This document shows, one piece after another, positions 1 to 64,000 of a stretch of 64,000 nt of DNA. Made by a program: the position numbers and the translations under genes. How positions within the stretch are numbered: the first letter of the stretch is position 1; the number at the start of each line of letters is the position of its first letter. Location: contig SVMX01000006.1 of the NCBI GenBank assembly GCA_015067175.1, forward strand, positions 1 to 64,000, in the 5' to 3' direction. Below the pieces are notes generated by a model that saw only the letters and a list, made by a program, of their open reading frames with translations, searched no databases and had not been told where the DNA came from. The DNA is from Oscillospiraceae bacterium (GTDB lineage Bacteria; Bacillota; Clostridia; Oscillospirales; Ruminococcaceae).

Positions 1-97
1 TATCTCGCCCTCCTTGCTGCGCAAATGCTTAGGCTGCGGCGAAATGATCGGAAAAAAGGGCGCAGTCAGGATAGTGCGCAGCAAGGAGGGCGAGATA
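1..97. repeat. 23-bp perfect inverted repeat at the window edge
   Basis: Bases 1-23 are the exact reverse complement of bases 75-97, separated by 51 bases. The right arm encodes residues that fit the YlxR family (the IVRSKEGEIS stretch), so it is the genuine copy. The left arm encodes ISPSLLR where the YlxR start is expected. I read the left arm as a foldback or chimeric join at a contig end rather than a biological hairpin. Confidence 0.8.
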
Positions 98-265
98 TCT
101 CTCGACCCAACAGGCAAGAAAGCAGGCCGCGGCGCTTATGTATGCCGCGACAAGGAGTGTTTTGCGCTGGTGCGCAAGGCGCGTAAGCTTGAACGCTCAC
201 TGAAATGTGCTGTTCCCGATGAGATATACGACAATATTGAAAAGGAGCTGAGTTCGGATCAATAA
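2..265 (+). CDS. ylxR: YlxR family RNA-binding protein (5' end truncated or artefactual)
   Basis: This is a small basic protein of the nusA-ylxR-ylxQ-infB operon. The visible motif RKCLGCGEM near the N-terminus and GKKAGRGAYVC in the middle are YlxR hallmarks. Family members bind nucleic acid; a role in RNase P modulation has been reported, but the exact role is unsettled. The C-terminus is complete (stop 263-265). The true N-terminus is not visible: codons before the LRKC motif lie inside the left arm of the edge inverted repeat and do not look like YlxR. A TTG at 14 is the first possible in-window start, but I do not trust it. nusA would be expected just upstream, outside the window. Confidence 0.85.
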   Translation: MSPSLLRKCLGCGEMIGKKGAVRIVRSKEGEISLDPTGKKAGRGAYVCRDKECFALVRKARKLERSLKCAVPDEIYDNIEKELSSDQ

Positions 266-278
266 GGCGCTATCTACA

Positions 279-566
279 ATGTGTCTTTGCAGACGCGCGG
301 GAAAGCTGGTATTCGGCTTTGACGCGGTCGTGCAGGAGCTTGCCTCACCAAAGAGCAAGGCGGCAGGTATAATACTTGCGTCAGACCTTTCCCAAAAATC
401 CGAAAAGGAGATACGCTTCGCCGCGGAGAAATACGGCTGCGAGATCGCTGCCGCGGATTTCACGATGGACGAGGTTTCGGAGGCGCTCGGAAAACGCACA
501 GGCATTTTCCTTGTGCTGGACAAGGGGCTTTACAGCTCAATTCAACATAACATAACAAAATCGTAA
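279..566 (+). CDS. ylxQ: YlxQ, L7Ae-family ribosome-associated K-turn binding protein
   Basis: The frame gives 95 residues from the first ATG, with the L7Ae-type opening RRAGKLVFGFDAV and the fold-typical AAGIILASDLS strand. Members bind K-turn RNA. The reading frame stays open upstream to 252 and there encodes INKALST, which is the usual start of this protein in Clostridia. No ATG, GTG or TTG exists there, and the best-placed start is an ATC at 258, about 10 bases after the AAAGGAG at 241-247. The ATG at 279 lacks a good ribosome binding site. The gene overlaps or abuts the end of ylxR (265) and leads into infB. Confidence 0.85.
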   Translation: MCLCRRAGKLVFGFDAVVQELASPKSKAAGIILASDLSQKSEKEIRFAAEKYGCEIAAADFTMDEVSEALGKRTGIFLVLDKGLYSSIQHNITKS

Positions 567-596
567 TCGAACAAACTAGTATTGGAGGATCTTACA

Positions 597-3386
597 TTGC
601 CAACAACCAGTAAAAAATATCGTGTTCAAGATATCGCAAAGGATATGGGCGTTGACCGCGCTGAAATAATCGAGGTTCTTGAAAAGACTTTCGGCGGCGC
701 GGCAAAAAAGGCTCAGACCGCGCTTTCTCCCGAGGAGATAAGCTATCTGCTTGCAAAATATTCAAGCAAGCATGAGGTCAAGGATTTTAACGAATATTTC
801 AAAAAGACTGCTGTTATAAAGACAGAAAAGCCTAAGGCAGAGGAAAAGAAGCCTGCTGCCAAGAAAAAAACAGTTAAGGCTGAGGAAGCTCCCGCTGAGG
901 AGAGCGCAAAGCCTGCCGAGGTAAAGATTGAAGTCAAGGCAGAGGTCAAGCCTGAAGTTAAGGCAGAGCCTGCAAAGGCACAGACAAATCCCGAGGAGCC
1001 TAAGGCTGAACCTGTAAAGGAAGCAGAAAAGGTACAGGAAGCACCCAAGGCTGAGGAGAAGAAGCCTGTACAGGTGAGCGAAGCTGCCAAGGCAGAGGCT
1101 AAGCTTGCTCGACAGGAAGCTCGCCCCGAAAAGCGCCCCGACAACCGTCAGGACAATAAGCGTCCCGATAATCGTCAGAACGGCGACAGAAATGTGCCGA
1201 ATCGCGACAATAAGCAGAATAATTTCAATCGCGACGCTAAGCAGGGTGCACCTAACCGCGATAACAGAAATGATAACCGTGCTAAGCAGAATTCACCTGC
1301 TGCGGCTAAGCCCACAACACAGAAAGCTGTCATCGACTCGTCTAAGCTCAAGGTAAATGCTCCGCCCTCTATGCAGAAACAGAAAGGCGAGACCGTACAG
1401 CGCGGCGAGCAGGTCACAAAGACTGTTGACACTCGCGGCTCTTATGTAGAGCTCGACAAGTACAGCGAGCGCTATGAAACTATCGCGCCCGCTTCAAAGC
1501 TTAACAACGACAACTTCCAGCGCAAGCAGAAGATAAACCAGAAGTCGCAGAATAAGAACAAGGGCGGCTATAACAACAAGCGCGAGACCGAGGCTCAGAA
1601 GCTGAAGCGCCTTGAGCTGGAGCGCGCAAGAAAGCAGCAGCTTAAGGTTCAGATCCCCGACGAAATCGTGGTTTCCGAGCTTGCAACACGTCTGAAAGTT
1701 ACCGCTACCGAGGTTATCAAGAAGCTGTTCAACCTCGGTGTTATGGCAAACCTCAACGAAACTATCGACTTTGATACCGCGAGCCTTGTAGCAGAAGAGC
1801 TCGGCGCAAAGGTTGAAAAGGAGATCGTTGTTACTATTGAGGAGCGTCTGTTTGAGGAGATCGAGGATACTGCCGAAAACCTCGAGCCGCGTTCTCCCGT
1901 TGTAGTAGTAATGGGACACGTTGACCACGGTAAGACCTCGCTGCTTGACTATATCAGAAAAGCAAGCGTAACTTCAACCGAGGCAGGCGGTATCACACAG
2001 CATATTGGTGCTTACAAGGTAGCGCTCCCCGACAGAGAGATTACATTCCTTGATACTCCCGGTCATGAGGCGTTCACATCTATGAGAGCAAGAGGTGCAA
2101 ACCTCACTGATATAGCTATCCTCGTTGTTGCTGCGGACGATGGTATCATGCCGCAGACTGTTGAGGCTATCAATCACGCAAAGGCTGCGGGCGTTTCCAT
2201 TATCGTTGCTATCAACAAGATGGATAAGGAGACCGCAAACCCTGACCGTATCAAGGAAGAGCTTACAAAGTACGACCTTGTATGCGAGGACTGGGGCGGC
2301 GACGTTATCTGCGTTCCTGTTTCCGCTAAGACAGGCGAGGGCATGGATACACTGCTTGAGATGGTAGGCCTTGTTGCAGACGTTCTCGAGCTCAAGGCTA
2401 ACCCCAACCGTCTTGCAAAGGGCGCTGTTATCGAGGCCAGACTTGATAAGGCAAGAGGTCCTATCGCAACTGTTCTCGTTCAGAACGGTACACTGCACAC
2501 AGGCGATGTTATCATCGCAGGTACTGCTGTCGGCAGAGTGCGTGTAATGCGTGATGACAAGGGAAGAACTGTAAAGGAAGCAGGTCCGTCTGTTCCTGTT
2601 GAGATAATGGGTCTTGCTGAAGTCCCCTCCGCAGGTGACACATTTGCGGCAGTTGAGGACGAAAGACTTGCAAGAGAGCTTGTTGAAAAGCGTAAGCACG
2701 ACGCTAAGGAAGAGCAGTTCAAGGCTTACCAGAAGGTAACTCTTGATAATCTGTTCAGCTCCATCGAGAGCGGCACAGTTAAGGAGCTTCCTATCATCGT
2801 CAAGGCTGACGTACAAGGCTCTGTAGAGGCTGTAAAGCAGTCGCTTGAAAAGATCACAAATGAAGAAGTTCGCGTAAGAGTTATCCACGGCGCAGTTGGT
2901 GCGGTAAGCGAAAGCGACGTAATGCTCGCTATGGCTTCGGGCGCTATCATCGTAGGCTTTAACGTAAGACCTCATGCTTCCGCAGAGGAGAGCGCAAAGC
3001 GCGAGGGCGTTGAGATCCGCCTTTACCGCGTGATCTATGACGCTATCGAGGACGTTACTACCGCTATGAAGGGTATGCTTGCTCCCAAGTACCGTGAGGT
3101 ACAGCTCGGCAAGGTCGAGGTGCGTCAGGTATTCAAGATCACCAATGTCGGCATCGTTGCAGGCTCCTATGTGCTTGAGGGTAAGGTCGCAAGAAACGGT
3201 CAGGTGCGTATCGTGCGTGACGGTATCATCGTTGGCGACGACCATATCGCAGGACTTCAGCGTTTCAAGGACTCAGTAAAGGAAGTTTCTGCAGGCTATG
3301 AGTGCGGTGTGAGCCTTGAAAAGTTCACCGACATCAAGGAAGGCGACATCTTCGAAGCTTATGTAATGGAAGAGTACCGCGACTGA
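597..3386 (+). CDS. infB: Translation initiation factor IF-2
   Basis: IF-2 is a GTPase that brings initiator tRNA to the 30S subunit and promotes subunit joining. I chose the TTG at 597 because GGAGG lies at 584-588; the in-frame TTG at 582 overlaps that site. The product is 929 residues. A small N-terminal IF2N-like domain (about 1-55) is followed by a long Lys/Glu/Ala/Pro and then Asn/Arg/Asp-rich linker (about 60-245), a second IF2N domain near 350-400, and the G domain with GHVDHGKT near residue 440, DTPGHEAF, and NKMDK near 540, then domains II-IV. The linker makes it longer than the Bacillus form. Four bacterial translation genes follow. Confidence 0.98.
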
Positions 3387-3418
3387 TAAACGGTATTGTA
3401 TCGTAAAGGAGGCTTGAC

Positions 3419-3811
3419 ATGGCTAACTTTAATATAAAACGACTCAGCGAGGACATCAAGCGCGAGATATCCGCCGCTGTGAGGGGCGTAAAAGACCCCC
3501 GCGTAGCGAAGAATTTCGTGACGGTCACTCATTGCGAGGTCACAAATGACCTTTCCTACTGCAAGGTGCATATTGCGTGCCTTGGCGGAGAGGACAAGAC
3601 CTCAAAGGCGGTAGAGGGAATGACAGCGGCTTCGGGCTATTTCAAGAAGCGCATTGCCTCTGCCATAAGGGTGAGAAAGATACCCGAGCTTATATTCCTC
3701 CCCGATAATTCTCTGGAATATGCGGCGCATATTGAGGATATAATCTCAAAGCTCCCGAAGCCCGTACAGACAGACGAGGAAGCTGACGAGGAGGACGAGT
3801 ATGAGGATTGA
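3419..3811 (+). CDS. rbfA: Ribosome-binding factor A
   Basis: RbfA is a 30S maturation and cold-adaptation factor that binds near the 16S rRNA 5' helix. The 130-residue product has the KH-like core with LSEDIKREISAAVRGVKDPR, then VTHCEVTNDLSYCKVHI and a C-terminal acidic tail (DEEADEEDEYED). AAAGGAGG lies just before the ATG. It sits 32 bases after infB and overlaps nrnA by 11 bases, which implies translational coupling within the operon. Confidence 0.97.
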   Translation: MANFNIKRLSEDIKREISAAVRGVKDPRVAKNFVTVTHCEVTNDLSYCKVHIACLGGEDKTSKAVEGMTAASGYFKKRIASAIRVRKIPELIFLPDNSLEYAAHIEDIISKLPKPVQTDEEADEEDEYED

Positions 3812-4763
3812 GATCAACGAGGCGGTACAGTTTCTGCGCTCCCACGATGATTACCTTATATTGATGCACGCAAGCCCCGACGGTGACACGTTGGGCTGCG
3901 GCTTCGCCCTGTGCGGAGCGCTGCAGCGTATGGGAAAGCGCGCTAGGGCTGTCTGCCCTGACCAGATACCTCACCGCTTTGATTATATGCGCGAGGGTAT
4001 AACAGAACAGGAATTTGAAGAAAAAACGATCGTTGCGGTCGATGTCGCTGATACTAAGCTGCTGGGCGATATGAAAGCGCTTGGCGACAAAACGTCACTT
4101 TGCATCGACCATCACGTTTCGAACACTGAATATGCAGAAATGCTGCTGCTTCGCGAGAATTATGCGGCTGCCGCCGAGCTTATGTATGAGGTGCTGCTTG
4201 CTCTGGGTACAGACATCGACAGGACTATCGCAAATTGCCTTTATACAGGCATCGCTACGGACACAGGCTGCTTTAAATTCAGCAACACAAAGCCGCAGAC
4301 GCATATCTATGCCGCAAAGCTTATGGAATGCGGCGCGGATATCGCACCTATAAACTATGCGATGTTTGAGCTGAAAACGCAGGGACGTATAAAGCTCGAG
4401 CAAGAGGTGCTTCGCAATATGAAGTATTTCGGGGACGGACACGTTGCGGTCATATCCGTTATGCTTGATACTCTTGCCAAGATAACCGATATCGACAGCG
4501 ACGATGTCGGCGCTATGGCTGCAATTCCGCGTCAGATTGAGGGCGTGGATATCGGTATCTCCATAAAGGAGAAAAAGCCGGGTGTTTTCAAGGCTTCGCT
4601 GCGTTCAAGCGAGCGTATCGATGTTTCCGTTATCGCGCAGCAGTTTGGCGGCGGCGGTCACGCGAGGGCTTCGGGTTGCTCGTTTGAGTGCTCTTACGAG
4701 GAAACTGAAAAGCGCATCGTTGCAGCTTGCTGTGAGGCTTTGAAGCAGGCAGGCATAATATGA
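3801..4763 (+). CDS. nrnA: DHH/DHHA1 phosphoesterase, NrnA-type oligoribonuclease / pAp phosphatase
   Basis: A 320-residue DHH-family cytoplasmic phosphoesterase. Motifs are HASPDGDTLGCG near residue 25, an Asp in VAVDVADT, IDHHVSN near 102 and the DHHA1 signature GGGGHARASGC near 283. NrnA degrades short oligoribonucleotides and pAp, and some relatives hydrolyse c-di-AMP or pApA. The position between rbfA and truB is conserved in Firmicutes. It overlaps rbfA by 11 bases and truB by 4 (ATGA). There is no membrane or PAS segment, so it is not GdpP. Confidence 0.92.
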   Translation: MRIEINEAVQFLRSHDDYLILMHASPDGDTLGCGFALCGALQRMGKRARAVCPDQIPHRFDYMREGITEQEFEEKTIVAVDVADTKLLGDMKALGDKTSLCIDHHVSNTEYAEMLLLRENYAAAAELMYEVLLALGTDIDRTIANCLYTGIATDTGCFKFSNTKPQTHIYAAKLMECGADIAPINYAMFELKTQGRIKLEQEVLRNMKYFGDGHVAVISVMLDTLAKITDIDSDDVGAMAAIPRQIEGVDIGISIKEKKPGVFKASLRSSERIDVSVIAQQFGGGGHARASGCSFECSYEETEKRIVAACCEALKQAGII

Positions 4764-5641
4764 ACGGAATTATATGTATAAACAAGCCGCAGGAGTTTAC
4801 CTCCTTTGATGTGGTGGCGGTAATGCGCCGCTGCTTCAAGACAAAAAAGGTCGGACACGGCGGCACGCTTGACCCGATGGCGACAGGTGTGCTTCCGATA
4901 TTCGTTGGCGGCGCGACCAAGGCTGTCGATATCTTTCCCGATACCGACAAAAGCTATCGCGGCGGCTTCAGATTAGGACTTACATCGGATACTCAGGATA
5001 TCTGGGGAAAGCTCATCGAAAGTGACAAAAAAACTGCGTCTGCTGAAGATGTAGAGGCTGTATTGGCGCGTTTTCGCGGAGATATCATGCAGATACCTCC
5101 GATGTATTCCGCGCTGAAAATAAACGGACAGAAGCTTTGCGACCTTGCCCGACAGGGAATTGAGGTCGAGCGCGAAGCACGTCCGATAACGATATCGCGG
5201 CTTGAGCTAACGCATTTTGACGGTACTGACGGAATTATCGAGGTCGACTGCTCCTCTGGAACCTATATCCGCACGCTTATACACGATATCGGCGAAGCCC
5301 TTGGGACAGGCGCAGTGATGACGAGCCTTTGCAGAACGAGAGCCTGCGGCTTTTCGCTTTCTCAGTGCCACACGATTGACGAGGTGCGCGAGGCTGACGA
5401 GGAAACGCTTTCCTCATGGCTTATGCCTGTGGACAGCGTTTTCGAAAAGTATCTCCGCATAGAGCTTGACGAGGTGCAGCAGCGCCTTTATCTGAACGGT
5501 GTTCGCCTTGACGCTGCGCGGCTTGCAACGAGCGCTCCCAAAGGCGAAAAGCTTCGCGTATATGCCGATGGAGCATTCCTCGGTCTTGCCGAGGTAAACG
5601 ATGAAAACGAGTTGGTATCTGTAAAAAGATTTCCGACTTGA
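4760..5641 (+). CDS. truB: tRNA pseudouridine-55 synthase
   Basis: TruB makes pseudouridine at position 55 in the T-loop of tRNAs. The 293-residue product begins GIICINKPQEFTSFDVV and carries the catalytic motif GGTLDPMATGVLP with the nucleophilic Asp near residue 38. YSALKINGQKLCDLAR and SSGTYIRTLIHDIG are further family motifs. The ATG overlaps the nrnA stop. The C-terminal part (about 230-293) resembles the small TruB C-terminal or PUA-like domain. Confidence 0.97.
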   Translation: MNGIICINKPQEFTSFDVVAVMRRCFKTKKVGHGGTLDPMATGVLPIFVGGATKAVDIFPDTDKSYRGGFRLGLTSDTQDIWGKLIESDKKTASAEDVEAVLARFRGDIMQIPPMYSALKINGQKLCDLARQGIEVEREARPITISRLELTHFDGTDGIIEVDCSSGTYIRTLIHDIGEALGTGAVMTSLCRTRACGFSLSQCHTIDEVREADEETLSSWLMPVDSVFEKYLRIELDEVQQRLYLNGVRLDAARLATSAPKGEKLRVYADGAFLGLAEVNDENELVSVKRFPT

Positions 5642-5662
5642 TCACTGAATGGTGGTATTAAT

Positions 5663-6565
5663 TTGATAAACATAACTTATGATGCAGCCTCGCCGAGCGA
5701 AAGGACTGCGGTCGCGCTCGGCTATTTTGACGGACTGCATCTCGGGCATATTGGCGTAATTACAGCGGCGCTTGCTAAGCATGAGCTGAAGCCTGCGGTG
5801 TTTACATTCAATTGCGACACTACATTGCCCAAATTCCAAAATCCCGAGGATATCATATCCTTTGAAAATAAGTGCGAGCTTATGCAAAAGGTCGGAGTGG
5901 AGTACCTTTATGCGCCCGATTTTGCTGAGGTCTGCGGCTATCCCGCAGAGGAATTCGTGACAGAGATACTCATGAAGCGGCTGAATGCAGGCTTTGCGTG
6001 CTGCGGCAGAAATTTCCGTTTCGGAAAGGGCGGCAGCGGTACGCCCGAAATTCTGAAAGAGCTTGGCAAGAAGCACGGCTTTGAGGTGGAGATAGTCCCC
6101 GATGTCTGTCATAACGGCGAGATAATCAGCTCTACGCATATCCGTGAGCTTATCCGCGAGGGTGAGATTGAGCAGGCAAACACCTTGCTCGGTTATGACC
6201 TGTGGTACAGATTGCCCGTAATACACGGAAACCACATCGGAAAATCGCTTGAATTTCCGACGATAAATCAGATAATCCCCGAAACTAATATCGTGCCGAA
6301 ATTCGGCGCCTACAAAAGCTTTGTGGATATCGGCGGCAGGCATTACCGCGCTATAACGAATATAGGCGTAAAGCCAACTGTTACAGACAGGCACGATGGC
6401 AGCGGCGCTGTAATGGAAACGCACATCATCGGCTTTGACGGCGACCTTTACGGGCAGAGGATATCTGTGTCCCTTATAGGATTTATCAGACCTGAGCAGA
6501 AATTCGCAAGCCTTGACGAGCTTAAAAAACAGCTTAATCTGGACAAGCTCGCGGCTTTACAATAA
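5663..6565 (+). CDS. ribF: Bifunctional riboflavin kinase / FAD synthetase
   Basis: RibF converts riboflavin to FMN and FMN to FAD. The 300-residue product has an N-terminal nucleotidyltransferase domain with GYFDGLHLGHIGVI (about residues 20-33) and GRNFRFGKGGSG, and a C-terminal kinase domain with GKSLEFPTIN and the NIGVKPTV region. It starts with TTG after GGTGG. Only 21 bases separate it from truB, so there is no room for an FMN riboswitch; it appears to be co-transcribed with the translation operon. Confidence 0.96.
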   Translation: MINITYDAASPSERTAVALGYFDGLHLGHIGVITAALAKHELKPAVFTFNCDTTLPKFQNPEDIISFENKCELMQKVGVEYLYAPDFAEVCGYPAEEFVTEILMKRLNAGFACCGRNFRFGKGGSGTPEILKELGKKHGFEVEIVPDVCHNGEIISSTHIRELIREGEIEQANTLLGYDLWYRLPVIHGNHIGKSLEFPTINQIIPETNIVPKFGAYKSFVDIGGRHYRAITNIGVKPTVTDRHDGSGAVMETHIIGFDGDLYGQRISVSLIGFIRPEQKFASLDELKKQLNLDKLAALQ

Positions 6566-6582
6566 ACGAAAGGAAAAATACA

Positions 6583-8043
6583 ATGGCAACAGTCAGAACA
6601 CGATTTGCACCGTCACCGACAGGCTATATGCATATCGGCAATCTCAGAACGGCGCTTTACACATATCTTATTGCAAAAAAGCAGGCAGGCACATTCATTC
6701 TGCGTATTGAGGACACCGACCGCGGACGTTATGTAGAGGGCGCGACAGATGTTATCTACAAAACGCTTCGTGACTGCGGACTTAACTGGGACGAGGGTCC
6801 CGATGTCGGCGGCGATTACGGACCTTATATCCAGAGCGAGCGTATGGGAATGTATAAGGAATACGCTGAAAAGCTCGTTGAGAGCGGTCACGCTTACTAT
6901 TGCTTCTGCGAGAAGTCAGCTGACGAAGCTGACGGTGAGGAGCAGAAGCCCAGCGGCGCAGCTTCTCTTAATCGCTGCGGCTGCCGCGATTGCTCATTAG
7001 CAGACGCAAAGAAGCGTATTGCTGACGGTGCTGTTCCTGTTATCCGTCAGAAGATACCTACCGAGGGCACGACCACATTCCACGATGAGATCTACGGCGA
7101 TATTACCGTTGACAATGCAGATCTTGACGATCAGGTGCTGCTGAAATCAGACGGTATGCCTACCTATAACTTCGCAAACGTTGTTGACGACCACACAATG
7201 GGCATCACTCACGTTGTAAGAGGAAACGAATATCTTTCCTCCGCGCCGAAGTACGATCTGCTTTACGCTGCTTTCGGCTGGAAGCCGCCCGTTTATATCC
7301 ATGTTGAGCACATCATGAAGGACGCACAGCACAAGCTCGCAAAGCGCGACGGCGACGCGTCTTTCCAGGATCTTCTCGACAAGGGTTACCTTACAGAGGG
7401 TATACTCAATTATATACTGCTGCTTGGCTGGGCGCCCAAGGGCGAAAAGGAGATTTATACGCTCGACGAGATGATAGAGGAGTTCGGTCTTGACGGAATT
7501 TCTAAGTCTCCCGCGATATTCGACCCGCTGAAGCTCAAGGCTATCAACGCTCAGCATGTTCGTGCGCTTCCCCTTGAGAAGTATATGGAGTACGCTGTGC
7601 CTTATGTTCGTCAGACCGCAAAGCGCGAGGGCATTGATATGGAGCTTCTCTGCTCCGTGCTGCAGCCCCGCACAGAGGTGTTCACCGATATCCCTGCGCA
7701 GGTTGATTTTATCGATGAGCTGCCTCAGTATGATCTCGAGCTTTACACAAGCAAGAAGATGAAAACTAGCCCCGAAACAGCGCTTCCCGCACTGAAGAAG
7801 ATACTTCCTGTGCTGGAGGGTCTGTCCGACTTTACGCACGACAGCGTCCATGACGCACTGTTTAAGCTTATCGAAGCCGAGGGCGTGAAGAACGGCTATA
7901 TGCTCTGGCCTCTGCGTGTTGCGCTGAGCGGCAAGCAGCTTACCCCCGGCGGCGGTGTAGAGATCGCTGTTATTCTCGGCAAGGACGAGGCTATCGCAAG
8001 AATTAAAAAGGGAATTGAGCTTCTCGAAGCGGCAAGTGTATAA
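6583..8043 (+). CDS. gltX: Glutamyl-tRNA synthetase
   Basis: A class I aminoacyl-tRNA synthetase of 486 residues. The HIGH-type signature reads YMHIGNLRTAL near residue 15, and the KMSKS-type loop reads KLAKRDG near 250. A Cys-rich segment CGCRDC lies near residues 135-140, as in zinc-containing Glu-RS forms. AAAGGA precedes the ATG and the gene follows ribF by 17 bases, so no T-box leader is present. It may be discriminating or non-discriminating for tRNA-Gln; gatCAB is not in the window. Confidence 0.96.
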   Translation: MATVRTRFAPSPTGYMHIGNLRTALYTYLIAKKQAGTFILRIEDTDRGRYVEGATDVIYKTLRDCGLNWDEGPDVGGDYGPYIQSERMGMYKEYAEKLVESGHAYYCFCEKSADEADGEEQKPSGAASLNRCGCRDCSLADAKKRIADGAVPVIRQKIPTEGTTTFHDEIYGDITVDNADLDDQVLLKSDGMPTYNFANVVDDHTMGITHVVRGNEYLSSAPKYDLLYAAFGWKPPVYIHVEHIMKDAQHKLAKRDGDASFQDLLDKGYLTEGILNYILLLGWAPKGEKEIYTLDEMIEEFGLDGISKSPAIFDPLKLKAINAQHVRALPLEKYMEYAVPYVRQTAKREGIDMELLCSVLQPRTEVFTDIPAQVDFIDELPQYDLELYTSKKMKTSPETALPALKKILPVLEGLSDFTHDSVHDALFKLIEAEGVKNGYMLWPLRVALSGKQLTPGGGVEIAVILGKDEAIARIKKGIELLEAASV

Positions 8044-8083
8044 TTTTCTTCAGTTTCATAAATAATTCACGAAATTATCACTG

Positions 8084-8112
8084 TTGAGCATTACAATATA
8101 ATTTGGTATTAT
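8084..8112 (+). promoter_or_regulatory. Sigma-A promoter for the ABC gene cluster
   Basis: TTGAGC at 8084-8089 and TATTAT at 8107-8112 are separated by 17 bases in the AT-rich gap after gltX. This supports the ATG at 8138 rather than the one at 8111, which would overlap the -10 box. Confidence 0.6.
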
Positions 8113-8137
8113 GCCTATTTTGACTTCGGAGGCTTTC

Positions 8138-9106
8138 ATGATTGAAGTAAAAAACCTAAGCAAAAGCTACGGTAGCAAGCTTGCTGTCAACGACATAAGC
8201 TTTACCGCAAGCGAAAGCGAGATACTCGGCTTTCTCGGCCCTAACGGTGCGGGAAAATCGACAACTATGAACATTCTCACAGGATATCTGTCCTCTTCGG
8301 GCGGACAGGCGCTGATAAACGGCGTTGATATCCTTGAGGACCCTGTGACCGCCAAAAAAGACATCGGCTATCTGCCTGAGCAGCCGCCTCTTTATCTTGA
8401 TATGACGGTCATGGAGTACCTGAACTTTGTATACGACCTTAAAAAATGCAAGCTGCCGCGCCGCTCGCACCTTAACGAGATATGCAATCTTGTAAAAATA
8501 ACAGACGTTTCAAAGCGCGTTATCCGCAATCTTTCCAAGGGCTACAAGCAGCGTGTTGGTCTTGCGCAGGCTCTTGTGGGAAACCCCAAGGTGCTTATTC
8601 TGGACGAGCCGACAGTCGGTCTTGACCCGAAGCAGATAATCGAGATAAGAACTCTTATCAAAAAGCTCGGTAAAAACCACACCGTTATACTCTCCTCACA
8701 CATTTTGTCCGAGGTGCAGGCAGTATGCGACCGTATCGTCGTTATTGACAAGGGCAAGCTCGTTGCGAATGACACAACAGAAAATCTGTCGCACAATCTT
8801 TCCGCAGACCATAAGCTGACTGTTCAGATAGAGGGTCCGCAGAAAGAGGTCAAGGCTTTGCTTGAGAATATACCGCAGATGGTTGAGGTACACGTCAACC
8901 GAGCAATCGACAAGACAACGACAGAGTATTCCCTCAACGCAAAGGAGGGCGCTGACGTTCGCCGCGAGGTGTTCAAGCGCATGGCTGAGCGCAGCTACCC
9001 GATACTTCTTATGCGCTCGTCTGAGCTTACACTTGAGGAGATATTCCTGAAGCTTACAACAGGCGACTTTTACGGCAATATCGAAAACGGAGGTGTAAGC
9101 AGATGA
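8138..9106 (+). CDS. ABC transporter ATPase, GldA-like
   Basis: A 322-residue ATPase with Walker A GPNGAGKST (about residue 34), signature LSKGYKQRVG (about 131) and Walker B VLILDEPTVGLDP (about 152). A C-terminal extension of about 100 residues follows the NBD, as in ABC-2 type exporter ATPases. CGGAGG at 8127-8132 selects this ATG. It overlaps the permease gene by 4 bases. The set with permease, GldG-like and DUF4340 proteins matches the gliding-associated type of ABC system, which in Firmicutes has no established substrate and is not linked to gliding. Confidence 0.9.
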   Translation: MIEVKNLSKSYGSKLAVNDISFTASESEILGFLGPNGAGKSTTMNILTGYLSSSGGQALINGVDILEDPVTAKKDIGYLPEQPPLYLDMTVMEYLNFVYDLKKCKLPRRSHLNEICNLVKITDVSKRVIRNLSKGYKQRVGLAQALVGNPKVLILDEPTVGLDPKQIIEIRTLIKKLGKNHTVILSSHILSEVQAVCDRIVVIDKGKLVANDTTENLSHNLSADHKLTVQIEGPQKEVKALLENIPQMVEVHVNRAIDKTTTEYSLNAKEGADVRREVFKRMAERSYPILLMRSSELTLEEIFLKLTTGDFYGNIENGGVSR

Positions 9107-9840
9107 TAGCTATATTAAAGCGTGAATTTACATCTTATTTCACATCTCCGCTTGGTTATGTGTATTTAGCGGTTTTCTACTGCTTTTCGGGACTTTTCCT
9201 TTGGATGTTCTCGCTGACAACAGGCTCTGCCGATATGTCCGCGACATTCCTTTGGATGTTCTTTATAATGATGATACTCATTCCCGTTCTTACTATGAGA
9301 ACGATGGCAGATGACAAGCGCCAAAAGACCGACCAGCTTACTTTGACATCTCCTATAAGCCTTTTTGGCCTTGTAACAGGCAAATTCCTTGCAGCGTTCT
9401 CGATATTCCTTATCGGAGCTGTTGTGCTGCTCGTTTATGCTGTGTTTATTTCAGCAGCCGTATCCGATACCGCTGCGACAACGGGCGTTGAGGCGTCTTT
9501 CGGTTGGGCTTCCGTATTCGGAAATATCGTTGGCATCTGCCTTATGGGCGCTGTGTTTATTTCCGCGGGAATATTCATTTCAAGCCTTACAGAAAATCAG
9601 ATGATAGCCGCTATCGGCAGCATCGGCGTGAATATCGTGCTGTATCTGTTTGATATCATTGCAAATTTCGTGCAGATAGATTGGCTTCAGCAGCTTATCA
9701 TCTCGCTTTCTGTGTACAATAAATATCAGGAGTTCACCTACGGCATTTTCAGCCTTGGCAATATCGTATTCTTTGTGAGCCTCGTTGTGGTGTTCAACTT
9801 CCTGACGATGCGCGTTCTTGAACGCCGTCGCTGGAGCTGA
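9103..9840 (+). CDS. ABC-2 type permease, GldF-like
   Basis: A 245-residue integral membrane protein with about six hydrophobic segments. It opens with KREFTSYFTSPLGYVYLA, typical of GldF/NosY-type permeases, and contains the loop MRTMADDKRQKTDQLTLTSP between helices 2 and 3. It is coupled to the ATPase gene by a GTGTAAGCAGATGA-type 4-base overlap and is followed 17 bases later by the GldG-like gene. The substrate is unknown. Confidence 0.88.
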   Translation: MIAILKREFTSYFTSPLGYVYLAVFYCFSGLFLWMFSLTTGSADMSATFLWMFFIMMILIPVLTMRTMADDKRQKTDQLTLTSPISLFGLVTGKFLAAFSIFLIGAVVLLVYAVFISAAVSDTAATTGVEASFGWASVFGNIVGICLMGAVFISAGIFISSLTENQMIAAIGSIGVNIVLYLFDIIANFVQIDWLQQLIISLSVYNKYQEFTYGIFSLGNIVFFVSLVVVFNFLTMRVLERRRWS

Positions 9841-9857
9841 GAAGGGAGGCACGGCAA

Positions 9858-11537
9858 ATGAAAAAAGATAACAAAAAGCCTCTTGAAAAAGAGAACGAAA
9901 ATGTGGTAGCTGCTGTTGATATAGCAGAGGCTATCGAAAACTCTGCGGCTGACTCAGATGTTAAGGCTGACGAAAAGCCCGCAAAGGAAAAGAAAAAGTT
10001 CAATATGCGCAATTTTAAGCATGGTACATTGTCTGTTATACTGACGCTCGTGTTTATTGCAGTGGTTGTTGTGTTCAATGTCGTTGTGGGACTTATATCC
10101 GACCGCTTTGATACAGAAGTAGACCTTACAGCTTCGGGCGTTTACACGCTTGAAGAAAAGACCGAGGAGTATATCAAGAACGTAAACAAGGATATCACCA
10201 TAACCGTTCTTAACTCCGAAACGAATTTTGAGGCGCTCGGTGACCCTTACAAGCAGGTAAACGAGCTGCTTAAAAAGATGTCGATAGCAAACCCGCTTAT
10301 CACGATAGAATATCTGCTGCTTGACCAGAACCCCGGCTATGCAGCGGATTTCCAGAGCGGTGAGATCGCTGACAACTATATCGTTGTTCAGTGCCCCTCG
10401 ACAAAACAGCGCAGAGTGCTTGTTGACGATCTCAGCAAGTCGCTGAGCTACGGCACAGAGGGCGAGGGCTACATCACTGTGAACACCGAGGATTACTACA
10501 ACGCTTACATGGCGTATTATTACTACGGCACTCACTTTGATATGTATGACTACCTCTATTCCAACATTGAGCAGGACGTTGTTTCTGCGCTGATGTTTGT
10601 TACAAATGAGGACCCTGTTCGTGTTGCTTTCACGCAGGGCTACAACGAGTCCGACAGCACTGCACTTCAGTCGCTGCTTTCGGATAACGGCTACGCCGTT
10701 GAAACAATAAATCTCGCACAGGTAGATGAGATAGACCCCGATATTGATTTCGTTATCATGTACGCACCTACTATAGATGTTGATACCGATAATATCACAA
10801 AGCTTGATAAGTTCCTTGATAACGGCGGTGAATTCGGCAAAAACGTGATGTATTTTGCGTCTATAGACCAACCCGATACTCCCAATATTGAGCTTTTCCT
10901 CAACGACTGGGGACTTTCTGTCGGTAATTCTATCATAATGCAGAACGACAATAATTATCGTTTCGTTTTTGATACACCGACAATTCCCCACTCTCATTTC
11001 CAGCAGGTTTGCGATACTCCTTATGCAGGCGACGTGTTTGCAGGCACCCTGTATACCTACGGCGCATATATGCGTCCCGTTATCCAGATATGGGAGGGCG
11101 GCACAAAGGGCAATATCGAGCAGGAAATCGTCATGCAGAGCTACGACAATGCTTATCTCTACCCACTGAATGCAGGCGAGGACTTCACTCCCGAATCTGC
11201 TGAATCGGGAAAGTTCAACGATGTTATCGCAGCCTACAGAATACACTCCTCAACAAACGAGCCGAGCCGTCTTGTTGTGTTCGGTTCCGATATGCTTACT
11301 TGCAAGGAGTTTCTGAGCTACGGTAACGCAAACAACAGCACGCTAGTTATCAATATGTTCAACTATATCAGCGGCAAGGAGAAGGGCATAACCATCAAGC
11401 CCAAGTCCTTTGCAACAACAGGCTTTGATATGACTCAGCAGCAGGCTGATACGCTCGTTATTTTCCTGTGTATCGTCATTCCCGTTGTTGTTATCGCGAT
11501 AGGTATTGTAATTTGGGTGCGCAGGAGGCACAGATAA
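9858..11537 (+). CDS. GldG-like ABC auxiliary protein, membrane anchored
   Basis: A 559-residue protein. A charged Lys/Glu-rich cytoplasmic N-terminus (1-50) leads to a transmembrane segment (about 55-78). A large extracytoplasmic GldG/IFT52-like domain follows, starting with FDTEVDLTASGVYTLEEKT, and there is a C-terminal transmembrane helix (about 533-553) ending in WVRRRHR. Families of this type accompany GldA/GldF permeases. The stop codon overlaps the next start by one base (TAATG). The role is unknown; it probably forms the external part of the transporter. Confidence 0.85.
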   Translation: MKKDNKKPLEKENENVVAAVDIAEAIENSAADSDVKADEKPAKEKKKFNMRNFKHGTLSVILTLVFIAVVVVFNVVVGLISDRFDTEVDLTASGVYTLEEKTEEYIKNVNKDITITVLNSETNFEALGDPYKQVNELLKKMSIANPLITIEYLLLDQNPGYAADFQSGEIADNYIVVQCPSTKQRRVLVDDLSKSLSYGTEGEGYITVNTEDYYNAYMAYYYYGTHFDMYDYLYSNIEQDVVSALMFVTNEDPVRVAFTQGYNESDSTALQSLLSDNGYAVETINLAQVDEIDPDIDFVIMYAPTIDVDTDNITKLDKFLDNGGEFGKNVMYFASIDQPDTPNIELFLNDWGLSVGNSIIMQNDNNYRFVFDTPTIPHSHFQQVCDTPYAGDVFAGTLYTYGAYMRPVIQIWEGGTKGNIEQEIVMQSYDNAYLYPLNAGEDFTPESAESGKFNDVIAAYRIHSSTNEPSRLVVFGSDMLTCKEFLSYGNANNSTLVINMFNYISGKEKGITIKPKSFATTGFDMTQQQADTLVIFLCIVIPVVVIAIGIVIWVRRRHR

Positions 11538-13105
11538 TGGCAAAACTTTCAAAATCTACACGCACCGTTGTTATTGCGGCGGCGGTTCTGCTCATACTTG
11601 GTGCGGTATGCCTTGTACTGCTGCTGACCTCGCCGTCCGATGATAAAAAAGAAAGCGGTGCTGACACCGCGACCTCCGAGGCTTCAACTACTGAAACAGA
11701 GGAAGCCGATACTTCGTTTGTCATAACCGACAGGGAAGGCACCGAGGTAACAAAGGCAGAAATAACTAACAGCCTTGGCAGCTTCACTTTTCTGCGCCAG
11801 AGCCGTACGGTTGCTGATGCGGAGGAGTTTTACTGGACGAGCGAGCAGCTCAAAGGCGCTCCCTCGAATGATACCCTTATCAAGGCGTTCATGAATTGCC
11901 TTGCGGGATTAACAGCTTCCGAGCTTGTTGAAGAGAACGCAGACGACCTCGATAAGTACGGCTTGAAAACACCTGTTTCTACTGCAAAGATAACTTTCGC
12001 AGACGGCGCAGAGCAGACAGTGCATTTCGGTATTCAAAATCCTTCTGAAATGACATCGGTATATTGTCGCACGGACGGAAGCAGCGATGTTTATATGATA
12101 AGCTACTATTCTGTAGGCGATGTATATTACGGAATAACCGATTTTGTAAATATGTCGATAACAGAGGGTTACAGTACTGATGATCCGCAGGAGCTTGATT
12201 ATTTCATTATCGAGCGCAAGGATCTCGAAGAGCCTATCGAGATTTCCTATATGTATGATGTACAGGAGGAGTCTGAGAAGGATAGTGACGAGATTCTTGT
12301 TACGACCTTTAATTCTCATCGTATAACAACGCCTTTTGTTGCAGAGGTAGATTCTGTAAAAGGTCAGACTGTATGCTATGGGCTTTACGGACTTTCGGCT
12401 TCCTATTGTATAAGTGTTGATCCCGATGAGGCGCTGCTTGCTGAAACAGGGCTTGATGATCCTCATTGTAAGCTGACATTTAAATATGGCGGAAACCGGT
12501 ATGTGTTGCTTTTGGGCAATAAACTGATAAATGTTACAGAGAGCGAGGACGAATCCACACCTGACCTTGAAACTGTTGTCGGATATTATGGCATGGTCGA
12601 GGGCAGTGATATCATCTACGCATTTGCTACTGATTCTGTACCGTGGTATGATATTACAGTAGAGGATATAGTGTCAAGACGACCTGTTTCGCCTTATATC
12701 TACACCTGCGACAGTGTTGTTGTCACCACACCTGAAAGAGTATACGAGTTTATGATAAACGGCGACGCTAGCGAAAACAGCTTTACACTTGACGGCGTTG
12801 AGCTTGATAACTACAAGTTCAAGGAGCTTTATCAGCATCTGATCGCTGCTGTAGGTGAGGAGATCTATCGTGTTGACGGTGATTATGAGCCTTTCATTAC
12901 CGTTCAGTTGAACTACCGTGAGAAATATCACTATTTTTACGGCGGCGCTTCAGATAAGATTGAATATTACAAGTCAGATGACCGTAAAAATATCGTAAGA
13001 GTAAACGGTGAGGTGCTTTTCAAGGTACGTCAGGTCTACACAGAACGACTGCTTGAAAATATCGAGGCTTTGATCAGCGGCGGTGATCTTGAACTTAACT
13101 GGTAA
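11537..13105 (+). CDS. DUF4340 membrane-anchored protein
   Basis: A 522-residue protein. I chose the ATG at 11537 because GCAGGAGG lies at 11521-11528; the frame runs open further upstream inside the previous gene. One N-terminal transmembrane helix (about 11-31) is followed by a Ser/Thr/Glu linker and a long extracytoplasmic region. That region contains repeated DUF4340-like units (DDLDKYGLKTPVSTAKITFADG and TGLDDPHCKLTFKYGG). It is the usual fourth partner of GldA/F/G-type systems. No catalytic motif is seen. Confidence 0.82.
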   Translation: MAKLSKSTRTVVIAAAVLLILGAVCLVLLLTSPSDDKKESGADTATSEASTTETEEADTSFVITDREGTEVTKAEITNSLGSFTFLRQSRTVADAEEFYWTSEQLKGAPSNDTLIKAFMNCLAGLTASELVEENADDLDKYGLKTPVSTAKITFADGAEQTVHFGIQNPSEMTSVYCRTDGSSDVYMISYYSVGDVYYGITDFVNMSITEGYSTDDPQELDYFIIERKDLEEPIEISYMYDVQEESEKDSDEILVTTFNSHRITTPFVAEVDSVKGQTVCYGLYGLSASYCISVDPDEALLAETGLDDPHCKLTFKYGGNRYVLLLGNKLINVTESEDESTPDLETVVGYYGMVEGSDIIYAFATDSVPWYDITVEDIVSRRPVSPYIYTCDSVVVTTPERVYEFMINGDASENSFTLDGVELDNYKFKELYQHLIAAVGEEIYRVDGDYEPFITVQLNYREKYHYFYGGASDKIEYYKSDDRKNIVRVNGEVLFKVRQVYTERLLENIEALISGGDLELNW

Positions 13106-13158
13106 TATTATTCGGATAGCATATTGTAAAAATTATATGGAATGATGGAGGTATTAAC

Positions 13159-13437
13159 ATGGCAGAAAACAATTTTTTCTATTACAGAGGCTTCCCGCTC
13201 GTACAAAGCGGCAATGAGATGTACTATGGCAGCATGGGTGATAAGTTTGTAACAAAGCTTACCATTCGCTCCAGCGAGAAGCTGCATGATGTGGATATCC
13301 CCACAAAGGTCATGGTTCAGCTCGTTCCCACAGGAACAGAGGAAGTTGACCTTTCAAAGATAAGAAAGGGCGAGATGGCAAGTCTGTACGAAGCGCTTGA
13401 TACCGCTTATGTTTGGCTTGCAAAAGAACTTTTCTGA
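13159..13437 (+). CDS. Small conserved-looking protein of unknown function
   Basis: A 92-residue soluble protein that I do not recognise. It opens with several aromatics (FFYYRGFPL), has a predicted beta-rich middle (VTKLTIRSS, VMVQLVP) and a C-terminal helix (ASLYEALDTAYVWLAKEL). GGAGG lies 10 bases before the ATG. It follows DUF4340 by 53 bases and ends directly before a strong terminator, so it is probably the last gene of the ABC unit or a small separate unit. There is no signal peptide or transmembrane helix. Confidence 0.75.
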   Translation: MAENNFFYYRGFPLVQSGNEMYYGSMGDKFVTKLTIRSSEKLHDVDIPTKVMVQLVPTGTEEVDLSKIRKGEMASLYEALDTAYVWLAKELF

Positions 13438-13454
13438 TTTACTATAGTAAAAAG

Positions 13455-13488
13455 AGCCGAAGATTTTCAAAAAATCTTCGGCTTTTTA
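13455..13488 (+). terminator. Rho-independent terminator
   Basis: A perfect 13-bp stem (13455-13467 with 13471-13483) with a 3-base loop is followed by TTTTAT. It closes the ABC/small-protein unit. Confidence 0.9.
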
Positions 13489-13537
13489 TCATTTATGGCG
13501 AAATTTATAATTACTTGACATTTACCTGTTCTTTCTA

Positions 13538-13566
13538 TTGCAAAGTTCATTGAAAAAGTATATAAT
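13538..13566 (+). promoter_or_regulatory. Sigma-A promoter for the SEDS gene
   Basis: TTGCAA at 13538-13543 and a consensus TATAAT at 13561-13566 are separated by 17 bases, 42 bases before the start codon at 13608. Confidence 0.7.
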
Positions 13567-13607
13567 ATTATATGTATAGATATGTCCGATTTTCGAGGGT
13601 GCTATAA

Positions 13608-14747
13608 ATGAAAACTGTTCTTAAATGGCTGGGCGGTTATTTCAAAAAGCTTGACTGGATACTGCTTGCCATCTGCGGTGCGATAACCGCTTTTGATATT
13701 GTTATCGTGAACTCGCTGTATGAGAATAACTATATCGGGTTCGGCGATCTTCAAACACAGATATTTGCCGCTGTTATTGGCTTTTTCGCAGCAATTATCA
13801 TTGGTATGATAGATTATAAGAAAATGGCAAAGTATTGGTATGTATACGCTCCTGCGGCGCTGTTGTTGCAGCTTTTGCTGTTTACGCCGCTTGGCATAAA
13901 GCGCGATGACGACCTTGCTTGGCTTGACCTCGGCTTTATCAGCTTTCAGCCTGCCGAGATATTGAAGATCGTTTATATATTAACGCTTGCTGCTCATATA
14001 TACAAGCTTGGCGATAAGATAAACAGCTTTCCAAGGCTTATCCTGCTGTGTATCCACGGCTTTGGCCCGTTTTTGCTGGTTCTGTTTCAGGGTGACGCAG
14101 GCTCGGCGCTGGTATTTTTGTTCGTTTTTCTTTGTATGCTTTTTGCAGCGGGAATTTCGTGGAAATATATCCTAGTCGCGCTTGTTGGTGCGCCTGCGGC
14201 TATTTATGTCGCATGGAACTACATCATGGAGGATCACCACAAAGCCCGTTTTCTGATACTTTTTGATGAAGAGATGCAGGAAGCCGAGAAGCTTGACATC
14301 TATATGCAGCAGTATCAAGCGAAAATAGCTATGGGTTCGGGGCAGCTTAAAGGTCTTGGCTTCGATTCCGACAGCTACACCTATGTTCCTGAGATATACA
14401 ACGATTTTATCTTCTCCTACATCGGTATGACGCTTGGATTTATCGGCTGCATGGCTGTTGTTGTGGCGCTCGCCGTGCTTTGCTTGAAGCTTTTGTCCAA
14501 CGCTTCCGCATCGCAGGACTTGCTTGGTAAGATGATATGTATCGGCGTTTTTGCGATGATGACCTTCCACTGCATCATAAACATCGGTGTTGTGGTGTCA
14601 GCGATACCTGTAATCGGTATTACACTGCCGTTTATCAGTACAGGCGGCACGTCAATGATCATGATGTACGCTTCTATCGGCCCTGTGCTGAGTATTCCCA
14701 CGCATAAGGAAAAGAAGCGGCATATGTTCTATGAAGAAAAGGATTAA
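13608..14747 (+). CDS. SEDS-family peptidoglycan glycosyltransferase (RodA/FtsW-like)
   Basis: A 379-residue protein with about ten transmembrane segments that aligns with RodA: LDLGFISFQPAEILKI, FQGDAGSALVFL, the NDFIF motif carrying the catalytic-type Asp, and a C-terminal ISTGGTSMIMM in place of the usual SYGGSS. After NDFIF the family normally has EELG, but here the sequence reads GMTLG, so the paired glutamates are missing. SEDS proteins polymerise glycan strands with a class B PBP; none is adjacent. It could be a divergent RodA or a sporulation (SpoVE-like) paralogue. Confidence 0.85.
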   Translation: MKTVLKWLGGYFKKLDWILLAICGAITAFDIVIVNSLYENNYIGFGDLQTQIFAAVIGFFAAIIIGMIDYKKMAKYWYVYAPAALLLQLLLFTPLGIKRDDDLAWLDLGFISFQPAEILKIVYILTLAAHIYKLGDKINSFPRLILLCIHGFGPFLLVLFQGDAGSALVFLFVFLCMLFAAGISWKYILVALVGAPAAIYVAWNYIMEDHHKARFLILFDEEMQEAEKLDIYMQQYQAKIAMGSGQLKGLGFDSDSYTYVPEIYNDFIFSYIGMTLGFIGCMAVVVALAVLCLKLLSNASASQDLLGKMICIGVFAMMTFHCIINIGVVVSAIPVIGITLPFISTGGTSMIMMYASIGPVLSIPTHKEKKRHMFYEEKD

Positions 14748-14797
14748 ATGGGACTTTCCCTTAAATACAGCAATGTTTTCAGAAAGGATAACAATAT

Positions 14798-16051
14798 ATG
14801 AAACCCCGTATTTCGACATTAAAGGACATTTATCCCGACAGTCAGGCTGAACAGCAGGCAGCGCGCTATAAAAAGGCTGTGGCTGATTTTGCTGAGTATT
14901 TCGGCAGCATCGGCGAGCATCGCTTTTTCTCCGCGCCCGGCAGAACTGAGATCTGCGGCAACCACACTGACCACAACTGCGGCAAGGTGTTTGCGGCAAG
15001 TGTCAGCCTTGATGTTATCGCTGTTGTAGAGCTTACCGACGACAATAAGATAACGATAAAATCCGAGGGTTTCCCCGAGGATAGTATTTCGCTCGACAGC
15101 CTTGATGTTGTTCCTGAGGAGAAGAACACCTCCGCTTCGCTTATCCGCGGTGTTGCTTCCAAGTTCAAGCAGGAGGGATACACTATTGGCGGTTTCCGTG
15201 CTTATACAACATCTAACGTTATGAAAGGCAGCGGACTTTCTTCCTCTGCGGCTTTCGAGGTGCTTGTAGGAACTATCCTGTCGCATCTTTTCAATGGCGG
15301 TCAGGTAAGCCCCGTTAAGATCGCACAGATCTCGCAGTATGCCGAAAATGTTTACTTCGGCAAGCCCTCAGGTCTTATGGACCAGATGGCAAGCTCCGTT
15401 GGCGGCTTTATCGCGATAGATTTCAAGGATACCGCAAACCCTGTTATTGAGCCTATTCCCGCTGATTTCGAGAAGTTTGGTCATGCGCTGTGCATCGTTG
15501 ACGCAAAGGGCGACCATGCCGACCTCACCGATGAGTACGCTTCTATTCCCACAGAGATGAAGAAGATCGCGGAGTATTTCGGCTGCAAGCATCTGCGTGA
15601 GATTTCCAAGGCGGATATAATGCTCAACATCAATACTCTGCGCAATCAGTTCGGCGACAGAGCAGTTCTGCGCTCCATTCATTTCTTTGATGAGAATGAG
15701 CGCGTTGACAAGCTTGTTCACGCGCTGAAAGCAGGCGATTTTGCGGCTTTCCTCGGCAGCGTTAAGGAGAGCGGCGACAGCTCTTTCAAGTATCTACAGA
15801 ACATTTACGCAAATACTGATGTTCCGCACCAGTGCCTTAGTATTGCGCTGAACATCGCAGAAAATTCGCTTCACCGCAAGGGCGCGTGCAGAGTTCACGG
15901 CGGCGGCTTTGCCGGTACAATACAGGCGTTTGTACCCCTTGACGATCTCCAGCAGTTCAAGATGAACATTGAAAAGGTGTTCGGCGCAGGCTCATGCCAC
16001 GTGCTGAGTGTACGTCCCATCGGCGGAACAGAGGTCGTGCTCAATAGCTGA
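14798..16051 (+). CDS. galK: Galactokinase
   Basis: A 417-residue GHMP kinase that phosphorylates galactose to galactose-1-phosphate in the Leloir pathway. Motifs: the substrate signature FFSAPGRTEICGNHTDHN (about 45-62), the ATP loop MKGSGLSSSAAFEV (about 140-153), SGLMDQMASSVGG with the catalytic-type Asp, and CRVHGGGFAGTIQ near the C-terminus. The length is typical. No galT or galE is next to it; a GNAT gene follows after one base. Confidence 0.94.
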   Translation: MKPRISTLKDIYPDSQAEQQAARYKKAVADFAEYFGSIGEHRFFSAPGRTEICGNHTDHNCGKVFAASVSLDVIAVVELTDDNKITIKSEGFPEDSISLDSLDVVPEEKNTSASLIRGVASKFKQEGYTIGGFRAYTTSNVMKGSGLSSSAAFEVLVGTILSHLFNGGQVSPVKIAQISQYAENVYFGKPSGLMDQMASSVGGFIAIDFKDTANPVIEPIPADFEKFGHALCIVDAKGDHADLTDEYASIPTEMKKIAEYFGCKHLREISKADIMLNINTLRNQFGDRAVLRSIHFFDENERVDKLVHALKAGDFAAFLGSVKESGDSSFKYLQNIYANTDVPHQCLSIALNIAENSLHRKGACRVHGGGFAGTIQAFVPLDDLQQFKMNIEKVFGAGSCHVLSVRPIGGTEVVLNS

Positions 16052-16052
16052 T

Positions 16053-16454
16053 ATGGATATCATCTATACCGCTGAGCGTCACTTCACAGCAGAGCAGCTT
16101 CAAAAGCTGTTTCTTTCCGTGGATTGGCTTTCGGGTAACTACCCCGAGAGACTGCTGAAAGCACTCAATAACAGCGATACCGTCTTCACCGCATGGGACG
16201 ATGACACTCTTGTGGGGTTGATAAACGCTATTGATGATGGAGAACTGACCGCTTATGTGCATTATCTTTTAGTGAGTCCCGATTATCAGGGTAAAAATGT
16301 TGGCAGCACTCTTGTTGATATGGTAAAGGAAAAATATTCCGATTATCTGTATTTGTTTCTAGTTGCTGAAGCTCCGCCGCTGATCGACTATTATAGGCGA
16401 CTTGGGTTTGAACATCTTGAAAGCAGGTCAGTGATGGCTATTTCCAAGCCGTAA
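16053..16454 (+). CDS. GNAT-family N-acetyltransferase
   Basis: A 133-residue acetyltransferase. Its core has VHYLLVSPDYQGKNVGSTLVDMV, in which the Q/RxxGxG/A-type acetyl-CoA loop reads QGKNVG, and a C-terminal IDYYRRLGFEH motif. I placed the start at the ATG two bases after the galK stop; upstream in-frame codons overlap galK and are not needed. It is probably translationally coupled to galK. The substrate cannot be told. Confidence 0.85.
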   Translation: MDIIYTAERHFTAEQLQKLFLSVDWLSGNYPERLLKALNNSDTVFTAWDDDTLVGLINAIDDGELTAYVHYLLVSPDYQGKNVGSTLVDMVKEKYSDYLYLFLVAEAPPLIDYYRRLGFEHLESRSVMAISKP

Positions 16455-16484
16455 AGCAACATGCTTCGCTTTATTGATAATTCC

Positions 16485-16516
16485 GAAAAAAATAAGGGCG
16501 GAAACACCTTCCGCCC
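16485..16516 (-). terminator. Terminator of hflX
   Basis: An 8-bp GC-rich stem (16496-16503 with 16509-16516), read on the minus strand, is followed by TTATTTTTT. It lies between the convergent GNAT and hflX genes. Confidence 0.75.
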
Positions 16517-16561
16517 AAGAAATATGACCTGCGGCGCAGCCGCACATTAATTTCTAACTCC

Positions 16562-17806
16562 TCATTTCTCATTTATAGCATATTCGCTCATTTGTTTTAT
16601 ATTAAGCTTATCTACCAATGCGTCAACGACTATTCCGTTTTCGGTGTAGTCCTCGGAGAAAACCTTTCCGTTTTCGCGTATCACCGCAGCAAGTCCCGCC
16701 TTGTCGTATGGAAGCAGAAGCTTCATGCGCTTTGAAGTTTCGGGCAGGTTCTTCGCGATGACTTCAAGCAGCCTGTCGATGCCCTGCGCTTTAAGTGCGC
16801 TTATCTTCACAGTGCTGTCGTTTTCGGGAATGTTCTCCTCAAGCTTGTCGCACTTGTTTAATACTGTGACCACTGGGATTTCCGCAGCGCCAAGGTCAGC
16901 GAGCGTTTTCAGCGTTACGTCAGCCTTTTCGGTGGCTTCGGGGTCGGAAGCGTCACATACATGGATTATGATATCGGCACAGGCAGCCTCTTCAAGCGTT
17001 GATTTGAACGCTTCGACAAGGTGATGGGGAAGTCGTCTGATAAGTCCTACGGTATCGACCATAAGCAGGCTTCTTCCATCGGGAAGCTCTATAGCGCGCG
17101 AAGTTGGGTCGAGTGTCGCAAAAAGCTTGTCCTCTGCAAGCACTCCCGCGCCTGTCAAAAGGTTCAGCAGAGTGGATTTTCCCGCGTTTGTGTAGCCAAC
17201 GATAGCGCCAACCTGAACGCTGTCCTTTTTGCGGCGGCTTCTTGCGTAGCCGCGGCGTTCTTCAAGCTCTTTAAGCTCGTCTGACAGCTTGTCGATACGG
17301 CGGCGGATATGTCGCCTGTCTGTTTCAAGCTGAGTTTCACCTGGGCCTCGCGTACCGATACCGCCGCCGAGTCTTGAAAGCGACGCGCCTATTCCCATAA
17401 GACGGGGCAGGCGATAACGAAGCTGCGCAAGCTCTACCTGCAGTTTACCCTCGCGCGATACCGCTCTTCCCGCAAAGATGTCAAGAATAAGCATCGTCCG
17501 GTCAATAACGCGGATATCGGTTGCATTTTCGATGTTTCTTATCTGCGACGCAGTAAGCTCGCAGTCGAATATCAGAAGCTCCGCGCCGAGGTTTTCGCAA
17601 AGCTCTCTCACTTCGAGCAGCTTGCCCTCGCCGATAACGGTCGCCGTTTCGTAGGCGTCGCGCTTTTGGATTACGCGCGCAAGCTCCTCCGCTCCCGCAG
17701 TGGAAGCAAGCTCTGCAAGCTCGTCAAGGGAAGCCTCGCAGTCATAAGCGCCTGTGTCGGCGCTGACAAGTATCGCTTTTGTTAATGTTTTTTCTTCTTT
17801 TACCAT
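16562..17806 (-). CDS. hflX: GTPase HflX
   Basis: HflX is a ribosome-associated GTPase that splits stalled or heat-damaged 70S ribosomes. The 414-residue product has the HflX domain with GGGIGTRGPGETQLE (147-161), followed by the G domain: GYTNAGKST (204-212), DTVGLIRRLP (251-260) and NKCDK (317-321). AAGGAG precedes the ATG. It is transcribed divergently from nadB and has its own strong promoter. Confidence 0.95.
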   Translation of the reverse strand: MVKEEKTLTKAILVSADTGAYDCEASLDELAELASTAGAEELARVIQKRDAYETATVIGEGKLLEVRELCENLGAELLIFDCELTASQIRNIENATDIRVIDRTMLILDIFAGRAVSREGKLQVELAQLRYRLPRLMGIGASLSRLGGGIGTRGPGETQLETDRRHIRRRIDKLSDELKELEERRGYARSRRKKDSVQVGAIVGYTNAGKSTLLNLLTGAGVLAEDKLFATLDPTSRAIELPDGRSLLMVDTVGLIRRLPHHLVEAFKSTLEEAACADIIIHVCDASDPEATEKADVTLKTLADLGAAEIPVVTVLNKCDKLEENIPENDSTVKISALKAQGIDRLLEVIAKNLPETSKRMKLLLPYDKAGLAAVIRENGKVFSEDYTENGIVVDALVDKLNIKQMSEYAINEK

Positions 17807-17904
17807 TGAATACTCCTTCCGCTTTGCTACAACGGTAACGGCGGATGTAGCATATAACGTTCTGCGTGAGTGCAGAACTCAGACTTAATGCACACTTAAC
17901 TGAT

Positions 17905-17933
17905 ATTATAGCAATATTTTGGTTATGTGTCAA
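17905..17933 (-). promoter_or_regulatory. Consensus sigma-A promoter for hflX
   Basis: On the minus strand a perfect TTGACA (17928-17933) and a perfect TATAAT (17905-17910) are separated by 17 bases, about 100 bases before the hflX start. Confidence 0.85.
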
Positions 17934-18010
17934 GTCTGTAATTTTATTACACCTTGCCGCGTGGCTACGAACTTCATTCCAAATTTCCGCTGACAGAAAG
18001 GAAGAACGCT

Positions 18011-19492
18011 TTGAAATTCCGCAGATTTGATGTTATGATAGTCGGTACAGGCATTTCGGGTATTTACGCTGCTCTCAATCTGGACAAGCAGCTTGATATA
18101 CTTATGCTTTCAAAAAAGGAGCTTACCCTGTGTAATTCCGCATTGGCACAGGGCGGTGTTGCCGCGGTCATGGATAAGGATAACGACAACTACGAGCTGC
18201 ATATTAAGGATACCCTTATTGCGGGACATTATGAGAACAACATCGACAATGTTCGTATTCTGGTAGAGCAGGGACCTACCGATGTGCAGAAGCTTCAGGA
18301 TAAATACGGCGTTGAGTTCGACCACAAGGACGACGGCAGCATTTCGCTCACACGCGAGGGCGGCCACTCGCGCCGCCGCATTGCTCACCATAAGGACTCC
18401 ACAGGCTTTGAGATCGAAACCAGCCTTATTGAGCAGGTGCAGCAGCTAAAAAATGTTTCGGTCGTAAATAATTCGGTGCTGTGCCGTCTTGAACGTAGCG
18501 AGGGACTTTTCTTTGCTGATGTGCTTACCGAAAACGGTCACGAGTATTACTGCGCGAATTATGTGATACTTGCGACGGGCGGCATCGGCAGGGTCTATAA
18601 CTACACGACCAATTCCGCTATTGCGACTGGCGACGGAATACAGCTTGCCTATAATCTCGGTGCTGAAATTAAAAATTTAAGCTATGTGCAGTTTCACCCG
18701 ACTGCTTATGCCGATAAGAATAAGGAAGACCGCGAGTGCTTCCTCATTTCCGAGGCAGTAAGAGGCGAGGGTGCGTATCTGCTTAACTGCAACAAAGAGC
18801 GCTTCATGCATAAATACGAGCCTGAACGCCTTGAGCTTGCTCCGCGCGATGTCGTTTCAAAGTGCATAATTGAGGAACAGAAGCTGACAGGCAGCGATGA
18901 ATTTTGGCTTGATATCTCCCACAAAGAGCCTGAGTTTGTAAAAGGGCACTTCCCGATGATATATAACAAAGTGCTTGAAAAGGGCTACGACATGACAAAA
19001 GGTCCTATCCCGATATATCCGTGTCAGCACTACCTTATGGGCGGAATAAATGTTGACGGCAAGGGCGCAACTAATATCGAGGGACTTTACGCAGCAGGCG
19101 AATGTTCCCACACTGGAGTTCACGGCAAAAACAGGCTTGCAAGCAACTCCTTGCTTGAAGCTTTGGTGTTCTCGCGTCTTATCTCTGAGGATATAAATGC
19201 TCATGCTGTTTCAGATGACAGGGCAGAGGCGGAATACGATATGCCCTCGCCCGAGGGAAAAGCATTACCCGACGGAATAAAGACCGAGGTTCGGAATATC
19301 ATGCAGAGAGCGTATTTTATTCACCCGAATTATTCCGAGGCTGAAAAGGGTCTTGCAAGGATAACCGAGCTTAAAGAGCTTCTGGAAAACGGCGGTTTTG
19401 AGATATCTGCAAAATATGTTGAAACAAAGTCGCTTGTAACAGTCGCTTACATAATTCTTACCGAAGTAATGGAAAGGAAGGATAAGGAATGA
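18011..19492 (+). CDS. nadB: L-aspartate oxidase
   Basis: NadB oxidises L-aspartate to iminoaspartate for de novo NAD synthesis. I prefer the TTG at 18011 (493 residues) because AGAAAGGAAG lies 7 bases before it; an in-frame TTG at 17954 has no such site. Features: FAD-binding VIVGTGISGIYAA-type loop near the N-terminus (here VMIVGTGISG), REGGHSRRRIAH, VILATGGIG, QFHPTAY, and the C-terminal GLYAAGECSHTGVHGKNRLASNS. nadC follows with a 4-base overlap. nadA is not in the window. Confidence 0.94.
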   Translation: MKFRRFDVMIVGTGISGIYAALNLDKQLDILMLSKKELTLCNSALAQGGVAAVMDKDNDNYELHIKDTLIAGHYENNIDNVRILVEQGPTDVQKLQDKYGVEFDHKDDGSISLTREGGHSRRRIAHHKDSTGFEIETSLIEQVQQLKNVSVVNNSVLCRLERSEGLFFADVLTENGHEYYCANYVILATGGIGRVYNYTTNSAIATGDGIQLAYNLGAEIKNLSYVQFHPTAYADKNKEDRECFLISEAVRGEGAYLLNCNKERFMHKYEPERLELAPRDVVSKCIIEEQKLTGSDEFWLDISHKEPEFVKGHFPMIYNKVLEKGYDMTKGPIPIYPCQHYLMGGINVDGKGATNIEGLYAAGECSHTGVHGKNRLASNSLLEALVFSRLISEDINAHAVSDDRAEAEYDMPSPEGKALPDGIKTEVRNIMQRAYFIHPNYSEAEKGLARITELKELLENGGFEISAKYVETKSLVTVAYIILTEVMERKDKE

Positions 19493-20325
19493 TACTACTG
19501 CCTTTTTATGTTGATGATATCATTAAAACGGCACTGAATGAGGATATAAATTATATCGACAGCACTGCCGACCTGCTTATCCCCGAGGACAGCGTTTCCT
19601 CTGCGTATTTTGTAGCAAAGGCAAGCGGCGTCATCGCAGGACTTGAAGTGGCATTGAGAGTGTTTACCATTCTTGACCCCGATATGCAGATAAAATGCAG
19701 CTTTAAGGACGGCGATGCGGTCAATAACGGTGATATCATTGCTGAGTTCACAGGTCACACAAGGCTGATGCTTAAAGCAGAGCGTACCTCGCTCAATCTT
19801 CTCCAGCATATGAGCGGTATCGCAACATACACTAATAAATGTGTAAAGCTTGTTGAGGGCACCAACGCTTCTATCGCTGATACAAGAAAGACGCTCCCCG
19901 GACTTCGCGCCTTGCAGAAATACGCTGTTACAGCGGGCGGCGGAAGAAATCACCGCTACAATCTCACCGATGCGGCAATGCTCAAGGATAACCACATTGA
20001 CGCTTACGGCGGTATTACAGCGGCAGTCGAGGCGCTTCGCAAAAAGGCAGGTCATATGCTTCAGATTGAGGTCGAGACCCGCACGCTTGACGAGGTGCAG
20101 GAGGCAGTTGACTGCGGCGTTAATGTTATAATGCTTGATAACATGAGCTGTGAGACCATGGCTGAGGCTGTAAAGCTTGTAAACGGCAGGGCAAAACTTG
20201 AGGCAAGCGGAAACATCACCCTTGATAACATTGCAGATGTTGCAAAAACGGGTATTGATATAATTTCACTCGGTGCGTTGACGCACAGTGTTCAGGCTTT
20301 TGATATCTCCATGAAGTGGAGATAA
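19489..20325 (+). CDS. nadC: Nicotinate-nucleotide pyrophosphorylase (carboxylating)
   Basis: NadC condenses quinolinate with PRPP to nicotinate mononucleotide. The 278-residue product carries ADTRKTLPGLRALQKYAV, GGGRNHRYNL and AMLKDNHI (about 138-176), which contribute substrate-binding Arg, His and Lys residues, plus the barrel motifs EVETRTLDE and IMLDNMS. It is coupled to nadB by ATGA. Confidence 0.96.
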   Translation: MILLPFYVDDIIKTALNEDINYIDSTADLLIPEDSVSSAYFVAKASGVIAGLEVALRVFTILDPDMQIKCSFKDGDAVNNGDIIAEFTGHTRLMLKAERTSLNLLQHMSGIATYTNKCVKLVEGTNASIADTRKTLPGLRALQKYAVTAGGGRNHRYNLTDAAMLKDNHIDAYGGITAAVEALRKKAGHMLQIEVETRTLDEVQEAVDCGVNVIMLDNMSCETMAEAVKLVNGRAKLEASGNITLDNIADVAKTGIDIISLGALTHSVQAFDISMKWR

Positions 20326-20358
20326 CCATATAAAAAATCAATCATTTTGGAGGTAATT

Positions 20359-20772
20359 ATGCAGATACTTATTCACAGTAATGTTGATGACAAGGATATA
20401 GTAAATACCATGATTTTGTCTAAGTATAAGGGTAAGTGGCTGTACTGCAAACGCAGAGGCTGCCTTACCTATGAGTTCCCTCAGGGCAAGCGCGAGAGGG
20501 GCGAGGATATTGAGGAAACAGCACACCGTGTATTATCCGAGTGTACAGGCGCGAAAAAGTATGAGCTTATCCCTATCTGCACCTATTCTATAACTGATAA
20601 CGGTGTGACAGAATACGGCAAGCTTTATTTCGGCGGCGTTGTTGATCTTGGAAGCAAGCCTTCCGGTGAGATCGAGCGTATCTATTATCTTGACGCGCAC
20701 CCCGAAAAGCTTACATATCCCGAGGTGAATTCTATTCTTGTTGCTGAGGCAAAGCGCAAGGGAATAGAGTAA
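20359..20772 (+). CDS. NUDIX-fold protein with degenerate catalytic box
   Basis: A 137-residue NUDIX-like protein; GGAGG at 20349-20353 selects the ATG at 20359. It aligns without gaps to the next gene product across most of its length. The NUDIX box (GX5EX7REUXEEXGU) keeps Gly43, Glu49, Arg57, Glu61 and Gly64, but the first catalytic Glu is Val58 and the second of the EE pair is Cys62. It has therefore probably lost normal metal-dependent hydrolysis and may bind a nucleotide or act as a sensor or partner of its paralogue. Its start lies 33 bases after nadC. Confidence 0.85.
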   Translation: MQILIHSNVDDKDIVNTMILSKYKGKWLYCKRRGCLTYEFPQGKRERGEDIEETAHRVLSECTGAKKYELIPICTYSITDNGVTEYGKLYFGGVVDLGSKPSGEIERIYYLDAHPEKLTYPEVNSILVAEAKRKGIE

Positions 20773-20824
20773 TAATATATCGTAATAAGCGCCGCTGTTG
20801 TGCGCTGTTGATGGAGTTGTTATT

Positions 20825-21241
20825 ATGAAGATTGAATTTCACGAGGACGTAAATGACGATCTGCTGAAATATGCCGTTGTCATTGCAAAATATCAGGGAA
20901 AGTGGGCTTACTGCAAGCACAGAGAACGCCTTACCTATGAGATACCGGGCGGTCACCGTGAAAAGGGTGAAAGTATCGAGGAAGCGGCAAGGCGTGAGCT
21001 TTTTGAGGAAACAGGCGCGAAAAAGTACGAGCTTATTCCTATATGCGTTTACTCCGTGACCGATAAGGGCGAGACCTCTTACGGAATGCTGTACTATGCC
21101 GATCTTATCGACATCGGCGTAAAGCCAACCAATGAGATAGAAAAGGTTTATTATCTCGATGACCACCCCGAAAAACAGACTTATCCCGAGATACAGCCGA
21201 AGCTTATTGCCGAAGCAAAGCGCAGAGGCATTGTATCCTGA
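20825..21241 (+). CDS. NUDIX hydrolase
   Basis: A 138-residue NUDIX hydrolase with an intact box: Gly43, Glu49, Arg57-Glu58 and Glu61-Glu62-x-Gly64. It shares KGKW/QGKW, CK-R--LTYE, GAKKYELIPIC and the HPEK-TYPE C-terminal part with the preceding protein, which indicates a tandem duplication. Most such proteins hydrolyse a nucleoside diphosphate linked to another moiety; the substrate is unknown. TGGAG lies upstream of the ATG at 20825. Confidence 0.9.
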   Translation: MKIEFHEDVNDDLLKYAVVIAKYQGKWAYCKHRERLTYEIPGGHREKGESIEEAARRELFEETGAKKYELIPICVYSVTDKGETSYGMLYYADLIDIGVKPTNEIEKVYYLDDHPEKQTYPEIQPKLIAEAKRRGIVS

Positions 21242-21267
21242 AGCTAAGCAAAAGAGGAATGATTGAA

Positions 21268-22398
21268 ATGAACACCGCCATGCATTGGGCGAGCGTATGG
21301 GGCAACGCTATATCTATAGGTGAAAACCGCCCCGAAAGCTACAACAAAAATCTCACTATACGTTATCCTATCTACTCGCAGTTTGCGGGAAAGGCTTTGA
21401 GGCTTACGTTTGATAACTACTGCGGCACAGAATCAGTGACATTCAATAAGGTGACTGTTTATATAGGCGGCAGGTTTTATCCCGTTACCTTTGGTGGAAA
21501 GCGCGAGGTAACTATCGCCGCTGAGGAAAACGCAGTTTCCGATGAGCTTCAGTGCGAGGTAGAGGCTCAGACGCTTATCGTTGTAAGCTTTTATTTTGAG
21601 GACTTTACACAGCTTCGCTCCGCAGTTTATACCAGCGGCCCTCTCACTGAGGGAATTTACGCGATCGGCGATCAGACCGAGGTAGAGGATATCTCTCAGG
21701 ATATCGCACGAAACACCAATATAATTTATTTCCTCAGTAATGTTTCGCTGCTTACATCAAGCGAAAACCGCGCTGTGGTGTGCTATGGCGACTCCATCAC
21801 CGCGCAGGATTGGCCCGAATACCTTACGCTTCGCTGCAACCGCGAGGATAAGCTGAATACTTCGGTTATCCGCAGAGCGGCAAGCGGAACAAGAATGCTG
21901 CGAGAATACAGCTGTATAACCTATGAAAGCTACGGCCTTATGGGAAGCAAGCGTTTCGACCATGAGGTGCCGACCGATGGCGCTGATACCGTTATCATAC
22001 AGCATGGAATTAACGATATAATCCACCCTGTCGGCAAGGAGGTAAACCCGTTCAGACCCATGAGCGATCTGCCTACCGTTGAAGAGCTTATCGACTGCAT
22101 GAAATTCTATATTGAGAAAGCGCGCGGCTACGGATATAAGGTCTATGTAGGCACGCTGCTCCCGATAGAGGGTTGGAGAACTTACGCTCCGTTCAGAGAG
22201 CAGCTTCGCACCGAGTTCAACGATTGGATAAGGACAACTGATCTCATAGACGGCTGTATCGACTTTGACAAAGCTGTCTGCGATCCCGAACGTCCGTCTC
22301 GTTTTCTGCCCGAGTACGACAGCGGCGACCATCTGCACCCAAGCAAGGCAGGCTATAAGAGAATGGCTGATATCGTGCCTGACGAGATACTGAAATAA
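21268..22398 (+). CDS. SGNH/GDSL-type hydrolase
   Basis: A 376-residue esterase-like protein. An N-terminal beta-rich domain (about 1-150) precedes the SGNH domain: block I CYGDSITAQDW (nucleophile Ser near 176), block III HGINDI near 246, and block V DHLHPSKAGY (Asp/His near 354-357). AGAGGA at 21253-21258 suits the ATG at 21268 better than the one at 21259. No signal peptide is seen, so it is likely intracellular. Relatives deacetylate sugars or cleave esters; the substrate is not evident. Confidence 0.87.
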   Translation: MNTAMHWASVWGNAISIGENRPESYNKNLTIRYPIYSQFAGKALRLTFDNYCGTESVTFNKVTVYIGGRFYPVTFGGKREVTIAAEENAVSDELQCEVEAQTLIVVSFYFEDFTQLRSAVYTSGPLTEGIYAIGDQTEVEDISQDIARNTNIIYFLSNVSLLTSSENRAVVCYGDSITAQDWPEYLTLRCNREDKLNTSVIRRAASGTRMLREYSCITYESYGLMGSKRFDHEVPTDGADTVIIQHGINDIIHPVGKEVNPFRPMSDLPTVEELIDCMKFYIEKARGYGYKVYVGTLLPIEGWRTYAPFREQLRTEFNDWIRTTDLIDGCIDFDKAVCDPERPSRFLPEYDSGDHLHPSKAGYKRMADIVPDEILK

Positions 22399-22404
22399 AT
22401 TAAG

Positions 22405-22434
22405 CGCCCCGAAGTTGTCTTCGGGGCGTTGCTT
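22405..22434 (+). terminator. Terminator between convergent genes
   Basis: A perfect 10-bp GC-rich stem (22405-22414 with 22419-22428) and a TTGT loop are followed by TTGCTTT. It serves the SGNH gene and may also serve the DUF4956 gene on the other strand. Confidence 0.8.
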
Positions 22435-22449
22435 TATGTAAGAATAATA

Positions 22450-23124
22450 TCAAAGCTCGTCGTGAACAGCGGGGAGAACGCCACAGCTTATCGTGAGGTT
22501 TCCGTTGCGGCAACGTATCTTGTCAAGCATCTCCTTTTCCTTGGAGGGGTCTTTCAGAGTTACAAGGTAATGAAGATTGAACATTGTGCCCATTCTCACT
22601 GTCTTTACTCTGTTAAGCTTGCAGCGTGTGGTGTACTCGCTGAAAATATCGTTGAACAGCTCGCTGTAGTCGAGATCCTCGGGAACAAGTATGCGAAGCA
22701 GTCTTGTGCGCTTTGTTGTTTCAGAGGGAATGATCTTTTCTGCGATGAATACCACTGCAGCGATCGCAATTGTAAACAGCGCGCCATAGCCGATATAGCC
22801 CATACCTGCCGCGATACCCGAAGCCATAGCAAGGAACAGAATACATATATCACGCGATGTACCTGGAACCGATCTGAAACGAACAAGGCTGAACGCGCCT
22901 GCAACTGCAACGCCTGTGCCAATGCTGCCGTTTACCAGCATTATAACGGTCTGCACGACCGCTGGCATGATAAGCGTTGTGATGGTCATGTATTTTGAGG
23001 GTCTGTCAGCGCCAAGTCGATAAACAACGGCGATAACAGCGCCGCATACAAGGGCGGCAGCCATTGCTATAGCGCAGCCTGCGCCCGTGGTAAGGTCGAT
23101 CTGATTAAAAATAAGCTCTGTCAT
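22450..23124 (-). CDS. DUF4956 membrane protein
   Basis: A 224-residue membrane protein with about four transmembrane segments in the first 125 residues and a soluble C-terminal half. The signature FSLVRFRSVPGTSRDI (about 79-94) is characteristic of DUF4956. The function is unknown. It is the third gene of a minus-strand unit, VTC - CotH - DUF4956, starting 20 bases after the CotH stop. The family recurs beside VTC and CotH proteins, which suggests a shared surface or phosphate-polymer role (inference). Confidence 0.88.
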   Translation of the reverse strand: MTELIFNQIDLTTGAGCAIAMAAALVCGAVIAVVYRLGADRPSKYMTITTLIMPAVVQTVIMLVNGSIGTGVAVAGAFSLVRFRSVPGTSRDICILFLAMASGIAAGMGYIGYGALFTIAIAAVVFIAEKIIPSETTKRTRLLRILVPEDLDYSELFNDIFSEYTTRCKLNRVKTVRMGTMFNLHYLVTLKDPSKEKEMLDKIRCRNGNLTISCGVLPAVHDEL

Positions 23125-23144
23125 ATTAAGTTGCCTTTCAATTG

Positions 23145-25169
23145 TTATTTGTAAATTCTATTGCAGAAGTCGATCATCTTTTTGATGTTCTTTTCTCGTT
23201 TGTTTATAAAACCGCGTATGCAAGCTGCTGTTGCATAACCGCCGTTTATTGCATCGTCAGCGTTGCCTGTGTTTTCATACCGCGCAAAGAATTGCTCGAA
23301 CAGGGGAGAATAAGTATCCTCAAAATACTGCAGCCTTTCAAGTGCAGCAGTTTTTTCAAAGCAGCCCTCTGAAAGCCCTGTCAGCTTTTCGCAGAACTCC
23401 GTGCGGAAGCCTTCGTTTGTCATGAGGTATGCAAAGCAAAGCACCGCAGGGTTTTCGGTGTCCATATCAAGCAGCCCGTTAGGCGTGTAATTTGCATTTT
23501 TGAGGGTGTTATTGTAGGCGTCGTTCTGGCCGCATACACCGCCGAACTCCATATCATAGAACAGGAAGCGCCATCTGCCGTCCGCGTATTCGTTTGTCGG
23601 GTCAGCGGAGGTCGTTTTCCACATTGACCAGTTCTTGCCCGGCCAGTCCCATTTATTGTCTATCCAGCATTGCACCGCGAAGTAGTCCATAACAGACTCT
23701 GGGTCAACAAGCTTTATAAACTCATCATAATCTTCCTGTGAACTGAGGTCTTTGTGTGACTTGAAGAAATCAAACAGCTCATTGAAGTGGTAGCTCTCAT
23801 CGCTCACACCGTCGGGAAGATCGCCGTCGTCAAGCTTATAGCCAAGCTCCAGCGATTCCGCGTCGCCTTTATAGATAACAACGTCGCTTTTGTCAACGCC
23901 GTAGCGGTCCTCCATGTGGTCGTTGGTGTAGTCCTCTTGTAAAATGTACAGTCCCCAGTATTCGCCGTTTAGATAAACAACGCAAGGGCGTGACTTCTGA
24001 GTGCCGCAGTCAAGCTCCTCAACGAGCGATTGCCAGTATGTGTCGTTAAATTTTGAGGTGAACGCGCAATTGCCGCCGTTTCTTAACACAAGCGTATCAA
24101 ACTTGTCTATGACTTTGCCTTCAGCGTTGGTGTAGTCCTCGCCAAAGAATGCATACTTGAAGTTTTTGTTACCGTGCTGTGTACGAGCGTAAAGGCGCAG
24201 ACCTTTTTGAACGTCAGAGCGCGAGTAGTTGCCTTGTATCCTTATACCGCAGCCTTGCGTAAGCACATTTTCTGCGGAGTCCTCACTGAACTCGAAAAGA
24301 GTGATTGCCGCCTCGCGTTCCCATTTCTTGCCCTTTTGCTTGTAGTTAGCGTCAAGCGAACGTGCGGTCTCGCCGTCGCGAAGCCTTTCATCGGCAAGGT
24401 AGCTTTGAAGTGCTTCGTCAAATATGTCGCCCTTAACATAAATACCTTTTTCGCTGTCGAAAAGGTCGTCATAATTCATTGAAATGCTCATCACCGCGAG
24501 CGTTGTGCCCGAAGCCTCGCAGTATTCCGAAAGTCCCTGTATATGCTGCTCTGCGTCACCTACAAAATATGTCGCGAAGCTCTCGCCGCCAAAGGTGCCA
24601 TCTTCTTTTTTTACAGCCGCTCTTATGACAGTGCATTTGTCTACTGCGTCATCAGCAGGCGCGGAAATTTCACAGGTAAATCCGTCACGCGTCTTGTTCA
24701 CCTTATTGAAGCTTCCTGCAAAAAGCAGAGGATCAACAGCCGAAACAACGTTTTTGTCGCCGCTTCTGTCGGTTATTTCAATAGTACCGTCAAACAGCTT
24801 TGCGCTGTCGCTCACAGCAGGGTCGCTGCCGTCGGTGGTGTAGTAGATATCGCCTGCTTCAAGCGGAGCAATGCTAAGCGAGAATGCTTCTTTATATATT
24901 CCGCTCTCATGTGAAAATGAAACAGACGCGGGGAGAGCGTCCTGCGGCTCTATCTCTTCCTCAGGCTCATCGGTGGTCGCGGAAGTTGCAGAAGTAGCGT
25001 CAGTTCCTGCTGTGCTGTCAGTTGAGGAAGCGGTTGAAGCCGAGGTCGACGCGCTTGTTTCAGCACTTGTCGAGGAGCTGTCAGAGCTATCTCCGTTACA
25101 ACCCGCAAAAAGGGAAGTTATTAAGCTGCAAATAACTATGGCAGCTGCTATCTTATGTCTTAACTTCAT
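23145..25169 (-). CDS. CotH-kinase-domain lipoprotein 1
   Basis: A 674-residue exported lipoprotein: signal peptide with lipobox LFAGC (Cys24), then a Ser/Thr/Ala-rich linker (about 28-68). A chitobiase-C-terminal-like beta domain follows (about 78-135, YYTTDGSDP motif), then a CotH kinase domain (about 210-640) with GIRIQGNYSRSD, VLRNGGN, YLNGEYWGLYILQE and the acidic motif YDMEFGG (538-544). CotH proteins are atypical kinases; in Bacillus CotH phosphorylates spore coat proteins. The start overlaps the VTC gene by 17 bases. The acidic motif here is DME rather than DFD. Confidence 0.88.
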   Translation of the reverse strand: MKLRHKIAAAIVICSLITSLFAGCNGDSSDSSSTSAETSASTSASTASSTDSTAGTDATSATSATTDEPEEEIEPQDALPASVSFSHESGIYKEAFSLSIAPLEAGDIYYTTDGSDPAVSDSAKLFDGTIEITDRSGDKNVVSAVDPLLFAGSFNKVNKTRDGFTCEISAPADDAVDKCTVIRAAVKKEDGTFGGESFATYFVGDAEQHIQGLSEYCEASGTTLAVMSISMNYDDLFDSEKGIYVKGDIFDEALQSYLADERLRDGETARSLDANYKQKGKKWEREAAITLFEFSEDSAENVLTQGCGIRIQGNYSRSDVQKGLRLYARTQHGNKNFKYAFFGEDYTNAEGKVIDKFDTLVLRNGGNCAFTSKFNDTYWQSLVEELDCGTQKSRPCVVYLNGEYWGLYILQEDYTNDHMEDRYGVDKSDVVIYKGDAESLELGYKLDDGDLPDGVSDESYHFNELFDFFKSHKDLSSQEDYDEFIKLVDPESVMDYFAVQCWIDNKWDWPGKNWSMWKTTSADPTNEYADGRWRFLFYDMEFGGVCGQNDAYNNTLKNANYTPNGLLDMDTENPAVLCFAYLMTNEGFRTEFCEKLTGLSEGCFEKTAALERLQYFEDTYSPLFEQFFARYENTGNADDAINGGYATAACIRGFINKREKNIKKMIDFCNRIYK

Positions 25170-25914
25170 CGCGCTCCTCCTTTATCTTAGCCCATCGAGC
25201 CTTATAAATATTGCCGTATTTCGAAAATGAAACAGGGCGTATTTTAAGCTCGGACAATATATGAGCAAATCCTATGGGTATCGCACCCGAGGATTTTATC
25301 TCCATCAGCCTGTAGTCATCGGTACCTGTGCTCAGCAGAGAAGTGTCGTTGTCATGCGAAAGCGTGATATCCTCCCAACGGCTGCGTATATTTCTGTCAA
25401 AGGTCACACGCAGGTCGGGATATTGCGGAGAGAAGTAAGCCTCTCTGTCATAGGCGAGATATATCTTTTGCTTCGGCTTGTACTTCTGCATAAGAAAATC
25501 TATCTCATTGAATATCTGATTTGCATGATATCCCTCGATGCTCTGCGGCTTTATTCCGTTATTTATGTAGTTTTCCGCTTCGCTGTGCGGTATCGTTATG
25601 CGTCTTTTGTAGACAATGCCGTCAAACTTTTTCTTTATCTCGAAAAATACGTTATCCTGTCCCGAAACATTACCATAGCTTCTTACACGGAGCTTTTCTT
25701 TATAGATAGGCTTGTCGAGCGAGGTCTCGATAAAATAAAAGTCATCGGTGTCAAGATACAGATTGCAAATTGAATATTCTCCGTACTTGTCCTGCTGTAG
25801 AAGCGAGCCTACCGCTTCTAGGAGCGCTGTTTTTTGCTCGTGTGTAAGCAGATATTTAGTTTCAAATCGCTTAAAGCTTTGTATGTAACCTATTTCAGCT
25901 CGCCTGCCTTTCAA
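25153..25914 (-). CDS. VTC-domain protein, putative polyphosphate polymerase
   Basis: A triphosphate-tunnel (VTC/CYTH-like) protein. The basic tunnel residues are in place: FKRFETKYLL, YKEKLRVRSYG, FFEIKKKFDGIVYKRR, DRNIRSRW, RLMEIKSSG and a final FSKYG. In yeast Vtc4 this fold makes polyphosphate from ATP; several bacterial homologues are annotated as polyphosphate polymerases. No membrane segment is seen. The frame stays open to a TTG at 26010, but that extension is very AT-rich and unlike the family. I tentatively use the TTG at 25914; the start is uncertain. It is first in the unit with CotH and DUF4956. Confidence 0.85.
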   Translation of the reverse strand: MKGRRAEIGYIQSFKRFETKYLLTHEQKTALLEAVGSLLQQDKYGEYSICNLYLDTDDFYFIETSLDKPIYKEKLRVRSYGNVSGQDNVFFEIKKKFDGIVYKRRITIPHSEAENYINNGIKPQSIEGYHANQIFNEIDFLMQKYKPKQKIYLAYDREAYFSPQYPDLRVTFDRNIRSRWEDITLSHDNDTSLLSTGTDDYRLMEIKSSGAIPIGFAHILSELKIRPVSFSKYGNIYKARWAKIKEERDEVKT

Positions 25915-26011
25915 TACATTAACCAATTTATTATAACATTTTTCTATGTAAAATGCTAGTAGTATTTGAATTTTTCTAAAAATTTTCATTTCAATATCAT
26001 ACTTGAACAAA

Positions 26012-26043
26012 AAATGAAAAATTAGTTCGCCGATTTTTCATTT
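26012..26043. promoter_or_regulatory. Inverted repeat between divergent VTC and CotH genes (candidate operator)
   Basis: An 11-bp perfect inverted repeat (26012-26022 with 26033-26043, half-site ATTTTTCATTT) with a 10-base spacer lies just upstream of the promoter of the plus-strand CotH gene. It has no T-tract on either side that would make it a terminator, so a protein-binding site is the simpler reading. Confidence 0.45.
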
Positions 26044-26048
26044 AATAC

Positions 26049-26077
26049 TTGCATTTCTGCTCAAATAATGATATTAT
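26049..26077 (+). promoter_or_regulatory. Sigma-A promoter for CotH lipoprotein 2
   Basis: TTGCAT (26049-26054) and TATTAT (26072-26077) have a 17-base spacer and lie 30 bases before the ATG at 26107. Confidence 0.65.
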
Positions 26078-26106
26078 TATATAAAATCTTATGGAAAGGA
26101 TTTGCC

Positions 26107-27825
26107 ATGAAAAAGGAGCTTATCTCGTTTTTTTGTATAGCATTATTACTTATAAATTCAGTGGGCTGTGCCAACACCTCATCAGAAAGCAGCTCGGTTC
26201 CCGTGCAGTCTGAAAGCTCCGGTACATCTGCTCCCGAGGAGAGCACTGCGGCAACGTCTGATACGGAGAGCTCAGCTCCTGATGAAACACAAAAGAGCGA
26301 AGCCACTACTTCTGCACCGCAGACTACTGCAAGTTCTACAGCCGAAACAACTGCTGCAACTACGGCTTTGACCTCAGCTGCGACATCTTCAACTACTGAG
26401 ACTACCACTGCGTCAACAACGCAGACAACAGCCTCAAGCGCTCAGACCACTGTAACGACTACAAAAGCAACTACTACTGCTAAGCCTGTTGAAATACCTC
26501 CCTCAGAGGACCTTTCCGATCTTATGCTGCAATACTATGAAGAAACAGCAGAGCGAGAAGAGGATTTTGCTGATATAGCAAAGAAAAAGACCATGCCCGC
26601 AGTGTATATCACTACCTACGACAACGAGCGCATTTTGTCTAAGGATTACTACGTAGACGCTGTGATAGATGTGGTGAACTGCGATGAAGAGTACAGGCTG
26701 ACGGCTGAGGGCGGCGTTAAGGTGCGCGGAAACTCTACCGCAAACGACAGCGAAAAGCCGTATCGCATCAAGTTTGACAAAAAGCAGGGAATGCTGGGCC
26801 TGCATGATGATATGAAGTTTAAAAGCTGGGTGCTCCTGCGCTCGCAGTGGAATTTGGTTCCCGACTGCATGGGCTTTGCGCTTGCCGAAACTATATTTGA
26901 CGGTGAATATTACAGCTCTGATTATACTTATGTAAACGTGTATATAAACGGCAGAGGCGTCGGACTTTACCTGCTATGTGAGCAAAATCAAGCTGTCGAG
27001 GGCAGGGTAGAGGTCTATGAGCCTAAGGAAGACGAGCTTCAGACCGATATCGGCTATTTCCTCGAAATGGACAACTACGCAAATGAAGACGAAGCGCCGT
27101 TTTTCACGCTTGATTATGACGGCATTGAATTTACCGATTATGTTGGAACGACAAAGGCTTTCGTTCCCGATGATTTCTCGATCAAGAGCGACATCACCTG
27201 TGATGAACAGCGTCAGTTCATTGCAAAATATCTTGACGGTGTTTTCCACATTATGTATGAGGCGGTTGAAAATGACAAGCCGATGATGTTTGACAAGGAT
27301 TATAATGTTTTATCAGCCGAGGGCGTTTATCCCACAGCAAAGGAAGCTGTGGAGGCAGTTATTGACCTTGATTCGATGGTAAACACCATGATCTTGCAGG
27401 AGCTTGTTCACAACTACGACGTAGGTGCGGGAAGCTTCTTTATGGCGGTTGACTTTTCCGAGGAGAGCAAGTATGAGCGGCTTACATTCCTCGCTCCGTG
27501 GGATTTCAACTGGGCATACAGCGAGGAAACTCACGGCAGATACTACGCGGGAGCTTTTCAGAAGCCTGTGCATGATATGTATGAGCGCTCTAACGTTTGG
27601 CTCACAGTTATCATGAAGGCTGATTGGTTCAGGGATATGCTTAAAGAAAAGTGGAAGGAGCTTGACAACGGCACTGCGCTTGCCAAGACTGCCGCAAATG
27701 TTTTTAAGATAGCTCAGTCGCTTGAAAATGACCTTGGCGATGAAAGCTGGCGCATTGACTCAGCAAAGGGCGTTGTTTCCTTTGTAAGAGGCAGGATACA
27801 GTGGCTCAAAGGTGAGTGGGAATAA
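26107..27825 (+). CDS. CotH-kinase-domain lipoprotein 2
   Basis: A 572-residue lipoprotein: signal peptide with lipobox INSVGC (Cys21), then an exceptionally Ser/Thr-rich linker (about 22-132, long TTTTA-type runs), then a CotH domain. Motifs are VKVRGNSTAND, KPYRIKFDKKQGMLGL, NVYINGRGVGLYLLCEQ and APWDFNWAYS (WDFN at 465-468). The motif usually reads WDFD, so the second acidic residue is Asn here, which may weaken catalysis. GGAAAGGA precedes the ATG at 26107; the upstream ATG at 26068 overlaps the promoter. It diverges from the VTC unit. Confidence 0.88.
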   Translation: MKKELISFFCIALLLINSVGCANTSSESSSVPVQSESSGTSAPEESTAATSDTESSAPDETQKSEATTSAPQTTASSTAETTAATTALTSAATSSTTETTTASTTQTTASSAQTTVTTTKATTTAKPVEIPPSEDLSDLMLQYYEETAEREEDFADIAKKKTMPAVYITTYDNERILSKDYYVDAVIDVVNCDEEYRLTAEGGVKVRGNSTANDSEKPYRIKFDKKQGMLGLHDDMKFKSWVLLRSQWNLVPDCMGFALAETIFDGEYYSSDYTYVNVYINGRGVGLYLLCEQNQAVEGRVEVYEPKEDELQTDIGYFLEMDNYANEDEAPFFTLDYDGIEFTDYVGTTKAFVPDDFSIKSDITCDEQRQFIAKYLDGVFHIMYEAVENDKPMMFDKDYNVLSAEGVYPTAKEAVEAVIDLDSMVNTMILQELVHNYDVGAGSFFMAVDFSEESKYERLTFLAPWDFNWAYSEETHGRYYAGAFQKPVHDMYERSNVWLTVIMKADWFRDMLKEKWKELDNGTALAKTAANVFKIAQSLENDLGDESWRIDSAKGVVSFVRGRIQWLKGEWE

Positions 27826-27830
27826 CATGA

Positions 27831-27860
27831 AAGCTCCGAGAAATATCTCGGAGCTTTTTA
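27831..27860. terminator. Bidirectional terminator between two CotH genes
   Basis: A 10-bp perfect stem (27831-27840 with 27847-27856) with a 6-base loop is followed by TTTTTATG on the plus strand. It separates the convergent CotH 2 and CotH 3 genes. Confidence 0.85.
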
Positions 27861-27862
27861 TG

Positions 27863-29602
27863 TCATATATTTTCGTCGATCCAATCGGCTCTGTCGTTGA
27901 GGAAATCCTTGAGATACTGAAGCTGAAGCTCATAGGTATTTGCTTTGTAGTTGCTCCATGAGGAGTATCCAGCCTTGATATCCCATATATCCCAGACTTG
28001 GAAATTCTCAACCTGTGAGGGATAAATCTTTTCGCCGTAGTAGTCAATGGTATCCATAGCGGTCTGTAAAAGCTCGTCGCGAACCTCAAACCATCTTTCT
28101 CTGAGCCGCGCTCTGAAGCTTTCGTTTTTCATGAGGTAGTTTCCCCACGACGCCTGAACATAAGCGTCCTCGTCATAAGAGCCGATGATGGTCCAGCTGT
28201 CATAGTGAGAATTATCCACAACAAGGTTTCCGAAAGCAAGGTCAAAGTCCCATATCGGGCCCATTTTCAGCAGTCCTCCGACATCTTTTGTAAGAAAACA
28301 GCTTCTTCTGAAAGCACTGTCGGTGTTGTTTGTAAGCTCTTGAATGATTATCCAGTCGCAAAAGCTGTCGATGTCGATGTATTCCTCAAGCCCCTCCTTT
28401 GCAACTATGGCATCATCAGCGCCTTGCACCCATGACATTATGTGTTCCTTTTGCTCGTCGGTGATGTTTTTTGGACTTGGGTAGTTGAAAGTGATAAAAT
28501 TCAGCAGGTCGGAATCGGCGTGGAAATAATCAACGCCTTTAGTAGTGTAGTCGCTGTCAGCGCCGCCGACCTCAAGAAGATATCCGCATTCAGCAGATTC
28601 CTCGGATTGCTCGGTGATATTCACACGGTTTTTGCCTGTTTCCATGTGTTCTCCGATGGAATAAACACCTTGATACTCGCCGTTTATAAACAGATCGACG
28701 GGGTACTGCGTGGGCACCCAATCAAAATTGTCCATCACCTTGCCCATTGAGTAGGCAAGCGTACATCTCATCAGTGATTTGTCAGCGTAGTTTGCAAGCA
28801 GTATCCAATCTTTGTTTGCAGGCAGACCGAGCACCTCAGCTTTTTCGTCAAGCTTTATCTTGTAGGGCTTTTTGTCCCACTTCCATGTTGAGTTGCCTCT
28901 TCCTCTGATAGTGCCGCTTGCCATAGAAAGTCCGTGGCTGTATTCGGGGGCATTGGTACAGTCGATGGAAATAGTCATTTCGGTGGTCTTGTTGCGCTTT
29001 ATATCGTCTACGTCCTTGTCGTCAGCAAGCGTTATATTGATTATGGGAAGCAACCCATGCGTCTGCTCGGTAATGACTGTGTATTCCTTGGTCTGACCGT
29101 TAATGTCCTCAACAATAAAGGTCTGTTCATCGTTAAGATCAAGCTTTGCAGTGGTTTCGGTGTCTCCGAAGATACAAGTTCCGTTCTCGGCTTCCGCGGT
29201 GACGCTAGCAAACTTCAGCTCATAGGGCGAAGCGTAATTCGCGTTATATGTGGCATCGCAATAAACAGTGCTGTCCTCTTCGTCGATCTTATATTTGAGC
29301 TTTGTGCCGTTGGGAGTTGTAGCGACAAACGAAAGAAGCTCACCGCAGTATTCTTCGATAACAGGCGGCTCCTCGGTTTCGGGCTCTGTCGTTGTGGTAG
29401 TTGCTGAAGTTGTCGCAGACGTTGTGGTCGTCACAGTTGTGGAAACGCTTGTTGAAGCAGAGGTCTGCGTGGTCGATGCCGTTGTTGCCTCGGGCTGTGA
29501 AACCGTATCAATACTTGATGTGCTGTTATTGCCGCCACAGGCGCTGAAAGCTAAAAGCGCTGTAACTAAGGCTGTGATAGCTGTTATAGTCCTTTTTGTC
29601 AT
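27863..29602 (-). CDS. CotH-kinase-domain lipoprotein 3
   Basis: A 579-residue lipoprotein with lipobox AFSAC (Cys22) and a Ser/Thr-rich linker (about 24-75). A small beta domain (about 80-165) precedes the CotH domain (about 180-560). This copy looks the most canonical: IRGRGNSTWKWDKKPYKIKLD, WILLANYADKSLMR, DLFINGEYQGVYSIGEH and PIWDFDLAFGN (WDFD at 451-454). It is monocistronic, with its own consensus promoter. It probably acts as a surface-attached kinase; the acceptor protein is unknown. Its own linker, or those of its paralogues, are possible acceptors (inference). Confidence 0.9.
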   Translation of the reverse strand: MTKRTITAITALVTALLAFSACGGNNSTSSIDTVSQPEATTASTTQTSASTSVSTTVTTTTSATTSATTTTTEPETEEPPVIEEYCGELLSFVATTPNGTKLKYKIDEEDSTVYCDATYNANYASPYELKFASVTAEAENGTCIFGDTETTAKLDLNDEQTFIVEDINGQTKEYTVITEQTHGLLPIINITLADDKDVDDIKRNKTTEMTISIDCTNAPEYSHGLSMASGTIRGRGNSTWKWDKKPYKIKLDEKAEVLGLPANKDWILLANYADKSLMRCTLAYSMGKVMDNFDWVPTQYPVDLFINGEYQGVYSIGEHMETGKNRVNITEQSEESAECGYLLEVGGADSDYTTKGVDYFHADSDLLNFITFNYPSPKNITDEQKEHIMSWVQGADDAIVAKEGLEEYIDIDSFCDWIIIQELTNNTDSAFRRSCFLTKDVGGLLKMGPIWDFDLAFGNLVVDNSHYDSWTIIGSYDEDAYVQASWGNYLMKNESFRARLRERWFEVRDELLQTAMDTIDYYGEKIYPSQVENFQVWDIWDIKAGYSSWSNYKANTYELQLQYLKDFLNDRADWIDENI

Positions 29603-29640
29603 TTTAAGCCTCTATTGTATTAATATTATGTACAAATATG

Positions 29641-29669
29641 ATTCTAGCATATAAGCATTGATTTGTCAA
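29641..29669 (-). promoter_or_regulatory. Sigma-A promoter for CotH lipoprotein 3
   Basis: On the minus strand, TTGACA (29664-29669) and TAGAAT (29641-29646) have a 17-base spacer and lie about 40 bases before the start codon. Confidence 0.75.
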
Positions 29670-29750
29670 CAATGGTTTTTGTTATCGCCTGTCCAGTATA
29701 TTAAATACTATTGATTTTTGCGGTTTGGAACTTCAGCTTTTGAAACTGCA

Positions 29751-29782
29751 ATAAAAAGACCCACCGCGAAAAACGGTGGGTC
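29751..29782 (-). terminator. Terminator of the solute-binding protein gene
   Basis: A 9-bp stem (29758-29766 with 29774-29782), read on the minus strand, is followed by TTTTTAT. It lies just after the SBP stop. Confidence 0.85.
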
Positions 29783-29802
29783 AAATTTATGTAATGTTTA
29801 GA

Positions 29803-31326
29803 TTACATATATTCCTGAAGAAGACCTTCAATAGTGGGCATGATCTCTTCTCTTGTCTGTGTCCAGGACTGCTCCTCAAAGGTGCTTCCGTAAATACCCT
29901 TGCAGATAGGTGTGGAGAAGTCATCGCTGAAGCCGTACATATCTTCTATAACGAATGTGTACTTGGTGTCATCGAGCATTTCCATCCAGAAGTCGTAAAC
30001 TTGCTCGTCCCAAACGATTACCCATCTCTGCATACCAGCATAATCGCCTGCAGTATAAGTGATCTTCTCGGGGTCGACGTGGTCCTTCTTGACCTGGTTG
30101 ATAATTTTTTCGTCAGTCTCATACAGACGGTTGCAGTAGATAAATTCAACTGCGCCGTCAATATTGTCAGCACCTCTGGGGATCATAAATCCGTAAGAGT
30201 TAGCGCAGATGTAGTGCTCGTCGGTATTGGGATCCTTGGGGTAGGGTACGAAAGCAAAATCAGAGGGAGTGTTCAGAACATCGTTTTCTACACCAGGCTG
30301 ATCCTGTACAGCCTTAGCAGCAGCTTCGTATGTCCACTCAGGCTCAAGACCGAGGAACAGGATCTTGTCAGAGTAAGATTTTGCCCAAGCCGTGGGATCG
30401 ATCCAGTCGCCGTGGGGGTGAGACATAGGATAAAGCAGACCGTTTCTGCCCATTTCAGCAAGATACTCTATAGCTCTTGTGATATTGGGGTCTGCGAGGT
30501 TGTTCTGTATAGTGCCATCGGGTAATACATTAACGATAGATGTACCTGTTGTGTTGATGAAGCACTCAAGCATTGTGTCGGTTGAATAGAAACCAATATT
30601 CTCATCGCTGAGATTGCAGAATTCGATCATCATCTCACGCCATGCGTCCCAAGTCCACTCGCCTGCAACGCAATAGTCGTAGGGGTCTCTGAGACCTGCA
30701 TTTTCGATAGTCTTGCGGTTGTAGTTAAGAGCGTACTTAACAAGCATTCTGTGGGGGAAGTAGTAATACTTGCCATTATACTGATATTCGTCGATAAGGT
30801 CACGCATATCAGTCCAGATAGCGTCATCGGGGTTGAAATAATCATCGAGCGGCTCGAACATATTTTTGCTTACGCCGTAGGGGAAAGCAAGCGGCTCAAA
30901 CGTCAGAAGATCGGGAGAATCACCCGAAGCGATAAGTGTACCGAGCTTATCAAAGTAAGCGGAACCGTTGCTGGTGTTCTCATAAATGATATCGCCGCCG
31001 TATGTCTCGGACTCGAAAATAAGAACTTGCTCATCGGTCTTCTGGTCGGTGTGGATATCGTAATAGCCGAGGTAGTGAACCTCGCCTGCATTTCCGCTGG
31101 GTGTGAAGTCGCCTGTGTTAAGATCCTTTTCTTCCTTGTCTGTTGCAGCATTCTCGTTGGGGTCAATAGTGGTGCTTGTAGCGGTAGTTCCGGATGTGCT
31201 CGGAGCGTTTTGATCTCCGGTAGAAGCACTGGGAGTACCTGCGGGAGCTGCATCTTCACAGGCAGCAACGCTAAGTATCATAGCAGCCGCAAGACCGCAG
31301 CCAAGCAGCCTTTTGAGTTTGTTCAT
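29803..31326 (-). CDS. Extracellular solute-binding lipoprotein (ABC importer family 1), orphan
   Basis: A 507-residue lipoprotein: signal peptide with lipobox SVAAC (Cys23) and a Ser/Thr/Pro linker (about 25-65). A type I-II SBP fold follows, with GGDIIYENTSNGSAYFDKLG near the N-terminal lobe and many Trp/Tyr residues typical of sugar or oligosaccharide binders. AAGGAGG selects the ATG at 31326. No ABC permease or ATPase is adjacent, so partner genes must lie elsewhere or be shared. The gene diverges from an araC-type regulator from directly abutting promoters. The ligand is not known. Confidence 0.88.
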   Translation of the reverse strand: MNKLKRLLGCGLAAAMILSVAACEDAAPAGTPSASTGDQNAPSTSGTTATSTTIDPNENAATDKEEKDLNTGDFTPSGNAGEVHYLGYYDIHTDQKTDEQVLIFESETYGGDIIYENTSNGSAYFDKLGTLIASGDSPDLLTFEPLAFPYGVSKNMFEPLDDYFNPDDAIWTDMRDLIDEYQYNGKYYYFPHRMLVKYALNYNRKTIENAGLRDPYDYCVAGEWTWDAWREMMIEFCNLSDENIGFYSTDTMLECFINTTGTSIVNVLPDGTIQNNLADPNITRAIEYLAEMGRNGLLYPMSHPHGDWIDPTAWAKSYSDKILFLGLEPEWTYEAAAKAVQDQPGVENDVLNTPSDFAFVPYPKDPNTDEHYICANSYGFMIPRGADNIDGAVEFIYCNRLYETDEKIINQVKKDHVDPEKITYTAGDYAGMQRWVIVWDEQVYDFWMEMLDDTKYTFVIEDMYGFSDDFSTPICKGIYGSTFEEQSWTQTREEIMPTIEGLLQEYM

Positions 31327-31384
31327 GTTATTTCCTCCTTGATATAATAGGCAAATATGTGCAGCATTCACTGCTTATTATTTA

Positions 31385-31413
31385 ATTATACACTCGAATT
31401 TCAGTAATAGCAA
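31385..31413 (-). promoter_or_regulatory. Promoter of the solute-binding protein gene
   Basis: On the minus strand, TTGCTA (31408-31413) and TATAAT (31385-31390) have a 17-base spacer. Its -35 box touches the -35 box of the divergent promoter. Confidence 0.75.
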
Positions 31414-31442
31414 TTGACAATATTCCCGATTTATAGTATAAT
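31414..31442 (+). promoter_or_regulatory. Consensus promoter toward the araC-type gene
   Basis: A perfect TTGACA (31414-31419), a 17-base spacer and a perfect TATAAT (31437-31442). It starts a leader of about 265 bases before the regulator ATG at 31716. Confidence 0.8.
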
Positions 31443-31715
31443 ATTCTCAGAGGAAGCGATGTTTTAAAACCTCATGGTGAAGCTTCGACTAAAAAAAGTA
31501 ATTTGATAATTGTATTTTTATCTCATAATGTAACGGTTTACTTGATTTTTTGCGTAAACGTTATAAATGTTTTAACAATGCTGTTTATTGGTTTTATTAG
31601 TTGCTTTGAGATGAAAATATATTCCCGCACTCTTGCATGATGTTTCCTAAAATATATGCATTTGGTGTATGGTATTATCTTCCCGATTTAAGTAATTAGG
31701 CAGGTTATTTACTTT
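31443..31715 (+). other. Long AT-rich leader upstream of the AraC-type regulator
   Basis: About 270 bases without a gene. Near its start, AGAGGAAGCG precedes a two-codon ORF (ATG TTT TAA at about 31460). An imperfect inverted repeat, TAACGGTTTAC (31531-31541) with GTAAACGTTA (31554-31563), has the AACGTT core seen in LacI-family and CcpA-type operators. I see no further gene, terminator or recognised riboswitch. Confidence 0.4.
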
Positions 31716-32645
31716 ATGAAAAACAATACTGACAACTTTTATTCCACAGCAAGCGGTTTCCCGATAAGATTATACAGCGCGCGCCCTGACAACGAGGGCG
31801 CAGTGCCGCTTCACAGACATAACGAACTTGAGCTTTTGCTTGTGCGCGAGGGCACGCTGAGACTCAATTTCAGCGAGGACAGCCTTGAGCTTTCGGCAGG
31901 TCATGGTGTGCTGATTAACTCAGGCGTTATGCACAGCCTCGGCGGCTCAGCTGATTGTGTATGCACGTATGTCATGTTTTCGGACGAGTTTGTTGCACCC
32001 GCAGGCAGTGCTATCAGTCTTAAATATGTAAAGCCATTCGTACTTAACCACACACTACCTTATGTTCCTCTTGACGGCAGATTTGAATGGCAGAGCAAGG
32101 CGCTTTCAGCGGCCGAGGAGGTCTTTGCACTGCTTGCACGCTACACCGGTGCGGTTTCACATCTTCCTTATGATGATCTTGTAACATCGCTTCCCGAAAG
32201 CAGCTGTTGGGAGCTTGACGTTCATACTCTTGTCGGTGAGATATGGAGCAGTATATACAAGGGACTTGAGGGTGCGGTAAAGAGCACTGTGCTGGGCAAT
32301 GAATATGCGGCACGCCGCCGCACTCAGCTTATGACGGACTTTATAAGGGATAATTATCGCGAGCAGATATCTCTTTCCGAGATCGCTGCTGCTGCCAATA
32401 TCAGCAAAAGCGAGGCAGCGCGCTGCTTTCAAAGCTGTCTGCATATTTCGCCCGTTGCTTATTTGCTGCGGTATCGCGTTGAGGTCGCTGAGCAGCTTTT
32501 GCAAAACAGCAGTATGACGATCGAGGCGGTGGGCTATGAATGTGGTTTCAGCTCGGCTTCTTATTTCTGCCGAATGTTCCAGCGTTACACGGGAATGACT
32601 CCCGGAAGCTTCCGAAAGGGAAAAAATAACTTACATGGTTCTTGA
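31716..32645 (+). CDS. AraC-family transcriptional regulator
   Basis: A 309-residue regulator. An N-terminal cupin sensing domain (VPLHRHNELELLLVREG, then INSGVMHSLGG) is followed by a C-terminal AraC double HTH (about 205-305): ISLSEIAAAANISKSEAARCF and IEAVGYECGFSSASYFCRMFQRYTGMTPGSFRKG. AraC/cupin proteins of this type usually sense sugars and activate nearby transport or hydrolase genes. Likely targets are the divergent SBP gene and the downstream symporter and glycosidase. AGGCAGG lies before the ATG. Confidence 0.93.
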   Translation: MKNNTDNFYSTASGFPIRLYSARPDNEGAVPLHRHNELELLLVREGTLRLNFSEDSLELSAGHGVLINSGVMHSLGGSADCVCTYVMFSDEFVAPAGSAISLKYVKPFVLNHTLPYVPLDGRFEWQSKALSAAEEVFALLARYTGAVSHLPYDDLVTSLPESSCWELDVHTLVGEIWSSIYKGLEGAVKSTVLGNEYAARRRTQLMTDFIRDNYREQISLSEIAAAANISKSEAARCFQSCLHISPVAYLLRYRVEVAEQLLQNSSMTIEAVGYECGFSSASYFCRMFQRYTGMTPGSFRKGKNNLHGS

Positions 32646-32670
32646 CACAAACGCTACAATATAGTATAAT
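32642..32670 (+). promoter_or_regulatory. Consensus promoter for the sodium symporter gene
   Basis: TTGACA (32642-32647) and TATAAT (32665-32670) with a 17-base spacer. The -35 box contains the TGA stop of the AraC gene (32643-32645). Confidence 0.85.
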
Positions 32671-32708
32671 ACACTAGTTTGAAAGTATTTTTAGGAAGGT
32701 AGTCGTTA

Positions 32709-34085
32709 ATGGAAAGAGATAAGCTGAAAAGCCGAATCGGCTTTATTCTGATCAGTGCAGGCTGTGCTATCGGTATAGGAAATGTGTGGAAATTTCCTTA
32801 CGTTGTCGGCGAAAACGGCGGCGGCTTGTTTGTGCTGATATACCTGTTTTTCCTGTTGGTGTTTGGTGTTCCTATTTTAACAATGGAGTTCTCGTTGGGA
32901 CGCGCAGCGCAGAAAAGCCCTGTAAAGCTGTATCAGCAGCTTGAAAAGCCTGGACATAAATGGCATATCCACGGTTATTTCTGTCTTGCGGGAAATTATC
33001 TGCTGATGATGTTTTACACCACGGTCGCAGGCTGGATGATAAACTATTTTGTGTCGATGATTTCAGGAAAATTCAACGGGCTTGATTCTGCGGGAATAAG
33101 CGAGACCTTTAAAACAATGCAGTCAGACCCGCTTTCGTCAGTGCTTTTTATGGGCATTGCTGTAGTTGTCGGCTTTGCTGTCTGCGCGCTCGGCGTTCAG
33201 GGCGGACTTGAAAAGATAACAAAGGTGATGATGGTTGCGCTGCTTGCGATATTGGTAGTGCTTGCTGTAAACAGCGTTATCATTGATATCGGAAACGGCG
33301 GCGAGGGCTTGTCCTTCTATCTGCTTCCCGACTTCGACAGAGCCGCAGAGATCGGCATTTTCAATGTTATCGTTGCGGCAATGAATCAGTCCTTTTTCAC
33401 GCTCAGTATCGGTATCGGCTCTATGGCGATATTCGGAAGCTACATCGGCAAGGAGCGCTCGCTGCTTGGTGAATCGGTGAATATAGCGCTGCTTGATACA
33501 TTTGTTGCAGTTGCTTCGGGACTTATCATTTTCCCTGCGTGCTTTGCGAATGATGTAGCAGTAAACGCGGGCCCCGGTCTCATTTTTGAAACGCTGCCCA
33601 ATGTATTCAATCAGATGCAGGGCGGACAGATATGGGGAAGTCTGTTCTTCGTGTTCATGTCCTTTGCGGCGCTTTCCACTGTTTTTGCGGTATTCGAGAA
33701 CATCATTTCCTGCACCTCTGACCTCTTTGGTTGGAGCAGAAAGAAAGCCTGCATTATTAATGCAGTTGCTATGTTTGTGCTTTCTCTTCCGTGCTCACTG
33801 GGCTTTGGATTGCTCAGCGGAGTTACACCGCTCGGTGAGGGCAGCACGATACTTGATTTCGAAGATTTCCTTGTCAGCAATATTCTGCTTCCGCTCGGCT
33901 CCATTGTGTTTATCATTTTCTGCGTTTCTCGCTACGGCTGGGGCTGGAATAAGTTTGAGGAAGAGGCCAACTGCGGTAAAGGCTTAAAGGTTAAGCGCTG
34001 GATGCGCGGATATATGACATGGGTGCTTCCTGTGGCAGTTGCTGCGGTGTTCTTTGTCGGCATATACAATACTTTTTGGAATTAA
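32709..34085 (+). CDS. Sodium:neurotransmitter symporter (SNF/NSS) family transporter
   Basis: A 458-residue membrane protein with about eleven transmembrane helices. Helix 1 carries GFILISAGCAIGIGNVWKFPY with the NSS sodium/substrate-binding unwound stretch, followed by ENGGGLFVLIYL and GVPILTMEFSLGR. The family imports amino acids, tryptamine-like amines or osmolytes with sodium; bacterial members often have 11 helices, as here. It has its own promoter between the AraC-type regulator and the glycosidase. Confidence 0.93.
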   Translation: MERDKLKSRIGFILISAGCAIGIGNVWKFPYVVGENGGGLFVLIYLFFLLVFGVPILTMEFSLGRAAQKSPVKLYQQLEKPGHKWHIHGYFCLAGNYLLMMFYTTVAGWMINYFVSMISGKFNGLDSAGISETFKTMQSDPLSSVLFMGIAVVVGFAVCALGVQGGLEKITKVMMVALLAILVVLAVNSVIIDIGNGGEGLSFYLLPDFDRAAEIGIFNVIVAAMNQSFFTLSIGIGSMAIFGSYIGKERSLLGESVNIALLDTFVAVASGLIIFPACFANDVAVNAGPGLIFETLPNVFNQMQGGQIWGSLFFVFMSFAALSTVFAVFENIISCTSDLFGWSRKKACIINAVAMFVLSLPCSLGFGLLSGVTPLGEGSTILDFEDFLVSNILLPLGSIVFIIFCVSRYGWGWNKFEEEANCGKGLKVKRWMRGYMTWVLPVAVAAVFFVGIYNTFWN

Positions 34086-34098
34086 GGCAATATAGTTA

Positions 34099-34127
34099 TT
34101 GACAATGTCCTTTTTGTGTAGTAAAAT
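34099..34127 (+). promoter_or_regulatory. Promoter of the GH59-like gene
   Basis: TTGACA (34099-34104) and TAAAAT (34122-34127) with a 17-base spacer. The spacer is the left arm of the overlapping inverted repeat. Confidence 0.7.
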
Positions 34128-34178
34128 TTATACAGTATATCTGCATTAAATTATCACTACGCAGAAAGGACATTTTTT
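34104..34178 (+). terminator. 18-bp hairpin plus T-tract overlapping a promoter and a ribosome binding site
   Basis: The left arm 34104-34121 pairs with 34157-34174 over 18 positions, two of them G-U in RNA, with a 35-base loop. The pairing is followed by T residues to 34178, directly before the ATG at 34179. The left arm occupies the -35/-10 spacer of the glycosidase promoter. The right arm contains the GAAAGGA ribosome binding site. In read-through RNA from the symporter gene it should act as a terminator and hide the site; RNA started at the local promoter lacks the left arm. Confidence 0.65.
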
Positions 34179-36998
34179 ATGAGCTTTCAGAATATATTCG
34201 ACTTCGCGGCTGAGGCTGCAATTGCAGCTGCGGCTGAATCGGAGCGCGAACATGAGCGCACAAAAAGCATAACTATTGACGGAGCAACCGCTTCGCTGAG
34301 CGAAAATACGCGTTGGCGCGGCTTTGGCATGGTGAGTGCGAATAACAGCTCTCGCTTGTTGCTTGACTACAAGTCCGAAGCTCCCGAGAGATATAACGAG
34401 ATAATGAACTATATTTTCGGTGCTGACGGACTTGCCGTATCTCATTTAAAGATCGAAATGGGATCTGATGTTAATTCTTCTTCGGGAACAGAGCCATGCG
34501 CAATGCGTTTTGAGGACGAAAAGCCTGATGTTACGCGCGGAGCAGGCTTTCAGCTTGCCGCTGACGCAAAGAAGATAAACCCTGCGCTTACGCTGGATAT
34601 GCTGTGGTGGAGCGAGCCGAGATGGGTCAGCGACAGCCATGACGACCTTACTGCGCGCTATAAATGGTACAGAGAGCTTCTTGCGGCGGCTTATGAGGTC
34701 TACGGCTTAAAATTCGATTATGTAAGCGCAAACCGCAACGAAAGAGCGGTTGACGCAGATTGGATAAAGTATCTGTCCTACGCGTTAAAGAACGATACAG
34801 ACACGCCGTATGATTTTTCTGCGATAAAAGTAGTCGCTTCCGATGAGGAGAATTCATGGCACACTGCGCAGAAGATGCTTGACGATAAGGAGCTGCTTGC
34901 GGCGATAGATGTTATTGGCAGCCATTATACAAGCCATTCCACGCCCGAGGTAAAGAAGCTCATTAAAGAACATAATAAGGAAGCTTGGTTTGCTGAGGCT
35001 TGCCCGCCTATGAGCTATGAGGGAACTTACCGTCACGACAGCACAGGCACGGGACTTGCCGATATGAACGGTATGCTGGACATAGCAAATCGTATCATTA
35101 CAATGTATCCCGAGGGCGGAATGACTTTGCATGAATTTCAGCCTGTCGTAGCCGCTTATTATGACGGTGCGTGCTATTGTCAGAAGCAGATGATACTTGC
35201 AAACGAGCCGTGGAGCGGCTGGTATCGCCTTGACGGCGGCTTTTTCATGGGTCTGCATTTTTCGCAGTTTATCGGAAAGGGCTGGGTATTTGTGGATAGT
35301 GCCTGCTTTGCAGATGGTGAAAAGAGCAGCGATGGTCATGCGATAGTTGACGCGGTGTTCAGCTATATCACTGCAACTGATACCGAAAGCGGAGATTACA
35401 GCTTTGTTGTGACCAACAGCACGGCTGCGCCTATAACATACACATTTGATGTGAAAAACCTCGGTAAGGCACATTCGCCCGTGTATGTGTGGGAAACACG
35501 CGGCCCCGACAGCGGTGCTTACGATGAAAACTATTTCAAGCTTATTGATACCGTTGTCCCCGAAACAAATGAAGACGGTTCAACTTTCACTTATACGATA
35601 AAACCGTATTCACTGGTCACGATATCGACGCTTAACAAGATGCGACCTGTGATGTTTGTGCCTGCGCTTAAAGATGAGCATCGCCTTTTAGCTCTGCCTT
35701 ACCGTGATGATTTCTCTTACGCTCATCATGAAGCGGATTTTCTTGCTGGCAGGGGCGGCGCACCGCTTTACACTACCGATCAGGGCGGCGCTTTTGAGGT
35801 GGTTCAGCTTTCGGGCAGAAACGTGCTCAAGCAGAAGATAACAGAGAATATGAGAGCCGAAGAATGGGGTTACACGCCGAAGCCTATGACCTGCCTTGGC
35901 GATGACCGTTGGCTGAATTATTCTGTATCTTGCGAGGTGAAGCTTGCCGAGAGCGGCAATAAGCATTGCTATGCAGGCTGCGGCCTAAGGTATAATCTCG
36001 CTTCAAGCGGCAACAGCGGTTGGTGGCTGAAGCTCTGCTCCGACGGCACATGGAGCCTTAACAAGAACAGAAAGAGCCATGCGAACGGCAGTGTTGAGCT
36101 TAACGAATGGAATACTCTTAAAATAAACGCGGAAAGAAATATCATTTCCGCTTGGATAAACGGCACGCTCGTTGCTCAGCTTAACGGCAAAAAAGAGGGT
36201 ATAGTACTGCAAGCGACAGGCAGAGCCGCGCTGTATAGCAGCTACCATGAAAACTGTTTTGCCGAGCTTTTGATAGAGCCTATAAATGACGCGGTAAGCT
36301 ATGTAAAACGTATCGACTGCACTGACGAGGAGTTCTCCTACAGCGGCGAGTGGACGCACAAGACTATGGATAGCTTCAAAAACTACAACCGCACCTGCAC
36401 TTCGGGCATTGAGGGAGCTTCCGCTGTGATTAAATTCCGCGGCAGTGGCATCATGCTGCTTGGCGCGAACATAGAGGGCGGCGTTATTTCAGTTGAGCTT
36501 GACGGAGTTAAGTCCGATAAGGAATACACACTTGCTGAAACCGACTTCAGAGAAGCGTTTTGGTCTGTTTTCGGGCTGAGAGATGGTGAGCATACATTGA
36601 AGCTCACAGTTGAAAGCGGCACTCTGACAATTGACGCAGCCGAAGCTGTCCTAGGCGACATCGGCGAAGAAATATTCGATGATGATATTGATGAAGAAGT
36701 TCTTGCTGACGACGCTGTTGACGAAGTTCTCGGCGATGAGATTGATGAAGCTGCCCTCAATGACGTTGATGTTTCCGAAGCTGTGGCAGACGAAAGCGCT
36801 CCTGTTTCAAAAGAACCTGCTGAAGAAGCTTATCCGCTTACCGTATGCGAGAAGCCCGGCGAAAGCCTTGCTGTTGCGGAGATTGGCGGCAAAAAGCCCT
36901 CGTTCAGAAAGCTTATCCCAATTATAGCGGCAGCAGGTGCTGTTGTTGCTGCGGGAGTAGCACTGGGAGTGCTGCTTAGCAGAAGAAAAAACAAGTGA
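34179..36998 (+). CDS. GH59-like (galactocerebrosidase-type) glycosidase with C-terminal membrane anchor
   Basis: A 939-residue protein. The TIM-barrel part (about 30-350) resembles galactosylceramidase: GFGMVSANNSSRLLLDY, IEMGSDVNSSSGTEP, the acid/base-type ANRNER (Glu188) and the nucleophile-type WFAEAC (Glu273). A beta domain, a lectin-like domain (about 515-690) and another beta domain (about 700-825) follow. The tail is an Asp/Glu-rich repeat (about 829-890), one hydrophobic helix (about 912-932) and RRKNK. No N-terminal signal peptide is visible (start SFQNIFDFAAEAAIAAAA), so topology is unclear. Activity is inferred from the family only. Confidence 0.8.
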   Translation: MSFQNIFDFAAEAAIAAAAESEREHERTKSITIDGATASLSENTRWRGFGMVSANNSSRLLLDYKSEAPERYNEIMNYIFGADGLAVSHLKIEMGSDVNSSSGTEPCAMRFEDEKPDVTRGAGFQLAADAKKINPALTLDMLWWSEPRWVSDSHDDLTARYKWYRELLAAAYEVYGLKFDYVSANRNERAVDADWIKYLSYALKNDTDTPYDFSAIKVVASDEENSWHTAQKMLDDKELLAAIDVIGSHYTSHSTPEVKKLIKEHNKEAWFAEACPPMSYEGTYRHDSTGTGLADMNGMLDIANRIITMYPEGGMTLHEFQPVVAAYYDGACYCQKQMILANEPWSGWYRLDGGFFMGLHFSQFIGKGWVFVDSACFADGEKSSDGHAIVDAVFSYITATDTESGDYSFVVTNSTAAPITYTFDVKNLGKAHSPVYVWETRGPDSGAYDENYFKLIDTVVPETNEDGSTFTYTIKPYSLVTISTLNKMRPVMFVPALKDEHRLLALPYRDDFSYAHHEADFLAGRGGAPLYTTDQGGAFEVVQLSGRNVLKQKITENMRAEEWGYTPKPMTCLGDDRWLNYSVSCEVKLAESGNKHCYAGCGLRYNLASSGNSGWWLKLCSDGTWSLNKNRKSHANGSVELNEWNTLKINAERNIISAWINGTLVAQLNGKKEGIVLQATGRAALYSSYHENCFAELLIEPINDAVSYVKRIDCTDEEFSYSGEWTHKTMDSFKNYNRTCTSGIEGASAVIKFRGSGIMLLGANIEGGVISVELDGVKSDKEYTLAETDFREAFWSVFGLRDGEHTLKLTVESGTLTIDAAEAVLGDIGEEIFDDDIDEEVLADDAVDEVLGDEIDEAALNDVDVSEAVADESAPVSKEPAEEAYPLTVCEKPGESLAVAEIGGKKPSFRKLIPIIAAAGAVVAAGVALGVLLSRRKNK

Positions 36999-37002
36999 GT
37001 GC

Positions 37003-37031
37003 TTGACGGAACAGCGTTTTTGTGTTAAAAT
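37003..37031 (+). promoter_or_regulatory. Promoter for the COG0523 GTPase pair
   Basis: TTGACG (37003-37008) and TAAAAT (37026-37031) with a 17-base spacer, 38 bases before the ATG at 37070. I found no clear Zur-type palindrome. Confidence 0.65.
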
Positions 37032-37069
37032 AAACAATGTATGATAAAATACAGAAAGAAGGATCGTTT

Positions 37070-38239
37070 ATGACAAAAATAGATGTTTTTTCGGGCTTTC
37101 TCGGAGCAGGTAAGACCACGCTTATCAAGAAGCTGCTGAAAGAGGCTTACAACGGAGAAAAGCTTGTGCTTATCGAAAATGAGTTCGGTGAGATAGGTAT
37201 CGATGGCGGCTTTATGAAGGACGCAGGTATCGAGGTCACCGAGATGAATCAGGGCTGCATCTGCTGCTCTCTTGTAGGAGATTTCGGCAAGGCGCTGAAG
37301 CAGGTGCTTGAGCAGTTTTCTCCCGACCGTATCCTTATTGAGCCGTCGGGTGTCGGTAAGCTCTCCGATGTGTTAAAGGCTGTAAATGACGTTGACAGCG
37401 ACGATATCGTGCTTAACAGCTACACGACCGTTGCCGATGCGTCTAAGATAAAGATGTATATGAAGAACTTCGGTGAGTTCTATAAAAACCAGATCGAGAG
37501 CGCTAAGACCATCATTCTAAGCCGTTCCCAGAAGCTTTCAGAGGAAAAGCTTGCCGCTGCGGTAGAGATGATCAAGGAGCTTAACGACAAGGCGACCATC
37601 GTCACAACACCTTGGGACGATATCGGCGGCAAGCAGATACTTGAAGCTATGGAGAGCGAAAACGGCTTTGCCGAGGCTCTGCTCGCTGATGAGGATATCT
37701 GCCCCGTGTGCGGTCATTCTCATGAGCATCACCATCATCATGAGGACGGCGAGGAGTGCCACTGTCATGACCATGAGCATCACCATCATCACGAGGACGG
37801 CGAGGAATGTCACTGCCACGACCATGACCATGAGCATCACCATCACCACGAGGATGGTGAGGAATGCCACTGCCACGATCACGACCACGAGCATCATCAC
37901 CATCACGAGCATGGCGAGGACTGCACCTGCGGCTGTCATGACCATGAGCATCACCATCATCACCATGCTGACGATGTGTTCAGCACATTTGGCATCGAAA
38001 CCGCGAAGAAGTTCACCAAGGAAGAGCTTGAAACAGCTCTTGCAAAGCTTTCCGATGAAGCGTACGGCACAGTGCTCCGTGCAAAGGGCATAGTTGCGGG
38101 CGAGGGCGTGTGGTATCACTTTGATTTCGTGCCCGAGGAGTATGAGGTACGCACAGGCTCCGCTGATGTTACAGGCAGAATGTGCGTTATCGGCGCAAAG
38201 CTTGAGGAAGCCAAGATAAAGGCGCTGTTCGGCGTTTAA
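37070..38239 (+). CDS. COG0523/CobW-family GTPase with His-rich metal-binding insert
   Basis: A 389-residue G3E GTPase. Walker A is GFLGAGKTT (9-17), the hallmark metal-binding CxCC is CICC (63-66), and LIEPSGVG follows. A His/Asp/Glu/Cys-rich region (about 216-302) consists of four or five near-repeats of EHHHHHEDGEECHCHDHD. The CobW C-terminal domain closes the protein (about 305-389). Such proteins act as metallochaperones, often for zinc, and the insert should bind several metal ions. GAAGGA precedes the ATG at 37070. A second GTPase follows after 15 bases. Confidence 0.92.
   Translation: MTKIDVFSGFLGAGKTTLIKKLLKEAYNGEKLVLIENEFGEIGIDGGFMKDAGIEVTEMNQGCICCSLVGDFGKALKQVLEQFSPDRILIEPSGVGKLSDVLKAVNDVDSDDIVLNSYTTVADASKIKMYMKNFGEFYKNQIESAKTIILSRSQKLSEEKLAAAVEMIKELNDKATIVTTPWDDIGGKQILEAMESENGFAEALLADEDICPVCGHSHEHHHHHEDGEECHCHDHEHHHHHEDGEECHCHDHDHEHHHHHEDGEECHCHDHDHEHHHHHEHGEDCTCGCHDHEHHHHHHADDVFSTFGIETAKKFTKEELETALAKLSDEAYGTVLRAKGIVAGEGVWYHFDFVPEEYEVRTGSADVTGRMCVIGAKLEEAKIKALFGV
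37717..37972 (+). repeat. In-frame tandem repeat coding for His-rich units
   Basis: About 250 bases of degenerate 48-66-base units rich in CAC/CAT, GAC/GAG and TGC codons, inside the GTPase gene. The unit core encodes HHHHHEDGEECHCHDH. Codon variation between units suggests selection on the protein rather than a very recent expansion. Confidence 0.85.
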
Positions 38240-38254
38240 ACGGGAGGAATTACA

Positions 38255-39208
38255 ATGCAGACAGAACTTCCCGTATATCTTATAACGGGCTTTTTGGAGA
38301 GCGGAAAGACCTCGTTTATCCTTGATACTATCAGGGATAAGCAGTTCAACAGGGGACAGCGAACACTTATTATCGCCTGTGAGGACGGCGAGGTCGAGTA
38401 TGAAGAAAAGATATTAAAGTCGGCAAAATGCGAAGTTGAGTTTCTTGAGGACGAGGAAGATTTCAACGAGGAATATCTTAATTCCCTTGTTGAAAAGCAC
38501 AAGCCCTCTCAGATAATGATAGAGTTCAACGGTATGTGGAGCCTTCGCAATATGGCGGTAAAAGCTCCGAAAAACTGGATATTCTATCAGATATTCATGT
38601 TTGTGGATCATTCGCGTTTTGATGTTTATATGAACAATATGCGTCAGCTTTTGTCTGATAATATCGCAGTTGCGGATATAGTAATCTTCAATCGCTGTGA
38701 AAAGGACAGCATCGACAAGAAAAAGCTGCGCCGCACCACAAAGGCGCTCAATCCGCGTATTGAGATGATGTTCGAGTACAATGACGGCAGCGTTGAGCAG
38801 GGCTTCCAGGGCGAGGACGATATGCCTTTTGATGTTAAGGCTGACCCCATCGACGTTATTCACGATGATTTCGGCCTGTGGTATGTCGATATCATGAGCA
38901 ACGCTCCGCGCTATAAGGGAAAGAACGTCCGCGTGAGAGGTCTTGTGTATCGCGCTTCCAATGTGCCCGAGGGTTATTTTGTTATTTCGCGCCGCGCTAT
39001 GACCTGCTGTGCAGATGATATCGCAGTTATCGGTATACTTGTAAAGTCGCCCGAGGCTAAGAACTTCGCCGACGGTGAGTGGGTCGAGGTATGCGGTGAG
39101 ATAATCTCCGAGAAGCAGTCGGCTTACAAGGGCACGGGTCCCGTGCTTGTTGCAAGGACTATTGCGCCTACCGAAAAGGCTGATACGGAGCTTGTATATT
39201 TCAATTAA
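38255..39208 (+). CDS. COG0523-type GTPase fused to a YcgQ/TIGR03943-like domain
   Basis: A 317-residue protein. The N-terminal G3E GTPase part has Walker A GFLESGKTSF (12-21), but the usual CxCC is replaced by IACEDGEVEYEE. The C-terminal part (about 205-317) resembles the soluble half of YcgQ-type proteins: VRVRGLVYRASNVPEGYFV, RRAMTCCADD (about 250) and WVEVCGEI. YcgQ/YcgR in Bacillus belong to the zinc (Zur) response. It is a pair partner of the preceding GTPase, so zinc allocation is the likely theme (inference). Confidence 0.82.
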   Translation: MQTELPVYLITGFLESGKTSFILDTIRDKQFNRGQRTLIIACEDGEVEYEEKILKSAKCEVEFLEDEEDFNEEYLNSLVEKHKPSQIMIEFNGMWSLRNMAVKAPKNWIFYQIFMFVDHSRFDVYMNNMRQLLSDNIAVADIVIFNRCEKDSIDKKKLRRTTKALNPRIEMMFEYNDGSVEQGFQGEDDMPFDVKADPIDVIHDDFGLWYVDIMSNAPRYKGKNVRVRGLVYRASNVPEGYFVISRRAMTCCADDIAVIGILVKSPEAKNFADGEWVEVCGEIISEKQSAYKGTGPVLVARTIAPTEKADTELVYFN

Positions 39209-39259
39209 AATACTTTGCGGCGGGTCATCTTGCCGCAATGCTTTTACGGAGAGAAAACT

Positions 39260-40300
39260 ATGTTTACAGTAAGACTATCCGACGACGGTAGGGCTGTCGA
39301 AATACTCGATCAGACGCTTTTGCCTAATGTGATAAAATATCTGCGGCTTGAAACTGCCGACGATATTTATGAGGCTATTTTTTCACTGCGAGTACGCGGA
39401 GCGCCCGCGATCGGCGTTGCGGCAGGCTTTGCAATGTATGTGCTTGCTCAGAAGCTTCCCGATGACGAAGCTTTTCTTGAGCGTTTGAGGCTTACAGGCG
39501 AATATCTGTGCTCCTCGCGTCCGACCGCTGTAAATCTCAGCTATGCGGTGTGCCGTATGATAGCTACTGCTGACGCAAATGCTGAGCTTCCGTATGAGCA
39601 AAGGCTTTCCGTGCTGAAAAAAGAGTGCATGGCTATCTATAACGAGGATAGAGCGATGTGCCGAGCTATCTCTGAAAACGGACTTACATTAGTAAAGAGC
39701 GGTGACGGAATACTTACTCACTGCAACGCAGGTGCGCTTGCTGCGACCGAATACGGCACAGGACTTGGTACTCTGCTGCTAGGTAAGGAGCAAGGCTATG
39801 ATTTCAAGGTATACAGTGACGAAACAAGACCGCTTCTGCAAGGAGCAAGGCTTACTTCGTTTGAGCTTAACCACGCAGGTATAGACGTTACTCTCATCTG
39901 TGATAACGCCGCGTCGCTGCTTATGAAGCAGGGTAAGATAAATGCGTGCTTTGTCGGCTGTGACAGAGTTGCGGCAAACGGTGATGTTGCTAACAAGATA
40001 GGAACTCGCTCTGTTGCGATAAACGCAAAATATCACAATATACCTTTTTATGTTTTCTGTCCGTCCTCTACGATTGATTTTGATTGCAAGAACGGCGATG
40101 ATATCACTATTGAGGAGCGCAGCGGCGATGAGATAAAGAATATGTTCTTTAAAAAGCCGATGGCAGAAAATGAAGTCAAATGCTATAATCCCGCGTTTGA
40201 TGTAACTGATGCGGAGCTTGTTACTGCAATAATCACCGAAAAGGGAATTGCAAGGTATCCTTACACAAAGAGCCTTGCGGAGCTGTTCGGAAAGGACTGA
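39260..40300 (+). CDS. mtnA: S-methyl-5-thioribose-1-phosphate isomerase
   Basis: MtnA isomerises MTR-1-P to methylthioribulose-1-P. The 346-residue product has [26 protein letters not shown] (catalytic-type Cys), [13 protein letters not shown] and [19 protein letters not shown] (catalytic-type Asp). GGAGAG precedes the ATG at 39260; an upstream in-frame extension to 39215 lacks support. eIF2B-like relatives exist, but the Cys/Asp motifs favour MtnA. It is grouped with a methyltransferase and an MTA/SAH deaminase; mtnK, mtnB and mtnD are absent here. Confidence 0.92.
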
Positions 40301-40303
40301 GAT

Positions 40304-41095
40304 ATGATAAAAGACGACCGTTTTGACGGCGGCAGACCCTTTGATTGGGGTAAAGCCTCTGAGGATTACGCTAAATTCCGCGATATCTATCCGCCTGAGT
40401 TCTACGAAAAGCTAATCTCGTTGGGTCTGTACGAGCGCGGTACTTCTGTCCTCGATATAGGCACGGGAACAGGCGTTCTGCCGAGAGCACTTTATAACAC
40501 GGGAGTGCAGTTCACTGGCACGGACTTATCGGCTGAGCAGATAACGCAGGCAAAGCGTATTTCTGCCGAAAACGGCATGGATATACTTTTTGAGGTTGGC
40601 GGCGCAGAGGAAAAGCTTTTCTCAGATAACAGCTTTGATGTTATAACTGCGTGTCAGTGCTACTGGTATTTTGACCACGAAAAAGCGGCTAAAACGTTGT
40701 ATTCACAGCTAAAACCGCATGGCAGACTTGCATTTATTGTCATGAATTGGCTGCCTTTTGAGGACGAGATAGCCTCAGACAGCGAGAAGATGGTGCTGAA
40801 ATTCAATCCCACATGGAACGGCTGCGGCTTTAAAAGATCGCTTATTGAAGCGCCGCAGGAGTATCTCGAATACTTCACTGTGGAGCGTCAGGAGCAGCTT
40901 GATCTGCGTGTTCCGTTTACGCGTGAAAGCTGGCACGGCAGAATGAAAGCCTGCCGCGGAGTTGGCGCAAGCCTTAACGTGGAGGATTATGCGAGATTTG
41001 ATAAAGAGCATTTCGAAATGCTGAAAAAATACCCCGAAAGCTTTGAAATACTGCATTACGCGGCAATAACGATACTCAGATCAAATAAGGAGTAA
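40304..41095 (+). CDS. Class I SAM-dependent methyltransferase
   Basis: A 263-residue methyltransferase. Motif I is VLDIGTGTGVLPRAL (about 48-62), then an acidic residue in GTDLSAEQI, and the motif IV region FDVITACQCYWYFDH. It sits 3 bases after mtnA and 4 bases before the deaminase gene, so the three are co-transcribed. Its product SAH is a possible substrate of the next enzyme. The methyl acceptor is unknown. Confidence 0.87.
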   Translation: MIKDDRFDGGRPFDWGKASEDYAKFRDIYPPEFYEKLISLGLYERGTSVLDIGTGTGVLPRALYNTGVQFTGTDLSAEQITQAKRISAENGMDILFEVGGAEEKLFSDNSFDVITACQCYWYFDHEKAAKTLYSQLKPHGRLAFIVMNWLPFEDEIASDSEKMVLKFNPTWNGCGFKRSLIEAPQEYLEYFTVERQEQLDLRVPFTRESWHGRMKACRGVGASLNVEDYARFDKEHFEMLKKYPESFEILHYAAITILRSNKE

Positions 41096-41099
41096 ATAT

Positions 41100-42368
41100 A
41101 TGAAACTCAGATTTTACAACGCTAAGATACTTACAATGGTTGATGATAATATCATCGAGGGCGAGCTTCATACCGACGGCGGTAAGATAACCTATGTTGG
41201 CGCGCCGAAAGCAGAGCAGGGAAGCTTTGACCGCGAGATAGATCTCAGCGGCAAGCTGATAATTCCCGGTTTTAAGAACGCGCATACTCACGGAGCGATG
41301 ACGTTTTTAAGAAGCTTTGCTGATGATCTTCCGCTGAATGATTGGCTGTATCAGCAGGTGTTTCCGCATGAGGCTAAGCTGACGGAAGAGGCTATCTATG
41401 TTTTCACACAGCTTGCAAACATGGAGTACCTCACAAGCGGTATCACGTCAAGCTTTGATATGTATTTCAAGCTTGACAGCTACGCAAAGGCAAACACCGA
41501 CATGGGCTTCAGAACCGTGCTTTGCGGCTCTATAAACGATTTTGGCGGAACTGTCGAGGGTATTGAGGAGGAGTACAACAAATTCAACTCCTACAACGAG
41601 CTTATAAGCTATCAGCTTGGCTTCCACGCCGAGTATACCACAAAGCGCGAAACTCTTGAGGGTATGGCGGCTCTTTCGCAGAAATACAAGGCACCTATGT
41701 ACACTCACAACAGTGAAACAAAGTCCGAGGTCGAGGGCTGTAAGGAGCGCTACGGCATGACTCCCACACAGCTTTTTGACAAGCTTGGTATGCTGGAATA
41801 CGGCGGAGGCGGCTTCCACTGCGTTTGGTTTGACGAAAAGGATATGGAGATTTACCGTGACAAGCGCCTTTATATGGTGACAAATCCATCGTCTAATTTA
41901 AAGCTTGCAAGCGGAATTGCACCCATCTGTGAGATGAAGCGCAAAGGCATGACAAATTTTGCTATCGGTACAGACGGCGCTGCAAGCAATAACTGTCTTG
42001 ATATGTTCCGTGAGATGTTCCTTGTAACGGGACTTCAAAAGGTGAGAGAGTATGATGCCTCGGCTTGCCCTGCGTTTGATGTTCTCGAAATGGCGACAAA
42101 GGGCGGCGCTCTTGCAATGGGACTCAAAGACTGCGATGTACTTGCAGAGGGCAAATGTGCGGACTTCGCTGTTATCGACCTCATGCAGCCTAATATGCAG
42201 CCGCTTCACAATATCGCAAAAAATCTCGTTTACGCAGGCAGCAAGCAGAATATCTGCATGACAGTAGTAAACGGCAAGGTGCTTTACGAAAACGGTAAAT
42301 TCCTCACTGTTGACGCAAATGAAGTCTACGAGAGGGCAAATAAGCTTGCTCGCGAGATCTGCGGTTAA
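41100..42368 (+). CDS. mtaD: 5'-methylthioadenosine/S-adenosylhomocysteine deaminase-type amidohydrolase
   Basis: A 422-residue metal-dependent amidohydrolase. Metal ligands are visible in KNAHTHGAMTFLRSF (about 63-77), LGFHAEY, MYTHNSETKSEVE and GTDGAASNNCLDMF (Asp). It matches the MtaD/SAH deaminase branch (long HTHG loop, SNNCLDMF-type end) more than chlorohydrolases or guanine deaminase. It would deaminate MTA to methylthioinosine or SAH to S-inosylhomocysteine, in keeping with mtnA in the same operon. Confidence 0.87.
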   Translation: MKLRFYNAKILTMVDDNIIEGELHTDGGKITYVGAPKAEQGSFDREIDLSGKLIIPGFKNAHTHGAMTFLRSFADDLPLNDWLYQQVFPHEAKLTEEAIYVFTQLANMEYLTSGITSSFDMYFKLDSYAKANTDMGFRTVLCGSINDFGGTVEGIEEEYNKFNSYNELISYQLGFHAEYTTKRETLEGMAALSQKYKAPMYTHNSETKSEVEGCKERYGMTPTQLFDKLGMLEYGGGGFHCVWFDEKDMEIYRDKRLYMVTNPSSNLKLASGIAPICEMKRKGMTNFAIGTDGAASNNCLDMFREMFLVTGLQKVREYDASACPAFDVLEMATKGGALAMGLKDCDVLAEGKCADFAVIDLMQPNMQPLHNIAKNLVYAGSKQNICMTVVNGKVLYENGKFLTVDANEVYERANKLAREICG

Positions 42369-42429
42369 TTTCGGAAAATTTATTCATACAATTTCCTTTA
42401 ATATTTTTTGCTCAGCCGAAAATAATACT

Positions 42430-42454
42430 CTTGCAAGGAAAAAGTCCTTGCGAG
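42430..42454 (+). other. Stem-loop in the SASP leader
   Basis: A 10-bp stem (42430-42439 with 42445-42454, one G-U pair) and an AAAAG loop lie 31 bases before the SASP ATG, ahead of AAGGAG. It has no T-tract, so it is more likely a 5' mRNA-stabilising hairpin than a terminator. CATACAA at 42385-42391 resembles half of a sigma-G -10 box, but I see no matching -35. Confidence 0.5.
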
Positions 42455-42485
42455 ATAAAAAGCAAATATTAAGGAGATAATTATT

Positions 42486-42686
42486 ATGGCTTCCAACAAG
42501 CAGAATAAATCCGCACTCAACAGCATTAAGATGCAGGCTGCAAGCGAGGTAGGCGTTGCTCTTAACAACGGCTACAACGGCGACCTCACTTCCAAGCAGG
42601 CAGGCTCTATCGGCGGTCAGATGGTTAAGGACATGATCAATTCCTACAAGCAGCAGAACGGCGGCAACGCTTCTTCTAACAGCTAA
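42486..42686 (+). CDS. Alpha/beta-type small acid-soluble spore protein
   Basis: A 66-residue DNA-binding spore protein. It has the two family blocks: AASEVGVALNN near 18-28 (with the E-V pair equivalent to the GPR protease site) and GSIGGQMVKDMINSY near 40-54. SASPs coat and protect DNA in the forespore and are amino acid stores at germination. A strong AAGGAG precedes the ATG; a terminator follows. It is direct evidence of an endospore former. Confidence 0.93.
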   Translation: MASNKQNKSALNSIKMQAASEVGVALNNGYNGDLTSKQAGSIGGQMVKDMINSYKQQNGGNASSNS

Positions 42687-42704
42687 TTAACCTGCGAATA
42701 AAAG

Positions 42705-42733
42705 AACTCCCGCGCAACAGTGCGGGAGTTTGT
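42705..42733. terminator. Bidirectional terminator between SASP and perR-like genes
   Basis: A 9-bp GC-rich stem (42705-42713 with 42722-42730) with T-rich flanks on both sides lies between convergent genes. Confidence 0.8.
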
Positions 42734-42736
42734 CTG

Positions 42737-43123
42737 TTAATTTTGCTCTTTCTTGCGACATTCACAGCATATTCCGTTGAGATTGAGCGTCACAACAGTT
42801 AGCTGATGCCCATATTTTTCGGTGATGGTGTTATTCAGCTCGTCAAGCTCAGTAAACTCTACATCATACACCTGCTTGCAGTCGTCGCAGACCATATGAT
42901 AGTGGTCGTCTGTGCGCCCGTCAAAGCGGTCGCTGCCGTCAGCAATTCGTATTTTCAGCAGCATTCCCATTTCGCTTAGCTGATTAAGATTGCGATACAC
43001 CGTGCCAAGGCTGAGATTTGGGTTTTCGGCTTTTAGCGCAGTATACACCTGATCTGCGGTGGGGTGGATAGGGAAGCTACGCACCTGATTGAGAATCATT
43101 TCTCTTTGTCTTGAAAATTTCAT
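42737..43123 (-). CDS. Fur-family regulator, PerR-like
   Basis: A 128-residue Fur-family repressor. The winged helix has HPTADQVYTAL and LGTVYRNLNQL. The regulatory site contains RFDGRTDDHYH with Asp and two His, and the zinc site is CDDC plus the C-terminal CCEC. The His of HPTAD and the Asp/His set correspond to the peroxide-sensing ligands of PerR. The N-terminus is about 15 residues shorter than Bacillus PerR. A PerR-like box lies in its own promoter region. Confidence 0.87.
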   Translation of the reverse strand: MKFSRQREMILNQVRSFPIHPTADQVYTALKAENPNLSLGTVYRNLNQLSEMGMLLKIRIADGSDRFDGRTDDHYHMVCDDCKQVYDVEFTELDELNNTITEKYGHQLTVVTLNLNGICCECRKKEQN

Positions 43124-43135
43124 ATATACCTCATT

Positions 43136-43150
43136 TGATAATCATAATAG
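43136..43150 (-). promoter_or_regulatory. PerR/Fur-like box in the regulator's own promoter
   Basis: TGATAATCATAATAG matches 11 of 14 defined positions of the 7-1-7 PerR consensus TTATAATNATTATAA. It lies between the -10 box and the start codon, as expected for autoregulation. Confidence 0.55.
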
Positions 43151-43164
43151 TAATTGTTACTGAT

Positions 43165-43193
43165 ATTATAACAGTAAAATCCAAATTTGTCAA
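43165..43193 (-). promoter_or_regulatory. Consensus promoter of the perR-like gene
   Basis: On the minus strand, TTGACA (43188-43193) and TATAAT (43165-43170) have a 17-base spacer, 42 bases before the ATG. Confidence 0.85.
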
Positions 43194-43241
43194 GGGTTTT
43201 TATGGGGAAGAAGAGATGTAAATTTTGACATGAAGCTTACA

Positions 43242-43275
43242 TAAACAAAACGACCTGAGAAATTTCAGGTCGTTT
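43242..43275 (-). terminator. Terminator of spoIVA
   Basis: An 11-bp stem (43248-43258 with 43265-43275), read on the minus strand, is followed by TTTGTTT, nine bases after the spoIVA stop. Confidence 0.8.
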
Positions 43276-43283
43276 GCTGGTTA

Positions 43284-44759
43284 TTAAAGAATAATACAGA
43301 TAAGCCCGCCGCAGCCATCGTTAATAATACGCTGGATAGTCTCCTGCAGCTTCATTCGTGCGTCAGTCGGCATACGGTAAAGCTTGTTGTGCAGACCCTC
43401 GTTCACAAGGTCGTGCAGGGACTTGCCGAAGATGTTGCTTTCCCATATCTTTGTTGGATTTTCCTCAAAGTCGGTGAGGAGATACGACACAAGCTCCTCG
43501 CTCTGCTTTTCGCTGCCAACGATGGGGTTTATCTCGGTCGTGATGTTTGCTGACATCATGTGGATAGAGGGAGCGCTCGCTTTAAGTCTCACGCCGTACT
43601 TTCCACCCTGCTTGATTATTTCAGGTTCTTCAAGGCTGAGTTCGTCCATAGTAGGCAGAACGATACCATAGCCTGTTGCTTCAACCTCGTCAAGTGCCGC
43701 GCGAACGCGTTCATAGCGCTTTTTAGTCGCCGCAAGCTCTATCATGCACGCCATAAGTTCGCCCTCGTCCGCCATTTCAAGTCCCGTTGCCTCGCCAAGC
43801 ACCTTGAAGAAGAGGTCGCTGTTCAGTGCAACGTTGATGACGCCTGTGCCTGTGCCAAGGTCAAGAGAGGACAGGGAAGCGCTGTCGATATACTCGCACT
43901 CTGACATCTTTTCAGCGGCGGACTTTATATCGCTGATACCGTGAATTTCAGCCGCAGCTTCTTTGATACAGCCGAATACGGATTGCTTCAGCCAATGATC
44001 CTTTGAAAGCGAGTTTATCCACTTCGGCATACTGATATCAACTTCACATACTGGGAATTTCAGCAGTACTTCGCCGAGGATAGACTTTATCTTCTCTTCG
44101 TTCAGTTCAAGGCAGTTTACGGGAATAACAGAGGCGGAGTATTTCTCGGAAAGCTGCTCTGCAAGCATTATGCTTTCTTCGCTGCTCGGCTGCTGACAGT
44201 TCAGCAGAACGACAAACGGCTTGTTGATTTCGGAAAGCTCGCTGATTATGCGCTCCTCGGCCGCTTCGTACTCCTCGCGCGGAATGTTGGTGATGCTTCC
44301 GTCTGTGGTAACAACAACGCCGATGGTTGAATGCTCCGTTATAACCTTGCGTGTTCCCACTTCGGCCGCCATATTGAAAGGTATCTCCTCGTCAAACCAA
44401 GGAGTTGCTACCATGCGGGGAGCTTCGTTTTCGATATAGCCGATAGCGCTCGGTACGATGTAGCCAACGCAGTCGATGAGGCGCACGTTCATGTTCACGC
44501 CTTCTTCTATCTCGATGCTGACAGCCTCCTCAGGAACGAATTTCGGCTCGGTCGTCATGATAGTCTTACCCGCCGAGGACTGCGGAAGCTCGTCATTAGC
44601 GCGCTCTCTGCGGTAATCGTCCGAGATATTGGGGATAATTAGCGTATTCATGAACTTGCTGATGAATGTGGATTTTCCCGAGCGTACAGGGCCAACGATA
44701 CCGAGATAGATGTTGCCGCCTGTGCGGCGTGATATGTCGGAATAAATTGAATTGTTCAT
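43284..44759 (-). CDS. spoIVA: Stage IV sporulation protein A (spore coat ATPase)
   Basis: SpoIVA polymerises by ATP hydrolysis on the forespore surface to form the coat basement layer. The 491-residue length is typical. Motifs: Walker A GPVRSGKST (23-31), a TRAFAC-type switch region IDCVGY, TTDGSITNIPREEYEAAEER, and the C-terminal end with SpoIVA-type GGLICII. It lies 13 bases after the SPOCS/LysM gene and is co-transcribed with it. Confidence 0.97.
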   Translation of the reverse strand: MNNSIYSDISRRTGGNIYLGIVGPVRSGKSTFISKFMNTLIIPNISDDYRRERANDELPQSSAGKTIMTTEPKFVPEEAVSIEIEEGVNMNVRLIDCVGYIVPSAIGYIENEAPRMVATPWFDEEIPFNMAAEVGTRKVITEHSTIGVVVTTDGSITNIPREEYEAAEERIISELSEINKPFVVLLNCQQPSSEESIMLAEQLSEKYSASVIPVNCLELNEEKIKSILGEVLLKFPVCEVDISMPKWINSLSKDHWLKQSVFGCIKEAAAEIHGISDIKSAAEKMSECEYIDSASLSSLDLGTGTGVINVALNSDLFFKVLGEATGLEMADEGELMACMIELAATKKRYERVRAALDEVEATGYGIVLPTMDELSLEEPEIIKQGGKYGVRLKASAPSIHMMSANITTEINPIVGSEKQSEELVSYLLTDFEENPTKIWESNIFGKSLHDLVNEGLHNKLYRMPTDARMKLQETIQRIINDGCGGLICIIL

Positions 44760-44772
44760 AGTATCTTCTCCT

Positions 44773-46323
44773 TTATCTGAGCGAGGGTATAAGTATCATG
44801 CCGCTGAGCAATGCATCTCTGTCCTCGATATCATTTTCGTTCATTACGGCATCAACTGATGTGCCGTAGCGCTTTGCGATAGTCCAGCAGTCGTCTTCTC
44901 CGTCGGCGTAGCATATGCGAAGCGCATAATCACTGCGATTGTTCTTGGGTTTATCCTCAAGTACGGTTACGCTTTGAATGATATCGGTCTGTAAGTTTGA
45001 GCAAAGGTCTGCGTTAAGCTCAATTTTTGCCGTGATATCAAGCGCTCCATCTGATCTTATTGAGTAATCTGTGTCGGTGCAAAGGGCAGTGAAGCTTACA
45101 GAGTCGGCTTCGATTTCTGAATCTGTCGGAGTGCTGCATTCAAAGCCCTCCTGCTTTTCCATGAAAAAGGGAACACCCTGCGCATCTCTGCAAAGCGCCT
45201 GATAGCAGATAAGTCCCGACAGTGTCAGCTCCGCGCCGTCCATGCGGCAGGAAAGGTTGTAGATATCCGCGGTGCAATCAATAACGCTTTCAAGCTCCCC
45301 GCCCGAATATTCGCAGACTGATTTTACTGTTAGAGTTTTGTTGAGAGTGTTACAGCTTCGTAAAAGCTTTATGCGCTCGGAGGAAAATTCTGTTTCATAC
45401 TCAGTGGAATATACGTCACAGGGTATTTCGATAGTGCTTTCCTTTCGGCATATCAGTCTGCAAACAGCGACGATATTGCAGCCGATGATTCCGCTGTCAG
45501 TAGCGCAGCTCAGCTCGCAGTTGAGAACATCTATCTGCGCATGGCAGTTGAAGCTTTCGTCGATAACGTCAAGGTCGATTATCTGGCTTATCGGAATATC
45601 CGCTGTCATCTGCTCGGCGGTCGAACAGCCTTGGTTTTCGGGGTCGTAGATACCATAAGACGCACTCACTGTCATAGTGCCCTTGACAATGGCTTTGTCG
45701 GCGATGATGCGCAGGTCTGTGACCTTGGGAACAACTGCACTTCTGATAATATAAGCAATACCCGAAGCGCCTGTTTCTATTTCTTCTTTACAGGTGAATT
45801 GCTTTTCACCTGAAATAAGCTTGCTGCAGCAGTCAACAGCGCGATTTCTTACCTCAACATTCTGCGGAATCGACGGGAGAACTCTGCTTTTTTCGGCTGT
45901 TATCAGCACCTTTGTGCTTACAGCGCCGCGTATGTCGATACGTCTGCCGCTTACCGCTCTGCAATTGCAGTAGTCGGGCTTGGGCTGAAGCTTTATGCTC
46001 ACGTTTGCGCCGTCAGTTATAATGCTTCTTCCGAGGTCTACAGTCTTTGAGTATGTATAGTGCTGTTCGATGCAGTGCAGGCTGCTGCTGTTTTCGGCAA
46101 GATACAATACCCTTATATCTACATTTCCGTCGATAAGCAGCTTTGAATCTCCCAGCATACTGTAGGACACCGTTTTCGGCGTCATGCGGCAGCAGAGTAT
46201 TTTGAAAATTTCGGGATAATAGTCGGGCAGTACATAGTCAAGCTCAACACCCTGTTCCGCCTGTCCTTCAAACACGGTCTCGCTTACGCTTATCGTGTGG
46301 TCGTTTCTGCGTAATTCTTCCAT
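44773..46323 (-). CDS. SPOCS-domain (DUF3794) and LysM protein
   Basis: A 516-residue protein. AAGGAGG selects the ATG at 46323; an upstream open frame to 46485 is AT-rich and not coding. The N-terminal and middle parts hold repeated SPOCS/DUF3794 units (GQAEQGVELDYVLPDYYPEIFKIL, ISQIIDLDVIDESF). The C-terminal LysM (about 470-515) is WTIAKRYGTSVDAVMNEN. Clostridial proteins of this class associate with the spore coat or morphogenetic layer; it is paired with spoIVA. LysM could anchor it to cortex peptidoglycan. Confidence 0.9.
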   Translation of the reverse strand: MEELRRNDHTISVSETVFEGQAEQGVELDYVLPDYYPEIFKILCCRMTPKTVSYSMLGDSKLLIDGNVDIRVLYLAENSSSLHCIEQHYTYSKTVDLGRSIITDGANVSIKLQPKPDYCNCRAVSGRRIDIRGAVSTKVLITAEKSRVLPSIPQNVEVRNRAVDCCSKLISGEKQFTCKEEIETGASGIAYIIRSAVVPKVTDLRIIADKAIVKGTMTVSASYGIYDPENQGCSTAEQMTADIPISQIIDLDVIDESFNCHAQIDVLNCELSCATDSGIIGCNIVAVCRLICRKESTIEIPCDVYSTEYETEFSSERIKLLRSCNTLNKTLTVKSVCEYSGGELESVIDCTADIYNLSCRMDGAELTLSGLICYQALCRDAQGVPFFMEKQEGFECSTPTDSEIEADSVSFTALCTDTDYSIRSDGALDITAKIELNADLCSNLQTDIIQSVTVLEDKPKNNRSDYALRICYADGEDDCWTIAKRYGTSVDAVMNENDIEDRDALLSGMILIPSLR

Positions 46324-46448
46324 TGAATTATTCCTCCTTGTGGTAAAATGCCGTTTGGCTTGTTCAGTGAAATATATGCTTGTATAGTTGGCGATATGAT
46401 AAAGCCGATAAATTTTTTCGGACTTGCAGAAAATTCGCCAAAAAACAT

Positions 46449-46477
46449 TTGAAATTACAGTGATTTTGTGGTATACT
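46449..46477 (+). promoter_or_regulatory. Promoter of tepA
   Basis: TTGAAA (46449-46454) and TATACT (46472-46477) with a 17-base spacer, 83 bases before the tepA ATG, in the 236-base gap between divergent genes. I could not assign a sporulation sigma promoter for the SPOCS gene in that gap. Confidence 0.6.
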
Positions 46478-46559
46478 ATTATCATGAGTTGCTATGTCCG
46501 CATAACATGACCTCTTTTCGAAATAATATAGTTATAAATTATTTTGAAAGGGTGATAAA

Positions 46560-47384
46560 ATGAGTGAGCAGAATAACGAGCAGCTTGAAGAAGAACAGGG
46601 CAGGGAAAGCGACAATGGCATAATCGCCTCTGTCAATGCACGGCACAATATCCATTGCCTTACTATTATCGGTCAGGTTGAGGGGCATTATATTCTTCCA
46701 CCGCAGAATAAGACAACAAAGTATGAGCACATCATTCCTGCGCTTGTCGCAATCGAGCAGGACAGAACTATCGAGGGATTGCTTATCGTGCTGAATACGG
46801 TAGGCGGTGATGTTGAAGCGGGACTTGCCATTGCAGAGCTTATCGCAGGTATGTCAAAGCCTACTGTGTCAATAGTTGTAGGCGGCGGTCATTCTATAGG
46901 TGTGCCGCTTGCTGTCAGTGCAGGGGTCAGCTTTATCGTCCCGTCCGCGACAATGACGATACACCCTGTCCGTATGAACGGCATGGTGCTTGGCGTTCCA
47001 CAGACGATGTCATATTTCGAGAAGATGCAGGAAAGGATAACGCGCTTCGTAACAGATAACAGCGGCATTTCTTCCAAGCGCTTCCGTGAGCTTATGATGG
47101 AAAAAGACGAGCTTGTGATGGACGTTGGCTCTGTTGTGAATGGTGAAACCGCTGTCAAGGAGGGTCTTATCGACAGGCTCGGCGGACTTTCCGACGCTGT
47201 AGAGTGTCTGTATAGCCTTATTGAAGAAAAAGGCGGCGAAAAGCCTGCGATGCGAAAAAGCTGCGGCAAGACTGCCCAAAATGGGGCAAAGCGCAAAAGC
47301 TCCGCGAAAAGCACAGATGCAAAAAGCAGACCATCAACAGCGACCGCAGGACTAAACAGCGGGGATTGGAGCGGTGAGCGATGA
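46560..47384 (+). CDS. tepA: ClpP-like serine protease TepA
   Basis: A 274-residue ClpP-fold protein. [11 protein letters not shown] gives the Ser nucleophile (Ser112), and MTIHPVRMN gives the His (His135). The TepA branch is marked by [18 protein letters not shown]. In Bacillus TepA is forespore-linked and degrades SASPs or aids export. A Lys/Ala/Ser-rich C-terminal tail (about 230-274) is unusual in length. Neighbours ylzJ and spoIIIE downstream match Bacillus synteny. Confidence 0.92.
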
Positions 47385-47548
47385 TCCATACCATTGTTAG
47401 TCTTGACGAGGTGTTTGCACAGAACACAGATATGCAGGTGACAACGGAAAGGACCTCATTCGGCTATGCCGAGTATATAACAGCAGATGGGAAAAAGCAG
47501 CTTCGCAGGCTGATATCGACCGACCCTGCGCAATATCTAAAGCTTTAA
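47381..47548 (+). CDS. ylzJ: YlzJ-like small protein
   Basis: A 55-residue protein that overlaps tepA by 4 bases (ATGA). It begins [12 protein letters not shown] and ends DPAQYLKL, which fits the YlzJ family found between tepA and spoIIIE in Firmicutes. The function is unknown. A weak hairpin (47552-47565) follows, probably not a full terminator. Confidence 0.8.
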
Positions 47549-47590
47549 AAGCCCGCTTTTGCGGGTATACATATCAAAAAGGGGAATTAT

Positions 47591-48463
47591 ATGGATTACA
47601 TAAACGTTATTATTCAGGCAATAGTACAGGGACTTACAGAGTTTCTGCCTGTATCGAGCTCGGGACATCTCTCGGTGCTTCAGCATATCACAGGAATTGA
47701 CGGAGAGTCGGCGCTGATTTTGTCTATCGTTCTTCATCTCGGAACGCTTGCCGCAGTATTCGTGGCTTTCAGAAAAACGATATTCGGCATGATAAAGGAG
47801 TTTTTCCTTACTATCGGCGATGTATTTACGGGAAAATTCTCTTGGCGCGGCATGAACGGAAACCGCCGAATGATGTTCATGGTTATAATCGCCACGGCAA
47901 TTTTAGTACCTGTATACCTTTTCGAGGAATTTTTCACGGGCAGACAGGGCGACGGTGACATAGTTTTTGAGGGCGCGGCGTTTTTATTTACTGCTCTGCT
48001 GCTGTTTCTATCCGATAAATGCTCTCGCGGCGAAAAGTATGGCGAGGACATGAAAGTAAAGGACGCCTTTACAGTAGGCTTATTTCAGTGTATAGCGCTT
48101 TTCCCGGGTGTGTCGCGTTCAGGCTCGACAACGGCGGCTGGTCTTTTCTGCGGTCTTGAAAAGCAGACTGCAGTTACCTTTGCATTTATCCTCGGAATCC
48201 CCGCGATACTCGGCGGAAGTGTACTGGAGCTTGGTGACGCGTTAAGCTCGGATATGCAGCTTGACTGGGTCGCACTTGGAATTGGCTTTGTGGTTTCCGC
48301 TGTTGTTGGCTTCCTTGCAATTAAGCTTGTATCATGGCTTATTAAAAAGGATAGATTTAAGATTTTCGGTGTTTACACGCTGATCCTTGGTGTTGCCTGT
48401 GTTGCTGCGGGAATGTGGGAGCATCTTACGGGAAATTCGATTTTCTCGCTTTTGCAGCAGTGA
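47591..48463 (+). CDS. uppP: Undecaprenyl-diphosphatase UppP/BacA
   Basis: A 290-residue membrane phosphatase that recycles the C55 lipid carrier for wall synthesis and gives bacitracin tolerance. The catalytic motif LTEFLPVSSSGHLSVL carries Glu17 and a Ser/His pair; the second motif FPGVSRSGSTTAAG carries the Arg. About eight transmembrane helices. It stands between ylzJ and spoIIIE, where Bacillus has no gene. Confidence 0.96.
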   Translation: MDYINVIIQAIVQGLTEFLPVSSSGHLSVLQHITGIDGESALILSIVLHLGTLAAVFVAFRKTIFGMIKEFFLTIGDVFTGKFSWRGMNGNRRMMFMVIIATAILVPVYLFEEFFTGRQGDGDIVFEGAAFLFTALLLFLSDKCSRGEKYGEDMKVKDAFTVGLFQCIALFPGVSRSGSTTAAGLFCGLEKQTAVTFAFILGIPAILGGSVLELGDALSSDMQLDWVALGIGFVVSAVVGFLAIKLVSWLIKKDRFKIFGVYTLILGVACVAAGMWEHLTGNSIFSLLQQ

Positions 48464-48501
48464 TGGCTGATAAACAGTATAGTAAAGGAAGTTAAGACAA
48501 A

Positions 48502-51354
48502 ATGGCTGAAAATAAAAAGACTACACAAAACCGTTCTTCGTCAAAGGCCAAGGGCGTGACAAGACAAAGCTCAAGCTCGGCTAAGGCAAAGGAAGCGCTC
48601 GAAAAAGAAAAGCAGCGCCTGCGTGAGGAAGCAATTGAAAGAGAAAAGCACAAAAGACAGATAACCTCTGTCATAATGTTCGCGGTCGGAATTTTCCTCA
48701 CCCTTTGTGCTATTATTGCAGGCAATGAGGGCGAGGGTTGGCGCGCTCTGTTTGACTTTATGCACGGTATGTTCGGATATTCCGCGTTTGTGATAGGCCC
48801 GTCTGTTATCTATATCGCAGTGCTTATTTCGGGTAACAGACCAAGAAAACGCATAAGAAACACAATTATAAGTCTTACGCTTTTTGCTTTAATGTTAAGT
48901 GCTATAGTTCAGATCTTTGTTATTGGTGTACCCGACAGCAAGGATATGTTTGAGTTCTTTGCCGATCTTTACACCGATGGATATATGTTCCGCGGCGGCG
49001 GTATACTTGCGATGTTCCTCGGCTCGCCGCTGCTGCTTCTCGGAAAGGTTGGAGCGAGCATTATCATAGTGCTGCTTGCACTTGTGTATTTCCTTATCAT
49101 TTCCAAGATTACGGTGGTTGATTTTATCAAACGTGTTTCCGACCCAGTGAAAAAGACAAAGAACAAGGTCGTTGAAAGTCACAAGCGCCGTGTTGAGGAG
49201 CGCGCTCTTGCCGAGGAAGAGTTTGAACGAATGGAGCAGGAGCGTATCCTTGCTGAGATAGACGAAGAGGTGGCTCAGCGCGAGAATGCCGAGCGTTTAA
49301 GCCGTATCGCACACAGCGTTGACGATGATGTAGCAGCCGAAAAGGCTGAGCGCATAACTCCCGACGCTGCGGGACAGGCGGTCAAGACTGAGCAGCCAGC
49401 TGAGAAAAAGCCCGAGCCGCCCAATATTCTGCAAGAGCAGAACGATGACAGCCGAGAGTACATGAAAGCGCTTCAGGATTTCATCATGGAGAAGAATAAA
49501 GCTGTGCTTGAAGCTGCAGAGGAGCAGGAACGCGATCCACTTGAAGACACCGATGGCGAGCTTGTGCCCATCATGGACGCTATAAACCGCTTTAATTCCG
49601 AAAATCAGCCCACAACTGCCGTAAAGGAGATAGTTGACGCTTCCCCTGCAGATATTTCCACATCTGATGAAGCAGAGCTTCCGTTTGATATTGATGATGT
49701 GGTGCAGACTGCACCCGCGCCGCTTCCTATGTCGGGCAAGATACCTCAGAAAACACAGGAGCCGCTTGTCGAACCTAAGACTGAGCCTGTCAAAACAGAG
49801 CAAAAGCCTGTCGTTCAGCAGAATACCGCTCCCTCAAAGTCGGAGAATACCAGTCAGCTAAAGCTCAGCGATGTGTATACGCTCCCGCCTATGACACTGC
49901 TCAATCCTATCGAAAAGAAAGTAACACAGCAGGATATCGAGAGCGAGATAAAGAAAAATTCCGAAACGCTTGTTGAAACGCTGAAAAGCTTCGGTGTTCA
50001 GACAAAGATCGTTGGTGTGAGCCGCGGCCCATCTGTAACCAGATACGAGCTTCAGCCTGCGCCGGGTGTTAAGATAAGCAAGATAACTAACCTTGTTGAT
50101 GATATCGCGCTTAACCTTGCTTCTGCGGGTGTGCGTATAGAAGCTCCCATTCCGAACAAGGCTGCAGTCGGTATCGAAGTTCCGAACAAGCAGAAAGATA
50201 CTGTATTCTTCCGCGAGCTTGTAGATACACCCGATTTCAAGCGAAGCTTTGACAAAAAGCTTGAAACCGTGCTCGGTAAGGATATCAGCGGTGAAACCGT
50301 AACTTGTAATGTGGCGAAGATGCCTCATCTGCTTATTGCAGGTACAACAGGCTCGGGTAAGTCTGTTTGTGTAAACTCTATCATAATGAGTATTCTCATG
50401 AAGTCCACGCCCGACGAGGTGCGTCTTATAATGATCGACCCCAAAAAGGTTGAGTTTATGATGTACAACGGCATTCCGCACCTGCTCATTCCTGTCGTGA
50501 CTGACCCCAAAAAGGCTGCGGGCGCGCTTGCGTGGGCAGTTAACGAGATGCTTAACCGCTACAAGATGTTCTCAGAGAACAATGTTCGCGACTTCGGCGG
50601 CTTTAACGAGCTTGCCGCTGATCCGAACAGCGGACTTAAAAAGATGTCGCATATCGTTATCTTTATAGATGAGCTTGCCGACCTCATGATGGCGTCGCCC
50701 AAGGACGTTGAGGACAGTATCGTTCGTCTTGCACAGATGGCGCGTGCGGCAGGTATGCACCTTGTTATCGCAACACAGCGTCCGACTGTTAATGTAGTTA
50801 CAGGTCTTATCAAGGCGAACATTCCCAGCCGTATCGCGCTGATGGTTGCCTCTCAGATGGACAGCCGTGTTATCCTTGATGGCGGCGGTGCAGAAAAGCT
50901 GCTCGGTAACGGCGATATGCTGTATATGCCTGTCGGTATGCCGAAGCCTGTCCGTGTTCAGGGCTGCTTCGTTTCTGATAAGGAAGTTGAGCGCACTGTT
51001 GAATTTATTAAGCAGACCTTTGCTGCTGAATACGATGAAAGCATCATGGAGGAGATCGAGCGTCAGACCGAGATGGTTTCTTCGGGTGACGGCAAGGCTT
51101 CCGCAGGTGCTGATGGTGCTGAGATCGATACCGAGGACGAAAAGCTTGAGGAAGCTATCGAATATGTTGTTGAAGCGGGACAGGCAAGTACCTCCGCGCT
51201 CCAGCGCAGATTTAAGCTTGGCTACGGCAGAGCTGCTCGACTTATCGACATCATGGAGCAGATGGGCGTTGTTGGACCTTTCGAGGGCAGCAAGCCGCGC
51301 CAGGTGCTTATGACCAAGCAGGAGTGGTATGAGAGGAAACTCCAGCAAAAATAA
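48502..51354 (+). CDS. spoIIIE: DNA translocase FtsK/SpoIIIE
   Basis: A 950-residue septal DNA pump. An Arg/Lys-rich N-terminus precedes four transmembrane helices (about 50-210). A Glu/Ala/Pro-rich linker (about 215-455) leads to the motor domain: [13 protein letters not shown] (about 614), [23 protein letters not shown] and [17 protein letters not shown] winged-helix gamma domain closes it (about 880-950, [21 protein letters not shown]). It moves the chromosome across the division or sporulation septum. Confidence 0.97.
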
Positions 51355-51361
51355 ACAGACA

Positions 51362-51384
51362 GAGGCGGTGTTTAACCGCCTCTT
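51362..51384 (+). terminator. Weak terminator after spoIIIE
   Basis: An 8-bp stem (51362-51369 with 51375-51382) with a short T run (TT) lies between spoIIIE and ygiQ. Read-through is likely. Confidence 0.5.
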
Positions 51385-51411
51385 AATCCAATATGAAAGG
51401 ACTGTAAAAAA

Positions 51412-53298
51412 ATGCCCTTTTTACCTGTATCAAAACAGGATATGATAGACCGTGGGATAGAGCAGCTTGATTTTATCTGCTTCACAGGTGACGCTTATAT
51501 CGATCACCCGACCTTTGGAATTGCGATAATCTCCCGTCTTATCGAAGCGGCTGGCTTCACTGTAGGCGTTATTGCTCAGCCTTTGACAGACGCTGATTAT
51601 AAAAAGCTTGGCAAGCCTAAGTATTGCTTTATGGTAACAGGCGGAAACATCGACAGCATGGTGTCGAATTACACGGTCGCGCTGAAAAAACGCAACGATG
51701 ATGCTTATTCAGCAGGCGGCAGAGGAGGAAAGCGCCCCGACCGCGCTCTTACGGTCTACTGCCGCAAGCTGAAGCAGCTTTATCCCGATGTTGAGATCTC
51801 TGTCGGTGGTCTTGAAGCTTCGCTGCGCCGTTTTGCGCATTATGACTATTGGAGCGACAGCGTTATGCCGTCGGTTTTGGTAGATTCGGGTGCGGATCTT
51901 TTGATGTACGGCATGGGCGAGGTTACTCTGTCACAGATGCTTAATAATTTCAAAGCAGGAATGAAGCTGTCCGAGATGCACGACCTGCGCGGAACTTGTT
52001 ACCTCACAAAGCCCGAAAACACGCCTATCGGCGCGGTTCAGTGTGACTCTTTTGAGATAGTCAGCACAAACAAAAAGGCTTACGCCAAGGCGTGCCGCAA
52101 GCAGTATGATGAACAGGATGAGGTTTACGGCAGAACGATAGTACAGCGCCACGGAAATATGATGCTGGTTCAGAATCCGCCCCAGCGAAGCGTAACTCAG
52201 TCTGAGTTTGACTACACCTACGAGCTTCCTTATATGAGAGCTTATCACCCTATGTATGAGAAAGAGGGCGGCGTTCCCGCCATTCAAGAGGTGGAGTTTT
52301 CTGTAACACACAATCGCGGCTGCTACGGCTTCTGCAATTTCTGCTCCATAGCGCTGCACCAAGGCAGACGTATCCAGACGCGCAGCGAGGAGTCCGTTTA
52401 TAACGAGGCAGTCATGCTGTCCGAAAAACCGAATTTCAAGGGATATATCCATGATGTGGGAGGTCCTACCGCGAATTTCCGTCAGCCATCTTGTAAAAAG
52501 CAGGACGAGCATGGTATGTGTAAGGGAAAAAAATGCCTTGCGCCTACTCCTTGCAAGGCTCTTATCGCAGATCACAGCGATTATCTGAAGCTTCTGCGCA
52601 GACTTCGCACTATAAAAAAGGTCAAAAAAGTATTTATCCGTTCGGGAATACGCTACGACTATATCCTTGCTGATAAAAACAATGAATTTCTTGATGAGCT
52701 TGTGGAGCACCATGTAAGCGGTCAGCTAAAGGTAGCGCCCGAGCACGCAAGCAACAAGGTGCTGGATTACATGGGCAAGCCGCATATTGAGGCTTACGAG
52801 GAGTTCGAGCGGCGTTTTTATGCTTCTACCAAAAAGTGCGGCAAGGAGCAGTATCTTGTGCCGTACCTTATGTCCTCACACCCCGGCTGCACGCTAAATG
52901 AAGCGGTAGAGCTTGCTTTGTTTTTGAAAAAGCATAATATTCGTCCTGAGCAGGTGCAGGATTTTTACCCCACACCGGGTACGATATCCACGGCAATGTT
53001 TTACACAGGTCTTGACCCGTACACGATGGAGCCTGTTTTTGTGCCGCGTTCAAAAGAGGATAAGGCGATGCAGCGCGCACTTCTGCAGTATTTCAAGCCC
53101 GAAAACAAGCAGCTTGTGGAAAAAGCTCTGATAATGGCTAAGCGCCGTGAGCTTATCGGCTTTGGAAAGGAATGTCTTATCACACCGTCGGAACGAAGCG
53201 GTACAAACAGTCGTGCAAATTCCGAAAGGAGCAGGGGAAATGTCGGCAAAACAGGCAGCCAAAAGAAAAAGAAAAAACAAGAAAAAAAGCACAAATGA
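51412..53298 (+). CDS. YgiQ-family radical SAM protein
   Basis: A 628-residue radical SAM enzyme. A B12-binding-like N-terminal region (FGIAIISRLIEAAGFTVGVIAQP) precedes the cluster motif CYGFCNFC (Cys304, Cys308, Cys311). DUF3362-like C-terminal features follow, including HPGCTLNEAVELALFLK and VQDFYPTPGTISTAMFYT. The reaction is not established. The last 50 residues are a Lys/Arg/Ser-rich tail whose coding DNA also holds the start of the next gene. Confidence 0.92.
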   Translation: MPFLPVSKQDMIDRGIEQLDFICFTGDAYIDHPTFGIAIISRLIEAAGFTVGVIAQPLTDADYKKLGKPKYCFMVTGGNIDSMVSNYTVALKKRNDDAYSAGGRGGKRPDRALTVYCRKLKQLYPDVEISVGGLEASLRRFAHYDYWSDSVMPSVLVDSGADLLMYGMGEVTLSQMLNNFKAGMKLSEMHDLRGTCYLTKPENTPIGAVQCDSFEIVSTNKKAYAKACRKQYDEQDEVYGRTIVQRHGNMMLVQNPPQRSVTQSEFDYTYELPYMRAYHPMYEKEGGVPAIQEVEFSVTHNRGCYGFCNFCSIALHQGRRIQTRSEESVYNEAVMLSEKPNFKGYIHDVGGPTANFRQPSCKKQDEHGMCKGKKCLAPTPCKALIADHSDYLKLLRRLRTIKKVKKVFIRSGIRYDYILADKNNEFLDELVEHHVSGQLKVAPEHASNKVLDYMGKPHIEAYEEFERRFYASTKKCGKEQYLVPYLMSSHPGCTLNEAVELALFLKKHNIRPEQVQDFYPTPGTISTAMFYTGLDPYTMEPVFVPRSKEDKAMQRALLQYFKPENKQLVEKALIMAKRRELIGFGKECLITPSERSGTNSRANSERSRGNVGKTGSQKKKKKQEKKHK

Positions 53299-54241
53299 TA
53301 TTTTTCGCTGCGTCTTTGTGATCGTCATGCTGCTGAGTATGCTCCTGTTTGCCAATGAGCATTGGTTTCACCTCGATTTTATACCTACTCTTACTGATAT
53401 CTACAAAATGACGGGAGTGATAAAACGCCCGAATGTAGTTGTGGAACAGGACGAGATAGCTGTGCATTTTCTCGATGTGGGACAGGCAGACTGCATTTTT
53501 ATCTACACTCCCGATAAAACTATGCTTATCGACTCGGGGGAGAACGACACCTCGCAGTATGTCATCAGCTATCTGCGTGATTTCGGCGTGAAGCGTCTTG
53601 ATTACGTCATTGGCACACATCAGCATTCCGACCATATGGGCGCAATGGCTGAGATACTTCGCGCGTTTGAAGTGGGTGAGTTCATAATGCCTGAGATACC
53701 TGAGGAGCAAATTCCCGCAGCTGCGTTTTACAGTGCTATGCTTGATGTTATAGAAGATAAGGATATCATTGCAAGTTATTCCGAAAACGGCAGGGAGATC
53801 ACTCTATGCGAGGGTACGGTGTTAAAGCTTCTCGGTCCTGTGGGTGATAATTATGAGGATCTTAACGATTATTCAATAGTTGCAAAGCTTACAAGCGGTA
53901 ATTTCAGCTTTTTATTCACGGGCGATATGGAAAAGATTGCAGAGCAGCAGCTTTTAATGACCTTTCCCGATATCAAAGCCGATGTTTTAAAGGTCGCACA
54001 CCACGGAAGCGCCTCTTCAAGCTGTACGGAGTTTTTGCTCGCTGTGCAGCCTCAATATGCTGTTATCAGCGCAGGCAGGAACAATTCCTATGGCCACCCG
54101 TCTAATGAGGTGCTGGAGCGCCTTTGTATGTTTAACTGCACAAATCTTGTGACGATGAACTACGGCGACATAGTTTTTGTTACCGACGGAAACGAGCTTA
54201 CATACACAACTACGAGATATGGGGAGAGTGAAGCGGCATGA
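53240..54241 (+). CDS. ComEC/Rec2-related metallo-beta-lactamase-fold hydrolase, membrane anchored
   Basis: A 333-residue protein. The ATG at 53240 lies inside ygiQ (59-base overlap) after AGGAGCAGGGG. A Lys/Arg-rich N-terminus and one transmembrane helix (about 22-39) precede an external metallo-beta-lactamase domain: VHFLDVGQADCIFI, GTHQHSDHMG (about 124-133), LFTGDM and KVAHHGS. It resembles the C-terminal domain of ComEC as a free-standing protein; such proteins are often extracellular nucleases. It overlaps the DUF3006 gene by 4 bases. Confidence 0.88.
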   Translation: MSAKQAAKRKRKNKKKSTNDIFRCVFVIVMLLSMLLFANEHWFHLDFIPTLTDIYKMTGVIKRPNVVVEQDEIAVHFLDVGQADCIFIYTPDKTMLIDSGENDTSQYVISYLRDFGVKRLDYVIGTHQHSDHMGAMAEILRAFEVGEFIMPEIPEEQIPAAAFYSAMLDVIEDKDIIASYSENGREITLCEGTVLKLLGPVGDNYEDLNDYSIVAKLTSGNFSFLFTGDMEKIAEQQLLMTFPDIKADVLKVAHHGSASSSCTEFLLAVQPQYAVISAGRNNSYGHPSNEVLERLCMFNCTNLVTMNYGDIVFVTDGNELTYTTTRYGESEAA

Positions 54242-54444
54242 TTACAGTTGACAGGATAGAAAACGGCTATGCTGTAGTGCTTCAAGATGGCAAAGTTCGC
54301 AATATACCTATTTTACAGCTACCCAATGGAGTTCGCGAGGGCAGCGTTTTACGGCTCAACAACGGAGAATATTGCCTTGATATCGCCGAGGAAAAGCGGC
54401 TGAAGAAAGCGGCTTTTGATAAGACTAAGCGATTATTTAAATAA
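54238..54444 (+). CDS. DUF3006 protein
   Basis: A 68-residue protein with the DUF3006 opening ITVDRIENGYAVVL and a Lys-rich C-terminus (EEKRLKKAAFDKTKR). The family is often found directly behind ComEC-like hydrolases, as here. The function is unknown. ATGA overlap with the preceding gene implies coupling. Confidence 0.88.
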   Translation: MITVDRIENGYAVVLQDGKVRNIPILQLPNGVREGSVLRLNNGEYCLDIAEEKRLKKAAFDKTKRLFK

Positions 54445-54450
54445 TACTTT

Positions 54451-54482
54451 CAGCGCCCTATCGTTTTTGATGGGCGCTGTTC
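54451..54482 (+). terminator. Terminator after the DUF3006 gene
   Basis: A GC-rich stem with one bulged base (54451-54462 with 54469-54479) and a TTTTT-containing loop lies 7 bases after the stop. Confidence 0.7.
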
Positions 54483-54553
54483 GTCATTGTGCACAAAAAA
54501 ACGAGCTTCGGTTTCACAAATACAAGTAAAACCACGTTTTTTCGGTTTCTCAC

Positions 54554-54582
54554 TTGTAGCGCGGCTGAAAAAGTAGTATAAT
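54554..54582 (+). promoter_or_regulatory. Promoter of typA
   Basis: TTGTAG (54554-54559) and consensus TATAAT (54577-54582) with a 17-base spacer, 38 bases before the ATG. Confidence 0.7.
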
Positions 54583-54619
54583 AATCTTTGGCGAATTTTA
54601 AGAATTTATAAAGAAAGAG

Positions 54620-56455
54620 ATGTTGAACTTGAAAAGAGAGGATCTTCGTAATATCGCGATAATTGCCCACGTTGACCACGGTAAAACTACACTGGTCGAT
54701 GAGATGCTGAAGCAGGGTGGTGCATTCCGTGATAACCAGGTCGTAAATGACAGAGTAATGGACAGCAATGATATCGAGCGCGAGCGAGGTATCACTATCC
54801 TTGCAAAAAATACTGCTTGTATGTACAACGGTGTTAAAATAAACATCGTTGACACCCCCGGCCATGCTGACTTCGGCGGTGAGGTAGAGCGTATCCTTAA
54901 GATGGTAAACGGCGTATTGCTGCTTGTTGACTCGTTTGAGGGCACCATGCCGCAGACTCGCTTCGTACTTCAGAAAGCACTGGAGCTTGGTCATAAGATA
55001 ATAGTTGTTGTCAACAAAACTGACCGTCCCGACGCTCGTAATAAAGAGGTCGTTGACGAGGTGCTGGAGCTTCTTCTTGACCTCGACGCTACAGAAGAGC
55101 AGATCGACAGCCCTGTTGTGTTCTGTTCGGGCAGAATGGGCGTTGCTTCGTTCTCTCCCGACCATATGGGTACTGATTTCAAGCCTTTGTTTGATAAGAT
55201 AATAGAGCATATCGATCCGCCCGAGGGCGATGATGAGGGCGAGCTTCAGGTGCTCGTTTCTTCCATCGACTACAACGAGTATGTCGGAAGAATTGCTATC
55301 GGACGCATTGAGCGCGGCGTGATGAAGCAGAACCAGGAGGTCATGGTATGTGACTATCTTGAGAGAACTGCGCCGTTTAAGTCAAAGATAGTTTCGCTCA
55401 ACCAGTTTGAGGGTCTCGGACGTACTCCGGTACAGGAAGCAAAAGTCGGCGATATCGTTTGCTTCTCTGGCATTGAAGGAGTTACTATTGGACAGACTAT
55501 CACCTCTGTAAGCTGTCCCGAGCCGCTTCCTTTCGTAAAGATTTCCGAGCCTACCGTTGAGATGACGTTCTCTGTAAACACCAGCCCATTTGCTGGTAGA
55601 GAGGGTAAGTTCGTTACATCTCGTCAGATACGCGAGCGCTTGCAGCGTGAGCTTTTAAAGGACGTTTCTCTTAGAGTTTCCGACAGTGAAACGCTTGACG
55701 CGTTCAATGTTGCGGGCAGAGGTGAGATGCACCTTTCGATACTTATCGAGAATATGCGCCGCGAGGGCTATGAGCTTTCCGTTTCAACGCCGCGCGTTCT
55801 CTACAAGGAGATAGACGGCGTTAAATGCGAGCCTGTTGAGCGCCTTGTTATAGATGTACCCGAGGCTGCTGTTGGCTCCGTTATGGAGAAGATAGGACAG
55901 CGTAAGGGTGAAATGGTCGATATGCAGCCCGTCGGCAACCGCACAAAGCTTGAATTTCTGATTCCCTCAAGAGGTCTTTTCGGCTACAGAAGCGAATTTA
56001 TGACCGACACAAAGGGCGAGGGCATCATGAATTCCGTTTTTGACAGCTATCAGCCCTATTTCGGTGATATTCCGAGAAGAACTGTCGGCTCTCTCGTTGC
56101 GTGGGAGGACGGTCAGGCTATAACCTACGGTCTGTTCAACGCTCAGGAGCGCGGCACGCTGTTCATCGGCGCAGGTGTTCCCGTATACGAGGGTATGATC
56201 GTCGGCGTATCTCCCAAGGCGGGCGATATCGTCGTAAACGTGTGCAAGAAAAAGCACCTTACAAATACCCGTGCAAGCGGCTCTGATGACGCACTGCACC
56301 TCATTCCGCCTAAGGTAATGAGCCTCGAAGAGAGCCTTGAGTTCATTCAGGACGATGAGCTGGTTGAGGTAACTCCCAAGAGCATTCGTATCAGAAAGGT
56401 AATTCTTGAGCGCGATCTTCGCCTTAAGGCAGAAGCCAAGAACAAAAAACAGTAA
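54620..56455 (+). CDS. typA: Ribosome-associated GTPase TypA/BipA
   Basis: A 611-residue translational GTPase involved in 50S assembly and stress adaptation. AHVDHGKTTLVD (16-27), RERGITI, DTPGHADFGGEV and NKTDRPDAR give the G motifs. The C-terminal region has the BipA-specific RNALGYRSEF-like segment (here GLFGYRSEFMTDTKGEG) and ends in a Lys-rich tail. Length and domain order are typical. Confidence 0.97.
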   Translation: MLNLKREDLRNIAIIAHVDHGKTTLVDEMLKQGGAFRDNQVVNDRVMDSNDIERERGITILAKNTACMYNGVKINIVDTPGHADFGGEVERILKMVNGVLLLVDSFEGTMPQTRFVLQKALELGHKIIVVVNKTDRPDARNKEVVDEVLELLLDLDATEEQIDSPVVFCSGRMGVASFSPDHMGTDFKPLFDKIIEHIDPPEGDDEGELQVLVSSIDYNEYVGRIAIGRIERGVMKQNQEVMVCDYLERTAPFKSKIVSLNQFEGLGRTPVQEAKVGDIVCFSGIEGVTIGQTITSVSCPEPLPFVKISEPTVEMTFSVNTSPFAGREGKFVTSRQIRERLQRELLKDVSLRVSDSETLDAFNVAGRGEMHLSILIENMRREGYELSVSTPRVLYKEIDGVKCEPVERLVIDVPEAAVGSVMEKIGQRKGEMVDMQPVGNRTKLEFLIPSRGLFGYRSEFMTDTKGEGIMNSVFDSYQPYFGDIPRRTVGSLVAWEDGQAITYGLFNAQERGTLFIGAGVPVYEGMIVGVSPKAGDIVVNVCKKKHLTNTRASGSDDALHLIPPKVMSLEESLEFIQDDELVEVTPKSIRIRKVILERDLRLKAEAKNKKQ

Positions 56456-56493
56456 TGCCGAGTTTTACCCGCGAAGCGGGCTTTTAAAATTGC

Positions 56494-56524
56494 TTTTTTG
56501 ACCGAATTCACTTCGGTCAAAAAA
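56494..56524. terminator. Terminator-like hairpin after typA
   Basis: A 13-bp stem (56494-56506 with 56512-56524) of TTTTTTGACCGAA and its complement. It can terminate in either direction. Confidence 0.65.
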
Positions 56525-56631
56525 CACCTTTATCCGCGCAACTGTGCGAGTTGGCGGCTTATCGCCAACGAGTGCGGGCAGTGCGGATGTTTCGGCGTAA
56601 AAGTCCCAATGGGACTTTTGCGACGGTCTAT

Positions 56632-56663
56632 GCCGTACTCTTATACTAGAGTACGGCTGTTTT
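56632..56663 (+). terminator. Hairpin with T run directly before the MATE gene
   Basis: A perfect 10-bp stem (56632-56641 with 56648-56657) and a 6-base loop are followed by TGTTTTG, only 12 bases before the MATE ATG. It could act as an attenuator for the gene. Confidence 0.55.
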
Positions 56664-56675
56664 GCGAGGTATACA

Positions 56676-58022
56676 ATGGTTAAGGACATGACCGAGGGTG
56701 CGGTTGCATCAATACTTATAAAGTTCTCGCTGCCGCTGCTTGTGAGCGTTGTGTTTCAGCAGCTTTACAGCATTGCTGACAGTGTTATTGCGGGAAACTT
56801 CATAAACAAGGACGCGCTTGCCGCTATCGGTGCATCTTACCCGATAACGATGATATTCCTTGCAATAGGTACGGGAATGAATATAGGCTGCTCAGTTGTG
56901 ATATCCACTTTTTTCGGTGCCAAGGATATGAAAAGCATGAAAACAGCCGTTTTCACCTCCATAATATCAAGCTTTGCACTGGGAATACTGCTCACTGTGG
57001 TTGGTTTTTTTACAAGCGGCTTTTTCCTCGAGCTTTTGGGCACAGATACAGCTGTTTTCAAAGACGCACATGATTATCTGAATATCTATGTCTTTGGACT
57101 GGTCTTTCTGTTCATTTATAATATATGTACGGGTATTTTCACTTCGCTCGGTGATTCCAGAACTCCGCTGTATTTCCTTATAGCTTCGTCACTCGGGAAT
57201 ATTGCTCTTGATATTCTTTTTGTGGTAGTGATACCGCTTGGTGTTCCCGGTACGGCGTGGGCGACCTTTATTTGTCAGGGAGTATGTTCTATACTTGCTT
57301 TTATCGTCCTCATGAAACGTATCAAGGGAATAGAAAGCCCTGCATTTAAAAAATTCGAGCTGAATATGCTTGGCAGGATATCAAAGCTTTCGATCCCAAG
57401 CATTTTACAGCAAAGCTTTGTTTCTGTGGGAAATCTGTTCATTCAGGGACTTGTAAATTCCTGCGGAATCGACGTTATGGCTGGTTATTCCTCTGCGATA
57501 AAGCTAAACACCTTTGCAGTAACCTGCTTCAGCGCAATAGGAAACAGCGTTTCAAGCTTTTCCGCGCAGAATACAGGTGCAATGCGTAGTGACCGCGTGC
57601 GCGGAGGCTTCAAGGTCGGCGCACTGCTTGCTGCAGGTGTAGCTGCAATTTTCTCGCTTGTTTATGTTATCTTTGCGAGCGGGCTTATCTACATATTCAT
57701 GGACAGCAGCGATATGAACAACGCCGCGGCGGCAGAAGCAGGAATGGGCTTTTTGCTGACAGTATCTCCGTTCTTTATTACAGTCGGGCTGAAGCTTAAC
57801 TCAGACGGCGTTCTGAGAGGCTGCGGAAACATCAAAGCGTTTATGATAACCACATTTTCCGACCTTGTACTGAGGGTAGCCTTTGCATTTATTCTCTGTC
57901 CGATGTACGGCGCATCGGGAATTTGGCTCTCTTGGCCTATCGGTTGGAGCATTTCTGCGATACTTTCAAATCTTATATATTTCTTTTATTGTCGCAAGAT
58001 CAGAGATTTAAAAACAGAATGA
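56676..58022 (+). CDS. MATE-family multidrug/metabolite efflux transporter
   Basis: A 448-residue, 12-helix MATE protein with two six-helix halves. It opens with the family-typical VKDMTEGAVASILIKFSLPLL-type start and FQQLYSIADSVIAGNFI, and has NICTGIFTSLGDSRTPLYF and GLKLNSDGVLRGCGNIKAF loops. It exports cationic compounds in exchange for sodium or protons; the substrate is unknown. No dedicated promoter is clear; a folded leader precedes it. Confidence 0.92.
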   Translation: MVKDMTEGAVASILIKFSLPLLVSVVFQQLYSIADSVIAGNFINKDALAAIGASYPITMIFLAIGTGMNIGCSVVISTFFGAKDMKSMKTAVFTSIISSFALGILLTVVGFFTSGFFLELLGTDTAVFKDAHDYLNIYVFGLVFLFIYNICTGIFTSLGDSRTPLYFLIASSLGNIALDILFVVVIPLGVPGTAWATFICQGVCSILAFIVLMKRIKGIESPAFKKFELNMLGRISKLSIPSILQQSFVSVGNLFIQGLVNSCGIDVMAGYSSAIKLNTFAVTCFSAIGNSVSSFSAQNTGAMRSDRVRGGFKVGALLAAGVAAIFSLVYVIFASGLIYIFMDSSDMNNAAAAEAGMGFLLTVSPFFITVGLKLNSDGVLRGCGNIKAFMITTFSDLVLRVAFAFILCPMYGASGIWLSWPIGWSISAILSNLIYFFYCRKIRDLKTE

Positions 58023-58056
58023 AAAAAAGGCACATGATTTATCGTGTGCCTTTTGC
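58023..58056 (+). terminator. Terminator after the MATE gene
   Basis: A stem of about 11 bp (58025-58035 with 58044-58054) with an A-rich left flank and TTTT on the right follows the stop directly. Confidence 0.8.
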
Positions 58057-58098
58057 TATTAATAAAAATATCCGCCGACCTTTTGGTACAGCGGATAT

Positions 58099-58175
58099 TG
58101 GTACGCCTGATGCGATTCGAACGCACGACACGCAGCGTCGGAGGCTGCTGCTCTATCCAGCTGAGCTACAGACGC
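58099..58175 (-). tRNA. tRNA-Arg (anticodon CCG)
   Basis: A 77-base cloverleaf on the minus strand with encoded CCA (58099-58101). The acceptor stem pairs GCGTCTG with CAGGCGT, the D arm is GCTC/GAGC, and the anticodon loop is CTCCGAC in a GCAGC/GCTGC stem. The T arm has GTGCG-TTCGAAT-CGCAT. It reads the CGG codon. A promoter lies 15 bases upstream on the same strand. Confidence 0.95.
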
Positions 58176-58190
58176 GGATATTACTTTAAT

Positions 58191-58219
58191 ATTTTACCAT
58201 ATTCAGGCGAAGATTTCAA
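58191..58219 (-). promoter_or_regulatory. Promoter of tRNA-Arg
   Basis: On the minus strand, TTGAAA (58214-58219) and TAAAAT (58191-58196) have a 17-base spacer. Just upstream (58218-58262) are two inverted repeats, CCGTTTTTTT/AAAAAACGG and TGTCAAT/ATTGACA, which may end cardiolipin synthase transcription. Confidence 0.65.
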
Positions 58220-58273
58220 CCGTTTTTTTGAAAAAACGGGTGTCAATACTCAGCGATTGACATAATATGACAC

Positions 58274-59779
58274 TTACATCAGCGGCGAAAACAGCTTCAA
58301 AACAGCCATTCCAATTCTCTTGAATACGTTTTTTTCATAGGTATCGGCGATGGTTATTTCTTTGCATTTGTTCAAGGTGTCAAAAAAATCGCGTTTTATT
58401 GCGTTTACAGCATTGCTGTTGCAGAGCCACACGCCGCATTCGTAGTGCAAATAAAGGCTTCGGAAATCAAGGTTTACAGTACCTACTATCGCCGTCGTAT
58501 CATCTGAAACTGCGTTCTTTGCATGGATAAATCCGGGTAGAAATTCATATATCCTTATGCCGTGCTTTATAAGCTCTCTGTAATTTGCGCGTGTTGTCGC
58601 GTGAACTAATACCTTATCGGGGATATGCGGAGTTATTATTCTGACGTCCACGCCATTTTTTGACGCTAATATAAGCGCTTCTTTAACTGCGCCATCGGGT
58701 ATAAGATAGGGAGTTGTGATATAAACATAGTCGTTTGCAGCGTTCAGCATATTGATATAGATGTTTTCGCTAACCTGCTCTTTGTCCTGCGGGGAATCAA
58801 AAAAAGGGGCTATGAAGCCATCGTTTTCTTCGTGTGTTTCGGGGCATAGCAGATCCTCGCTTATAGCCGATTTACCGCCCAGCCCCTCCCAAAGCTCCAG
58901 AAACATCGCCGTGAAGCTTCCGACCGCACTTCCGCGCAGTATTACAGCCGAGTCTTTCCAGTACCCGTGCTTTAGGCGCGCGTTAATATATTCGTCAGCG
59001 AGGTTTATTCCTCCTGTAACAGCGGTTTTTCCGTCAATAACAATTATCTTTCTGTGGTCGCGATTGTTCAGCTTTGGAGACCACAACGGTCTGAGCCTAC
59101 CGAAAACGTGGCAGCTTAGCCCCATACTTTCAAGCGTTTTCTTGTAGTCGCGCGGCAGTGTAAGAAGACAGCCGAGATCGTCGTAGATTATTCGCACGTC
59201 AACGCCGTCATCTGCCTTGCGGCGCAGTATATTTAAGATACTGTCCCACATTATGCCTTTTTCGAGTATGAAAAATTCGATGAAGATGTAATGCTGCGCT
59301 TTTTCAAGCTCATGAAGAAGCGGTTGGAACAGCTCCTCGCCGTTTTTGTAGTAAATGACAAAAGTGTTCTGATAAGTGGGAAATCCACAGCGCTCAATAT
59401 AGCTGCTTTGCTTAGCACAGTTTTTGCTGTAGTTTATAAGCTTCTTATTTACATCATCTTCGCTGCAGAGCTTAAAACGGCGGTGCAGGGAAGAGGTCTT
59501 GTTCCTCCCGCCATAGAAGAAATACAGCATACCTCCAAATATAGGAAACGACAGCACCGTAAATACCCATATAAGCTTATAGGCATTGCTTATTTCGCTG
59601 TTAATGATATACAGTGACAATGCGACTCCAAGCAGCATAAATACAAACAGCGAGTACGAAAACATCGTTCCAAGCGTCCAGAATATTGCAATAAGATACA
59701 AAAGCTGCAATATTATGCCGAGTGCGCAGACAGATATCCTGCTGAAAACGATCTTTTTAAGTGTTGATATCAGCTTCAT
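58274..59779 (-). CDS. cls: Cardiolipin synthase
   Basis: A 501-residue phospholipase-D-superfamily membrane enzyme that joins two phosphatidylglycerols. Two or three N-terminal transmembrane segments (about 13-90) precede two HKD motifs: HRKIIVID (His242, Lys244, Asp249) and HAKNAVSDD (His419, Lys421, Asp426). FPIFGGMLYFFYGG is typical of bacterial Cls. It is transcribed alone, downstream of the divIC terminator on the same strand. Confidence 0.94.
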   Translation of the reverse strand: MKLISTLKKIVFSRISVCALGIILQLLYLIAIFWTLGTMFSYSLFVFMLLGVALSLYIINSEISNAYKLIWVFTVLSFPIFGGMLYFFYGGRNKTSSLHRRFKLCSEDDVNKKLINYSKNCAKQSSYIERCGFPTYQNTFVIYYKNGEELFQPLLHELEKAQHYIFIEFFILEKGIMWDSILNILRRKADDGVDVRIIYDDLGCLLTLPRDYKKTLESMGLSCHVFGRLRPLWSPKLNNRDHRKIIVIDGKTAVTGGINLADEYINARLKHGYWKDSAVILRGSAVGSFTAMFLELWEGLGGKSAISEDLLCPETHEENDGFIAPFFDSPQDKEQVSENIYINMLNAANDYVYITTPYLIPDGAVKEALILASKNGVDVRIITPHIPDKVLVHATTRANYRELIKHGIRIYEFLPGFIHAKNAVSDDTTAIVGTVNLDFRSLYLHYECGVWLCNSNAVNAIKRDFFDTLNKCKEITIADTYEKNVFKRIGMAVLKLFSPLM

Positions 59780-59841
59780 TCATAAAGCCTTTCGTTTTGG
59801 TGTTTTTATAAAGATTGTTTCCGACAGGAGGGGCATATATA

Positions 59842-59873
59842 CAAAAAAGGTGCCTTTTTTAGGCACCTTTAAT
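59842..59873 (-). terminator. Terminator of the divIC-like gene
   Basis: A 10-bp stem (59846-59855 with 59861-59870) with T runs on both sides lies 3-6 bases beyond the divIC stop. Confidence 0.8.
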
Positions 59874-59875
59874 AA

Positions 59876-60205
59876 TTAATATGAAGATGGAACGATGTAA
59901 TAAACTCGCTCATCGGGGTTTGCATAGTCAAGCTTGTTTCTTGCAATCTCCTCGATATATTCGTCCATGTTGGCGTCATCAGTAAGATAACGTTCGATAG
60001 AAGCGTTTTCTTCAAGCACAGTATCAGTCTGGTCGATCAGATCTTGATATTTTTGCTTGTTTTCTTCTATCTGCATATTTGTTGTTACCAATGAAAAAAC
60101 AAAAAATCCGCACAAAATAACACCTGCGATGCAGGCAATAACTTTAATGAAGCCATGATTGCTCTTGTTCTCAGTGGCTTCTCTTGATCTTAGCATGAAT
60201 GACAT
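59876..60205 (-). CDS. divIC: FtsB/DivIC-type septum protein
   Basis: A 109-residue bitopic protein: short basic N-terminus, one transmembrane helix (about 21-42), a coiled coil (about 45-75) and a short end domain with IEEIARNKLDYANPDERVYY. DivIC works with DivIB and FtsL in the divisome. I prefer the ATG at 60205 after GGGGGAAAAA over the one at 60229. It overlaps yabQ by about 35 bases. Confidence 0.85.
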   Translation of the reverse strand: MSFMLRSREATENKSNHGFIKVIACIAGVILCGFFVFSLVTTNMQIEENKQKYQDLIDQTDTVLEENASIERYLTDDANMDEYIEEIARNKLDYANPDERVYYIVPSSY

Positions 60206-60734
60206 TTTTTCCCCCAAAATTTTCCCCATTGTTTTTATCTTGTGAATGTAATATATCTCTTTTAGTATTATACAACATTTGGTGTTTGGATTTCAATAGG
60301 GAAAAGGTCTTTTTTGTGGTTCTTTTGGAAAAATCGTTGATTTTTCCAAAATGTGACGACATGATATGTGCAAATGCGACAATTGCTTTTTTAGCTGATC
60401 GAGTTATACGCATAAAAAGCGCCCCAACAGTCTTTTGCAGTATGCCGATGACAATGCTTTCCAAAAAATATATGAGCCTGCCGATGGTCTGAATATATGT
60501 AAAAACTCCGCTTCCGAAGCCCAGAAGCGTATAAATTCTGATATAATTTCCGAGGTAAAGCGAGAGCTTAAACACAAAAAAAGCAGCGGCAATGAAAAAG
60601 CTGATGTCGCATATCACTGTAACTATCTGAAATGGAAGTAATCGCCTTGCTATTCTCAACAGCTCGTAAACGACGCCGAAAGCAAGTCCGCATAAAAAAG
60701 CGATCATAAAACAATCAATGATACTATGGTTCAT
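60171..60734 (-). CDS. yabQ: Spore cortex biosynthesis protein YabQ
   Basis: A 187-residue membrane protein with about three to four transmembrane helices in the first 100 residues (CFMIAFLCGLAFGVVYELLRIAR, ICDISFFIAAAFFVF) and a basic soluble C-terminus. YabQ is needed for cortex formation in Bacillus. The last codons are read over the start of the divIC gene. yabP lies 4 bases upstream. Confidence 0.87.
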   Translation of the reverse strand: MNHSIIDCFMIAFLCGLAFGVVYELLRIARRLLPFQIVTVICDISFFIAAAFFVFKLSLYLGNYIRIYTLLGFGSGVFTYIQTIGRLIYFLESIVIGILQKTVGALFMRITRSAKKAIVAFAHIMSSHFGKINDFSKRTTKKTFSLLKSKHQMLYNTKRDILHSQDKNNGENFGGKNVIHAKIKRSH

Positions 60735-60738
60735 AGGT

Positions 60739-61008
60739 TCACCTGAAAATGCGCTTTATTAAGCTTGCGTTGCTGCTGAATTTGTTGTAACACAAAGAAT
60801 TGATCTTGCCAGTCATTGCGAGATCGCCCGTTTCTGTGACCAGCTCAATGATATGTAGTTCCTCGCCGTGAACTACCAGCTCGCCTAATGCTGTGTTTAA
60901 CACGACCTTGTTCTCTGAAAAACTGTCGATATCGTTCACGCCTGTTATTTTCAGCTCTTTTCTGTTCAAAAGAGTTAGATTTTGCTTGATATTTTCGGTG
61001 ACAGCCAT
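60739..61008 (-). CDS. yabP: Sporulation protein YabP
   Basis: An 89-residue protein with the YabP/YqfC-type beta fold: RKELKITGVNDIDSFSENKVVL, then TALGELVVHGEELHI. It is needed for the spore cortex in Bacillus and always sits next to yabQ. AGGAGG precedes the ATG. Confidence 0.92.
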   Translation of the reverse strand: MAVTENIKQNLTLLNRKELKITGVNDIDSFSENKVVLNTALGELVVHGEELHIIELVTETGDLAMTGKINSLCYNKFSSNASLIKRIFR

Positions 61009-61078
61009 AAAAAACCTCCTCCGTGACTGTATGTCCTTTTGTACATACTATTCACAGGGGAGGGGAAATATTCTTTTC

Positions 61079-61318
61079 TCAGACTACCTCGTACAGTGCA
61101 GCGGCGTCTTCCTTTTTAGTATATTCCTTAACATCAGTCACGCGAACTTTAAGAGGCTTTGCACCGATGTTTATTTCGATGATATCGCCTATTTTAACGT
61201 CATAGGAGGCGCGGGCTATCTTGCCATTGACAACGACCTTTTCGGCGTCACAGGCTTCGTTAGCCACTGTTCTGCGCTTGATAAGGCGCGAAACCTTTAA
61301 ATACTTATCCAATCTCAT
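61079..61318 (-). CDS. rqcP: S4-domain RNA-binding protein RqcP (YabO/Hsp15-like)
   Basis: A 79-residue S4 protein: MRLDKYLKVSRLIKRRTVANEAC (residues 1-23) and VVVNGKIARASYDVKIGD. RqcP supports alanine tailing by RqcH on stalled 50S subunits. The position between HU/mazG and yabP matches Bacillus yabO. Confidence 0.92.
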   Translation of the reverse strand: MRLDKYLKVSRLIKRRTVANEACDAEKVVVNGKIARASYDVKIGDIIEINIGAKPLKVRVTDVKEYTKKEDAAALYEVV

Positions 61319-61331
61319 AAAAAACTCCTGA

Positions 61332-61364
61332 AATCAAAAGCGGTTACCCGTAAGAGTAACCGCT
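61332..61364 (-). terminator. Terminator of the HU gene
   Basis: A perfect 9-bp stem (61339-61347 with 61356-61364), read on the minus strand, is followed by TTTTGATTT. It separates hup from the rqcP unit. Confidence 0.75.
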
Positions 61365-61386
61365 CAAATGCATACATCAGTAATAA

Positions 61387-61662
61387 TTACTTGCTTACAG
61401 CGTCCTTGAGAGCTCTGCCTGCCTTGAATGCAGGAACCTTAGTAGCGTCGATCTGGATCTTCTGCTTTGTGCGGGGGTTGATACCTGTTCTAGCTGCACG
61501 CTCACGAACCTCAAATGTACCGAAACCAACGAGCTGAATGGACTCACCCTTAGCGAGTGTCTCAGTGATTGTCTCGATCATACCTGTAATTGCCTTCTCA
61601 GTATCCTTCTTGGAAAGACCGGACTTAGAAGCTACCATTGTTACTAATTCTGCCTTTGTCAT
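61387..61662 (-). CDS. hup: HU-type nucleoid protein
   Basis: A 91-residue DNA-bending protein. Motifs: TKAELVTMVASKSGLSKKD, GFGTFEVRERAARTGINPRT (the DNA-binding arm with the conserved Arg and Pro) and FKAGRALKDAV. GGAGG precedes the ATG. It sits between mazG and rqcP. Confidence 0.97.
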   Translation of the reverse strand: MTKAELVTMVASKSGLSKKDTEKAITGMIETITETLAKGESIQLVGFGTFEVRERAARTGINPRTKQKIQIDATKVPAFKAGRALKDAVSK

Positions 61663-61689
61663 AATTTTAAACCTCCAAATTTTATCTAT

Positions 61690-62490
61690 TTAACGGTCGT
61701 TGACCGCTGGAAACAATTTTGATGCGATCTCTTGAAGTTCTGCCTCGGAAAGACTGTTCATATCTTTGCCTTCCTCGATAATCTTATTTTCAAGAGCGCT
61801 AAATACTATTATAGCGCCATTTGTCGCATATGTCAAGGCTTTTTCGCTATCAGTTTTCAAAATTCTGTTTAAATTACAAAATTCCAACAGCAATTCGCCT
61901 GTTTTCTGTTGATTATACGTGTCATTATCAGACTCAGTGCTAAGATCAAGAGCGTCAATAAGCTCATGCAGACGCTTGCGTGACTGCTCGGCATCATTTA
62001 TCGGTACACCTGCTCTTGCTATCCTCTTGCACACCTTTTCTGCACGAAGCAGGGCAGGGAATGTCTTGGGAACGCTTTCAAGTGTTTCGGTGTAGGTGTC
62101 TTGATGCTTTGATTCTTTTTTCAGAGCGTCCCAGTTTTTCAGTACATCATCGCTGCCGCTTACCTTTACCTCGCCGAAAACATGGGGGTGTCTGTAAACA
62201 AGCTTCTGACAAATGTCATTGCAAACTTCATCGAACGTGAAATTACCTTGCTCACGCTCTATCTGGGTGTGAAAAACGATCTGCAGCAAAAGGTCGCCAA
62301 GCTCTTCGCGAAGCATTTCGGGGCTGTTGTTGTCAATGCCCTCACATACCTCGTAAGTTTCTTCGATAAGATCAGTCCTGATGCTTTCGTGCGTCTGCAC
62401 CTTATCCCAAGGACAGCCGTTCTCGGAACGCAGCAGCGCCATTATTTCCAACAGGTCGTTGATGTCATACTTTTCTTTGATTTCAAACAT
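61690..62490 (-). CDS. mazG: Nucleoside triphosphate pyrophosphohydrolase MazG
   Basis: A 266-residue MazG with two MazG-type halves. The first holds CPWDKVQTHESIRTDLIEETYEV and REELGDLLLQIVFH (the metal-binding ExxE-x-ExxD set), and LVYRHPHVFGEV follows. The second half (about 160-266) is more diverged. It removes aberrant or stress-related NTPs. GGAGAAG selects the ATG at 62490 rather than the TTG at 62502. It corresponds to the MazG part of Bacillus yabN. Confidence 0.92.
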   Translation of the reverse strand: MFEIKEKYDINDLLEIMALLRSENGCPWDKVQTHESIRTDLIEETYEVCEGIDNNSPEMLREELGDLLLQIVFHTQIEREQGNFTFDEVCNDICQKLVYRHPHVFGEVKVSGSDDVLKNWDALKKESKHQDTYTETLESVPKTFPALLRAEKVCKRIARAGVPINDAEQSRKRLHELIDALDLSTESDNDTYNQQKTGELLLEFCNLNRILKTDSEKALTYATNGAIIVFSALENKIIEEGKDMNSLSEAELQEIASKLFPAVNDR

Positions 62491-62539
62491 AAACTTCTCC
62501 AAGCCTTTTGTAAAGCCGTTTAAGGCGACCTTTAATATA

Positions 62540-64000
62540 TTAACCTATTTTTAGGAATTTTGCAAGCCCTTTTGTGAATTTTTTTCGCTTTTGCCGCTTT
62601 ATTATTGGACTTGTACGAAAAGAAGATGTAAATATTAGTAATAATATATAAACAATACCGCCTGCTATGATTGGCACAAGCGTTGTTATCAAAGGGTTGT
62701 CGCCTGTTTTCAAAGCGGAGCATACTGCTTTTGCCGTCACAGCACAGCCTGCTGAACTTAACAGCGGCTCTATTAGCGGACTTAAAATTTTAATTTGTGG
62801 TATAAACTTCTTTGCAGCTATAATACACAGCACCGCCGCAATAAAGTAGCATGAAACAGTGGAAACAGCAGCGCCTGTTATGTTGATCTCAGGAATACTT
62901 AACAGTATCGGGTTTAATACAGCTTTTATAACAATTGCTGCAACCATGATAATAAGCGGTATATGTCCTTTGCCTATTGCCTGAAAAACTCCCGTAAAAG
63001 CGGAGGCGATTATCATTCCGAATCCGCCTATACATAATACGATAAAGCTGTTCGTGCATACTGAGATTTCCGCAGCTCTGTCGGAGTAGAGCAGGCTAAG
63101 TATCGGCTCTGCCATCACAGCTGCGCCAAGACACGCAGGCAGACCTATCACAGCTGCGGCTTTTATCAGACCCTCTGTCCTTGCGGTGAGAGCGCTCATG
63201 TCTTTTTTCTCCCACGCCGTTGCTATTTCGGGAATTGCTGTTTTTTCCGTCATTCCCGCAAAAGATGGTATAAGCATGAAAAGCGACATCGCTATGCCTG
63301 TATAGCTGCCGTACATGAAGTTCGCAAGCTCGTCTGCGCTGATACCTCTCGAAAAGACCTCTGGAAACGCTCTTTGAAAATACTGCGGAGCAAGCTCAAC
63401 TGAAGCATTCAGCGTTCTTGTGACTGTCAGCAGATCGACAAAGGAAAAGCAATTCATTATAAGCGCAAACGCTGCTATAGGGATTAGCTCTTTTGCAATC
63501 GAAGTTGAAATGCTTCTTATCCTGTCAACAGCCAAATTGTCTTGTGAAACTCGTTTTTTTCTGCGGTCATGAATAAGCAATGTGATAAGCCCTGCAAGCT
63601 CGCTCAGCGTAACAGCGAGTATTGCTGCGGCGGCAGCCCATGGGAGAGCAGCTTCGTAGACTTCATCGAAGGTGTTGTAGCTGTTGCCTAAAAAGGACAT
63701 TCCGTTGTCATAGCAGTGCTTCGCATAGCCAATGACGCCGTAAGAAAGCGCAAGTCCGATAATTGCGCGTGAAACTGCTTCGGTAACATTTGCGGCAGCG
63801 GTAGGCATTACATTTGATTGCCCTTCGTAATAGCCGCGGATAACCGAGCCTATGCAGCAGAAAAGAACTGCGGGCGATATTGCCTTCAGTGCCGCGGAGC
63901 TTTGGGGAGAGCAGGCTATATTAGCAGCGAAAAAGCCCGACAGCAGCAGTATAAGCAGCATTCCTGCAAAGCCTACCATCGTAAACAAAAGCAGCGCCGT
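62540..64000 (-). CDS. SpoVB/MurJ-like MVF-family membrane protein (5' end outside window)
   Basis: The C-terminal 487 residues of a polytopic MOP-superfamily protein; the frame is open to the window edge, so the N-terminal 60 or so residues are missing. Features: RGYYEGQSNVMPTAAANVTEAVSRAIIG, which matches the SpoVB family, a basic loop near residue 150, and many transmembrane helices. SpoVB/YabM-type proteins flip lipid-linked wall or cortex precursors. Its place upstream of mazG matches the Bacillus yabM-yabN order. Confidence 0.88.
   Translation of the reverse strand, partial: TALLLFTMVGFAGMLLILLLSGFFAANIACSPQSSAALKAISPAVLFCCIGSVIRGYYEGQSNVMPTAAANVTEAVSRAIIGLALSYGVIGYAKHCYDNGMSFLGNSYNTFDEVYEAALPWAAAAAILAVTLSELAGLITLLIHDRRKKRVSQDNLAVDRIRSISTSIAKELIPIAAFALIMNCFSFVDLLTVTRTLNASVELAPQYFQRAFPEVFSRGISADELANFMYGSYTGIAMSLFMLIPSFAGMTEKTAIPEIATAWEKKDMSALTARTEGLIKAAAVIGLPACLGAAVMAEPILSLLYSDRAAEISVCTNSFIVLCIGGFGMIIASAFTGVFQAIGKGHIPLIIMVAAIVIKAVLNPILLSIPEINITGAAVSTVSCYFIAAVLCIIAAKKFIPQIKILSPLIEPLLSSAGCAVTAKAVCSALKTGDNPLITTLVPIIAGGIVYILLLIFTSSFRTSPIIKRQKRKKFTKGLAKFLKIG

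Follow-up and report, generated by a model that had tools for sequence, protein, structure and literature searches.

The window, i.e. the entire 64-kb stretch of DNA that was analysed, contains three minus-strand genes (26010-22450) that overlap or closely adjoin one another. The first codes for a VTC protein (25153-26010, 285 amino acids in the longest reading, with a TTG start; Pfam VTC, E 8.7e-40), the second for a CotH protein of 674 amino acids (CotH-674, 23145-25169; Pfam CotH, 1.6e-30, plus Fn3_assoc/CHB_HEX) and the third for a DUF4956 protein of 224 amino acids (22450-23124; Pfam DUF4956, 2.3e-15). VTC and CotH-674 share 17 nt, and the CotH ATG is preceded by an AGGAGG-like ribosome site; a gap of 20 nt separates CotH-674 from DUF4956. 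Just past the DUF4956 gene, a terminator-like stem-loop was found by consensus scan (22405-22428, minus strand). This stem-loop is readable on the opposite strand too, for a GDSL gene.

Two further CotH genes adjoin. CotH-585 (26068-27825; 585 amino acids, exported; Pfam CotH, 1.2e-19) lies on the plus strand and diverges from the three genes, as the preliminary description had stated. CotH-579 (27863-29602, minus strand; Pfam CotH, 7.8e-52) codes for a lipoprotein of 579 amino acids. The consensus scan assigned to it a promoter-like site (29669-29641, minus strand, 11/12 consensus match), a terminator-like hairpin between the convergent CotH-585 and CotH-579 (27830-27857, minus strand) and another on its other side (29782-29758, minus strand); the scan found 21 terminator-like sites compared to 9.7 expected by shuffling, and 20 promoter-like sites compared to 15.1 expected. 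The Pfam matches of all five genes exceed the curated cut-offs. NCBIfam yielded nothing useful for the five proteins, with one weak low-complexity match on CotH-585, and a tRNA was the sole match in the Rfam scan.

Judged from this layout, VTC, CotH-674 and DUF4956 appear to form a three-gene unit, and the overlap, the short gap and the hairpin that follows bear out their earlier description as one unit. Only these three look like a unit, since a promoter-like site and flanking hairpins set CotH-579 apart and CotH-585 is located on the plus strand. In the relative G006, homologues of both are found at C7:193971-201300, at a distance of around 130 kb to the VTC gene that this contig carries. 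On these grounds a single five-gene unit was rejected, and the inclusion of all three CotH proteins in one module, as proposed earlier, did not hold. CotH-579 is probably a separate transcript and CotH-585 probably a neighbour outside the operon. A plasmid search with CotH-674 as the query yielded one distant match only.

Properties of the encoded proteins

The VTC protein is predicted to be a cytosolic polyphosphate polymerase. Its domain starts at residue 47 of the 285-amino-acid reading, and the true start is probably nearer to the domain than the TTG. A single-sequence PDB search with VTC gave no match; with a profile built from 20 relatives, yeast Vtc4 (3g3q) was matched at an E-value of 2.7e-19, and 22 columns of the 20-sequence alignment are invariant. 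Residues K52, R108, R110, K126, K135, R189 and R201 align with K200, R264, R266, K281, K294, R361 and R373 of Vtc4, numbered by counting along the profile alignment on the full-length chain 8i6v_E. These seven basic columns are constant in every covering sequence (86-88 of 88), which confirms that the basic tunnel is intact. Basic and acidic columns are constant across the 88 sequences, and the protein has the features of a Vtc4-type enzyme, i.e. a VTC/TTM domain with basic tunnel residues and a metal-binding Glu. E237 and K264, which lie beyond the aligned stretch listed, are presumed to match Vtc4 E426 and K458. The aligned Vtc4 residues have catalytic roles in the yeast enzyme. An R264A/R266A/E426N complex of yeast VTC is used in the cited part of PMC9911596.

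The DUF4956 protein features about four hydrophobic segments. R82 and R84, which form an R82-F-R84 motif, as well as G76 and G103 are invariant in 87 of 87 sequences. The C-terminal part is weakly similar to the RelA ACT domain (E 0.19). DUF4956 is the conserved partner of VTC and, as had been suggested, a plausible membrane link.

All three CotH proteins have a hydrophobic, export-like N-terminus, in support of the location outside the membrane given in the preliminary description. The lipobox pattern fits CotH-674 and CotH-579, but not CotH-585 (NSVGC), so that the three lipoproteins of the preliminary description become two clear ones and one likely one. In CotH-674, a signal with the lipobox LFAGC is followed by a Ser/Thr/Ala linker, an Fn3_assoc/CHB_HEX region and the CotH domain (residues 309-660), in which E412, N505, D508 and D539 are retained. 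The N, D, D, E and G residues typical of the family are present in all three proteins. At alignment position 274, 68 of 78 CotH sequences carry an Asp, the position being Cys368 in CotH-674 and Gln260 in CotH-585. Based on these features, CotH-674 is a candidate extracytoplasmic kinase with most catalytic residues intact and C368 deviating. A single-sequence PDB search with CotH-579 gave three chance-like matches only.

Recurrence of the gene trio

Among 43 genomes of the genus, the window's included, VTC and DUF4956 were each found in 41, and at 57 of 59 VTC loci a DUF4956 gene lies within 2.5 kb on the same strand. CotH is located within 6 kb at just 8 of these 59 loci. In the class (195 genomes, without the window's), VTC is present in 100 genomes and DUF4956 in 97, each of them a VTC genome; DUF4956 was counted only where a match exceeds the cut-off, as it does in 98 of 100 genomes with any DUF4956 match. 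Same-strand VTC-DUF4956 pairs account for 117 of 126 VTC loci in the class. At least 52 of these pairs, in 44 of the 195 genomes, have a same-strand CotH gene within 4 kb; the trio counts are lower bounds, taken from the CotH matches listed. The other 65 pairs have no CotH nearby among the matches listed. Since this holds for 65 of 117 class pairs and most genus loci also have no nearby CotH, the pair has other uses too. Outside the class, a same-strand CotH gene lies within 4 kb at 31 of 50 VTC loci.

The class trios are arranged as VTC-DUF4956-CotH (36), CotH-VTC-DUF4956 (10) or DUF4956-VTC-CotH (1), and five further CotH-VTC-DUF4956 trios adjoin PelG, two of these with a second CotH. The window's order VTC-CotH-DUF4956 is absent among the 52 class trios. 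In 58 trio loci (7 from the genus and 51 from the class, G139:C1 being left out of the 52), the median of 119 intergene gaps is 15 nt, and 106 of them are 50 nt or shorter. A universal fourth partner was not found among these loci, of whose 202 neighbour proteins 125 were scanned, nearest first.

The relatives of CotH-674 (best 80 of 144 kept) belong to Ruminococcus and other clostridia. VTC and DUF4956 were found in the flank of eight of them, and 72 have neither in the flank retrieved, which is short for some of them. The relatives from R. albus 8 and R. bicirculans have no VTC in the flank. Among the eight, the window's order recurs in L113; VTC-DUF4956-CotH is seen in L118 and L121 and more loosely in L141 and L168, CotH-VTC-DUF4956 in L133 and L134, and VTC-CotH with DUF4956 reversed in L114. 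In the CotH tree the VTC-linked state needs six changes, at least five of them forced by the starred branches. The VTC-DUF4956 tree places the window together with L113, L114, L118 and L040 in a clade of support 100, whose sister group consists of 27 genus pairs without adjoining CotH. The window's pair is located in a different deep clade, far from the one holding the five PelG-linked pairs. Both are quick trees with SH-aLRT support only, and the VTC-DUF4956 tree came with a warning that long branches meet; its label counts are no measure of linkage in the class, since the class loci in it are trios only.

The families also co-occur at the genome level. CotH was found in 73 of 100 VTC genomes of the class compared to 6 of 95 others (Fisher p 2e-23), and in 35 of 41 VTC genomes outside the class compared to 5 of 247 others (p 2e-33), both values being uncorrected for kinship. 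The latter sample comprises 288 genomes of the phylum after removal of 11 nearer-kin genomes. Conversely, VTC is present in 73 of 79 CotH genomes of the class and in 35 of 40 outside it, in support of a non-random association of the families. The association may in part be due to kinship. The B. subtilis control genome has a CotH match without a VTC or DUF4956 match.

Export was judged by N-terminal hydrophobicity. The result was positive for 124 of 137 CotH N-termini (the 137 include a few repeats from loci fetched twice, e.g. L053 and L239) and for none of the controls, namely 96 VTC proteins and residues 101-175 of the 137 CotH proteins; the window's VTC was omitted from the 96 since its start is unsure. 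The 13 negatives comprise five short proteins, five frames that are split, truncated or interrupted by a stop (with one gene counted twice), L107 and two N-termini near the threshold that are signal-like by eye. At least one exported CotH was found in 35 genomes outside the class; 34 of these have VTC (exception G303), compared to one of the four genomes with only signal-less CotH (p 0.0017). In this count G393 (weak, below the cut-off) was dropped and, in multi-CotH genomes, only some of the copies were inspected; the signal-less group is small, with four genomes from three families. The CotH proteins of these four have 352-370 amino acids, and the one genome with VTC, G298, carries it on another contig. 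A fifth signal-less CotH occurs in G372, a genome with VTC and an exported, VTC-linked CotH. The CotH genomes of the class without VTC are G060, G151, G045, G068, G107 and G187; of these, just G060 and G151 were inspected, and like G303 they carry an exported CotH in assemblies with no VTC. In the sampled genomes, exported CotH is thus seldom found without VTC, and signal-less CotH is mostly found without it. This pattern hints at a possible phosphate source for exported CotH, and it joins the question of the CotH donor outside the cytoplasm and that of the role of bacterial VTC-DUF4956 into a single testable one. The idea that exported and cytosolic CotH differ in their active sites was rejected, as the main catalytic columns agree (131 other vs 5 cytosolic rows); the columns thus give no hint on the CotH phosphate donor.

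Chance is excluded for the VTC-DUF4956 adjacency by the genus loci, and likewise for the trio across the class. Neutral or chance adjacency as an account of the locus, for which the few genus loci with nearby CotH and the unlinked homologues in G006 speak, has very little probability in view of the class and phylum counts and of the linked window-type pairs that recur at separate places in the trees. It is unlikely for the trio and likely for the placing of the two flanking genes, CotH-585 and CotH-579. The trio is a functional association and not an accident, and it is specific neither to spores nor to Pel.

Possible function of the trio

We tentatively favour, at somewhat less than even confidence, a reading in which VTC makes polyphosphate inside the cell, with DUF4956 as a membrane partner or exporter, and the pair supports surface phosphorylation by CotH. 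VTC would polymerise the phosphate of ATP into polyphosphate, as its conserved active-site residues suggest. DUF4956 would couple or export this product, as suggested by its near-constant occurrence beside VTC, by its two invariant Arg residues and by the example of yeast VTC. The co-transcribed CotH lipoprotein would act as a kinase outside the membrane on surface proteins or glycans, and VTC-DUF4956 would support its reaction, in the simplest case as a source of phosphoryl groups in a place that lacks ATP. The operon layout, the export signals, the recurrence of the trio and the genome-level co-occurrence of exported CotH with VTC argue for this reading, as do the basic path of yeast VTC and the unanswered spore ATP question described below. 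Against it stand the use of ATP by CotH in vitro (reported in the cited part of PMC7821199), the 72 unlinked relatives of CotH-674, the many VTC-DUF4956 pairs with no listed CotH nearby, the exported CotH proteins without VTC in G303, G060 and G151 and the deviations at the Asp position in CotH-674 (Cys) and CotH-585 (Gln). In S. intermedius, all four deletions in the accessory set described below still aggregated; a decrease is reported for the SIR_1592 and SIR_1594 (CotH) deletions, and no loss is reported for the SIR_1593 (VTC) deletion in the passages cited from PMC12345266, which speaks against a strict pathway. The descriptions in the relevant parts of PMC7112168 and PMC12345266, when combined, suggest that SIR_1592 is the DUF4956 protein.

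A possible alternative, which we rate only somewhat below the favoured reading, is that VTC-DUF4956 serves phosphate or polyphosphate homeostasis and signalling, with DUF4956 as an MgtC-like protein with an ACT sensor, and controls an envelope or exopolysaccharide programme, CotH being a parallel output and not a user of the product. MgtC matches were obtained for 17 of 26 DUF4956 relatives at E-values up to 10 (best 1.8e-5), and the window's own protein had none in the same search. Two-component regulators are the commonest families among the trio neighbours (Response_reg 16 and HisKA 11 of 125 scanned proteins), and another VTC-DUF4956 pair in the window's genome has no adjoining CotH and lies beside two GGDEF-EAL proteins. 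Pel levels are altered in the S. intermedius mutants, in opposite directions in the SIR_1592 and SIR_1594 deletions (PMC12345266, passages cited). Against this alternative stand the trios, which are tight units of varied order and not one inherited layout, and the rarity of exported CotH without VTC.

The most far-reaching reading, namely that exported CotH proteins are polyphosphate-dependent surface kinases or polyphosphate transferases that are fed by VTC via DUF4956, is unlikely. If true, it would answer from where extracytoplasmic phosphorylation obtains phosphate without ATP, and would explain why signal-less CotH mostly manages without VTC. No proposal of a polyphosphate-fed surface CotH was found in the open-access literature searched.

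It is less likely still that the polyphosphate exported by the pair is itself a surface polymer, with CotH phosphorylating or anchoring its binding proteins and CotH with scaffold or wall-binding modules serving as surface anchors. LTD (7), Fn3_assoc (7), dockerin (4) and LysM (1) domains among 63 scanned CotH proteins, 58 of them from trio loci, would fit this reading, as would the polyphosphorylation of the Ser-rich repeats of CotB by B. subtilis CotH (PMC7821199, part cited). In contrast, surface polyphosphate of these organisms was not found in a narrow search of the open-access literature.

The module for spore-coat phosphorylation suggested in the preliminary description is highly improbable and was rejected. 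It could draw on the role of CotH as a spore coat kinase in B. subtilis (PMC7821199, part cited) and on the one Spo0A match in the window's genome, Spo0A being matched in 162 of 196 class genomes including this one. However, a Spo0A match is absent in 10 of 44 trio genomes compared to 24 of 151 others (p 0.37), with G199, G213, G234 and G236 counted as lacking it since it is absent among the matches listed. A CotH of the spore-coat kind would be expected to be signal-less and to belong to sporulating cells; the window's three CotH proteins have export-like N-termini, and short, signal-less CotH tends to occur without VTC. The trio is also found in streptococci, which are non-sporulating (parts cited above).

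Comparison with known systems

Like the yeast VTC complex, in which a Vtc4 polymerase is joined to a Vtc1/3/4 transmembrane channel, the window encodes a polymerase domain with matching active-site residues and, in a gene of its own, a conserved membrane protein in which Arg is invariant. The parts of PMC9911596 cited describe a continuous basic path from the yeast polymerase to the pore and a requirement of pore Arg/Lys for vacuolar polyphosphate. The window differs in that it has no SPX domain according to Pfam, and the DUF4956 profile matched no VTC chain in the PDB up to an E-value of 10.

With B. subtilis CotH the window's protein shares the kinase domain, and D228 and D251 of the former probably correspond to D508 and D539 of CotH-674, as judged by spacing and conservation of the unaligned sequences. 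CotH-674 differs in being an exported lipoprotein with an Fn3-like region that travels with VTC. Where CotH on spores obtains its ATP is called an unanswered question in the cited part of PMC7821199.

Dockerin-bearing CotH proteins of cellulosomes are comparable to the four scanned CotH proteins with a dockerin, of which L052 directly precedes VTC-DUF4956, whereas Pfam gave no dockerin match in any CotH of the window. The NELoc-2 cluster of C. perfringens comprises VTC, 'tubulin', resolvase, VTC, 'tubulin' and CotH (PMC2879425, section cited). By this description, VTC there likewise adjoins membrane proteins of about 225 amino acids and CotH, but its pairs are duplicated, with a resolvase in between.

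The closest published arrangement is the accessory set of CotH, poly-phosphate polymerase, DUF4956 and DUF4832 in Gram-positive pelDEA(DA)FG operons (PMC7112168, part cited), to which SIR_1594-1591 of S. intermedius correspond (PMC12345266, part cited). Three contiguous families and a secreted CotH are shared. The window differs in its order VTC-CotH-DUF4956, in the deep clade of its pair and in DUF4832, which is absent among the eight window proteins scanned with Pfam. PelG (PF16933), the sole Pel marker searched, was not found in the window's genome (83.8% complete), and a Pel accessory module was rejected there on that basis; in the 43 genus genomes, the window's included, no PelG match exceeds the cut-off and three are weaker. 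Of the 52 class trios, 47 have no PelG within 15 kb and five do, and 44 are located in genomes where no PelG match exceeds the cut-off. These counts are at variance with the cited part of PMC12345266 (2025), according to which no such arrangement was found outside the Pel locus. The families of the trio are thus already published together, and what is new is how common it is outside Pel, widely in clostridia.

Neighbouring features in the window

At 20347-21241 of the window, two adjacent genes encode proteins (141 and 147 aa) that resemble each other and look Nudix-like by eye. A perfect sigma-70-type consensus, promoter-like by consensus match, was found on the forward strand at 31414-31442. 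In the consensus scan it adjoins and overlaps promoter-like sites on the reverse strand, and this region of opposed sites (31377-31467) lies between a solute-binding protein gene and an AraC-type gene.

A second VTC-DUF4956 pair

The genome of the window carries a second VTC-DUF4956 pair on contig 14 (locus L036, 7268-8729), beside which no CotH gene is located. Two large GGDEF-EAL proteins (1051 and 984 aa), encoded one gene apart, adjoin this pair on the opposite strand.

CotH genes and their neighbours

Directly beyond CotH (approximately 470-500 aa), nine VTC-DUF4956-CotH loci (L059, L062, L065, L067, L069, L075, L077, L082 and L097) encode a protein of approximately 717-766 aa. Four of these proteins (L065, L069, L082 and L097) were scanned against Pfam; three matched nothing, and the remaining one gave a weak glucanosyltransferase-like hit that fell below its cut-off. 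In the trio locus L053 of genome G066, the CotH reading frame is in two pieces (7996-9887).

The CotH at locus L052 (4458-7619) features two LTD domains together with Fn3-like and dockerin domains and directly precedes VTC-DUF4956. Hence, the trio-type operon at this locus includes a cellulosomal-type CotH.
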